Source: a virus. Taken from it: a stretch of 34,254 nucleotides of DNA. Positions 1-34,254 of the stretch are shown in pieces (positions within the stretch are counted from its first letter, which is position 1; every line of letters begins with the position of its first letter). The notes beneath the pieces were generated by a model, which ran no database searches, was not told where the DNA came from, and worked only from the letters and a program-made list of their open reading frames with translations. The stretch is from the IMG/VR virus record IMGVR_UViG_3300042559_000426, positions 1 to 34,254 of that record; one strand, given 5' to 3'. A program made the translations under genes and the position numbers.

Positions 1-1216
1 CATTCAGCTCATAGCTGTCGTTTGTCAGGGCCTTTCTCTCATTACGCAAAAACGTCTTAGCTCCAATCTTGATGATGTCTCCATCCATCCCGATGATGGT
101 CTCTTTAGGATCCTCTACAATTGGATTTCCATACTTGTCAAAGAAACCTTCAAGTGCCTCGTATGCGGGGATGAATACCTTATAGAGTCCAGATTTGGTC
201 CTATCGTTATCGTTTCTATCTTTGGGGTCCGAGTTGTAGTACAGATCTCTGTACTGACGACCCCCCTGGTCCAATGGGTTTACTGTAGACCCGACAAGAG
301 CCTTTCCAATAATCTTGCGGCCAATAAGGAGGCAGGTCCTATGTATTCTCCAAGACTCACGTATGTCGCTGGGCTTGAGCCACTTACCAGCCTCATCGAA
401 GAATAATAGATGTGTCTTAGAGCCGTCATATGCGTTGTTGGTTGTATTCTTCCAGTTAATTATAGTGTCGAGTGCCTCTCCACGCTGAGAGGTCTTGTTT
501 GTCTTTGTGATGCGTTTTGCCGGCTCACGGAACGCCAACTCCACACGTGGATTTGTGGTACCATCTTGTATAGGCTTGAAGAAGAATGGATAGGACCTAA
601 AGATAGGAACTACTTTCGACATAAATACAGCCTCCTGTGCGTCAGTTCCAGTCTTGGACATAACACCAAGTAGCTTCTCTTTTACCTGAGTTGCTTCGTC
701 TGTGATGATCGAGCTGCACATATTTGTGTAGCCGGAACGCCTGCATTTCACGTAAATCTGTCCCATACACCTAGGATCAACCTCGCAGGCCATCTGGTGC
801 AGGAACAGCCTACGCTGAAACTCTAGGTACGATGGGTACCCGATGTCTATCCTAGACCACTGCAGAAACATATAGTGGTGTCCTGTGATGTAGGTAGGTT
901 CTCCGTTGTTCATAAACCACACCCCATTCCTTCTGCGATCAAACTCCTTATCAATAATAGGAGAGTAGCGCAGTTGAAACTCACGAGGTGTCTCGTACCA
1001 CTCGTCCATAGACTTGATGGAAAGAAGATCCTTGGGTAGTTCTATACGCCTCCACATTTGGTCAGCCTTCTTCATATCGCTGAACAAGATGTCTTTCTTG
1101 TCCGGTTGCCTTGGAATCTGTATGGTTAGGTCGAACAGCTCTATGATTTCTCCAGCAGAGTTGTCTGGACATATGTTTATTATAGTCTCCTTGTCTACGA
1201 CCTTCAGTCCAGCCAT
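1..1216 (-). CDS. terL: Terminase large subunit, ATPase part (C-terminus beyond window)
   Basis: DNA-packaging motor ATPase that pumps the genome into the prohead. Reading leftward from ATG at 1216 gives 405 codons with no stop before the edge, so the gene is cut off. Visible are a deviant Walker A (VKCRRSGYTN, about residues 156-165), Walker B (LLFFDEA, about 270-276) and a downstream GST coupling-type motif (LVGSTVNP). This order is that of the TerL N-terminal ATPase; the RNase H-like nuclease half would lie left of the window. The start overlaps the stop of the upstream gene (TAATG), so the two are co-transcribed. Seen: motifs and open frame. Inferred: function. Bacteroidota-phage TerLs commonly have this RR-containing P-loop. 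Confidence 0.88.
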   Translation of the reverse strand, partial: MAGLKVVDKETIINICPDNSAGEIIELFDLTIQIPRQPDKKDILFSDMKKADQMWRRIELPKDLLSIKSMDEWYETPREFQLRYSPIIDKEFDRRRNGVWFMNNGEPTYITGHHYMFLQWSRIDIGYPSYLEFQRRLFLHQMACEVDPRCMGQIYVKCRRSGYTNMCSSIITDEATQVKEKLLGVMSKTGTDAQEAVFMSKVVPIFRSYPFFFKPIQDGTTNPRVELAFREPAKRITKTNKTSQRGEALDTIINWKNTTNNAYDGSKTHLLFFDEAGKWLKPSDIRESWRIHRTCLLIGRKIIGKALVGSTVNPLDQGGRQYRDLYYNSDPKDRNDNDRTKSGLYKVFIPAYEALEGFFDKYGNPIVEDPKETIIGMDGDIIKIGAKTFLRNERKALTNDSYELN

Positions 1217-1524
1217 TATCCTTTTATTTTGCGCTCGGCAAAGCCGGCCTTAAAGTCTCTTTCCTCAGATACCTCATCGTTGTCTTCAAGTGAGCGAATA
1301 AGCTCTTCAAGTCGCTGCCTCTCCTGAATCAATTCACGTGCGTCAATAACAGACTGCTTGATAGCACTAAGCTCTGCCTTCCTGGGTGAACCTGTAAGTT
1401 CCGGGTCTACAGGCTTACGGATCTCATCGATTAGCCCATTGATTGCCTGCTCCATAGAAGACAACAGCCTACGTGCCGCATCTACCGTGGTGAATTTACT
1501 TGATGGCGCTTTCATCTGTGACAA
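1216..1524 (-). CDS. Small helical protein directly upstream of terL (possible small terminase)
   Basis: A 102-aa, charged, largely helical protein with heptad-like stretches in its middle and C-terminal part (ELIQERQRLEELIRSLED). Its stop overlaps the terL start by one base and its own start overlaps the upstream GroES-like gene by 29 nt; an alternative ATG at 1515 shortens that overlap. A small helical protein coupled to terL is where TerS usually sits, but no DNA-binding helix-turn-helix can be recognised, so the TerS idea rests on position only. Confidence 0.6.
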   Translation of the reverse strand: MSQMKAPSSKFTTVDAARRLLSSMEQAINGLIDEIRKPVDPELTGSPRKAELSAIKQSVIDARELIQERQRLEELIRSLEDNDEVSEERDFKAGFAERKIKG

Positions 1525-2095
1525 ACATCAGGTGATTAAACATCATACGCCACACCTTCTTTCCGTCTACATCCATAGAGTAGTCAGCATTCTTCTCGAA
1601 GCGCACGATATCTCCCTTGTATACTCCGTTCTCGTTTAGGAATGGAGAATCTGACCACACTCGGCCAAACTCATTTACTACCTCTTCTGTCTGGATGATT
1701 TCAATGATGTCACTCTTAGTCTTGCTAGGCTGTTCTACTGGCTCTACAAATACCCAGTCTGTCATCATATGGATGGTTCCTGTGTCTTTCTTCTTGTAGG
1801 CGTAGCACTGCGTCCCAAATCCACCTTCAGGGTTGTATACCACCTTGTACAAGTGCTTCTCTCTGTCGATGCACTGCGCTCCGTTGTAGTCCATTACGTG
1901 GTGGTGAATGAACAGCATATCCCCAACCTCGGCACCAGTCTGATACTTTAGTGGTACTGCTACGATTTCAGCGTAGTTAATGCGGTGCTCAAACTCGTTG
2001 AACTTAGTTTCCAAGTAGATTTCCTGCCCTCCGATTGTTGTTGTGTCTTTTACACGTTTAGGTAAATAGACGATAAAGTCATATAGTGGTTTCAT
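1496..2095 (-). CDS. GroES-like co-chaperonin
   Basis: 199 aa. The C-terminal ~45 residues (VYKGDIVRFEKNADYSMDV, then KKVWRMMFNHLMFV) follow the GroES pattern GD-x-V-x-F...G...l...yliM...dilav. The N-terminus (MKPLYDFIVYLPKRV, later GGQEIYL and AEIVAVPL) resembles the first strands of Cpn10. GroES is about 97 aa, so this protein is double length, with a long insertion between the halves or two degenerate domains. Phage co-chaperonins such as T4 gp31 replace host GroES to fold the major capsid protein; its place among terminase and virion genes fits that role. The fold is my reading of the pattern and no mobile-loop IVL motif is obvious. Confidence 0.6.
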   Translation of the reverse strand: MKPLYDFIVYLPKRVKDTTTIGGQEIYLETKFNEFEHRINYAEIVAVPLKYQTGAEVGDMLFIHHHVMDYNGAQCIDREKHLYKVVYNPEGGFGTQCYAYKKKDTGTIHMMTDWVFVEPVEQPSKTKSDIIEIIQTEEVVNEFGRVWSDSPFLNENGVYKGDIVRFEKNADYSMDVDGKKVWRMMFNHLMFVTDESAIK

Positions 2096-2124
2096 TCCAG
2101 TAAGTAAATTAAATTTGTTTTTTT

Positions 2125-2361
2125 CTAGAAGTTGCAGTCGAACTCGACCACTACAGGCATACCCTCGATACGCTTCCAGATCATCTGAGCACCATCCTCG
2201 TCTTGGATGTAGATGGCATATCTGCGTTCGTTGTGCATATGCAGGTACTTGTCGTCGAGTACAATTGCGGACACGGTATGTGCCCCAGCTTTCTGGCCGA
2301 TATAGTAGGCCATCGCCTTCATCGGATCTGGCCCGATGACGATCTTTCTGATGATTTCCAT
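2125..2361 (-). CDS. Conserved-looking small phage protein, unknown function
   Basis: 78 aa, mixed alpha/beta by composition, with no transmembrane segment and no catalytic motif I can name. It lies in the leftward operon between the GroES-like gene and a 93-aa protein, with short gaps (29 and 10 nt). The start follows an A/T-rich leader (TTAAAAACAACGTT then ATG), which supports ATG at 2361. Probably a minor structural or assembly factor by location only. Confidence 0.7.
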   Translation of the reverse strand: MEIIRKIVIGPDPMKAMAYYIGQKAGAHTVSAIVLDDKYLHMHNERRYAIYIQDEDGAQMIWKRIEGMPVVVEFDCNF

Positions 2362-2371
2362 AACGTTGTTT

Positions 2372-2653
2372 TTAATTAATGTCTAACTTGTCGATGTCGG
2401 TAAAGTCAATCCTGCTGTCTTCGCTTGACTCAACAGCGTCCACAACTAGGTCAAGCATATCTGCAATTACCTCTACGTTGTTATTTGACAGCTCGATATA
2501 GGCTTGTCCCTTATCGGAACCTGTCTTCTGGTAGGATACAACTACGAGCATCTCTACCTCATCGCCCATACCTGATTCTTCAATTCTGTTCTTCAGTTCC
2601 TGGTTCTGCTCGTTTACAAACATAAACAGATCCGTGTAGTCTTTAAATTTCAT
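2372..2653 (-). CDS. Small acidic protein, unknown function
   Basis: 93 aa, acidic (many D/E, C-terminus DIDKLDIN), with a helical N-terminus (FVNEQNQELKNRIEE) and a central beta-rich stretch (EMLVVVSYQK). It starts 9 nt after the fibre-like gene, so it is translated from the same leftward message that begins near 3916. No recognisable domain; a chaperone or assembly role for the neighbouring fibre-like protein would be a guess from position. Confidence 0.7.
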   Translation of the reverse strand: MKFKDYTDLFMFVNEQNQELKNRIEESGMGDEVEMLVVVSYQKTGSDKGQAYIELSNNNVEVIADMLDLVVDAVESSEDSRIDFTDIDKLDIN

Positions 2654-2662
2654 ATTGATGTA

Positions 2663-3898
2663 TTAAGCGTATGATGCAATTAGCTTAACGTCTGCTCTAA
2701 AACGTCCTGTCTCTCCAGATGTATTGTTGATGGTAAAATTAACTATACCTGCTCCATTTGAATACCATCTAAATGAAAAACCACCACTGCCTGCTGGCTG
2801 GTTCCAACCTACGCCTTGGTAGTAGTAAATTTCTTCTGCACCAGGCACAGCTGTAAAGCCTACGCTGTCAAAGAATGTAGTACATCTTCCAATTCTAAAC
2901 TTTGAATTTGAATCGTTATACAGTACATACTCGATAATTGCGCCCTTATAGAATCCAGATGCGTTGTCGATGGTAATCATTGTCTGAACACCACCTCCAG
3001 TTGCAGATCCAAATGATAGGGCTAGGTTCTGTACCTCTGCCTCTCCGCTAAAGTTCTGCGAACCTGATGTCTTGTAGATAGTTGCAGAGTAGGATGAGGA
3101 CTCTTTTACGGCACTTGTGATACCAGAGAATCTTACGGTACGAGCTCCTGCGTTTCCACTCAGTGAGAAGTCTGTACTTCCACCAAATACTCCAGCATTA
3201 TTGAACTGGATGTTTCCCTGAGCTCCACCGGGAGGAGTTGACACCTCGTCTGCGATGTGGGCTGTAAGTTCTGCGATAGTAGTATACCCAAATTCAGCAG
3301 TTGAATCTGTATACAAACCGATATATGGGTTAGTAGTCAAGTCCAGCATACCACCAGACCAGTTATTCATAGCCTCTAGAGAGAAGGTACCAGTAAGTGA
3401 ATCGTACAGGATAGGCGTTACTGCAGTGAATACGGGGTCGTCAGAGAAGTACTGGCGTAGTGTCTCGATAGAGATACCCTTATATTGCGTGGCAGAGGTA
3501 TCGTAGATAAGGAGGCCATCGTTCTGGCTGATTTCGTCAAAGGCTAGCTGCGACAGAACACCAGTAGACAGCAAACTTACTACGTTAGCTGTGTAGTTGA
3601 TTGGAGATGCGGCGCTGAAGATAGCGTTGGAAGAAAATGCGTTAGCTCCAAGCTCTCTGGTGACGAGTTTATTGGTACCATCGATAAAGATTCCAGTAAG
3701 CTCTGCGTTATCTACAGATGGGGCTGTGGTAAAATACTGGTCACCATTCACCTCGATGGAGGTTGTGCCAAGCTTTAGTGCGGAGTCGTTTCCAAGTCCG
3801 TCCTCGATTGTCTGCCTGGTAGATGACAGGGTAGATGTCTCTGTCTTCAACAGCTTCGTGTAGCCGTCTTTTACCCTTACTGAAGTTAAGCTCGCCAT
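2663..3898 (-). CDS. Tail-fibre / receptor-binding-like structural protein
   Basis: 411 aa rich in Ser, Thr, Gly, Asn and Ala with few charged residues, as in beta-rich fibre proteins. The segment PPGGAQGNIQFNNAGVFGG (about residues 222-240) is the G-x-x-G-x-I-Q-(F/Y)-N-x-x-G-x-F-G-G pattern that recurs in phage tail fibres and host-recognition proteins. The C-terminal ~150 residues have alternating hydrophobic/polar beta pattern and aromatic residues, consistent with a trimeric tip domain. First gene of a leftward operon; ATG at 3898 lies 18 nt from the end of a good -7 element (TATATTTG, 3923-3916). The structural call is strong, the exact fibre type is not. Confidence 0.7.
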   Translation of the reverse strand: MASLTSVRVKDGYTKLLKTETSTLSSTRQTIEDGLGNDSALKLGTTSIEVNGDQYFTTAPSVDNAELTGIFIDGTNKLVTRELGANAFSSNAIFSAASPINYTANVVSLLSTGVLSQLAFDEISQNDGLLIYDTSATQYKGISIETLRQYFSDDPVFTAVTPILYDSLTGTFSLEAMNNWSGGMLDLTTNPYIGLYTDSTAEFGYTTIAELTAHIADEVSTPPGGAQGNIQFNNAGVFGGSTDFSLSGNAGARTVRFSGITSAVKESSSYSATIYKTSGSQNFSGEAEVQNLALSFGSATGGGVQTMITIDNASGFYKGAIIEYVLYNDSNSKFRIGRCTTFFDSVGFTAVPGAEEIYYYQGVGWNQPAGSGGFSFRWYSNGAGIVNFTINNTSGETGRFRADVKLIASYA

Positions 3899-3905
3899 TA
3901 TCTCG

Positions 3906-3923
3906 TATTTTTGTACAAATATA
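3906..3923. promoter_or_regulatory. Overlapping divergent -7 elements around a palindrome
   Basis: The plus strand carries TATTTTTG (3906-3913) and the minus strand TATATTTG (3923-3916); both match the Bacteroidota -7 consensus TAnnTTTG. They share the perfect 10-bp palindrome TTTGTACAAA (3910-3919). The leftward one serves the fibre operon (ATG 3898), the rightward one the winged-helix gene (ATG 3923 or 3935, nearly leaderless). The -33 boxes are weak on both sides. Confidence 0.65.
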
Positions 3924-4420
3924 TGAAATTAAGTATGAAGCGTTTTCGTAAACACCCTTCCAAGAAGTTCCGAGAGTTCTCTAAAGCAGACCCTGAGAAG
4001 ATTGGAGTGAGCTACTGCAGTAACCTTGCATCGGCTGTTGGTGACTACCGTGATGATCGAAAGCTGTCCTTTGCCCACATAGCCTTTATGTTGTGGGCGT
4101 ATGAGTACGAGTTCTTCACCATCCCCTACGCATCTAAGCGTTCTGGTTTCTCTGAGAGCTATATACGTGGAAAGGTTCTGCCTACCATACGTGCATACGG
4201 ACTTATAGATATTATGTACAGCAGGAGAAATGAGGGCATCACTATGGAGCAGCTGGCTATGCGTAACATCGAAAAAGAGGTGTACAGCAATCGGTACTCC
4301 TTGACTCAGAAGGGTAAGTTACACGTGCAGGACTTCTACAAGAAACTGGAGGGCAAGTCCGCCATCAAGAGAAAGAAGTACTGGCTGATAGGTGGGCAGA
4401 TTGTAGACCCACAGAGATAG
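3923..4420 (+). CDS. Winged-helix DNA-binding protein, putative transcription regulator
   Basis: 165 aa from ATG 3923 (an in-frame TTG at 3911 would lie inside the promoter; ATG 3935 is also possible). The N-terminus is basic (KRFRKHPSKKFREF). The middle reads like a MarR/PadR-type winged helix: FAHIAFMLWAYE, then SKRSGFSESYIRGKVLPTIR as the helix-turn-helix, a YGLIDIM strand and an RYSLTQKGK wing/C-helix signature. It is the only rightward gene in the left block, sits opposite the fibre-operon promoter, and its stop is one base from the stop of the converging gene at 4422. This suggests a regulator of late transcription, perhaps of its own divergent promoter. Fold moderately supported, role inferred. 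Confidence 0.6.
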   Translation: MKLSMKRFRKHPSKKFREFSKADPEKIGVSYCSNLASAVGDYRDDRKLSFAHIAFMLWAYEYEFFTIPYASKRSGFSESYIRGKVLPTIRAYGLIDIMYSRRNEGITMEQLAMRNIEKEVYSNRYSLTQKGKLHVQDFYKKLEGKSAIKRKKYWLIGGQIVDPQR

Positions 4421-4421
4421 C

Positions 4422-4649
4422 CTACTTCTTACTCCGGTTCCTCTTCGCAGATATAAACTTAGCCTCATCGTGGTCGTAGTCTAAACCGTCACCATTGCCG
4501 TAGGTACCTGCCTTTCTATTCATCTTATTCAAGAACGCTCTGTACTTCTTACGCTCCTCTGACTTGTTATACTCACGCTGGTACTCTCTGCGCTTCTCCG
4601 CAGCTTCTGGGTTCTCCTTGTAGTACTTGGAGGTCTTACTTACTTTCAT
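4422..4649 (-). CDS. Small basic phage protein with GxYGNxDGLDxxH motif
   Basis: 75 aa, Lys/Arg-rich. The N-terminal half is a charged helix (EKRREYQREYNKSEERKKYR). It is followed by NRKAGTYGNGDGLDYDHD, a signature shared by small proteins of many marine and Bacteroidota phages, and a basic tail (SAKRNRSKK). The DGLDYDH part vaguely recalls HNH nucleases but the fold is too short for an active nuclease. Ends one base from the converging winged-helix gene and overlaps the next gene upstream by 14 nt. Probably a virion-associated nucleic-acid-binding protein. Confidence 0.7.
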   Translation of the reverse strand: MKVSKTSKYYKENPEAAEKRREYQREYNKSEERKKYRAFLNKMNRKAGTYGNGDGLDYDHDEAKFISAKRNRSKK

Positions 4650-4776
4650 TTTTAATTTTCTTTTCAGCTTCTAACATAGCCTTAGTAGGCTTCTTTCCAG
4701 AGCCCTTGTTAGCACGGATATTATCCCACAGCCCTCTCTTTGAGTAGGTGCCGTCTGCTCTTTTGATTAGTTTCAT
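4636..4776 (-). CDS. 46-aa basic protein of the KRADGTYSKRGLWDNIR type
   Basis: Short leftward ORF of 46 codons plus stop (ATG 4776-4774, TAA 4638-4636). The protein starts KLIKRADGTYSKRGLWDNIR, continues with ANKGSGKKPTKAML and ends in a charged helix. The G(L)WDNIR and GSGKKPT signatures occur in small late proteins of many Bacteroidota phages. Start and stop overlap neighbours (4 nt and 14 nt), typical of translational coupling. Function unknown. Confidence 0.65.
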   Translation of the reverse strand: MKLIKRADGTYSKRGLWDNIRANKGSGKKPTKAMLEAEKKIKNESK

Positions 4777-4940
4777 TGGTGCTTCTCTTTGATCCTGAAC
4801 GATGCCTCTAGGCTAGCTCCCTCGTGGGGGACGAACTTGCCCTCGTGCTTCATTAGGAAGTAACGGCCCTTCTCGGACATCCAGTGGTATCCCTCTGGTG
4901 CCGTTACCATCATCTTGTTATTCTTCTTGGTGATCTTCAT
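4773..4940 (-). CDS. 55-aa small protein, unknown function
   Basis: ATG 4940-4938, TGA 4775-4773. The sequence begins KITKKNNKMMVTAPEGYHWM and contains GRYFLMKHEGKFVPHEGAS. It resembles short proteins in other phages that begin with a basic strand and an APEGYHWM-type turn. ATGA overlaps at both ends tie it to the 57-aa and 46-aa genes. Function not recognised. Confidence 0.6.
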   Translation of the reverse strand: MKITKKNNKMMVTAPEGYHWMSEKGRYFLMKHEGKFVPHEGASLEASFRIKEKHQ

Positions 4941-5110
4941 TCCTCCTCGGAGTAGTAGCAGGCTTTGATCTTGTAGTGGGTAGGCTGTTCTTTTCCTACT
5001 TTAACTGCAGCCATCACTTGCTTGACAGCTTCATCCAGGGTCATAGCCTTCACTTCTACCATACGGCCAGACTCCATATAGCCTCCTTCGTTGTACTTCT
5101 TGATCTTCAT
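4937..5110 (-). CDS. 57-aa small protein, unknown function
   Basis: ATG 5110-5108, TGA 4939-4937. It begins KIKKYNEGGYMESGRMVEV, has a helical middle and ends KIKACYYSEEE. The next gene's ATG overlaps its TGA, and GAGGA precedes that ATG, one of the few Shine-Dalgarno-like sequences in this window. Function unknown; a component of the leftward small-protein operon. Confidence 0.6.
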   Translation of the reverse strand: MKIKKYNEGGYMESGRMVEVKAMTLDEAVKQVMAAVKVGKEQPTHYKIKACYYSEEE

Positions 5111-5265
5111 TTCTTCATCATTTTAAAGTCCTTACCCGTGATCTTACCATCCTGGTCCTTGTCCATCTTTACCTGACCACCTGTGAGGTATTTCTTCATC
5201 ATACCGCCCATACCATACTTGGGCATCATCTTACCCCCTGCGGAGTATTTCTTATTGCACTTCAT
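5107..5265 (-). CDS. 52-aa Gly/Met-rich protein with one EF-hand-type loop
   Basis: ATG 5265-5263, TGA 5109-5107. The N-terminal half is Gly/Met/Lys-rich (YSAGGKMMPKYGMGGMMKKY). The C-terminal part holds DKDQDGKITGKD, which matches the EF-hand calcium loop at positions 1, 3, 5, 6 (Gly), 8 (Ile) and 12 (Asp instead of Glu), followed by FKMMKK. EF-hand-like loops occur in small virion proteins of some phages. Calcium binding is a prediction from the motif; a lone EF-hand would need to dimerise or pair with a partner. Confidence 0.6.
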   Translation of the reverse strand: MKCNKKYSAGGKMMPKYGMGGMMKKYLTGGQVKMDKDQDGKITGKDFKMMKK

Positions 5266-5268
5266 AAC

Positions 5269-5604
5269 TTACTTCTTTTTAGCTTTTTTCATAATCTTAA
5301 ACGCCTGCTTTCTCAGGTACTTCGCCTCTGCGCTAGGTCCATCTCCTGATGGAAACATAGCCTGCACGAGTGGATCGTATCTGTCGTGCTTCATAGGATC
5401 GTATGCTGCCTCTTTAGGCTTTCCTGCAAACGTGTCCTGGTAGTAGTTGATAACAGACTTCATCTGCTCAGGGTCTCTCTGGTACTTCTTGTTAGAGGCC
5501 GGTGACTTCACCTTCAGGTCTTCTGAGAACGCCATAATCTCGGTAGGGATATTGGGTGTGCGTTTCACCATAGGTGACTTAGCTCCCTTCTTTACGGTTT
5601 TCAT
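5269..5604 (-). CDS. Small basic protein, unknown function
   Basis: 111 aa, Lys-rich at both ends (MKTVKKGAKSPMVKR; C-terminus KIMKKAKKK), with few hydrophobic runs. Contains DPEQMKSVINYYQDTF and MKHDRYDPLVQAMFPSGDG. No domain recognised. It starts just inside the end of the 222-aa gene (4-nt overlap) and ends 3 nt before the 52-aa gene start, so it belongs to the leftward operon from 6742. A virion or DNA-condensing role is plausible from charge only. Confidence 0.65.
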   Translation of the reverse strand: MKTVKKGAKSPMVKRTPNIPTEIMAFSEDLKVKSPASNKKYQRDPEQMKSVINYYQDTFAGKPKEAAYDPMKHDRYDPLVQAMFPSGDGPSAEAKYLRKQAFKIMKKAKKK

Positions 5605-6269
5605 TTCTTCTTTGCGTTAGTGCGTTCTAATCGTTTCATAGCGTATCCAAAAGCCTTCTGTGAGTTGATCTCACGTCTAGTGGCGTATGTATCTCTCTTG
5701 CTTAGTGTACGGTCTTTCAGCGCCTGCTCACGTGGTGAGGCATCTGAAGCTGTTCCTCTCCTGATGTACCGTATATCTTGGTTTAGATTCTTCTTGCTGG
5801 TCTTGTACATATAGTTCTTATCACCAGACTTGTAGGAGACATCCGCCCCCTTCTTGCACTTAGGATCTTCTCCAACCATACAGGTAGAGGTAGATTGATC
5901 TCCAGAGTCTCTTCTGTCCTTATATATAGCCTTCATAGTGGCGCTGATCTCTGGACTCTTTCTCTGGGAATTTTTCTTGTTCTCTTCTATCTTGGCGATG
6001 GTCTTTTTCAGCTTCTTCTCACGTGCCAGTCTCTCTGTCTTGAACTTGTCAAAGACCTCACCTGAGTACAGCTCTGAACCAGATCCCATATTAAGTGTCG
6101 TGGTCTCTTTCTCAGTCGGAGCTACCTTGTCCCACGTCTTATCTCTCTGGAGCGTTTCCTTAACAACTTCCATATTGGGGTTGTTAATCATCTCCTTAGC
6201 TTCCTTGCGTGAAACACCCTTCTTAGCGAAAGCGTATCTGATGCCTTTTACCTTTGGCTTGTTAGTCAT
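5601..6269 (-). CDS. Basic protein, paralogue of the neighbouring 158-aa protein
   Basis: 222 aa, strongly basic and hydrophilic, probably poorly ordered. The first ~25 residues (KPKVKGIRYAFAKKGVSRKE) and a later block (IRYIRRGTASDASPREQALK) match the protein encoded at 6266-6742 in the same order, so the two are diverged copies. A Cys pair (TCMVGEDPKCKKG) is present only in this copy. 4-nt overlaps with both neighbours show coupling. Likely a DNA-associated virion or internal protein, by charge and location; no known domain. Confidence 0.65.
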   Translation of the reverse strand: MTNKPKVKGIRYAFAKKGVSRKEAKEMINNPNMEVVKETLQRDKTWDKVAPTEKETTTLNMGSGSELYSGEVFDKFKTERLAREKKLKKTIAKIEENKKNSQRKSPEISATMKAIYKDRRDSGDQSTSTCMVGEDPKCKKGADVSYKSGDKNYMYKTSKKNLNQDIRYIRRGTASDASPREQALKDRTLSKRDTYATRREINSQKAFGYAMKRLERTNAKKK

Positions 6270-6742
6270 TTCATACGGGTGTTATACTTTCTACGCATCT
6301 TCTGATTGTAGGACACTAGGTCGTTAAAAGTACGCCTTGTATTGCCTTCCTTGTTTCTTTCTACAGCAGCCTGTGCCATAAACTTCTCCCCCTCTGTAGC
6401 ATTGGAGGCTGTTCCCCTTCTGACAACCTTGATGTCTTTTCTCTCCTGAGCTCTAGCTGCCCTAGATCTATACTTTGTCGGGAGGCTTATATCTACCCCG
6501 ATCTCGTTTATAGTCAGTTTAGCAGGCTTACGTTTGTTTAGGCGCTCCTCTTGGAATGCCTTAAAGTCCTCTACAGTCTTTCCAGTGGGTCTTTCCACAT
6601 ACTCTCCCCTTCTGGTTTTCATCTGGGCGAGCTTCTCCTGGTCAGCAGCACGAAGCATATCCTTAGCCTCAGACCTGGATACACCCTTCTTAGCTAGGGC
6701 GTACCTGAGTCCAGATACTTTAGGAGTCTTGTTCGTCTTCAT
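6266..6742 (-). CDS. Basic protein, first gene of leftward operon, paralogue of 222-aa protein
   Basis: 158 aa, Lys/Arg-rich. The N-terminus TPKVSGLRYALAKKGVSRSE and the block VVRRGTASNATEGEKF align with the downstream 222-aa protein. The gene starts 19 nt from the end of a TATATTTG -7 element on the minus strand (6768-6761), the same geometry as the fibre operon at 3898. The run of overlapping genes from here to 4422 suggests one message. Function unknown. Confidence 0.65.
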   Translation of the reverse strand: MKTNKTPKVSGLRYALAKKGVSRSEAKDMLRAADQEKLAQMKTRRGEYVERPTGKTVEDFKAFQEERLNKRKPAKLTINEIGVDISLPTKYRSRAARAQERKDIKVVRRGTASNATEGEKFMAQAAVERNKEGNTRRTFNDLVSYNQKMRRKYNTRMK

Positions 6743-6760
6743 AACTTGTCTTTAGAGATA

Positions 6761-6768
6761 CAAATATA
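6761..6768 (-). promoter_or_regulatory. Leftward promoter -7 element
   Basis: Minus-strand TATATTTG, a match to TAnnTTTG, followed by GTA exactly as at the fibre-operon promoter (3923-3916). It drives the leftward small-basic-protein operon starting at 6742. A TTG box at the usual spacing is missing (only a TTA at about N18), so activation by a phage factor is possible. Confidence 0.55.
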
Positions 6769-6801
6769 CATACTTTTGAGACTTGTAAGGGACTCTATGG
6801 G

Positions 6802-6841
6802 GTGATAGATAAAATCTATTAAGATACCCTTTGTGATAGAT
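6802..6841. repeat. 9-bp direct repeat GTGATAGAT with adjacent inverted repeat
   Basis: GTGATAGAT occurs at 6802-6810 and 6833-6841, starts 31 bp apart (about three helical turns). The first copy runs into TAGATAAAATCTA, a 5-bp inverted repeat with a 3-nt spacer. The pair lies between the leftward -7 element and the rightward promoter, a natural place for an operator. Two copies only, so chance is possible. Confidence 0.35.
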
Positions 6842-6857
6842 TTTCTTTAAAGCGTAC

Positions 6858-6888
6858 TTGCATATATCATTTTTTTCTTGTAACTTAG
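6858..6888 (+). promoter_or_regulatory. Rightward promoter without an adjacent gene
   Basis: TTG (6858-6860), 20-nt spacer, TAACTTAG (6881-6888; one mismatch to TAnnTTTG). The layout equals that at 15776-15806, which also precedes a copy of the GC-rich hairpin. Transcription would begin near 6893 into sequence with no convincing ORF, which suggests an untranslated RNA or a very long leader. Confidence 0.4.
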
Positions 6889-6983
6889 CAGCGTCATAGG
6901 ACGTAAGTAAGATGCCGAACACGTCCACACGCTTCCCCGCTTAACAGTTGCATCGCACTGCCAACACGCATAGAGCACAGCGC

Positions 6984-7012
6984 AGGGGCCCCCAAGCCCC
7001 CTAGCCAAGCGA
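6984..7012 (+). ncRNA. GC-rich hairpin element, copy 1
   Basis: AGGGG (6984-6988) pairs with CCCCT (6998-7002) around a C-rich 9-nt loop, followed by AGCC and AAGCGA. The string AAGCCCCCTAGCC plus AAGCGA is shared with a second copy at 15833-15867, with a one-base indel between the two parts. Each copy lies downstream of a similar promoter. The orientation is taken from those promoters. Not a tRNA or a known riboswitch I can name; a regulatory RNA or processing/termination signal is possible. Confidence 0.4.
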
Positions 7013-7388
7013 TACTGACGACACTACTAAGGAGGTTATGGGGATGCTGTATACTCCGCCCTGAGATCTTCATTGTATCCCATAAAATGACAGATTTCAT
7101 AACATAATTCCGAACATACCCGAATTACTTCCCAAAATTCGACAGATTCATCAAGGTACAATTTGTGGAACATATGAGGGGGGGGGTGATTAACCTGTGG
7201 ATTGCATAGAGTTCAAAGTAGGGTGGGGATAATATATATATTTCACACGCTCCGACCGCAACACCGAAACGAAATTCTGAACCCAACCCCCCTTGAACAG
7301 CGTCAAAATGCGTGTGGTTTTTGGCGTTTTTGATATGCTTGTTACAGCAGTTAATTGAAGTAGTAGTTTAAGTTTGTGATGGTTTTTT

Positions 7389-7439
7389 GGAGGAGGAGGA
7401 GAGGGACAATCCCCTTCCCCCTTTTCCTTCCCCTTTCCT
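7389..7439. other. Purine tract followed by pyrimidine tract
   Basis: An uninterrupted 18-nt purine run of GGA repeats (7389-7406), then CAA, then a 30-nt pyrimidine run (7410-7439). GGGA/TCCC at the junction can form a small hairpin. Such tracts can adopt unusual helices and are found near origins or pause sites. Function not shown. Confidence 0.4.
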
Positions 7440-7632
7440 ACCCTATTTACCCTCCTATACATAAAGGCATTACATACCTTCCCATTGCCCCCGTTCCTGG
7501 AACGTATGTTTTTGGGCACGTTCTGCCGTGCTGTTGTGCAATTCTGCCCTGCTGTAAACTTTTTTTCGTCCGTAAACCCTTGATTTTGTTGGGGTTTCCG
7601 AGCGAGTTGCGATTTTCCGTAAAAATAATTCT

Positions 7633-7662
7633 TGCATATCCGAATTGATGCCGTAAGTTTGC
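7633..7662 (+). promoter_or_regulatory. Early rightward promoter
   Basis: TTG (7633-7635), spacer of exactly 19 nt, TAAGTTTG (7655-7662): the best match to the Bacteroidota housekeeping-sigma promoter in the window. Expected start about 7668. The leader is an unstructured CAA-repeat stretch before ATG 7705. It should drive the early operon that contains the four hammerhead ribozymes. Confidence 0.75.
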
Positions 7663-7704
7663 AATGTCAAACAACAACAACAAACCCCCTAAACAAAACA
7701 CGCT

Positions 7705-7968
7705 ATGAAAATTCAAGACCTTCAGAACTACGCCACCGCAAAGGGTATGAACTTTAGCCTGCTGACCAACGAGTTCGGTGAGCAGTATGCCGGCATTGAG
7801 TGGAAAAACAAGTACGTTTGGTACTGGTTCCGTGATGCAGTAGATTACACGCTGTTCACCGAGCGTTACTCACAAAACACAGGCCGCTCACAAGGCGCAG
7901 GAGTACGAACCGCTTGGCGTGCCGCTTGGAAAATTGAGCAGGCTGTTGAGGAGTTCACCAAAGGTTAA
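7705..7968 (+). CDS. First early protein, unknown function
   Basis: 87 aa, alpha/beta composition, rich in aromatic residues (KNKYVWYWFRDAVDYTLF). First gene after the early promoter, so probably made at the start of infection. Its last codons are ACC AAA GGT TAA; the GGTTAA forms the 5' strand of stem I of the hammerhead ribozyme that follows. No domain recognised. Host takeover or anti-defence is plausible by position only. Confidence 0.75.
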   Translation: MKIQDLQNYATAKGMNFSLLTNEFGEQYAGIEWKNKYVWYWFRDAVDYTLFTERYSQNTGRSQGAGVRTAWRAAWKIEQAVEEFTKG

Positions 7969-8014
7969 CTGACGAGGATTGAATATCCGAAACGGGCGAA
8001 AGCCCGTCTTAACC
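7963..8014 (+). ncRNA. Hammerhead ribozyme 1 (type I)
   Basis: Self-cleaving RNA. Stem I GGTTAA (7963-7968)/TTAACC (8009-8014); core CTGACGA (7969-7975); stem II GGAT/ATCC with 5-nt loop; core GAAA (7989-7992); stem III CGGGC/GCCCG with GAAA loop; cleavage triplet GTC, cut after C8008. All conserved hammerhead positions are present. The upstream stop codon TAA (7966-7968) is part of stem I. The cut leaves a 26-nt leader before ATG 8035. Confidence 0.95.
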
Positions 8015-8034
8015 AACACCTAAAAACACACGTT

Positions 8035-8349
8035 ATGAGCATTCACAAATTTGTAATCAAGTTCAGCAACCGCAAGAACAACAAATGCGTCAGTTTAATT
8101 GGTTACTTAAATGAGACAGGGTGGGGATTCTGCCAGTACGGCTCCTTCCGAAGTGAGCACGAAAGCAAGTACATCAATAGCACAGCGGAATTTATGTCGG
8201 CACTTGAAAAGTACCTATGCAATCCAAGCCTAATGATTTACAGCGTTCAAGTGGACGGCAATTTGCCTACAAAATTTCAGTATTGGAATGCCGAAGGAAC
8301 CCAGCAGGCACGTCAGGTTGTGGCTGAACTAATCGCAAAGGTTAACTGA
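8035..8349 (+). CDS. Early protein between ribozymes 1 and 2, unknown function
   Basis: 104 aa; starts MSIHKFVIKFSNRKNNK with a beta-rich N-terminal half and ends in a helix (QARQVVAELIAKVN). The leader CACGTT directly before ATG recurs at 8413. The stop TGA (8347-8349) lies inside the CTGATGA catalytic core of ribozyme 2, so a terminating ribosome would sit on the ribozyme. No recognised domain. Confidence 0.75.
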   Translation: MSIHKFVIKFSNRKNNKCVSLIGYLNETGWGFCQYGSFRSEHESKYINSTAEFMSALEKYLCNPSLMIYSVQVDGNLPTKFQYWNAEGTQQARQVVAELIAKVN

Positions 8350-8391
8350 TGAGTCCTAATTGGACGAAACGGGCGAAAGCCCGTCTTAACC
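8340..8391 (+). ncRNA. Hammerhead ribozyme 2 (type I)
   Basis: Stem I GGTTAA (8340-8345)/TTAACC (8386-8391); core CTGATGA (8346-8352); stem II GTCC/GGAC with loop TAATT; GAAA (8366-8369); stem III CGGGC/GCCCG with GAAA loop; cut after C8385 (GTC). Stem II differs from copy 1 with compensating bases. The stop codon of the upstream gene is U-G-A of the CUGA core. Confidence 0.95.
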
Positions 8392-8412
8392 AAAGCACTA
8401 AAAAAACACGTT

Positions 8413-8613
8413 ATGAAAAACTACAAAGAAGGAAACGTTTACCACCTGAACGGAGTTTACGATGGGTACAAAGTAACGTTCAAACAGCACCCTGAAGGAT
8501 TTTACGAAGCATATTCCAACGGACACCTCGGAGGCGCAACGTATTTCGGAACACTTGAGGAAGTAGAAAATTTCTACAACGACTGGATGGCCGAATTGAA
8601 CGCAAAAGGTTAA
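8413..8613 (+). CDS. Early protein between ribozymes 2 and 3, unknown function
   Basis: 66 aa, aromatic-rich, predicted mainly beta strands then a C-terminal helix (EEVENFYNDWMAELNAKG). The pattern YHLNGVYDGYKVTFKQHPEG followed by an acidic helix recalls small ubiquitin-like phage folds but I cannot assign one. The stop TAA (8611-8613) forms part of stem I of ribozyme 3. Confidence 0.7.
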   Translation: MKNYKEGNVYHLNGVYDGYKVTFKQHPEGFYEAYSNGHLGGATYFGTLEEVENFYNDWMAELNAKG

Positions 8614-8657
8614 CTGACGAGGCTTAAGTAGCCGAAACCCCTTCGGGGGTATTAACC
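8608..8657 (+). ncRNA. Hammerhead ribozyme 3 (type I)
   Basis: Stem I GGTTAA (8608-8613)/TTAACC (8652-8657); core CTGACGA (8614-8620); stem II GGCT/AGCC with loop TAAGT; GAAA (8634-8637); stem III CCCC/GGGG with a UUCG tetraloop; cleavage triplet GTA, cut after A8651. Stems II and III both differ from copies 1 and 2 while keeping pairing, and the triplet is an allowed NUH variant. Confidence 0.94.
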
Positions 8658-8680
8658 AAAGCACTAAAAACACTATCAAA

Positions 8681-8842
8681 ATGAAATCATTTATCTTAAC
8701 TACCGGCAAAATTGTAAAAGCGCAAAGCCGCTTGGATGCCCTTAAATCTCAAGACCTGTTCATCTACTGGAAAGGCAACAAGCCTTATGGCCTTGAATAC
8801 TACGGGGCAAAGAATGAAATCTACGCCAAACTTGTAAAGTAA
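8681..8842 (+). CDS. 53-aa early protein, unknown function
   Basis: Short ORF ATG 8681 to TAA 8840-8842, with the A-rich leader CACTATCAAA before ATG. Starts MKSFILTTGKIVKAQSRLDA and ends EIYAKLVK. It is followed after only 18 nt by the next gene with no ribozyme between them, so these two stay together on one cut fragment. Function not recognised. Confidence 0.65.
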   Translation: MKSFILTTGKIVKAQSRLDALKSQDLFIYWKGNKPYGLEYYGAKNEIYAKLVK

Positions 8843-8860
8843 TCTTAAAACACTACCAAA

Positions 8861-9040
8861 ATGAAAACAAAGCAAACCTACTACTTTTGGGTACACAACG
8901 GAGAGAAGTACGTTATCGTTGACGAAGTAATTTGCTCCCAACCTTGGCGAACCAACATATACAAATATATTGAGGATTCCTTTAATAAAGGCGTTATCTC
9001 TGAATTTGGCTACACCTACGACAAAGAAACCATCAAGTAA
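8861..9040 (+). CDS. 59-aa early protein, unknown function
   Basis: ATG 8861 to TAA 9038-9040. Starts MKTKQTYYFWVHNGEKYVIV and ends with GYTYDKETIK. The leader CACTACCAAA parallels the gene before it. The stop is 3 nt upstream of ribozyme 4, the only copy whose stem I does not contain the stop codon. No domain recognised. Confidence 0.65.
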   Translation: MKTKQTYYFWVHNGEKYVIVDEVICSQPWRTNIYKYIEDSFNKGVISEFGYTYDKETIK

Positions 9041-9043
9041 AAA

Positions 9044-9095
9044 GGTTAACTGAAGAGGATTGAATATCCGAAACCTGCTCCGGCAGGTCTTAACC
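9044..9095 (+). ncRNA. Hammerhead ribozyme 4 (type I)
   Basis: Stem I GGTTAA (9044-9049)/TTAACC (9090-9095); core CTGAAGA (9050-9056); stem II GGAT/ATCC with loop TGAAT as in copy 1; GAAA (9070-9073); stem III CCTGC/GCAGG with TCCG loop; cut after C9089 (GTC). The seventh core base is A here, C or T in the others, as expected for the one variable core position. Confidence 0.95.
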
Positions 9096-9109
9096 AAAAA
9101 AGTTAAAGA

Positions 9110-9289
9110 ATGAAAGCACACACCATCACCCACAACGGCAAGACCTTCTATGCTGTTCACGCCTTTTGGCCTGCCCGTTACCTGAAATCTTGGGCACTAC
9201 TTGACAACGAGGAATTGAAGACCAACAGCACTACGCTGTACTTCCGCACCAAGACCGCCCTTGTCCAACACGTTGAAAATAACTTCTAA
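9110..9289 (+). CDS. 59-aa early protein after ribozyme 4, unknown function
   Basis: ATG 9110 to TAA 9287-9289; 20 nt after the ribozyme 4 cut site. Starts MKAHTITHNGKTFYAVHAFW and ends with a helix TALVQHVENNF. No domain recognised. It is the last gene of the ribozyme-separated group; the following genes are joined by AAACAAAATG leaders instead. Confidence 0.65.
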   Translation: MKAHTITHNGKTFYAVHAFWPARYLKSWALLDNEELKTNSTTLYFRTKTALVQHVENNF

Positions 9290-9299
9290 TTAAAACAAA

Positions 9300-9746
9300 A
9301 TGAAAACAAAAGAATTTAACCGCATTGTAGACCTGATGGAGGAATTGAACTACGCCATCCTTGAGTATCAAGAAAAGGAGGATAGCGTAATCACCGAAAA
9401 GGTAATTGACCTTGCCCAAATGAAGCACGAAGCAACGGAATTGCAGGGCACTATTTTGTCTGCCGCAATCTCACTTGCGGAAGCCGGTGAAGCAACCAAG
9501 TGGGCACGTAAATGCTCCATCACAGGCCAAGGTATGAACGAGGGATGGTACTGCGAAGACCTTGGTACCTACTTCAAGTACGAAGACGATGCCCTGAATT
9601 TTGCACAGGAACATACCTACGCAGACCTTGAATGCGCCTATGCCGATGAGTTTATGTACTGGACGCAATGGGAGGATGACTCTGACTTTGAGTACGTTCA
9701 GGTTGGCCCAAAAGTTTGGGCGCTACTTGACTTTGAAGTTTATTAA
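9300..9746 (+). CDS. Early protein, helical N-terminus and conserved GMNEGWY patch
   Basis: 148 aa, acidic. The N-terminal half is helical (RIVDLMEELNYAILEYQEKE). The second part has CSITGQGMNEGWYCEDLG then YFKYEDDALNFA, a pattern seen in uncharacterised phage proteins where C-x-I-T-G-x-G-M-N-E-G may form a metal- or nucleic-acid-binding turn. The leader ends AAAACAAAATG. Function unknown. Confidence 0.7.
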   Translation: MKTKEFNRIVDLMEELNYAILEYQEKEDSVITEKVIDLAQMKHEATELQGTILSAAISLAEAGEATKWARKCSITGQGMNEGWYCEDLGTYFKYEDDALNFAQEHTYADLECAYADEFMYWTQWEDDSDFEYVQVGPKVWALLDFEVY

Positions 9747-9753
9747 AAAAAAC

Positions 9754-9784
9754 TTGCACAGGTAAGAATTAGTAACTACATTTG
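9754..9784 (+). promoter_or_regulatory. Rightward promoter inside the early block
   Basis: TTG (9754-9756), 20-nt spacer, TACATTTG (9777-9784). Expected start about 9790, giving a ~30-nt A-rich leader to ATG 9822. It lies in one of the few real gaps (75 nt) of the early block, which supports it. Confidence 0.65.
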
Positions 9785-9821
9785 ACAAATCAAAATAATT
9801 CAAACAATAAAACAAAATAAA

Positions 9822-10142
9822 ATGTTTAACAAGCACACCTGGGTTCAAGAGGAGCGAGACACCCTCCTTGAATATGCAAAAGACGGAGCAACACACGATG
9901 AGTTGCACGACCAGTTAATGTCAGACATCGATACGGCCTGCATCTACTATGCGGACTGCTTTGACATCATTAAAACATTAAGATTTACCGACTGGTCAAA
10001 GGCCGAGTTTGAGGTCAAGAATGTTACTGAAGCGGCATACTGCGCTCTTTATGAGTTGTCAAATGAGTGCATCGACATCGATGCAATCCTTAAAGAATCA
10101 GGAAATGCAGGAGCAACCAACGAACAAAAAACAAACAATTAA
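9822..10142 (+). CDS. Early acidic helical protein, unknown function
   Basis: 106 aa, strongly helical and acidic, with Cys residues scattered (DTACIYYADCFD; ALYELSNECIDID). The C-terminal tail is Asn/Thr-rich. First gene after the promoter at 9754; next gene starts 5 nt on. No recognised motif. Confidence 0.65.
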   Translation: MFNKHTWVQEERDTLLEYAKDGATHDELHDQLMSDIDTACIYYADCFDIIKTLRFTDWSKAEFEVKNVTEAAYCALYELSNECIDIDAILKESGNAGATNEQKTNN

Positions 10143-10147
10143 ACAAA

Positions 10148-10384
10148 ATGGAAAACACAAGAAAAATCATTGACCGCCTAAACGCTATGGAAGACCAAAG
10201 CGAATTTTACTACGGAGTGTTCTGCGTTGCAGACCGGATGCAGGCAAACGGCTACGAAGTAGAGGCATTGGACGAGTTCTTTTTTGACGCTAAAAATGAG
10301 TACACGGCGTTCTTATTGAGCGAGTTCAACGTGGACACAAAGAGCGAACTTGACTGCATTGATGACTATTTTTTTAACAAGTAA
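10148..10384 (+). CDS. Early acidic protein, unknown function
   Basis: 78 aa, acidic and aromatic (EFFFDAKNEYTAFLL; DCIDDYFFNK). Starts at ATG 10148 after TTAAACAAAATG. Helical with two cysteines. Function not recognised; part of the early small-protein run. Confidence 0.65.
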   Translation: MENTRKIIDRLNAMEDQSEFYYGVFCVADRMQANGYEVEALDEFFFDAKNEYTAFLLSEFNVDTKSELDCIDDYFFNK

Positions 10385-10395
10385 TTCAAACCACT

Positions 10396-10578
10396 ATGAA
10401 ACCATCTATCATTTTAGTCCGGACAGCCATCGCCCTGATGCTGTTGCTTACCGCCCGCTTCTTGGAAGCCTACGAGTACGGACAGGCCATCATCTGCACC
10501 TTTATCACCTTTGTACTATGCTTGGCGGACGTGCAAATTGAAATCATTTACGAACAAAAAAACAAATTAAACAAGTAA
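10396..10578 (+). CDS. Small membrane protein, two transmembrane helices
   Basis: 60 aa. Hydrophobic segments at about residues 5-20 (IILVRTAIALMLLLTA) and 29-46 (YGQAIICTFITFVLCLAD) would form a helical hairpin in the inner membrane. The C-terminus is basic (YEQKNKLNK). An early-expressed tiny membrane protein could act in superinfection exclusion or as a holin-like protein, but it is far from the lysin gene (13641) and there is no direct evidence. Confidence 0.65.
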   Translation: MKPSIILVRTAIALMLLLTARFLEAYEYGQAIICTFITFVLCLADVQIEIIYEQKNKLNK

Positions 10579-10583
10579 ACAAA

Positions 10584-10982
10584 ATGGAAAACGAAAAACT
10601 TAATCAAATGATTCAGGCCGCTATTGAGTGGGCTGGAAATGTTAACGGGAAGCAGGGGTTGTTTGACATATCTTATGCTATGGGACTTGACGAAACGCAT
10701 TGTTCCGGCTGCGAAGATGATACCCCGCACTTTGACAAATGCTGTGTTGTTTGCGGCCAGTACAACGAGCAAATGATTCAGGCCGATAAAGTTACTTTTT
10801 GGAGAGTTACCGAAATTGATTGGGACACTGATGGGAACTTTATTGCCCACCTACCTACGGAAAGGACAATTATGCTTCACGAAGGCCAAGATGAAGACGA
10901 TATTGCCGATATTTTGAGCGATAATTATGGATGGTTCATAAACTCCTTTAAATCCGAACAAATTGAAATGCCAACTAAATAA
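10584..10982 (+). CDS. Early protein with putative zinc-binding cluster
   Basis: 132 aa. Residues ~40-58 hold CSGCEDDTPHFDKCCVVCG, two CxxC-type pairs with a His between, consistent with a small zinc knuckle. The C-terminal half is acidic (GQDEDDIADILSDNYGW). Starts 5 nt after the membrane-protein stop with AAACAAAATG. Function unknown; a nucleic-acid or protein-binding adaptor is a guess from the cluster. Confidence 0.65.
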   Translation: MENEKLNQMIQAAIEWAGNVNGKQGLFDISYAMGLDETHCSGCEDDTPHFDKCCVVCGQYNEQMIQADKVTFWRVTEIDWDTDGNFIAHLPTERTIMLHEGQDEDDIADILSDNYGWFINSFKSEQIEMPTK

Positions 10983-10991
10983 GTAAACAAA

Positions 10992-11408
10992 ATGAAAACA
11001 CAAATCACCAACCAAGACCTGTTTAATGCAAAGCAAGTACAGGTTGACATCCACAACACAGGCAAGTCCTACAACGTATCCGTATCTTGGGTTGAAGAAG
11101 GGCAGAACCTACGCCAAGAGTGGGACGGAGAGTTTGGTCGCAACGACTTCTTGAATGAGTTTGGCTTCCAATTAGTGTCAGACCACGAAGCAGAAGAAGA
11201 AGAGTTGGTTACAATTTGGACTTACTACCACGGAACCGAAGCCGGTGCTATTGACTTCTTGGAGGAATGGTATGAACTACTTGGAACGGAGCCGGAAGGT
11301 AGTTTGACGAGCAATGGCTTCGGAGAAGAAGCGTGGTACTTTACTGCTGAAATTCCTAAATCGCTCGTGGAAAAATTAAATCTTGAAGAAGATTGGTTTG
11401 TAAAATAA
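10992..11408 (+). CDS. Early acidic protein, unknown function
   Basis: 138 aa, Glu/Trp-rich (EAEEEELVTIWTYYHGTEAG; DFLEEWYELLGTEPEG), strongly negative. Acidic proteins of this kind include DNA mimics in phages, but there is no specific match here. Leader AAACAAAATG, gap 9 nt to the previous gene. Confidence 0.65.
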   Translation: MKTQITNQDLFNAKQVQVDIHNTGKSYNVSVSWVEEGQNLRQEWDGEFGRNDFLNEFGFQLVSDHEAEEEELVTIWTYYHGTEAGAIDFLEEWYELLGTEPEGSLTSNGFGEEAWYFTAEIPKSLVEKLNLEEDWFVK

Positions 11409-11427
11409 TTCAAATAAAAAATAAACT

Positions 11428-11649
11428 ATGAAAATCTACATCCTCCACGAGGCGCACTCACTATGCGACTACAACGACCACGAGGCGTTCACCGAATACG
11501 AGGACGCAAGGGGATTGTTCGAGCAAATAAAGGCTTCGGTTGAGGCAAGGGAGCAAATCGAAGAAGTATACTCCGATGAGAACGATGAGTACTACGTTCA
11601 GGTGGACGGGGACAGCATCCGCCTCTACATCACGGAGCACCAGTTGTAA
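11428..11649 (+). CDS. Early acidic protein, unknown function
   Basis: 73 aa, starting MKIYILHEAHSLCDYNDHEA and ending with a beta-rich YYVQVDGDSIRLYITEHQL. It seems to be one compact alpha/beta domain with a helix in the centre (DARGLFEQIKASVEAREQIE). Function not recognised. Confidence 0.65.
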   Translation: MKIYILHEAHSLCDYNDHEAFTEYEDARGLFEQIKASVEAREQIEEVYSDENDEYYVQVDGDSIRLYITEHQL

Positions 11650-11684
11650 ACAAAAATTTAACTAACAAAAAAACAAGTAAAAAA

Positions 11685-12101
11685 ATGGGACGTTCAGTAA
11701 GTTACCTACCAAACGCACAGGCCGTTGTCTACTTCCAATTTGATGAAGAAGAACACGTCTTGTTTGACTACCTAATTGAGGACATACAGGAGCACGTTAT
11801 CGGCCTGTACCCAAAGTTTGAAACCACCGATGAGTGGGTCGGAGAGAACAACGTAATCCTCCGGGATGGAGTTGTTGAAATCGCCATCGCAGAGTACTGC
11901 GGAGTTGTGTCCCTGTCTACACGTATGGATGAAACCGATACAGCATACCTATCAAGCAAGGAGACACTTGCCTTGGAAGAAGATGCTGTTGAATGGATTG
12001 ACAAGCACTTCAGCCGTGCGGTTAAACCTTGGGCGCAGATGAAGAAGATAGGGTCTTTCAGTAACGGAGAAGCGGTATATGAACAGGTATTGGGCTCTTG
12101 A
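11685..12101 (+). CDS. Early acidic protein, unknown function
   Basis: 138 aa, starting MGRSVSYLPNAQAVVYFQFD; the spacing of strands and helices suggests an alpha/beta sandwich. The block YLPNAQAVVYF...EWVGENNVILRDGVVEIAIAEY also occurs in uncharacterised phage proteins. Ends TTGGGCTCTTGA just before the next gene. Function unknown. Confidence 0.65.
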   Translation: MGRSVSYLPNAQAVVYFQFDEEEHVLFDYLIEDIQEHVIGLYPKFETTDEWVGENNVILRDGVVEIAIAEYCGVVSLSTRMDETDTAYLSSKETLALEEDAVEWIDKHFSRAVKPWAQMKKIGSFSNGEAVYEQVLGS

Positions 12102-12105
12102 CCGG

Positions 12106-12399
12106 ATGGATAAAATTCTTGAGCACCTAACGCATCAAGAAATCTTTGAACTAATTGAAAACAAACTAAACTTAAAAATTCACGTTATGCTTACCACCGA
12201 AGAAAAAGTAAACAAGGTTACCAAGGGATTGAGCGAGGATATGAAACGCAGAGCCGTACACCATATCACGCAGGAACTATTCACGTCCCGCAACTGGAAC
12301 CGGGATGGCTATATGTACGATGGAGTGTTCTTCTCCAACGATGAGTACAATGCTGTTCACGATATGTGCATACCACGAACTGCCGCACTTGGGAACTAA
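12106..12399 (+). CDS. Early protein, unknown function; start uncertain
   Basis: 97 aa from ATG 12106. The frame is open to ATG 12079 (23-nt overlap with the previous gene). An internal ATG at 12187 is preceded by TTAAAAATTCACGTT, much like the leaders of the ribozyme-linked genes, so a 70-aa product is also possible. The N-terminal piece MDKILEHLTHQEIFELIENK looks like a real amphipathic helix, which favours the longer form. No recognised domain. Confidence 0.6.
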   Translation: MDKILEHLTHQEIFELIENKLNLKIHVMLTTEEKVNKVTKGLSEDMKRRAVHHITQELFTSRNWNRDGYMYDGVFFSNDEYNAVHDMCIPRTAALGN

Positions 12400-12716
12400 T
12401 GGCGAAGTTAACCTACAGCCAGCCAAAGACCGCATACATTGAGTGCGACCTCGGAGACCTTGACGAGTACCTGTACAGGCACAGGTCAAAGTACGGAGTG
12501 GAAACGGCAGATGGCCTTGAAATCTTCTGCGACAAACACTTTGAGTATGACTACGATATGACTATGGTAGCCGCTGTTGACTACTTTGAAATCTTGGAAA
12601 TGTACGACTGCATCACCTTGCAGAACACCACGCTGAACGGAATCAAAGCACGTACAGCACTTGGCAAAGAAATAATAATAGACACCTTAAACCATTACTT
12701 CAATGAACTTCTTTAA
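12399..12716 (+). CDS. Early acidic protein, unknown function
   Basis: 105 aa from ATG 12399, whose A is the last base of the previous stop (TAATG). An upstream in-frame ATG at 12366 would overlap the previous gene and looks unlikely. Contains GDLDEYLYRHRSKYGVETAD and a helical, Tyr/Asp-rich middle. Function unknown. Confidence 0.65.
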   Translation: MAKLTYSQPKTAYIECDLGDLDEYLYRHRSKYGVETADGLEIFCDKHFEYDYDMTMVAAVDYFEILEMYDCITLQNTTLNGIKARTALGKEIIIDTLNHYFNELL

Positions 12717-13098
12717 CTTTAACTATTACAAGGAGATGAAAAGACCAACACCTGAAACCATAGCACACGTTATGGCGGGCAGAATCGAGATGCTGTCCTT
12801 GGTCTTTATCGACAGCGCAATGAATATGCCCACGGATGGGTACCTAATTCCCACCGGAGACACGCACCTATCCGCACACCACTACATTATGAAGGAGGAC
12901 TGGGTACGGCTGTGGCTTGAGAAGGCAGGCCCCGCTCCACGGGGATATTACTACGGCCTTGTTCAGGAGGGGCAGAAGTACAGCCTCAATATGTACGAGC
13001 GGTTCGACAGGCTTGAAGATGCTATGTTCGCCACTATCTACACAGGCGCAACGTATGCTTATGACGTTAAGAACAGGACGCAAATCCAATTCCAATGA
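12703..13098 (+). CDS. Early protein, unknown function
   Basis: 131 aa. ATG 12703 overlaps the previous gene by 14 nt; ATG 12736, preceded by AAGGAG, is an alternative start with a Shine-Dalgarno-like site. Contains IAHVMAGRIEMLSLVFIDSA and a C-terminal alpha/beta part. Ends TGA 13096-13098 overlapping the next ATG. No domain recognised. Confidence 0.65.
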   Translation: MNFFNFNYYKEMKRPTPETIAHVMAGRIEMLSLVFIDSAMNMPTDGYLIPTGDTHLSAHHYIMKEDWVRLWLEKAGPAPRGYYYGLVQEGQKYSLNMYERFDRLEDAMFATIYTGATYAYDVKNRTQIQFQ

Positions 13099-13277
13099 AA
13101 GTTTACGTCCTACATTTTAAGAGAACCGACAGGTTCGGTGTTGAGGGCACGAGAGAAATTTATCACAATCACTCTTCTAAATGGCTCCTGCACCTTGACT
13201 ACCACAAACAAAAAGAGAATCCAAAAAACCATTCCTTTCGCATAGAAGAAAGGGAAGTAAAACAACTAACAAAATGA
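13095..13277 (+). CDS. 60-aa basic early protein, unknown function
   Basis: Unlike its acidic neighbours it is basic and His-rich (IYHNHSSKWLLHLDYHKQKE). Starts MKVYVLHFKRTDRFGVEG. 4-nt ATGA overlaps tie it to both neighbours. Function unknown. Confidence 0.6.
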   Translation: MKVYVLHFKRTDRFGVEGTREIYHNHSSKWLLHLDYHKQKENPKNHSFRIEEREVKQLTK

Positions 13278-13657
13278 AATCAAAAAAAGAAATTGCAAGC
13301 GAAATCCTCAAAAAGTACGAGGACAAGAACGAACGCCACTTCCGAGACGAAGACAGGGAGTGGATTATTGAGGCTATGCTTGAGTTCAAGAGGAACTTTG
13401 TCCCTAAAGTACTTGACCTACGAGGCCCATCCAGACGAAAGGGCGCAAGTTGGCTTACCAAACTGCCTAATGAAGTTCAAGTAATGTGGAGGCACGATGT
13501 GTTGAAACTTCGTGGAGAAGCAGATGTTGAGTGGCTACTTAAAGGGACTGATACCTTTTCGGGATTTATTGCAGGCTCGTTCGTGTGGGAAAAGTCAAGT
13601 CAAGGATATGATTTTTGGTATAACATTTCAAAGGGAAAATATGTACCGCTACAATAA
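13274..13657 (+). CDS. Basic protein upstream of the lysin gene, unknown function
   Basis: 127 aa, charged, helical N-terminus (KEIASEILKKYEDKNERHFR) and a Trp-containing C-terminal half (FVWEKSSQGYDFWYNISKGK). Its end overlaps the lysin start by 17 nt, so they are coupled. No domain recognised; its place next to the lysin could suggest a role in lysis but it has no membrane segment. Confidence 0.65.
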   Translation: MKSKKEIASEILKKYEDKNERHFRDEDREWIIEAMLEFKRNFVPKVLDLRGPSRRKGASWLTKLPNEVQVMWRHDVLKLRGEADVEWLLKGTDTFSGFIAGSFVWEKSSQGYDFWYNISKGKYVPLQ

Positions 13658-14177
13658 AGAAACCCTATCGTTTGAGAAGACATCAAACAGGAAGAAAAAC
13701 TTGGCTGTAGGTGCCGTTTTTATGGCCTCTATTGGACTTGCGGCCTTCAGTGGCAATACGCTCGTCTACGAACCTGTAGTGAGCGTTAACGTGTCTCAAA
13801 ACAACTTCACCGAGGAACGTCTTATCCGGGAGTTGAAGAAGTTGAACCTGCGCTTCCCGCACATTGCCTTGGCTCAAGCCCGCATTGAGAGCGGAGGATT
13901 CAAGTCGGGTATTTTCCAGGAGAATAATAATCTGTTCGGGATGAAACAAGCACGGCAACGTGCTACGACTGCGATGGGAACGAACCGGGGGCACGCATAC
14001 TACGAAACCTGGGAGGACTGCGTTGTGGACTACGCCCTGTGGTGTTCCGCATACGCTAACAAGTGCCGAACCGAGGATGAGTTTTACAACTTACTATCCA
14101 CCTATGCAGAGGCCGAACACTACGAGGAAGCCCTGCGAAAAATGATCGAAAAAAATAACCTAAAAGATAAGTTTTAA
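13641..14177 (+). CDS. Membrane-anchored glucosaminidase-type endolysin
   Basis: 178 aa from ATG 13641. A hydrophobic segment at about residues 20-38 (NLAVGAVFMASIGLAAF) acts as signal anchor. The rest is a FlgJ/Bax-type glucosaminidase domain (GH73-like): IALAQARIESGGFKSGIF with the likely catalytic Glu83, then NNNLFGMK, the HAYYETWEDCVVDYALW block and a C-terminal YAEAEHYEEAL. It cuts the glycan strands of peptidoglycan at N-acetylglucosamine. A signal anchor would let the enzyme reach the periplasm without a classical holin. The longer frame starting 13512 lies inside the previous gene and is rejected. Confidence 0.8.
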   Translation: MYRYNKETLSFEKTSNRKKNLAVGAVFMASIGLAAFSGNTLVYEPVVSVNVSQNNFTEERLIRELKKLNLRFPHIALAQARIESGGFKSGIFQENNNLFGMKQARQRATTAMGTNRGHAYYETWEDCVVDYALWCSAYANKCRTEDEFYNLLSTYAEAEHYEEALRKMIEKNNLKDKF

Positions 14178-14200
14178 TAGGTTTTTACGTTAGTTATGCG

Positions 14201-14208
14201 TACCTTTG
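14201..14208 (+). promoter_or_regulatory. Rightward promoter -7 element before the exonuclease gene
   Basis: TACCTTTG fits TAnnTTTG, in the 61-nt gap after the lysin. Expected start about 14214 with an A/T-rich leader to ATG 14239. No TTG box at the usual distance, so the call is weaker than those at 7633 and 9754. Confidence 0.5.
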
Positions 14209-14238
14209 AATAATCAAATAAATTAAATTAAAAGCAAT

Positions 14239-15024
14239 ATGAAACGGATGACCATTGACATAGAGACATCGGGTGTCACCCCCGAATGTTTCATCTACCA
14301 GATTGCCGCTTTGGTATGGGAGGGAACTGAAATCATTGACACCTTTGACGAGCGTATGGTTCGCAATTCAGTCGAATACGTGGACGACAACTCCACTACC
14401 GAATGGTGGAGTACTGCAGTTAGCGACAAGGTACGTGCATACGTTCACTCCGGAACGTCAGACGTGGTTTCTACATTAAACTCACTATCTAATTTCCTGC
14501 ACAAGCACAAAGGCTGTCAGATATGGAGCCACTCCACTTTCGACATCCCAATCCTTGTCCACTTTGCCCGTAAGAATGGGGTAAGCCTGTATTTTGACTA
14601 TCGTTCCTGCTTGGATATTAGAACCATCGAAAGGCTGTTCGATCCGATCGGTAAGCACTATATGAAACTCCGAGAAGGACTGCAGGAATCTACCCATAAC
14701 GCTATGGTCGACTGCTGTTTCCAGATGAGATACGTCAACAAACTTGCTCCTGTAAACGAAGATAAGAGAATCGAAATTGTAGACGTAAACCTACTTGACG
14801 AGTATGGAGACAGCACATTAGCAACTTGGCTTATGCGATACCTATCCTCTCTTGACTTGCTAAAGATGGGACAGCCTGAAATGCTACGTGGAGCCTTGTT
14901 TATTGCACGTCATATGCACAAGGCGCAGTCGCAGGACGCTTGGGAAAGCGCAGAAGCCTCCATAAAAGCAGGAAGACAGATGACCTTTGAAGAATACTAC
15001 AACAAAAACTATAACATCCAATAA
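14239..15024 (+). CDS. DEDDh 3'-5' exonuclease (Rv2179c-like)
   Basis: 261 aa. Exo I motif TIDIET (Asp7, Glu9), Exo II Asp102 in WSHSTFDIPIL, Exo III HNAMVD (His153, Asp158): the DEDDh set of the RNase H-like exonuclease superfamily. The arrangement fits the phage exonuclease group annotated as Rv2179c-like 3'-5' exoribonuclease. It removes nucleotides from 3' ends of RNA or DNA using two metal ions. The last ~95 residues are a helical extension without a known match. Sits at the head of the recombination/replication genes. Whether RNA (for instance ribozyme-cut ends) or DNA is the substrate cannot be told from sequence. Confidence 0.8.
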   Translation: MKRMTIDIETSGVTPECFIYQIAALVWEGTEIIDTFDERMVRNSVEYVDDNSTTEWWSTAVSDKVRAYVHSGTSDVVSTLNSLSNFLHKHKGCQIWSHSTFDIPILVHFARKNGVSLYFDYRSCLDIRTIERLFDPIGKHYMKLREGLQESTHNAMVDCCFQMRYVNKLAPVNEDKRIEIVDVNLLDEYGDSTLATWLMRYLSSLDLLKMGQPEMLRGALFIARHMHKAQSQDAWESAEASIKAGRQMTFEEYYNKNYNIQ

Positions 15025-15025
15025 A

Positions 15026-15298
15026 ATGCCACGAGAAACAAAAATGAACCGGATCCTTATTAACATCAAGGAGAAAGACATAGACCACGCTGCTGCTGTA
15101 GAGGCTGTACTTGACGTAGTGTCAGGAGGCAAGGTTTGCTACGGAGCCAAGAACCGGAAGCACTATGCTTGGGAGACCAAGTTCGACAGCGGTCTGGTCG
15201 TATACACCCAACCAAAGTACTGGTCTAATTCAGAGACGTTCATAGTTACCAAAAATGAGGACACTAAAAACACTTGGGAGTCAAGCAGGGAAGTATGA
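15026..15298 (+). CDS. 90-aa protein, unknown function
   Basis: Start at ATG 15026 follows the exonuclease stop by one base; ATG 15044 is an alternative. Basic N-terminus, then NIKEKDIDHAAAVEAVLDVV and a beta-rich C-terminal half. No motif recognised. The stop overlaps the next gene by 4 nt. Confidence 0.6.
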   Translation: MPRETKMNRILINIKEKDIDHAAAVEAVLDVVSGGKVCYGAKNRKHYAWETKFDSGLVVYTQPKYWSNSETFIVTKNEDTKNTWESSREV

Positions 15299-15426
15299 AC
15301 AACGAAAAGTATAACAACGAGTCGTATAACAAGCGGGTGGTTGAAATGAAGAAGGCACTAAAGAGCCTGTTAATACTTATCCTATGCGTATGTTTAATTA
15401 AAGAAATCATAAACCTAATCGTATGA
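15295..15426 (+). CDS. 43-aa single-pass membrane protein
   Basis: ATG 15295 to TGA 15424-15426. A hydrophilic, Asn/Lys/Tyr-rich N-terminus is followed by KALKSLLILILCVCLIKE and IINLIV, one membrane helix. ATGA overlaps with both neighbours argue that it is translated. Function unknown; could be a spanin- or exclusion-type protein but nothing specific is seen. Confidence 0.6.
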   Translation: MNNEKYNNESYNKRVVEMKKALKSLLILILCVCLIKEIINLIV

Positions 15427-15779
15427 ATTTAGAAGTTTTTGACGGAGATATCATCCGTGTGAAGTTAGAGATACTTATGTACGGAAGCAAGATTGAAAAG
15501 GAGCTGATCTTCAATGACTCTTACAGCGCCCACCTATTATTTGAACACAGAGGAGTTGAGTATGTACTAGATGGAGATCTTGATGCTCTTGATGGACGTC
15601 TTGACTCCAAAAGCCCGATCAGGAGATTGTTCTTAACTATGTACAGGGAGAGTGACTTGGAACCCGTATGCTCCTCCTATGCCAATAGACTCACATCCAG
15701 TAAGAAAGGATGTGAATTATTAAGTGTTGCTGTAAGATACCTAAACAATGTTAACAATAATTTAACACAAAATCCTTGA
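15423..15779 (+). CDS. Small protein, unknown function
   Basis: 118 aa, acidic N-terminal beta-rich half (VFDGDIIRVKLEILMYGSK) and a helical C-terminal half ending NNVNNNLTQNP. Translationally coupled to the membrane protein. The last codons overlap a TTG box of the following promoter. No domain recognised. Confidence 0.65.
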   Translation: MNLEVFDGDIIRVKLEILMYGSKIEKELIFNDSYSAHLLFEHRGVEYVLDGDLDALDGRLDSKSPIRRLFLTMYRESDLEPVCSSYANRLTSSKKGCELLSVAVRYLNNVNNNLTQNP

Positions 15780-15806
15780 TTATGTCCCTGATGGCTTGTA
15801 CCTTCG
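15776..15806 (+). promoter_or_regulatory. Promoter of the recombination operon
   Basis: TTG (15776-15778), 20-nt spacer, TACCTTCG (15799-15806; one mismatch to TAnnTTTG). The same TAnnTTCGCAA variant appears before nrdB at 24889. The perfect inverted repeat GCAAAG-T-CTTTGC (15806-15818) overlaps the -7 end and likely start point, a good operator position. Confidence 0.55.
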
Positions 15807-15832
15807 CAAAGTCTTTGCACGTTTAAAGCGTA

Positions 15833-15867
15833 GGGCGTAGGGCCCAAAAGCCCCCTAGCCCAAGCGA
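15833..15867 (+). ncRNA. GC-rich hairpin element, copy 2, in the ERF-gene leader
   Basis: GGGC (15833-15836), one bulged G, then TAGGG pair with CCCTA and GCCC (15853-15861) around a 10-nt loop CCCAAAAGCC; AAGCGA follows. Shares AAGCCCCCTAGCC and AAGCGA with 6984-7012. It lies about 40 nt downstream of the promoter and 62 nt upstream of ATG 15930. Possible leader regulator; the structure is read by eye. Confidence 0.45.
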
Positions 15868-15929
15868 AGAGGGGACGTAGCGCCAACTATATTCTTAACT
15901 CAATTCAATTAACTAAAATCAATTCAATT

Positions 15930-16532
15930 ATGGCTACAACAAAGCCCGCATCACAACCTGATGCTCAGTCGTTTAACGACAAAGTGATCGCTATTCAGAG
16001 CGAGTTAAAGGCTCCCAAGAGCCAGTACAACAGCTTCGGTAAGTACGCTTACCGCAATGCAGAAGACATCCTTGAGGCTGTCAAGCCCCTACTGAAGAAG
16101 TATGGCTTGTCTATGACTATCTCGGATAGCATTGAGGAAGTTTGTGGTATCGTGTATGTAGATGCTAACGTCTATCTCACGGATGGTACAGATTCGGTAA
16201 CTGTAGGTGCGCAGGCTGGAATCGATCCAAATCGTAAGGGTATGGACATCGCTCAATGCTTCGGTGCTTCATCCTCATATGCCCGGAAGTACGCCCTGAA
16301 TGGTATGTTCTTGATTGACGATACCAAGGACGCTGACTCCACAAACACGCACGGCAAGGATGTACAGACTACAAAGGCTGTCCCCTCCGCCCCTGCACAA
16401 GATACGTTTCAGCAGGCAATTGACTTCCTAAAGAGTTCTTCAGATAAGGGCAAGGCTTACGATGCCATTATCGCCAAGTATGGCTCAGGTTTTTCTGACG
16501 CACAGGTTAATGCTCTAAAGAAGTTTGTGTAG
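15930..16532 (+). CDS. erf: ERF-family single-strand annealing protein
   Basis: 200 aa. The pattern FNDKVIAIQSELKAPKSQYN, then FGKYAYRNAEDILEAVKPLL and SYARKYALNGMFLIDD is that of the ERF superfamily. These proteins bind single-stranded DNA and pair complementary strands in phage recombination and double-strand break repair. The C-terminal ~60 residues after a Ser/Thr/Pro linker form a small helical domain. Followed 2 nt later by a RecE-like nuclease gene, making an exonuclease/annealase recombination pair of the type seen in Rac prophage and lambda. Confidence 0.88.
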   Translation: MATTKPASQPDAQSFNDKVIAIQSELKAPKSQYNSFGKYAYRNAEDILEAVKPLLKKYGLSMTISDSIEEVCGIVYVDANVYLTDGTDSVTVGAQAGIDPNRKGMDIAQCFGASSSYARKYALNGMFLIDDTKDADSTNTHGKDVQTTKAVPSAPAQDTFQQAIDFLKSSSDKGKAYDAIIAKYGSGFSDAQVNALKKFV

Positions 16533-16534
16533 TA

Positions 16535-17290
16535 ATGGAGTTTGCATTGAAACTACAGCAGGTGACTGGTAAGGACTACCTTACCTACACCTCTCTGAAG
16601 TACGCAACACAGGACGTTCGTCTGTTCGAGTTGTATGTTCAGGGTAAACTTCATAAAGATTCAGATGCACTCACGTTCGGTAGGCTGTACGACACGCTCT
16701 TGTTCACGCCAGAGCAGTTTGAGAACAGCTTTACGGTGATGGATGACTCTGAGATTGTCGCAAAGATTGGAGGCGCATCACCACGTGCCACCAAGGCTTA
16801 CAAGGAGTGGAAGACAGAGCTAGCATCTACTAGCAAGACACTCGTTGGAATGGAGGACTACAGCAAGGCTATTGAGATGATCAACAGACTTGAGGACTCC
16901 GGTATCGTAGAGGCATATCTAAAGGGTCAGTACCAAGTTGAGTTGGCTGGGTTCATTGGAGATGCACCTGTACGTGGTTTCTTGGACTGCAAGGGGACTG
17001 GTTACGTGTCTGACTCCAAGTCTACACGTGCTATCTCTGGGTTCAAGCGTGACATATACTCTTTCGGTTACGACATCCAGGCGTATATCTATACGCAGTT
17101 GGCTGGCACGGATGAGTATTACTGGGTGGCGCAGGATACTAGTTATCCATACACGCCCAAGATATTTCAGGCATCAGAGCGTACTCTGGAAGGTGGACGC
17201 TTGAAGTTTGAAAAGGCTGTAGAGAATGTAAGGAACTTTGTTTTCAGTCCAAAGGAAGCCTACAGGTTCTACGATGTGGAATTAGTTTAA
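16535..17290 (+). CDS. RecE-like PD-(D/E)XK exonuclease
   Basis: 251 aa. The N-terminus has LTFGRLYDTLLFTPEQFENS, the usual opening of the RecE/DUF3799 nuclease group. Catalytic residues fit Glu136 (QVEL), Asp151 (GFLDCKG), Asp160 and Lys162 (SDSKST), then YDIQAYIYT (about 179-187), the conserved Q-x-x-x-Y helix. Such enzymes chew back 5' strands of duplex DNA to give the 3' tails used by the neighbouring ERF protein. Shorter than RecE and without extra domains. Confidence 0.82.
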   Translation: MEFALKLQQVTGKDYLTYTSLKYATQDVRLFELYVQGKLHKDSDALTFGRLYDTLLFTPEQFENSFTVMDDSEIVAKIGGASPRATKAYKEWKTELASTSKTLVGMEDYSKAIEMINRLEDSGIVEAYLKGQYQVELAGFIGDAPVRGFLDCKGTGYVSDSKSTRAISGFKRDIYSFGYDIQAYIYTQLAGTDEYYWVAQDTSYPYTPKIFQASERTLEGGRLKFEKAVENVRNFVFSPKEAYRFYDVELV

Positions 17291-17323
17291 CAATTTCTTA
17301 ACATAGTAACTGACTGATTAACT

Positions 17324-17331
17324 TAACTTTG
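17324..17331 (+). promoter_or_regulatory. Rightward promoter -7 element before the SSB-like gene
   Basis: TAACTTTG matches TAnnTTTG in the 64-nt gap before ATG 17355. No TTG box at 19-20 nt. A start near 17337 would give a short A-rich leader. Confidence 0.45.
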
Positions 17332-17354
17332 TGTAATAATTAAATCAAAAACAA

Positions 17355-17642
17355 ATGGAACAGAAGACCTATAGCTCCGACATTATCGGGTTTGCAGAGG
17401 CAGGTAAGTTCGGTGGATACCGGATCAGCTTCAAGTTAGAGCAGCTCGACGAGCTGAAGAAGTACGCCAACCAGAAAGGCTACGTCAACTTGGACGTGAA
17501 GGATACCAAGTCTGGTAAGCCTCTCTGCACGGTGTTCAACCCACGTGCCCAGTCAGCAGCACAGGGACAGACTCCTCGTGCAGCAGCTCCACAAGGCCGT
17601 CCCGAACAGCCTCAGTTGAGCAATGACGACCTGCCGTTCTAA
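17355..17642 (+). CDS. SSB-like single-stranded DNA-binding protein with acidic tip
   Basis: 95 aa. The first ~60 residues are a small beta-rich domain (FGGYRISFKLEQL, GYVNLDVKDTKSG). A disordered Ala/Gln/Pro/Gly linker follows, then the C-terminus LSNDDLPF, a near-copy of the bacterial SSB tip DDDIPF that recruits partner proteins. SSBs are usually 110-180 aa, so the OB-like part is short. Neighbours (ERF, nuclease, primase-helicase) fit a replication/recombination role. The tail is clear; DNA binding by the N-terminus is inferred. Confidence 0.65.
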   Translation: MEQKTYSSDIIGFAEAGKFGGYRISFKLEQLDELKKYANQKGYVNLDVKDTKSGKPLCTVFNPRAQSAAQGQTPRAAAPQGRPEQPQLSNDDLPF

Positions 17643-17977
17643 TGACCAAGGCGATTGGTGTGTTTCTCTGTTTTGAATGGGGCCTCAGCTTTATAGGAGC
17701 TGATGGCCCCCAATTCAGGGGACTAGACAAGAACAGTAAGGTTGTGTACTTTAAGCTGTTCTCCGCCAAACTTGAGGGCAGGGATGTAGTGTTGAACAAA
17801 CCAATACAGGACGAGGACTACGACAGGTGGCCCGTCATTATGATCGTAAACAAAGAGGGTGACAACACGATTCTTGTATCAAAGGAATGCTTGAATGAAT
17901 TTAAAGATGGAAGGGCATCAATTGACAGCATAGCTAAACACGTCAAATTGAAGGCAGACATCGGGATCGAAAAGTAA
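17642..17977 (+). CDS. Protein of unknown function, coupled to the SSB-like gene
   Basis: 111 aa, starting at ATG 17642 overlapping the SSB-like stop (TAATG). Alpha/beta with a hydrophobic N-terminus (AIGVFLCFEWGLSFIGADG). The coding region contains a very strong 12-bp RNA hairpin (17679-17710). No recognised motif; co-expression suggests a DNA-metabolism role. Confidence 0.65.
   Translation: MTKAIGVFLCFEWGLSFIGADGPQFRGLDKNSKVVYFKLFSAKLEGRDVVLNKPIQDEDYDRWPVIMIVNKEGDNTILVSKECLNEFKDGRASIDSIAKHVKLKADIGIEK
17679..17710 (+). other. Strong RNA hairpin inside the gene at 17642
   Basis: GGGGCC-TCAGCT (17679-17690) pairs with AGCTGA (17698-17703) and, after one bulged T, GGCCCC (17705-17710); loop TTATAGG. 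Twelve base pairs within the first 25 codons of a gene is unusual for coding sequence. May slow ribosomes, protect or punctuate the message. Confidence 0.5.
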
Positions 17978-18004
17978 GATTAGAGTTCTTTGACATATTG
18001 GAAT

Positions 18005-18137
18005 GAAGCAGATTGGCGGAAATGGTAGACGCTTGGTATGCTGGATCGGGTAGTCAGGACCGACACCTGATTGGAAGGCATATCAGATTGCACGACAGTC
18101 CAAAGTGCAAATGTGAGTTCGATTCTCACCTGCTTCT
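18005..18137 (+). tRNA. tRNA-like RNA with expanded anticodon domain (Leu-type D arm)
   Basis: Acceptor stem GAAGCAG/CTGCTTC (18005-18011/18130-18136), a D arm with class II look (GCG, GGTAGA, CGC at 18016-18032) and a perfect T arm (GTGAG-TTCGATT-CTCAC, 18113-18129). The normal anticodon arm is replaced by a 7-bp stem GGTATGC/GCATATC (18035-18041/18078-18084) enclosing a 36-nt insert, in which TCAGG/CCTGA closes a 7-nt loop ACCGACA. A variable-type arm TTGCAC/GTGCAA follows. Four rather than two bases separate acceptor and D stem. No CCA is encoded. It may be a tRNA-Leu with an insertion, a decayed tRNA, or a tRNA mimic. Confidence 0.55.
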
Positions 18138-18152
18138 CAAAATTAAAATACT

Positions 18153-18392
18153 ATGTGTGAACAGACCAACGACATATGGTATCTAGAGTTGAAGATATCA
18201 TATACTAAGGCCAGGAAGAAGGTCGTGAAGAAGGCTTGGGGAATTACAGATTGGATGGAGTTGCGTTGCATAAGAAACGATAAGGCTCTTATGGAGCAAC
18301 TAGTGTATAGGTACGATTTACAGAAGTCTACGGACATTGTTATACTTGCCGTGACTAAATCTGTCAACCTAGGTAAAAGAGTAACGTATTAA
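18153..18392 (+). CDS. 79-aa basic protein, unknown function
   Basis: Starts MCEQTNDIWYLELKISYTKA, basic helical centre (RKKVVKKAWGITDWMELRC), C-terminus TKSVNLGKRVTY. Lies 15 nt after the tRNA-like RNA. No domain recognised. The A/T-rich leader supports ATG 18153. Confidence 0.6.
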   Translation: MCEQTNDIWYLELKISYTKARKKVVKKAWGITDWMELRCIRNDKALMEQLVYRYDLQKSTDIVILAVTKSVNLGKRVTY

Positions 18393-18401
18393 ATATACAA
18401 A

Positions 18402-18656
18402 ATGAAATACAAGAACAGGTACGGTGATGTATTCACATTTGAAGAGAATGAACAGGGAAATGTGCAGTGGTCTGGAAACTTTAAACACTATAGAGCAGGC
18501 TATAAAGATAACCCAGATGATCCTACATACATTGATCCATCAGGTGGCCCATTCATAAGTATAGGTGATTCTATGGAGGAGTTTGGACTGGATGGAATTG
18601 TCTCTGGGTTTGTTAGTAACGAAAATGGTTTTGAAATTTTAATTGAAAAGAAATGA
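18402..18656 (+). CDS. 84-aa acidic protein, unknown function
   Basis: Starts MKYKNRYGDVFTFEENEQGN; beta-rich with Gly/Pro-rich turn (YIDPSGGPFISIGDSMEEF). The opening KYxNxYGDxxTFxxxxxGxxxWxG(N)F is one I associate with small phage proteins of unknown role. 4-nt overlap with the next gene. This local stretch is more A/T-rich than its neighbours, which may mark recent acquisition. Confidence 0.6.
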   Translation: MKYKNRYGDVFTFEENEQGNVQWSGNFKHYRAGYKDNPDDPTYIDPSGGPFISIGDSMEEFGLDGIVSGFVSNENGFEILIEKK

Positions 18657-18862
18657 AAAAGAAAGTTGATGATTATTTAGATGCCTTTTTTAATGGTGAT
18701 GCAGATCCAGTAGAAGCTTTGTACGAATGCTCTAGATGCTTATCTATTAATAAGCAAGATCTTTCGGGAGGTTCAGCGGGCTTATGTTCTGAATGTGAGG
18801 AAGTTGATTACTGGGATTTGAAAGCTATTTTTCTAGATGGGGTTTGGGAAGATATAGAATAA
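18653..18862 (+). CDS. 69-aa protein with a zinc-ribbon-like CxxC pair
   Basis: ECSRC at about residues 25-29 and CSECEE at about 46-51 form a CxxC-x(15)-CxxC arrangement typical of a small zinc ribbon. Otherwise acidic and helical (DYLDAFFNGDADPVEALYE). Coupled to the previous gene by ATGA overlap. Unknown role; zinc ribbons of this size bind nucleic acid or proteins. Confidence 0.6.
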   Translation: MKKKVDDYLDAFFNGDADPVEALYECSRCLSINKQDLSGGSAGLCSECEEVDYWDLKAIFLDGVWEDIE

Positions 18863-18887
18863 GTTTAACCTTTAACACCAACGAGAA

Positions 18888-19112
18888 ATGAAAGTTACGG
18901 TTGAGTTTAATCTTCCAGACGAGAAGATAGAATACGAGTTGTTCAACGATGCCTCGAAGATGCACTCGGTATTATGGGAGATGGATCAATGGCTCAGGGC
19001 GCAAATTAAGTATCCGTCCGAGAAGATTAGCGATGACGAATACAAAACCTACGAGAAAACAAGGGCTCAGTTGCACGAGTTTATGGGTGACCATAACTTT
19101 AATTTTGATTGA
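18888..19112 (+). CDS. Conserved phage protein (EFNLPDE type), unknown function
   Basis: 74 aa: MKVTVEFNLPDEKIEYELF, then a helix with SVLWEMDQWLRAQIKY and a C-terminal helix. The layout EFNLP...VLW-x-x-D-x-W-L-R is shared with many phage proteins of unknown function, often near replication genes. Seems a compact beta-hairpin plus helices. Confidence 0.65.
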   Translation: MKVTVEFNLPDEKIEYELFNDASKMHSVLWEMDQWLRAQIKYPSEKISDDEYKTYEKTRAQLHEFMGDHNFNFD

Positions 19113-19122
19113 TATATCCATC

Positions 19123-19180
19123 ACTTTACAAAATGTGAGCATTTTACTTTACACTTTGTGACCATTTCACTTTACACTTT
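19123..19180 (+). repeat. 2.5 tandem 23-bp repeats upstream of thyX
   Basis: ACTTTACA begins at 19123, 19146 and 19169, exactly 23 bp apart; the last two copies extend to the 12-mer ACTTTACACTTT. Units 1 and 2 also share TGTGA and CATTT. The third copy ends directly at the ATG of thyX (19181). Two helical turns between units suggests a same-face protein-binding array or a translational operator. Confidence 0.7.
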
Positions 19181-19801
19181 ATGAGAAACCAGGTAGAACT
19201 TATGGGCCACTATGGCTCAGACTTAACACACGCCCAGTCAGCGTGGACTTCTACGAGTCGTGAGTTGACTGATAGTAAACTTGAACGAGTCGGATCACTT
19301 CTTGAGATGCTGGCCACCGAGGGACACGAGACTCCTTTTGAAAAATCTACCCTGCACTTTCTGGTAACAGTTGACCAAGCCACGCACATCCACCTTCTGA
19401 AGCATCGCATCGGGGTAAGCATCAATGGTGAGTCAGCAAGGTATAAGGAACTAAAGGAGGATAAGATGTACTTACCTGTGGACTGGCCTGAGACAATGCA
19501 GCAGGACTTGTACGAGTTCACCGAGCAGGCAAACGAATACTACCACAAGTTCTTGGAGATACTTACTCCAATGCTTGGGCGTAAACGAGCAAAGGAGTCA
19601 GCACGTTTCTTTAAGACATTCAATTCACAGATTACGATGGACATCTCGTTTAACTTCCGTTCGTTCGTTCACTTCCTACGACTACGGGATTCAGAACACG
19701 CACAGAAGGAAGTACGAGAGTTAGCACAGCAGATGCTGCACCAAGTAAAACAGATTGAAGGAAACCCATTCGAGCTAACCATCAAGGCATTTAAGTTATG
19801 A
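19181..19801 (+). CDS. thyX: Flavin-dependent thymidylate synthase ThyX
   Basis: 206 aa. Makes dTMP from dUMP with methylene-tetrahydrofolate, NADPH and FAD. The signature KHRIGVSINGESARY (about residues 74-88) corresponds to the ThyX motif RHRxxSxNExSxRY with Lys for the first Arg and one extra residue. TPFEKSTLHFLV upstream and FNSQITMDISFNFRSFVHFLRLR downstream match other conserved ThyX regions. Length is normal (200-250 aa). Together with NrdA/NrdB it gives the phage its own dTTP supply. The repeats at 19123-19180 end at its start codon. Confidence 0.9.
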   Translation: MRNQVELMGHYGSDLTHAQSAWTSTSRELTDSKLERVGSLLEMLATEGHETPFEKSTLHFLVTVDQATHIHLLKHRIGVSINGESARYKELKEDKMYLPVDWPETMQQDLYEFTEQANEYYHKFLEILTPMLGRKRAKESARFFKTFNSQITMDISFNFRSFVHFLRLRDSEHAQKEVRELAQQMLHQVKQIEGNPFELTIKAFKL

Positions 19802-19980
19802 AAGTGCGTGACCTTATGCCGATAGTAAAATCAGCAGTGGATGATGTTTTGTCTCATTCGGAGATGATGCAGCAGGATAGATCAAGGCTGTCATTCGCTA
19901 TCTACCTAGAAGTATACAACAGAATTAATAAACTAAAAGGAAAACACAATGATTCCAAAGACAAAAGCTGGAACGGATAA
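19798..19980 (+). CDS. 60-aa helical protein, unknown function
   Basis: ATG 19798 overlaps the thyX stop (ATGA). Predicted almost all helix (MKVRDLMPIVKSAVDDVLSH, then RSRLSFAIYLEVYNRINKLK). Basic C-terminus. Function unknown. Confidence 0.6.
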   Translation: MKVRDLMPIVKSAVDDVLSHSEMMQQDRSRLSFAIYLEVYNRINKLKGKHNDSKDKSWNG

Positions 19981-20095
19981 GGGTCTAGGATCCGACTTCC
20001 GATATGGCAGATGGGATGAGCCAGGAAACTATGGAGCATCTATCGTATCAGACCCAGGTGATGAAGTAGAACATATAGAAGAGAATACAAAATGA
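19949..20095 (+). CDS. 48-aa protein, unknown function
   Basis: ATG 19949 to TGA 20093-20095, overlapping the previous gene by 32 nt in another frame and the next gene by 4 nt. Gly/Asp-rich, no long helix (KAGTDKGLGSDFRYGRWDEP), acidic end (DPGDEVEHIEENTK). Without it there would be a gap of 111 nt in a tightly packed operon, which argues for it. Function unknown. Confidence 0.5.
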   Translation: MIPKTKAGTDKGLGSDFRYGRWDEPGNYGASIVSDPGDEVEHIEENTK

Positions 20096-20514
20096 ATACA
20101 GAGGATAAGATCATTGAGGTTACAAATGGAGTTCGTGACCTTTTAATTGAAAAAAATCGTGCGTATGGTGACAGCGCATTGAAGCCCGGTAATATCTTTG
20201 CCAAGGGTACTGCGGTAGAAAACATCTGCGCCCGTATTGACGACAAGCTGTTCCGTATCAAGAACAAGGGACTGAACGACCTGACAGAAGATACGGTACA
20301 AGACCTAATCGGATATTTAATCTTACTTAAAATTGCATTACAAGATGAACGTAACAATCTTTCGGAGCCTGTACGACAAGAGCCCGAACTACATAAGCCT
20401 GGAAACAGCACTCTCTCGGATAGCCTCTGGCAAACAGGCTACACTTATCGAGCAAGTGAGGGGTGGAGACAAAAAGGCGAAGACGACCCTACCGATTGTA
20501 TTGTTTTCCGGTGA
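20092..20514 (+). CDS. Nmad1/DUF1599-like protein
   Basis: 140 aa. Residues 1-85 carry LLIEKNRAYGDSALKPGNIF, then ICARIDDKLFRIKNKG and EDTVQDLIGYLILLKIAL, the pattern of the nucleotide-modification-associated domain 1 (DUF1599). This helical family is found in phages near nucleotide-metabolism genes and is related in layout to MazG-like folds. The last ~56 residues overlap the primase-helicase gene by 170 nt in another frame and have no family match. Neighbours ThyX and RNR fit a nucleotide-related role; the actual reaction is not known. Confidence 0.7.
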   Translation: MNTEDKIIEVTNGVRDLLIEKNRAYGDSALKPGNIFAKGTAVENICARIDDKLFRIKNKGLNDLTEDTVQDLIGYLILLKIALQDERNNLSEPVRQEPELHKPGNSTLSDSLWQTGYTYRASEGWRQKGEDDPTDCIVFR

Positions 20515-22156
20515 GTTCTTAGGACGTAATGATGACGACTTACAGAACCACTCAGGGTACATTGTACTAGACTTTGACCACATTGACGTTGATAGTGTCA
20601 AGTCTGTAGTAGGTACCGACCCATACGTGTATTCGTGTTGGGTGTCACCGTCAGGAGACGGACTAAAGGCACTCGTGCGGATCACAAACCCAGAGAGACA
20701 CCGAGACCACTTCCGCTCACTTGAGCGTTATTTCCAAAACCAGTATGGACTGGAGTTGGATAGCAGTGGAGTCAACGAAGCACGTGCCTGCTTTGAGTCC
20801 TATGACCCAAACATCGTTATCAACGAATACTCACAGAAGTTCGGTGGTATGTTGTCTGAAGAGGCTCTAGAGCAGAAGGTTGAGAAGCGGGATTCCTACA
20901 CGGACTACCTAAAGCTCAACATTGCAGCACGTATGATACGCTTCGCTGAAGATGGAGAGAAGCACAGTATGTTGTTACGTGCGTCTGTCCTATGCGGTGG
21001 ATACATCTCTGCAGGACGTATGGAGGAAGAGGAAGTCATCCGAGTACTGACACGTGAGATTCTAAAGCGTGATATAGACTCAGAGGAACTTGCTATCAGA
21101 ACCATCCGTGATGGAATCGAGAAGGGCAAGTCTATGCCCATCCGGGAGATCATCGAGGAGGAGTCATCCTACCAGCGTGAGATGCTTATCAACGATGGAG
21201 ATATGTCTTTCATATCTTCTGACGATGAGGATTTCCGCTGGATTGATGACTACGCACAGGGGAAGATTGAGGTGGGCTTGGACACAGGCAATGATAACCT
21301 AGATAAGTACTTCCGGTACAAGCGTGAGTTTATGATCGTAAACGGACATAGTAACGTGGGTAAGACTACATTCATTATGTTCCTGATCGCAAACAGCGTA
21401 ATTCGACACAACTGGAAGTGGGTAATTTACTCCTCCGAGAACAAGACAGCATCTATCAAGATGAAGCTGATGCAGTTCTACGTGGAGCGACCCGTTGCAC
21501 AGATGGACTACAAGGAACGTGTACGTGCATACAACTGGGTGAAGGAACACTTTATCATCATCAACAACTCAGACGTATACTCCTATACAGACTTGATTCT
21601 GTTTGCAGATAAGTTGCAGCGCAATAGGAAGTTTGATGGGTTCTTTATCGACCCATACAACAGCCTAAAGATTCAGATGTCTGGCAACAACGGTATCTCT
21701 ACCCACGAGTACCACTACGAGGCAGCGTCTGAGTTTCTCACCTACGCCAAGAAGAACAACATCGCAGTGTGGCTTAACACCCACGCAGTGACAGAAGCAC
21801 AGCGTAGACGAGACGAGTCAGGACAGCCTGTAGCGCCTATGGCTGAGGATACTGAAGGAGGGGGCAAGTTTGTCAACCGTGCTGATGGATTTATTACGAT
21901 CCATCGGAAGATTGGCCACCCTGAAGCGCATATCCGCAGGACCACTGAGGTACACGTCAGAAAGGTACGTGAGGTAGAGACAGGAGGAGAACAGACTCCA
22001 TACGACTCACCTATCTACTTTGAGATGAACTCCTCGAATACGGGCTTCAATCCCATCATAGGATCAAAGCTGTTCAAGCCATTGGCCTACGAATATGTAC
22101 AAGAAACTTTTAATCTAAATGTTGAACCAGGTATTGCAGGAGCCGATATCTTTTAA
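20345..22156 (+). CDS. Primase-helicase: BT4734/VirE_N-type primase domain plus DnaB-like helicase
   Basis: 603 aa from ATG 20345. The N-terminal ~160 residues resemble the BT4734-like (VirE_N) PrimPol-related domain: GYIVLDFDHID (about 72-82) with the metal-binding Asp pair and WVSPSGDGLKALVRI (about 99-113). A linker follows, then a RecA/DnaB-type helicase: Walker A GHSNVGKTT (334-342), Walker B FDGFFIDPYNS (about 431-441) and the later NTHAVTEAQRRRD / GGGKFVNRADGFITI region. It would prime and unwind DNA at the phage replication fork in one polypeptide. The C-terminal half lacks the large DnaB N-domain. The 5' end lies within the Nmad1-like gene. Confidence 0.82.
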   Translation: MNVTIFRSLYDKSPNYISLETALSRIASGKQATLIEQVRGGDKKAKTTLPIVLFSGEFLGRNDDDLQNHSGYIVLDFDHIDVDSVKSVVGTDPYVYSCWVSPSGDGLKALVRITNPERHRDHFRSLERYFQNQYGLELDSSGVNEARACFESYDPNIVINEYSQKFGGMLSEEALEQKVEKRDSYTDYLKLNIAARMIRFAEDGEKHSMLLRASVLCGGYISAGRMEEEEVIRVLTREILKRDIDSEELAIRTIRDGIEKGKSMPIREIIEEESSYQREMLINDGDMSFISSDDEDFRWIDDYAQGKIEVGLDTGNDNLDKYFRYKREFMIVNGHSNVGKTTFIMFLIANSVIRHNWKWVIYSSENKTASIKMKLMQFYVERPVAQMDYKERVRAYNWVKEHFIIINNSDVYSYTDLILFADKLQRNRKFDGFFIDPYNSLKIQMSGNNGISTHEYHYEAASEFLTYAKKNNIAVWLNTHAVTEAQRRRDESGQPVAPMAEDTEGGGKFVNRADGFITIHRKIGHPEAHIRRTTEVHVRKVREVETGGEQTPYDSPIYFEMNSSNTGFNPIIGSKLFKPLAYEYVQETFNLNVEPGIAGADIF

Positions 22157-22164
22157 TAGCTTTG
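22134..22164 (+). promoter_or_regulatory. Promoter before the resolvase-like gene, possibly leaderless
   Basis: TTG (22134-22136), 20-nt spacer, TAGCTTTG (22157-22164). The expected start point (22168-22171) coincides with ATG 22168, and no other ATG follows for ~70 codons in frame, so the message would be leaderless. It overlaps the end of the primase-helicase gene. Confidence 0.5.
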
Positions 22165-22167
22165 CAT

Positions 22168-22611
22168 ATGCCACTAAAACGAAACAAATCAAATGGAAAA
22201 AGAACCAAGAAAAAAGACCTCGGCATCTACAAAAGTGCCCTCGAAGCGTACTGCGCCAAAAGACTCAGTGAAGAAGGTATCGACTACGGCTATGAATCAG
22301 AGTCGTTTACCATACAAGAGGGTTTCACACCGTCCAATACTTACATTAAGTCTGTACCGAAAAGTAAAGAAATGGTTGTCTCGACTGGCAAGAAAGTTCT
22401 CCCGATTACTTACAAGCCTGACTTCGTAAGCCATAAGCACAGATTCGTGATAGAGACCAAGGGTTTTGTAAGAGCGAATGACAGCTTCCCTTTAAGGTGG
22501 AAGATGTTTATGAAGTTTCTACACGCTAACCATATGGATTACGACTTGTACATACCTAAGAATAAAGAACAAGTTGATCACGTAATAAAATTAATAAAGA
22601 ATGGAAACTAA
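22168..22611 (+). CDS. PD-(D/E)XK endonuclease, Holliday-junction-resolvase-like
   Basis: 147 aa from ATG 22168 (TTG 22162 is inside the promoter). Very basic N-terminus (KRNKSNGKRTKKKD). The active site is Asp85 (TYKPDFV), Glu96 and Lys98 (FVIETKG), with Glu26 in SALEAYCAKRL as the upstream acid. This is the T7-endonuclease-I/DUF1064-like phage nuclease layout, used to resolve branched DNA before packaging. It follows the helicase gene, as such genes often do. Confidence 0.75.
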   Translation: MPLKRNKSNGKRTKKKDLGIYKSALEAYCAKRLSEEGIDYGYESESFTIQEGFTPSNTYIKSVPKSKEMVVSTGKKVLPITYKPDFVSHKHRFVIETKGFVRANDSFPLRWKMFMKFLHANHMDYDLYIPKNKEQVDHVIKLIKNGN

Positions 22612-22822
22612 TAGACTGTCAGAAGGATATTTCAGAGGATGTAACGAACTTCACGAGATCGCAAATAGATTGTACGAAGCTGTCCACGAGAGCAACGGAG
22701 AACCTATTGTAGACCCGGAGCGAGTTGCTAAGATCACGGCAAACGCTATGCGTGAGATCAGGTGGAATGTAGATTTCATCCGTGATATGGCCCGTGAATA
22801 TGATGAAGAATCCAGCAAATGA
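22601..22822 (+). CDS. 73-aa acidic helical protein, unknown function
   Basis: ATG 22601 overlaps the resolvase-like gene by 11 nt. All-helical (FRGCNELHEIANRLYEAVHE; RVAKITANAMREIRWNVDF). Ends TGA overlapping ATG 22819. No domain recognised. Confidence 0.6.
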   Translation: METNRLSEGYFRGCNELHEIANRLYEAVHESNGEPIVDPERVAKITANAMREIRWNVDFIRDMAREYDEESSK

Positions 22823-23775
22823 TAAGCGTAGTATATGTTGATGGCCTGCACGGTGTTAACTACCACAGGCTCATCATCCCATTAAAGCGTCTTCAGGAGC
22901 AGGGACACTTCTTCCACTGGATTGACTCACTCAAGGGACTTGCAGAAATTGATCTAGAAAAGGTCGACTACCTGATTGTCTCCCGTAAGCTGAACGTGGA
23001 AGACCACTCCTTATTTAGAAAGATTCTAGATAAGTATGGTGTGAAGCTGATCCTTGACAATGACGACTACTGGGAGCTGGAGTCTCACAATGCTGCACGT
23101 GAGTTGTACTTCCGATACTTCGCCAAGGAGATCAAGGGTACGATTAAGATTGCAGACATCATCTGGTCTCCTTCTCATATCCTAATAAATGAGATGCGTA
23201 GGTTGAATCCTAGAGCTAAGTATTACTACGTTCCCAATGGAATTGATCCCGATGACCCGCAGTGGGATATTCAGAAGATTCCAAGCGAGGAGGTCCGATT
23301 CGGATACCTTGGAGCTATGGGACACGGTAAGGACTTGGATTTGATGGGCTACGACTTCTCTGATAAGGAGATGTACAGCGTTATGCTTGAGGACTACCCT
23401 GATAAACTTGGAGCCAAGTATGTTATGTCTCCATCTGATACATTCAGTTATGGACGTGCATACGAGTACTTTGATGTATCTCTGGTGCCACTGAAAAACA
23501 CTAAGTTCAACAACTGCAAGTCCGACCTAAAGATTTCTGAGGCTGGATTCTCTAAGACTGCAGTCATTGCATCTAACGTCACCCCATACAAACAGGTGAT
23601 TGAACACGGTGTGACTGGCATCTTAGTAAAGGACAAGGGAGAGTGGAAGGAAGCTATTGAGTCTATGACTATGCCAGAAGCAAACAGACTTGCAAATAAT
23701 CTGTATGACTACTGCGTGGAACACTACCACATAGACAAACTCAACCAGATTCGCATAAACTCTATGATTAAGTAA
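22819..23775 (+). CDS. GT-B glycosyltransferase (GT4-like)
   Basis: 318 aa. N-terminal Rossmann-like part (VVYVDGLHGVNYHRLIIPLK; LILDNDDYW), then YVPNGID, RFGYLGAMGHGKDLDLM and the donor-binding end FDVSLVPLKNTKFNNCKSD, KISEAGFSKTAVIAS, HGVTGILV. This is the GT4 pattern, with the E-x(7)-E region partly altered (SDLKISEAGF). It would transfer a sugar from a nucleotide-sugar to an acceptor. In phages the acceptor may be modified DNA bases, host surface polysaccharide or virion proteins. A second glycosyltransferase of another fold lies just past the tRNA-Arg. Confidence 0.78.
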   Translation: MISVVYVDGLHGVNYHRLIIPLKRLQEQGHFFHWIDSLKGLAEIDLEKVDYLIVSRKLNVEDHSLFRKILDKYGVKLILDNDDYWELESHNAARELYFRYFAKEIKGTIKIADIIWSPSHILINEMRRLNPRAKYYYVPNGIDPDDPQWDIQKIPSEEVRFGYLGAMGHGKDLDLMGYDFSDKEMYSVMLEDYPDKLGAKYVMSPSDTFSYGRAYEYFDVSLVPLKNTKFNNCKSDLKISEAGFSKTAVIASNVTPYKQVIEHGVTGILVKDKGEWKEAIESMTMPEANRLANNLYDYCVEHYHIDKLNQIRINSMIK

Positions 23776-23784
23776 TCGGTGTAA

Positions 23785-23858
23785 GCCCCTGTAGCTCAAT
23801 TGGATAGAGCAACGCACTTCTAATGCGTAGGTTGATGGTTCAAATCCATCCGGGGGTA
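23785..23858 (+). tRNA. tRNA-Arg(UCU)
   Basis: Full cloverleaf: acceptor GCCCCTG/CGGGGGT (two G-U pairs), D arm GCTC/GAGC, anticodon arm ACGCA-CTTCTAA-TGCGT with anticodon TCT at 23819-23821, variable AGGTT, T arm GATGG-TTCAAAT-CCATC, discriminator A. No encoded CCA. Reads AGA (and AGG by wobble), probably topping up a codon rarer in the host. Confidence 0.95.
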
Positions 23859-23880
23859 CTAACACCATAAAATAAAAATT

Positions 23881-24414
23881 ATGATTCATATCATCACACC
23901 CTGCCATAGACCTGAGAACCTGGATACAATTAAGCAGTCTATACCTGCAGAATGTAACTGGGTTATAGTTTATGATAAACTTATGGACGACCATCCAGAC
24001 ATTGAAGGCGCTGTAGTAATGCGTTCAGGTATGACCGGGGCGTTCGGAGCCCATAACAGAAACCACGCCCTAGAGAACTATCCCTTCCAGGATGAGGACT
24101 GGGTAGCATTTATGGACAGCGATAACATCGTTCACCCTGAATGGTACGAGTCTATAAAACCTCACCTAGATAAGGATTTTGCTATGATAACCTGGGGACA
24201 GATTGTAAAAAGTGGAGAAAAGCGTCTCGTTCCTGTGACAATTCCACAAGTAGGTAACATTGACTCAGCCTCATATATCGTCAAGTGGAAGTACGCAAAG
24301 AAGTTCCGATGGTCAGAGAACTACACCCACGATGGTGAGTATGCTGAGGAAGTAGCTAAGCAGGGACGAGTACTAGCTCTAAACAAGTACATTGCGTACT
24401 ACAACTACATTTAG
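23881..24414 (+). CDS. GT-A glycosyltransferase (GT2-like)
   Basis: 177 aa. Opens with MIHIITPCHRPENLDTIKQS, the GT2 start (ITPxxRPxNL), and has the metal-binding DxD motif in VAFMDSDNIVHPEWYE (Asp-Ser-Asp). The region ENYTHDGEYAEEV gives the likely catalytic acidic pair. It is shorter than a usual GT2 domain (about 220 aa) but appears complete. Pairs with the GT-B enzyme upstream; the two may act in sequence on one acceptor. Confidence 0.75.
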   Translation: MIHIITPCHRPENLDTIKQSIPAECNWVIVYDKLMDDHPDIEGAVVMRSGMTGAFGAHNRNHALENYPFQDEDWVAFMDSDNIVHPEWYESIKPHLDKDFAMITWGQIVKSGEKRLVPVTIPQVGNIDSASYIVKWKYAKKFRWSENYTHDGEYAEEVAKQGRVLALNKYIAYYNYI

Positions 24415-24416
24415 TA

Positions 24417-24881
24417 ATGGGTACGGAGGGAGGAAAATTCATCAAGGAATCATACGAAGAAGAAAACGATTGGTCAATAGAGCACTTCTCACGCATTCTA
24501 CAGATGAGGGAGTATGAAGTGCTAAATAAACCAAAAGAAGACTACAGAGTTGATATAACAGCCTTTAAAGACGGCAAAGAGAGTTACTACGAAGTTGAGG
24601 TAAAGAAAGGTTACCCATTTACTAGTGAGGAAGACTTCAAGTTCCCAACCGTATCTTTCCTTGCTAGGAAGAAGAAGTGGGCAGAGATTGGATTCTGGTA
24701 CGTTATCATATGCAAGGAGACTCTGAGTATGGTTATGTGCCACAGCGATGAAATCTTTAAGGATGAATACAGAGTACATAGAAACGTAAGTACCTCACAG
24801 AGAAAGGGTTCTGATATTATGTATCACGTACCAAAAGAGAAGTGCACATTTATTACTTGGAATGACTTGACGGAAGCGTGA
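24417..24881 (+). CDS. PD-(D/E)XK nuclease-like protein
   Basis: 154 aa. YRVDITAFKDGKESYYEVEVKKG would place Asp (VDIT), Glu and Lys (EVEVKKG) as the D...ExK active site, and SIEHFSRILQMREYEVLN as the preceding helix. A following Lys/Arg-rich patch (LARKKKWAE) may contact DNA. It may be a nicking or restriction-like nuclease, but substrate unknown. Starts 2 nt after the glycosyltransferase stop. Confidence 0.6.
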   Translation: MGTEGGKFIKESYEEENDWSIEHFSRILQMREYEVLNKPKEDYRVDITAFKDGKESYYEVEVKKGYPFTSEEDFKFPTVSFLARKKKWAEIGFWYVIICKETLSMVMCHSDEIFKDEYRVHRNVSTSQRKGSDIMYHVPKEKCTFITWNDLTEA

Positions 24882-24896
24882 TAAGTGTTATCTTCG
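24867..24896 (+). promoter_or_regulatory. Promoter of the nrdBA operon
   Basis: TTG (24867-24869), 19-nt spacer, TATCTTCG (24889-24896), followed by CAA as at 15799-15809. Start expected near 24902, leader A-rich to ATG 24926. One mismatch (T to C) to the standard -7. Confidence 0.6.
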
Positions 24897-24925
24897 CAAC
24901 CCTTTAACCAAAAACAAAAACACCT

Positions 24926-25924
24926 ATGGGACTATTTGATGAGCGGATCCCCTACAAGCCGTTCGATTACCCCGTCTACTATACTGACGGATGGCTTAAA
25001 CAAGCACAAGCCTTCTGGCTACATACAGAAATTCCTATGCAGAACGACTTAAAGGACTTCAGGGAGAATCTGTCAGACGATGAGAGGCAAGTTGTAGGAA
25101 ACATTCTACTTGGTTTCGCCCAGACAGAATGTGCAGTCGGTGACTACTGGACAACGATGGTTACCAAGTGGTTCCCAAAGCACGAGATTCGTCAGATGGC
25201 AATGATGTTCGGATCCCAGGAAACCATACACGCTGCTGCATATAGTTACCTGAACGACACACTCGGCCTTGAGGACTATGAAGCATTTATGCACGATGAG
25301 GTTATGGCTAAGCGATTTGAGAACTTAGTCAACACCAAGGCAGACTACACACACGAGGACCTGAAGGCATCTGAGGAGGCACGTAAGGACGTTGCTCGCT
25401 CTATCGCTATCTTCTCCGCTTTTGCCGAGGGAGTTGCTCTATACTCTTCCTTTGCGGTCCTGTACTCCTTCCAGATGCGTAATCTGTTGAAGGGGATTGG
25501 CCAGCAGATGAAGTGGTCAGTTCGTGACGAGTCGCTGCATAGCAATATGGGTGTCGCTCTGTTCAATCATATGTGTGACGAGTACCCGGAGCTGCGTGAG
25601 GCTGTACGTGAAGATGTGCAACAGGCTGCTGCATTAATGCTTCAGATGGAGATGTTCTTTATTGATGGTATCTTCCAGATCGAGAAAGCCTCACTTGAGA
25701 ACCTGAGCGCAAGTGATCTGAAGAACTTCATCAAGCACCGCACCAATACGAAGCTGATGGAACTTGGCTACGAATCTACTTACAAGGTAGACGAGGAAGC
25801 ACTAGAGCGTATGGAGTGGTTCGGTCATTTAACAGGTGGCGTGACACACACCGACTTCTTCGCTATGCGCCCTACTGACTACAGCAAGGCAAATGAGGGA
25901 GAAGACTTTGAATCAATTTGGTAA
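24926..25924 (+). CDS. nrdB: Ribonucleotide reductase class I small subunit
   Basis: 332 aa. Holds the diiron centre and tyrosyl radical for ribonucleotide reduction. All ligands are present: Glu68 (QTECAVG), Glu99 and His102 (SQETIHAAAY), radical Tyr106, Glu168 (AFAEGV), Glu202 and His205 (DESLH). Spacing equals E. coli NrdB (115-118-122; 204-238-241). C-terminal tail NEGEDFESIW would dock into NrdA. Directly followed by nrdA (12 nt), the reverse of the common A-B order. Confidence 0.95.
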   Translation: MGLFDERIPYKPFDYPVYYTDGWLKQAQAFWLHTEIPMQNDLKDFRENLSDDERQVVGNILLGFAQTECAVGDYWTTMVTKWFPKHEIRQMAMMFGSQETIHAAAYSYLNDTLGLEDYEAFMHDEVMAKRFENLVNTKADYTHEDLKASEEARKDVARSIAIFSAFAEGVALYSSFAVLYSFQMRNLLKGIGQQMKWSVRDESLHSNMGVALFNHMCDEYPELREAVREDVQQAAALMLQMEMFFIDGIFQIEKASLENLSASDLKNFIKHRTNTKLMELGYESTYKVDEEALERMEWFGHLTGGVTHTDFFAMRPTDYSKANEGEDFESIW

Positions 25925-25936
25925 TATAATTAAGTA

Positions 25937-27712
25937 ATGAAGAATCACGGAGAACAGTTTGGGTGGGTCCTAGGTGTGGACCTGCCCGAATGGGGTAACA
26001 CAGAGGTGTATGTTAAGACGATATCCAAGGGGTATCTTATTGGGAATGAGACACCTAGAGATGCTTATATGCGAGTAGCTACAGCAGCGTCAAACAGACT
26101 AAAGGCTCCAAACCTGAAGGCTAAGTTCTTTGAGCTGATGTGGGACAACTGGCTCGGACTTGCCACACCTGTACTTGCCAATATGGGTACAGACCGTGGG
26201 CTTCCTATCTCTTGCTTCGGTATCGATGTAGGTGACAGCATTCAGGAGATTGGTACCAAGAACCTTGAGATGATGCTGTTGGCAAAGCACGGGGGAGGAG
26301 TAGGCGTGGGTATGAATATGATCCGCCCTGCAGGTTCGTCAATCGCAAACGGAGAAGGGACTACAGACGGAGTAGTTCCATTCTGTAAGATATACGACAG
26401 CTCTATCCTAGCCACATCGCAGGGCAACGTGCGTAGAGGTGCGGCATCTGTAAACCTGAACATTGAACACCAAGACTTCTATGACTTCTTGGAGATCAGA
26501 GAGCCAAAGGGAGATGTAAACCGTCAGTCTCTAAACCTGCACCAGTGCGTTGTAGTTGGAGACAAGTTTATGCGGAAGCTGGAAGAGGGAGACGCAGAGG
26601 CACGTAAGCGTTGGTCCAAGGTTCTGCAAAAGCGTAAGGCAACAGGAGAGCCGTACATTATGTACAAGGGCAACGTAAACAAGAACAACCCTGAGATGTA
26701 CAAGCACAACGGCCTGAAGGTCTTTATGACAAACATCTGCTCCGAGATCGCTCTGCACACAGACGAATCGCACAGCTTTGTATGCTGCCTGTCTTCTATG
26801 AACCTAGCCAAGTATGACGAGTGGTGCAACACAGACGCTGTATACTACTCTACAATGTTCTTGGACGGAGTTATGGAGGAGTTCATTCAGAAGGCTAAGA
26901 CGATGCGTGGATTTGAGAATGCTGTCCGGTCTGCTGAGAAGGGACGTGCTCTTGGTCTTGGTGTACTTGGGTGGCATACCTACTTGCAGCAGCGTGGCCT
27001 GCCGTTCGAGGGTCTTGCCGCACAACTTGAGACAAGACGTGTATTCTCGCACATCAAGATGGAAGCAGAACGTGCTAGCCGTGATATGGCCCGCACCTAT
27101 GGAGAGCCATTGTGGTGCCGAGGTTTCGGTATGCGTAACACGCACCTGATTGCCATCGCACCTACCGTATCTAACTCTAAGCTGTCAGGTAATGTGTCCG
27201 CAGGCATTGAACCTTGGGCAGCAAACGTGTTCACTGAGCAGTCTGCTAAGGGTACGTTTATCCGAAAGAACCCAGAGTTGGAGCGTGTGTTAAGTAAGAT
27301 TGGCAAGAACACCAGAGAGGTATGGGAACAGATTCTAGTGGACGGTGGTTCCGTACAGAACCTAGACTTCCTGGATGAGTGGGTCTATGTTAACGGAAAG
27401 ATGAAGGAGGTTAGTAAAGTCAACGTGTTTGAGACTGTTGACAAGTTGAAAGACATCTTTAAGACGTTCAAAGAAATCAATCAGCTTGAATTGGTACGCC
27501 AGGCCGCTCTGCGCCAGAGCTATATCGATCAATCACAATCACTTAACCTTGCCTTCCCATCCGAGGCCACGCCAAAATGGATTAACCAAGTCCATATGGA
27601 AGCTTGGAAGTTAGGCGTGAAGACGCTGTACTATATGCGTACAGAATCTGTCCTTCGTGGCGACATAGCCACGAGAGCAATGGACCCAGACTGCGTAAGC
27701 TGTGACGGGTAG
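25937..27712 (+). CDS. nrdA: Ribonucleotide reductase class I large subunit, lacking ATP-cone
   Basis: 591 aa. Reduces ribonucleoside diphosphates to the deoxy forms. Active-site Cys93 (PISCFG), the Asn266-Ile-Cys268-Ser-Glu270 radical site, Cys283/284 (VCCLSSMNL), radical-transfer tyrosines (TLYYMRTES) and the C-terminal redox pair Cys586/Cys589 are all present. The protein starts straight at the catalytic core (GYLIGNETPRDAYMRVA), so the N-terminal ATP-cone (overall activity site) of ~100 residues is missing. The enzyme probably escapes dATP shut-off. Ends a few bases before a strong terminator. Confidence 0.95.
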   Translation: MKNHGEQFGWVLGVDLPEWGNTEVYVKTISKGYLIGNETPRDAYMRVATAASNRLKAPNLKAKFFELMWDNWLGLATPVLANMGTDRGLPISCFGIDVGDSIQEIGTKNLEMMLLAKHGGGVGVGMNMIRPAGSSIANGEGTTDGVVPFCKIYDSSILATSQGNVRRGAASVNLNIEHQDFYDFLEIREPKGDVNRQSLNLHQCVVVGDKFMRKLEEGDAEARKRWSKVLQKRKATGEPYIMYKGNVNKNNPEMYKHNGLKVFMTNICSEIALHTDESHSFVCCLSSMNLAKYDEWCNTDAVYYSTMFLDGVMEEFIQKAKTMRGFENAVRSAEKGRALGLGVLGWHTYLQQRGLPFEGLAAQLETRRVFSHIKMEAERASRDMARTYGEPLWCRGFGMRNTHLIAIAPTVSNSKLSGNVSAGIEPWAANVFTEQSAKGTFIRKNPELERVLSKIGKNTREVWEQILVDGGSVQNLDFLDEWVYVNGKMKEVSKVNVFETVDKLKDIFKTFKEINQLELVRQAALRQSYIDQSQSLNLAFPSEATPKWINQVHMEAWKLGVKTLYYMRTESVLRGDIATRAMDPDCVSCDG

Positions 27713-27717
27713 AAAGA

Positions 27718-27738
27718 GGGGCCTACGGGCCCCTTTTT
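27718..27738. terminator. Intrinsic terminator after nrdA
   Basis: GGGGCC (27718-27723), UACG tetraloop, GGCCCC (27728-27733), then TTTTT (27734-27738). Six G-C pairs closed by a C(UACG)G loop are very stable. A-rich sequence on the left (AAAGA) makes it partly usable from the other side, which suits its place between converging blocks. Confidence 0.85.
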
Positions 27739-27741
27739 CAT

Positions 27742-27876
27742 TTACCCCTGTCCTACATACGCCTTCTTGTAGTTGGTGGCGTTCTTGCTCTTGGAGTGCT
27801 TAGTCTTAGCGTGTACTCCCTTGCGCTTCTTCTTTGGTTTTGGAACAAAGGCTGTTCCTTCTTTAGCTTTAGCCAT
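27742..27876 (-). CDS. 44-aa basic protein (RKGVHAKTKHSKSK type)
   Basis: ATG 27876-27874, TAA 27744-27742. It starts MAKAKEGTAFVPKPKKKRK, continues GVHAKTKHSKSKNATNYKKA and ends YVGQG. KGVHAKTKxSKxKxSxNYKK is a signature I know from tiny late proteins of many Bacteroidota phages. Net charge is very high, so it probably binds DNA or RNA; a packaged protein is likely. Its start overlaps the region just after the giant gene's stop. Confidence 0.7.
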   Translation of the reverse strand: MAKAKEGTAFVPKPKKKRKGVHAKTKHSKSKNATNYKKAYVGQG

Positions 27877-27877
27877 C

Positions 27878-30800
27878 TTATTTCATTTTACCTCTTAATA
27901 CATAAGCTTCCTCATCCTTGTTAAGATATCGCTTTACTGCGCTCTTAGCATTACTCTTAAGATCTTTATTTCCGTAGTACTGAGAAATCTTCGTTAGCGC
28001 CAAGTATTCTTCTCTCATATCGCTCAGTGCCTCGAATCTGTTCTCTCTAGCGTCTCCCTTAAGCTTAGTATACTGCTCGTCTTTAGTAATACCATTACTA
28101 GACTCTTTCACAATATAGTAGAACTGCTTACCAGCGTTAGACTCGTAGTCCCTAACTGCAATCCGCTTAACAAAACGGGTAAGGAACTCCTGAGTCCAAT
28201 TAAGTTCTGGGTTATCTTCAACAGCCTTAGATGCGTCCCTTCCTGAAGAGTATGCAGATGGAGGAGCTATAGTGCTCTTTATACTGTGCCCAGCCAGCTT
28301 TAGTGCCTTTGTATACAATGGATCGTAACTCTCGTACAAATCTCCAGCATATTCATTCTTTCCAGTGAAGATCGATACAAGTAATTCAACAGCCATATTA
28401 GGCTGGACATCAGCAGCCAGTGATTTAATAGCGCCCTCTAACTCGCCATTAGATAGTTGAAATATAGTGTTAGTGATGTCTCCATACGTATCCTCCATAG
28501 ACAAATCGTAGTAAGCGATTCTACCGTCAGGATATACTTTCTTCACTACAAGGTTGTGACCGTCCATCCAGTTGGCTCTTAGTTTAAGGGCATCTTCATA
28601 CAGTTCTTCATCATCGCCTAGGAACATAGATGACAGCATAGCAGGAACTACGTATGCCATAGATAATGCAGTCGAAGCCCCCATCAATTTAGATACACCA
28701 CTGATTGCATACGCTTTTCTCTGTACGCTAGACAGCTTAGGATCAGTGCTCTTCTTAATGTCTTCTACAGCTGTAATGAACACGTTAGATATAGATCTAG
28801 CGGCCTCAAGTTTAAATGACAAGAAGTCACCAACAGGGAACTTTGCAATTTTCTTGTATAACGGCGGGAGTCTTGAGAACGTAGGAGTAGTGCTCTTAAT
28901 CTCCTCTGCTAACGCAGCATCAGATTTATACTGTTCAGCTTCAGTTAATTCGCTAAACGGCTTACCGAACATCTTATTAGCAGCGTTGTCACGTTTGTTT
29001 CTGAAAATGACCATCTTGGTGTAGTCGTCAATTGCAGAGTACTTCTCTCCTAGCTTAGCGTCAGCAGATTTAATGTAACTAGAAGCCTTTTCAAGTAGTT
29101 TTGTATCCCCAGTAAGTGAAGATACATATATGGAGTTTAGGTTTCCTACAATATCCGCATTAACGTCAGTTCCGACAAGTCCAAACTCAGCCATACGGTC
29201 AAGCAGTGCTGTAACTTCAGGATCTTCTTTCCCAGCCAAAAACTTAGCCCTGTTTATTAAATCTGTTATAGTTGAAGTATTGATTACACCATTGGCTAGC
29301 ATAATTTGCCATCCACCAGTAATGTTCTTTCTCCAGGTTGGTGAGTTGTATATAACCTTACTTTTTCTGGAAAGCTTTAGGATGTTGAAATATCCCTGTA
29401 TCCAAGCTATATCAGATGAGTATATGTCCTCGTTATTGATTACATCGAATACGTCCTTATGTACGTACATATCATTTAACGGAGAGAACTTATCATTCAC
29501 CTTGATGAACTCTCTAGACTTAATCTGTCCATCTGTAACCTGATCAGCAGTCTTGATTGAATCAGCGCCAAGTGAGGTGACAATCTTGTATACCATCTCT
29601 CCCTTATACTTGATATTGGCAAGAGCTACAGCAGTGTCTACAAATCTAACTACAGGATCCTTCTCAACTCCAAGCAGCTGCTGGATGTATTCAGGAACAG
29701 TTTTCTTTCCAGACAACTGATCGGAAGGAATCTTAATCTGTCCAGAAGTTACCACCCCAGAAGCCTTGAACTCTGGCGTATTTCTAATCCTCTCAATTTC
29801 AGCAATATATTCGTCAATCTGCTTTTCTGCCTTGCGGAGGATTTTGTCTCGGCTTGAGTTGATCTTTACCTCAGCATCATCTGGTGACATTCCCTCCTTC
29901 AACAGCTTATCAAGTTCATATGCAATGTTGCTATCAAACTGGTGAGCAATAGCCTCCCTACGCATAGCCTTGTCTATCGTATAGTTCTTGTCCTTCCAGA
30001 ATCTGTACGAAGTTCTAAGATATGTACCGATATTGGTCTGGATTGTAGCCTTCAAGGCATCTGGAAGAGCCATAAATGAAGGGCTGGTAGTCAAGTCGCT
30101 AGACATAGAGTCAACGAAAGCCCGCATATCAGTAAGCAAATCGAAAATCTGTTCTCCCTTTGGACTCTTGTCGATAATATCGTATGAGTTAGCAAGGTCT
30201 CCTGATAGATACGCAGTTACTGCCAATCTCAGTTCATCATTCTTTCCAAGCAACTTATTAAGAGCCTCTGCCTGTACACGAATCTTCTTACCAGCTCTAC
30301 CTACCATAGATTGTTGTGTCTCTTTGTATGAGCGTACAAGCTGCTGCTCTGGAGTCAGGACAAATGCACGGAGCGCATTGTCTTTAACCTTCTGCATAGC
30401 AGTAGGCTTAACCGCTCCTTCTGTGGCTAGTTCATCAACAATAATCATCGCATCTACTGACGGTCTTGATTTTTTGTTTGACTTAGCTATAGCTTTATCC
30501 AGATCTTCTTTAGTGCCCCACTTATAGGAAGTCCTAAAAGAAATTGCATTTCCTTCAGAGTCTTTTATTATGGAATAGTTATCATTTTTAGGATCGGTAT
30601 AGTCTATTCCAAACTCATTAGCTTTTTCGTCTCTTGGATCTACGCCTCCTTCATACATATACCCATCAGAGTGAGCAACAGACACTTGATCAAACTCTTT
30701 CCTGAAAGCTTCAGCATCTTCCATAGTCATATCTGGCACAAGGAAGCTATTCTCCTTATTTTCAAATACGCCATAGATTTTTGTGTAGTTTCCATACCCT

Positions 30801-33800
30801 CTTTCAGTAAGCCACTCCTCAGCTCTAGCAGTTCTAGCATCGTTGTCTTCTACGGTGTTAGCTGCTTGTGGGTTTTCTGCAGACATAAGTGCATATTTGC
30901 CCTTGTTGATTATTGCTTCAATCTGGGATTTAGTATATGGACTATTGTCAAGTTCGTCTAGTTCTGACTTGCTAAAACTTTTTTTACCTCCATCAAACTT
31001 AGAGCTTCTAGCCTCAAAGCCATCAATCTGAGAGAACTCTTCTGGGAGCAGACCAATCTTCTGATCAGCGAATGAAGTGATTTCGTAGATCTCCTCAGCA
31101 ACTTTAATAGCCTCTTCAATCTTTCCCTCATCACGTAACTTCCTAGCCTTCTCTCTGAGCTTGTCTGCCTTTTCGTTAACACCAGAGAAGTTTACGTATG
31201 AGTTCTGTCCACGAGTCTCCGAAGTCATAGCACGTCTGGCCAACGGGGAGAACATACGAGCGTGTACGTTCCAAGCGTTTTCCTCACCTAACGGGCCGAA
31301 AGAGTTGCCAAGCTCAGCGTGTCCGTAGAAGTCGTGAACAGCTCTAAACAAGTCATTGATAAGCATAGGCTCACCGTTGACATCCTTGAACTTAGTAGTA
31401 TCCAGTAATGGGTTCTCCTTTCTTTGCTTAGCAGTAATTGGAGTATCTCCGAATCCAGACTCGGTAGAGAAAATCTTGATGCGCTTGTTTTTCCTCAAGT
31501 CATCAATCATCTCCTGAGAGTTAGCATATGGCTCCTCGTTATTAATCTCAACGGTGTACCCAGCGTCCAGGAAGGCGTTGTACTGGTCAACAGTCTCCTT
31601 AGATAGTGCTTCATATGCAGCAGCAACTTCTGGATCGTTTGGCGAATGTTTCATCGCATCAAACGCATCACTGATACGCTTTGCTCTGGCTTTGTCTAGC
31701 GTCCTCGTCCCTTCAAACGTAGGTCTTTCAGTTCCGAAAGCTCCTTTGAAATACTTGTCCGCAATGCTCTTAACTGCCTTGAGTGGCTCATTGAAGAGTC
31801 TGTTGCCTGCTGCAGGTCGTTTTGTTTCTTTTCCATCTTGTTGTGTTTTATTTACAGTAGGTTCCGATACACGAAGTGTGCCTCTTGAAACTCCGGGCAT
31901 ATTGCTAAGGCCAAGATCCGTGGCATACTTGTTCTTATCTCCCTCTCTCGCTGCAAGTGATACGATTTTTCCGTTTGTGGTTTCCGCTACTGGAATTGCT
32001 TCCATTGCTAGTTGAGCGTCATCGATGAGAATCATTTCAATACCACCTTCCTCTGACTCAATAACAGCTGGATACGATTCGTGAAATAGAAACCCGTCCT
32101 TTTCAATAGATGTCTTTCTAGCTACTACTGGCTTAGTTACTTTGATTAAGGAAACAATTGAACCTCTAGGCATACCATCTAAGATCGGATCAGCCAACAT
32201 AGCAGCCAATTGGTCAGAAGTCACAACGCCATTAAGCTTGGCATTGTTTTTACCTCCAGGTGTGGTATTCCCAAGAAGCTCGGTAATAAAAGCTTTTCTA
32301 CTCTCAAAGGCCCCACTTTCTACAGAGAACTTGTCCAACAGAATGTCGGTATTCTCCTTTACAGTCTGTGCGTTTACATCTGACAAATCAACGCCAGCTT
32401 TCTTTCCAGCATTTTTTACTTGATCCAAGAAAGCCTTGTTGCTAAGCTTCTTCTTGTCGGCAGCTTGGTTGATCAACTTCATCGCAACACTAAAGTATGT
32501 ATAGTTACTTTTGTGCGAAACTTCAGACATAATAACAGGAGCAACAAGTGCATAACCACGCTCTTTAATCTGTCTGTTTATCTGGCCAACCAGAGGGGCT
32601 GCTTTTGATAGTTTAGATGCCGCCCAAACTTTTTTAGTCTGTGCGGGATATCCAAATCCTCCTTTCAGTTCTACTTTCTCGCCAGAAGGAAGGGTGTACG
32701 ATCCAGCCGCTAGCCTGTCGGACTGAGTAGTGAGAACAGTCTCACCATCGTAATCCATAGAGGATACAGTCTGAGTCGGGAAGTTCTTAGATCGCTCCAG
32801 ATTCTCTCTCTTGGCCTTGGGATCAACATTGCCTACAGATTTGCTACTAGATGGTCTAAATGTTCCAGTTAGAACCTCATTGAATACAGGATTGAAAGAA
32901 GATCCAGTGCTAGCTGCTTTTGCAAACGAGTTCATAAAGTCTACCACTTCCTTGGTAGTAGCTGCTTCCTTAAACACGGGGTCCATACCCATAGCCTTGG
33001 CAATCTTGTTGAAGAAATTTGCCAGCTTAGATGCCATACCTTGCGTGATAGACTTGGCATCAGAAGTCATAATGCCAGCGAGTTCAGCTAGGAACTCTTC
33101 ACTGACAACAGCATCAGCATCTCCTTCATACTTAGATACGTGATCCTTTACACGCTTGGCAATAGCCTTTTCAGAAGCCGTGCCTGACTCAAGTACTTTA
33201 GCTAGTCTGTTAGAGAAGTCGATAGCAGTCTTTGCATCTTGAGCGTAAACTCTAAAGAAAGCAGCGTGGAACAGCTCGTGATAAGCTGTAACAGCATCTG
33301 CCTTACTGGTATTGATTACAATTTCAACTTTACCTGTATTCTTGTTCTGGAAGATTCTCCCCTTGTCAGAGCCATTTTCTTTTGCATCTACGTCAGCCAT
33401 ATTAGCCTTGTAGTAATCAGCGGCTTCTGCGTCAGAGTCTACGAATACATACGTGGCATCAGGAATAATACTAGAGAGAGTCTTAGAGGCTCTACGTACA
33501 GCATTGTATAGACTTCCCTTCTGGGGATCTGAAGCTGTTCTTGCTTTGATCTCCTGGGTAGTGGCTTGTTTACCTACTACTCCTCCGACTCTAGGTCCAT
33601 CTCCTCCGACAGTATCATCGACAGTATCTCCAACTGCTTCTTCTGTGGTAGTTTCTGGAGTTTGCTCAAGAGCGACTCTTGCTGATTCGATTTCTCTTCT
33701 TGCTTTTTCATTTTGTTGTAGCATTTGCTCAACTCTTGCAGACTGTTCTGGTGAGGTTGAGAAGTTTAACATTATTTGGTATGCAGCATCTACTGCATCT

Positions 33801-34254
33801 TGACCCTTTAGATTGTATGTCTCGGTTCCGTCTGGACTAGTAAGTGAGACATTTTTAATAGAGCCATCCTTACCTCTCTTGATTGACTTCAGGCCAGTCT
33901 GTCTGTTAATCATAACAGTACCACCCTGGATCTTCTGATTGTCTCCACCATTGTAGGTGAATGAACCATCTTCATTTACAGAGATTCTACCCTTGGCCTC
34001 ACTCAATCCGAGTTCCGATGTAGGTCTATCCTGAATCTCATCGATGTTTCCGATGTCGAAGATCTTGCCCTCTTCAGTCTCAATGACTACACGCTGACCG
34101 TCTTGGTATACGTCACCTTCTACGATAGTTTCAGAAACTGGGTCTGAGAATGTTGCACGTCTGTTTAACAGTCCACGTACTGTGCCTACTGTTTTTTCAG
34201 GTGCTTGAAGAACTCTACCTGCCGGAGTCTCTTTTTTGCCTGCTCCTTCGACAG
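27878..34254 (-). CDS. Giant polyvalent/virion protein with zincin metallopeptidase motif (N-terminus beyond window)
   Basis: The frame is open to the right edge, so the start is not in the window; 2,124 residues are visible. A TTG at 34006 is inside the frame (82 more codons precede it) and is not the true start. Main parts, by window position: a zincin motif AYHELFHAAFF (codons near 33280) with EEFLAELAG downstream as the likely third ligand; HDFYGHAELGN, ENAWNVHARMFSPLARRA and ETRGQNSYVNFS (about 31160-31350), a block found in large phage proteins; long helical stretches; a hydrophobic segment STALSMAYVVPAMLSSMF (about 28620-28680). Such multi-domain 'polyvalent' proteins are thought to enter the host with the DNA and act early. 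The peptidase could trim itself or attack host proteins. Confidence 0.7.
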   Translation of the reverse strand, partial: VEGAGKKETPAGRVLQAPEKTVGTVRGLLNRRATFSDPVSETIVEGDVYQDGQRVVIETEEGKIFDIGNIDEIQDRPTSELGLSEAKGRISVNEDGSFTYNGGDNQKIQGGTVMINRQTGLKSIKRGKDGSIKNVSLTSPDGTETYNLKGQDAVDAAYQIMLNFSTSPEQSARVEQMLQQNEKARREIESARVALEQTPETTTEEAVGDTVDDTVGGDGPRVGGVVGKQATTQEIKARTASDPQKGSLYNAVRRASKTLSSIIPDATYVFVDSDAEAADYYKANMADVDAKENGSDKGRIFQNKNTGKVEIVINTSKADAVTAYHELFHAAFFRVYAQDAKTAIDFSNRLAKVLESGTASEKAIAKRVKDHVSKYEGDADAVVSEEFLAELAGIMTSDAKSITQGMASKLANFFNKIAKAMGMDPVFKEAATTKEVVDFMNSFAKAASTGSSFNPVFNEVLTGTFRPSSSKSVGNVDPKAKRENLERSKNFPTQTVSSMDYDGETVLTTQSDRLAAGSYTLPSGEKVELKGGFGYPAQTKKVWAASKLSKAAPLVGQINRQIKERGYALVAPVIMSEVSHKSNYTYFSVAMKLINQAADKKKLSNKAFLDQVKNAGKKAGVDLSDVNAQTVKENTDILLDKFSVESGAFESRKAFITELLGNTTPGGKNNAKLNGVVTSDQLAAMLADPILDGMPRGSIVSLIKVTKPVVARKTSIEKDGFLFHESYPAVIESEEGGIEMILIDDAQLAMEAIPVAETTNGKIVSLAAREGDKNKYATDLGLSNMPGVSRGTLRVSEPTVNKTQQDGKETKRPAAGNRLFNEPLKAVKSIADKYFKGAFGTERPTFEGTRTLDKARAKRISDAFDAMKHSPNDPEVAAAYEALSKETVDQYNAFLDAGYTVEINNEEPYANSQEMIDDLRKNKRIKIFSTESGFGDTPITAKQRKENPLLDTTKFKDVNGEPMLINDLFRAVHDFYGHAELGNSFGPLGEENAWNVHARMFSPLARRAMTSETRGQNSYVNFSGVNEKADKLREKARKLRDEGKIEEAIKVAEEIYEITSFADQKIGLLPEEFSQIDGFEARSSKFDGGKKSFSKSELDELDNSPYTKSQIEAIINKGKYALMSAENPQAANTVEDNDARTARAEEWLTERGYGNYTKIYGVFENKENSFLVPDMTMEDAEAFRKEFDQVSVAHSDGYMYEGGVDPRDEKANEFGIDYTDPKNDNYSIIKDSEGNAISFRTSYKWGTKEDLDKAIAKSNKKSRPSVDAMIIVDELATEGAVKPTAMQKVKDNALRAFVLTPEQQLVRSYKETQQSMVGRAGKKIRVQAEALNKLLGKNDELRLAVTAYLSGDLANSYDIIDKSPKGEQIFDLLTDMRAFVDSMSSDLTTSPSFMALPDALKATIQTNIGTYLRTSYRFWKDKNYTIDKAMRREAIAHQFDSNIAYELDKLLKEGMSPDDAEVKINSSRDKILRKAEKQIDEYIAEIERIRNTPEFKASGVVTSGQIKIPSDQLSGKKTVPEYIQQLLGVEKDPVVRFVDTAVALANIKYKGEMVYKIVTSLGADSIKTADQVTDGQIKSREFIKVNDKFSPLNDMYVHKDVFDVINNEDIYSSDIAWIQGYFNILKLSRKSKVIYNSPTWRKNITGGWQIMLANGVINTSTITDLINRAKFLAGKEDPEVTALLDRMAEFGLVGTDVNADIVGNLNSIYVSSLTGDTKLLEKASSYIKSADAKLGEKYSAIDDYTKMVIFRNKRDNAANKMFGKPFSELTEAEQYKSDAALAEEIKSTTPTFSRLPPLYKKIAKFPVGDFLSFKLEAARSISNVFITAVEDIKKSTDPKLSSVQRKAYAISGVSKLMGASTALSMAYVVPAMLSSMFLGDDEELYEDALKLRANWMDGHNLVVKKVYPDGRIAYYDLSMEDTYGDITNTIFQLSNGELEGAIKSLAADVQPNMAVELLVSIFTGKNEYAGDLYESYDPLYTKALKLAGHSIKSTIAPPSAYSSGRDASKAVEDNPELNWTQEFLTRFVKRIAVRDYESNAGKQFYYIVKESSNGITKDEQYTKLKGDARENRFEALSDMREEYLALTKISQYYGNKDLKSNAKSAVKRYLNKDEEAYVLRGKMK

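Follow-up and report, generated by a model that had tools for sequence, protein, structure and literature searches.

Early gene run and hammerhead elements

The stretch of DNA analysed here (the window) comprises the 34,254 nucleotides of the viral record IMGVR_UViG_3300042559_000426 from IMG/VR. A rightward block of genes in the window is opened by a run of seven genes, and further along the block lie genes for an Erf annealing protein, exonuclease VIII, a primase/helicase and ribonucleotide reductase, so that 'early' is a fair inference as a label for the run. The features of the run and its surroundings are listed below in order of position; the bit scores named R1 come from a model described in the next section.

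7632-7661, + strand: promoter-like match of Bacteroidota type, TTG-N19-TAAGTTTG, upstream of gene 1 (a sequence match only)
7705-7968, + strand: gene 1, 87 aa, no known function; TAA stop in stem I of ribozyme 1; 92% identical relative in locus L362
7963-8014, + strand: predicted hammerhead ribozyme 1, 52 nt, type I, triplet GUC; predicted cut 8008/8009; R1 72.4 bits
8035-8349, + strand: gene 2, 104 aa, no known function; TGA stop in the CUGA core of ribozyme 2
8340-8391, + strand: predicted hammerhead ribozyme 2, 52 nt, type I, triplet GUC; predicted cut 8385/8386; R1 75.5 bits, RF00163 30.2 bits
8413-8613, + strand: gene 3, 66 aa, no known function; TAA stop in stem I of ribozyme 3
8608-8657, + strand: predicted hammerhead ribozyme 3, 50 nt, type I, triplet GUA; predicted cut 8651/8652; R1 60.6 bits
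8681-8842, + strand: gene 4, 53 aa, no known function; gap to gene 5 without ribozyme
8861-9040, + strand: gene 5, 59 aa, weak phrog_9725 match, function not known; stops 3 nt before ribozyme 4
9044-9095, + strand: predicted hammerhead ribozyme 4, 52 nt, type I, triplet GUC; predicted cut 9089/9090; R1 68.6 bits
9110-9289, + strand: gene 6, 59 aa, no known function; conserved in L362
9300-9746, + strand: gene 7, 148 aa, no known function; conserved in locus L364; no ribozyme between genes 6 and 7
9754-9784, + strand: second promoter-like match of Bacteroidota type, TTG-N20-TACATTTG, regarded as marking where the first transcription unit ends; sequence also in L362

The run from gene 1 to gene 7 (7705-9746) has six gaps, and ribozymes occupy four of these. 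The initial annotation had placed the ribozymes in successive gaps; four gaps between early genes are indeed filled, but those between genes 4 and 5 (8843-8860) and between genes 6 and 7 (9290-9299) are empty. Start codons lie 20-30 nt 3' of each predicted cut. Pfam and PHROGs gave nothing informative on the array genes, and no named phage matched the early region in BLASTN. Promoter-like matches of the form TTG-N19/20-TANNTTTG number 8 in the window against 3.3 expected. Since this is only a mild excess, the limits of the transcription unit are inferred. A host among the Bacteroidota is suggested by the primase/helicase, which is similar to those of Flavobacterium, Cellulophaga and Maribacter phages.

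Two other places in the window may be mentioned. About 0.6 kb without convincing genes (7000-7630) separates the leftward genes from the rightward early block; it holds purine-rich and pyrimidine-rich runs and is probably a control region. A single tRNA-Arg (anticodon TCT) lies at 23785-23859, directly downstream of a glycosyltransferase gene.

What are the four elements? All of them have, on the + strand, the form GGTTAA-CTGANGA-stem II-GAAA-stem III-NUH-TTAACC. The full pattern GGTTAA-CTGANGA..GAAA..TTAACC has four matches in the window and none in 100 dinucleotide shuffles, and a structure-aware scan that demands all three stems gives exactly the same four elements, with 0 per shuffled window. 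Each copy folded alone adopts the hammerhead three-way junction (z from -2.3 to -4.0). Thus every hammerhead-like element claimed between 7963 and 9095 was recovered by pattern, structural scan and fold. The layout is that of type I, with both ends in stem I and loops closing stems II and III. An NUH triplet (GUC, GUC, GUA and GUC in copies 1-4) stands directly 5' of stem I, with A15.1-U16.1 in all copies, and the cuts are predicted after C17, C17, A17 and C17, at the same four sites as originally proposed. Stem I, GGUUAA/UUAACC, is common to all four copies. The other stems had been described as changing with full compensation. Their pairing does covary, but the four copies do not differ independently of one another: stem II and its loop are the same in copies 1 and 4, and stem III is the same in copies 1 and 2.

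A subclass of short type I hammerheads in phages

Relatives were collected from IMG/VR with at least 120 stretches per scan; one scan used the GGTTAA pattern, and two fixed the core and one stem II only, in order to avoid bias from fixing stem I. In an alignment of 68 divergent members of equal length, 343 cells are changed on both sides of a pair, against 83 after shuffling and 16-64 in controls with slid partners. Over the three helices, 14 of 16 pairs are changed on both sides, and the covariation score is 0.839 against 0.160 shuffled. Because the scan that collected the relatives demands paired stems, the proportion of paired cells is in part a product of that demand, but the variety of pair types is not. 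The core CUGANGA ... GAAA is present in all four window copies and invariant in the 68-member alignment. When the core was changed base by base with the stems still required, 4 elements were found over 27 substitutions, against 383 with the core intact (70 of them not search seeds), among the matches listed. Such a near-absence of core mutants is the pattern that would be expected if catalysis is what selection keeps. Core, triplet, covariation and the scarcity of core mutants strongly support the identification of the four elements as cis-acting type I hammerhead ribozymes, the identity first proposed for them.

A search with Infernal and the Rfam type I model had been suggested as a check, and it did not call the copies. 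At the gathering thresholds of Rfam no ribozyme copy is called in the window, where the sole match is a tRNA. The order of core, stems and cleavage triplet in RF00163 (Hammerhead_1) is the same as in the window copies, and copy 2 alone scores with this model, end to end, at 30.2 bits against the gathering cut-off of 34. That threshold is curated and is no biochemical definition, and the relatives show that it is too strict for this subclass: in 13 relative loci, 2 of about 62 copies (as counted by the structural scan) are called at the Rfam gathering thresholds. RF03152 (RAGATH-1) matches copies 2 and 3 weakly (20.8 and 18.7 bits, E 1.8 and 5.2), below its gathering score of 56.3. It shares the type I layout with CUGAUGA, GAAAC and GUC, but its model adds a 5' hairpin and has a stem I of 5 bp, and the window copies are not of the RAGATH-1 subclass. 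The model R1 was built from the phage relatives, with copies 1, 2 and 4 in its training set and copy 3 outside it. R1 scores the four copies at 60.6-75.5 bits, which for copies 1, 2 and 4 is partly by construction, while the untrained copy 3 reaches 60.6 bits.

Then what is constant in the subclass? The matches listed include 402 unique type I elements, 378 of which have exactly 6 bp in stem I. Of these 378, among the matches listed, 353 have A.A at positions 2.7/1.7 and 342 have G-C as the outer pair. Loop II of 5 nt is mostly U-N-A-N-U among the matches listed. The constants of the family are the 6 bp, the terminal G-C, the A.A and the UNANU loop; GGTTAA was rejected as a hallmark because stem I takes many sequences in the scans seeded with stem II. 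In bacterial genomes the GGTTAA pattern gives many single matches, which are not hammerheads under the structural scan.

Among elements seeded with a GUCC stem II, a UNAN[U/G] loop II occurs with a 6-bp stem I and A.A in 54/61 and with others in 8/45 (Fisher p 1e-13, an optimistic value inflated by related sequences). From this co-occurrence, a tertiary contact distinct from the known pseudoknot is suggested, in which the A.A (1.7/2.7) may touch the UNANU loop II. At the magnesium levels of cells, hammerheads that lack tertiary contacts cleave slowly. A contact of the A.A mismatch with loop II would make these short hammerheads fast; the lack of a loop on stem I in the window copies counts against fast cleavage. 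The loop II pseudoknot emphasised for the clusters of Perreault et al. (2011; PMC3088659) was also considered. Loop II can form at least 4 Watson-Crick pairs with the stem I flank in 64/324 cases, against 69 expected with loops dealt anew; this is no excess, and therefore the pseudoknot was rejected for the subclass. The window copies are instead short type I hammerheads with a 6-bp stem I, A.A and a UNANU loop II. Another comparison is with the fast minimal hammerheads of O'Rourke et al. (2015), which, in the part of PMC9217987 that describes them, are designed molecules with one tertiary contact at position 1.7, where U1.7, 7 nt after the cut, contacts an A of the GUGA tetraloop (loop II). 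The contact site would be the same, position 1.7 being unpaired and almost always A in the window subclass; it differs in that U1.7 goes with GUGA in the minimal hammerheads as described there, while A1.7 faces A2.7 and goes with UNANU here.

Some IMG/VR relatives form smaller groups. In L029, L031, L034, L041, L042, L058, L060, L098 and L111, stem III begins like UAAAGGCCC and the triplet is AUC or AUA; this subgroup is apparently one lineage. In L037, L039, L073, L077, L083 and L095 the hammerhead has a stem III CACCG with a 12-nt loop like ACCGCCAATAGG, and this loop may possibly pair itself, giving an extended stem III.

Position between genes and probable processing of the early transcript

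The relatives lie between genes. Among the matches listed, 16/359 relatives with enough flank fall within a sense ORF, compared with 50% of random places, and in 259/359 the cut is preceded by a gene end and followed by a start codon, each within 100 nt, compared with 7% of random places. The start codon follows the predicted cut at a median of 24.5 nt, and no locus has ribozymes on both strands, again among the matches listed. Arrays of 3 to 8 hammerheads are frequent among the relatives. The phage fragment L209 (IMGVR_UViG_3300042884_000166) carries at least 8 on one strand over 14 kb, with further core matches in the full record; its stem II types with UNANU and GUAA loops are mixed, and it has several stem I sequences.

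Copies of the subclass were also found in isolated phages, namely Agrobacterium phage OLIVR1, Methylophilales phage MEP301, Pelagibacter phages HTVC019P, HTVC131P and Jormungand, and Flavobacterium phages elemoB and elemoE. The idea of a prophage reservoir was set aside, the subclass being found in 1/395 Bacteroidota genomes under strict filters. Four pelagiphages of the genus Pelagivirus (L373, L374, L375 and L377) have a hammerhead upstream of a MarR-type regulator and an integrase, with two copies in L377, and their records hold these hammerheads without ribozyme annotation. The setting echoes the ardA/marR/integrase surroundings of the Agrobacterium tumefaciens array of Perreault et al. 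(PMC3088659).

What would four such ribozymes do in an early operon? The early polycistronic transcript probably cleaves itself at the four hammerheads into near-single-gene messages. Starting just upstream of gene 1, the transcript would give a message of gene 1, a message of gene 2 (8009-8385, 377 nt), a message of gene 3 (8386-8651, 266 nt), a message of genes 4 and 5 (8652-9089, 438 nt) and a message from gene 6 onward. Each upstream piece would keep its stop codon and would end in the folded hairpins of stems II and III with a 2',3'-cyclic phosphate, and each downstream piece would carry a 5'-OH leader of 20-30 nt, UUAACCA..., ahead of the start codon. The likely effect is that an early gene would have its own message with protected ends, and therefore its own stability and translation level. 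The anatomy agrees with the proposal that the array partitions the operon into near-single-gene units, as the relatives lie between genes with the cut about 24 nt before the start codon; the partition is nevertheless incomplete, with genes 4 and 5 sharing a unit, and the cleavage itself is a prediction. Against the processing of the early transcript stand the two of six intergenic gaps without ribozyme and the weak evidence that the promoter matches provide. Ribosomes that end on or in ribozymes 1-3 could also delay folding.

The initial annotation had further regarded the array as a distinct mRNA-processing system. It is not new in this sense, because Perreault et al. (2011; PMC3088659) already described clusters, cleavage and processing into gene-length mRNAs. 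In that work multiple clustered hammerheads in prophages flank single genes or short blocks, tandem arrays cleave in vitro (those of Clostridium scindens, Azorhizobium caulinodans and Agrobacterium tumefaciens), one array cleaves in E. coli, and a role in making gene-length mRNAs was proposed. This is a direct precedent for cleavage by tandem phage hammerheads. As in those clusters, the window and its relatives have several hammerheads to a phage operon, placed between genes and on one strand; the window differs in coming from an uncultured phage with genes like those of Bacteroidota phages.

Alternative roles and the common stem I

Could the elements serve without cutting, or be kept for another reason? 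It is extremely improbable that they are inert structures at 3' ends or in spacers, such as mRNA-protecting hairpins or terminators. Each element does hold two stable hairpins, but there is no T tract and no terminator call at the four sites, and a non-catalytic hairpin needs no CUGANGA, GAAA, A15.1-U16.1 or NUH; with single core mutants almost absent, this reading is already disfavoured. Cutting might otherwise be regulated, if the ribozyme is covered by ribosomes that complete the upstream gene; heavy translation would then block cleavage, and the ribozyme would report translation of that gene. Genes 1, 2 and 3 all terminate within stem I or the CUGA core, and for the relatives among the matches listed a common end of the upstream stop codon is ribozyme position 6 (64 cases) or 10 (52), again within stem I or the core. 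However, stop codons are built into stem I (..TAA) and the core (CTGA), so that any frame that enters the ribozyme tends to end there; the stop of gene 5 falls 3 nt short of ribozyme 4, and packing in a compact genome explains the overlap of stops with ribozymes. Such regulation seems unlikely. The ribozymes might also persist as edges of exchangeable gene cassettes, with recombination at shared sequences swapping the early genes. When the window is compared with L362, the genes that lie between ribozymes have been replaced, with the ribozymes and the outer genes kept, ribozyme 1 of L362 is the same as ribozyme 2 of the window, and window ribozyme 1 is a mosaic with the stem II of copy 4 and the stem III of copy 2. 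A raw count of breakpoints gave an apparent enrichment (68% at ribozyme gaps against 58% at other gaps), which lost its significance with clusters as units: over 25 clusters of related loci, broken neighbourhoods amount to 0.69 at ribozyme gaps and 0.62 at others, with a paired difference of 0.11 (CI -0.03 to 0.24). Moreover, recombination needs no strict conservation of a catalytic core, and the conservation already follows catalysis and not sequence identity. Exchange of cassettes as the reason for the ribozymes is very unlikely on this evidence.

A further question is why stem I is common within an array. All four window copies have GGUUAA/UUAACC, and because of this the UUAACC end of one ribozyme could pair with the GGUUAA of the next; if cleavage were followed by ligation, a 5' end docked in this way would give circular single-gene mRNAs or shuffled joins. 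In loci found with a stem II seed, neighbours can exchange stem I strands in 46/99 pairs against 6% of between-locus pairs. The difference of stem I within arrays is 0.43 times that between loci (CI 0.36-0.52), while the same ratio is 0.90-0.96 for stem II, 0.97-0.98 for the upstream flank and a moderate 0.75-0.83 for stem III. On the other hand, more than half of the neighbouring pairs in the 99-pair set are incompatible, and the arrays L190, L209 and L290 use different stem I sequences. Spliced or circular products were sought by Perreault et al. (PMC3088659) and none were found, and no RtcB ligase was found in the phage record, which may be incomplete. A shared stem I would also be expected from host-specific tuning of leaders (stem I being the 5' end of the next message), from phage lineage, or from copying between ribozymes. 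Thus homogenised stem I, which cross-docking needs, is also expected from host tuning or lineage, and joining of the cleaved ends seems improbable.

RtcB ligase joins 5'-OH and 2',3'-cyclic phosphate ends, as made by hammerheads. Cellulophaga phage Calle_1 (L370, record 49463-50866) encodes an RtcB ligase, and the stretch read there has no hammerhead of the subclass.

As far as the open-access literature shows, what is new is the subclass with A.A and UNANU, the fact that Rfam misses nearly all of it, the geometry that it keeps between stop and start codon across many phages, and its homogenised stem I. Perreault et al. (PMC3088659) noted that many hammerheads lack the known contacts; one such missing contact might be supplied by the A.A and UNANU module, a candidate that can be tested. 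That a new tertiary module of this kind is combined with an array-constant stem I for the sake of interchangeable ends is quite unlikely; if true, the early operon would yield circular or re-joined messages besides linear single-gene ones. Within arrays the homogenisation is specific to stem I.

The subclass is common in environmental phages, with a near-uniform geometry between stop and start codon, and R1 is a simple search model for these hammerheads, of which the reference library calls almost none. The isolated carriers are phages in which 5'-OH RNA ends could be mapped. The probable self-processing of the early transcript bears on what phages use hammerheads for, which has been a question since 2011.
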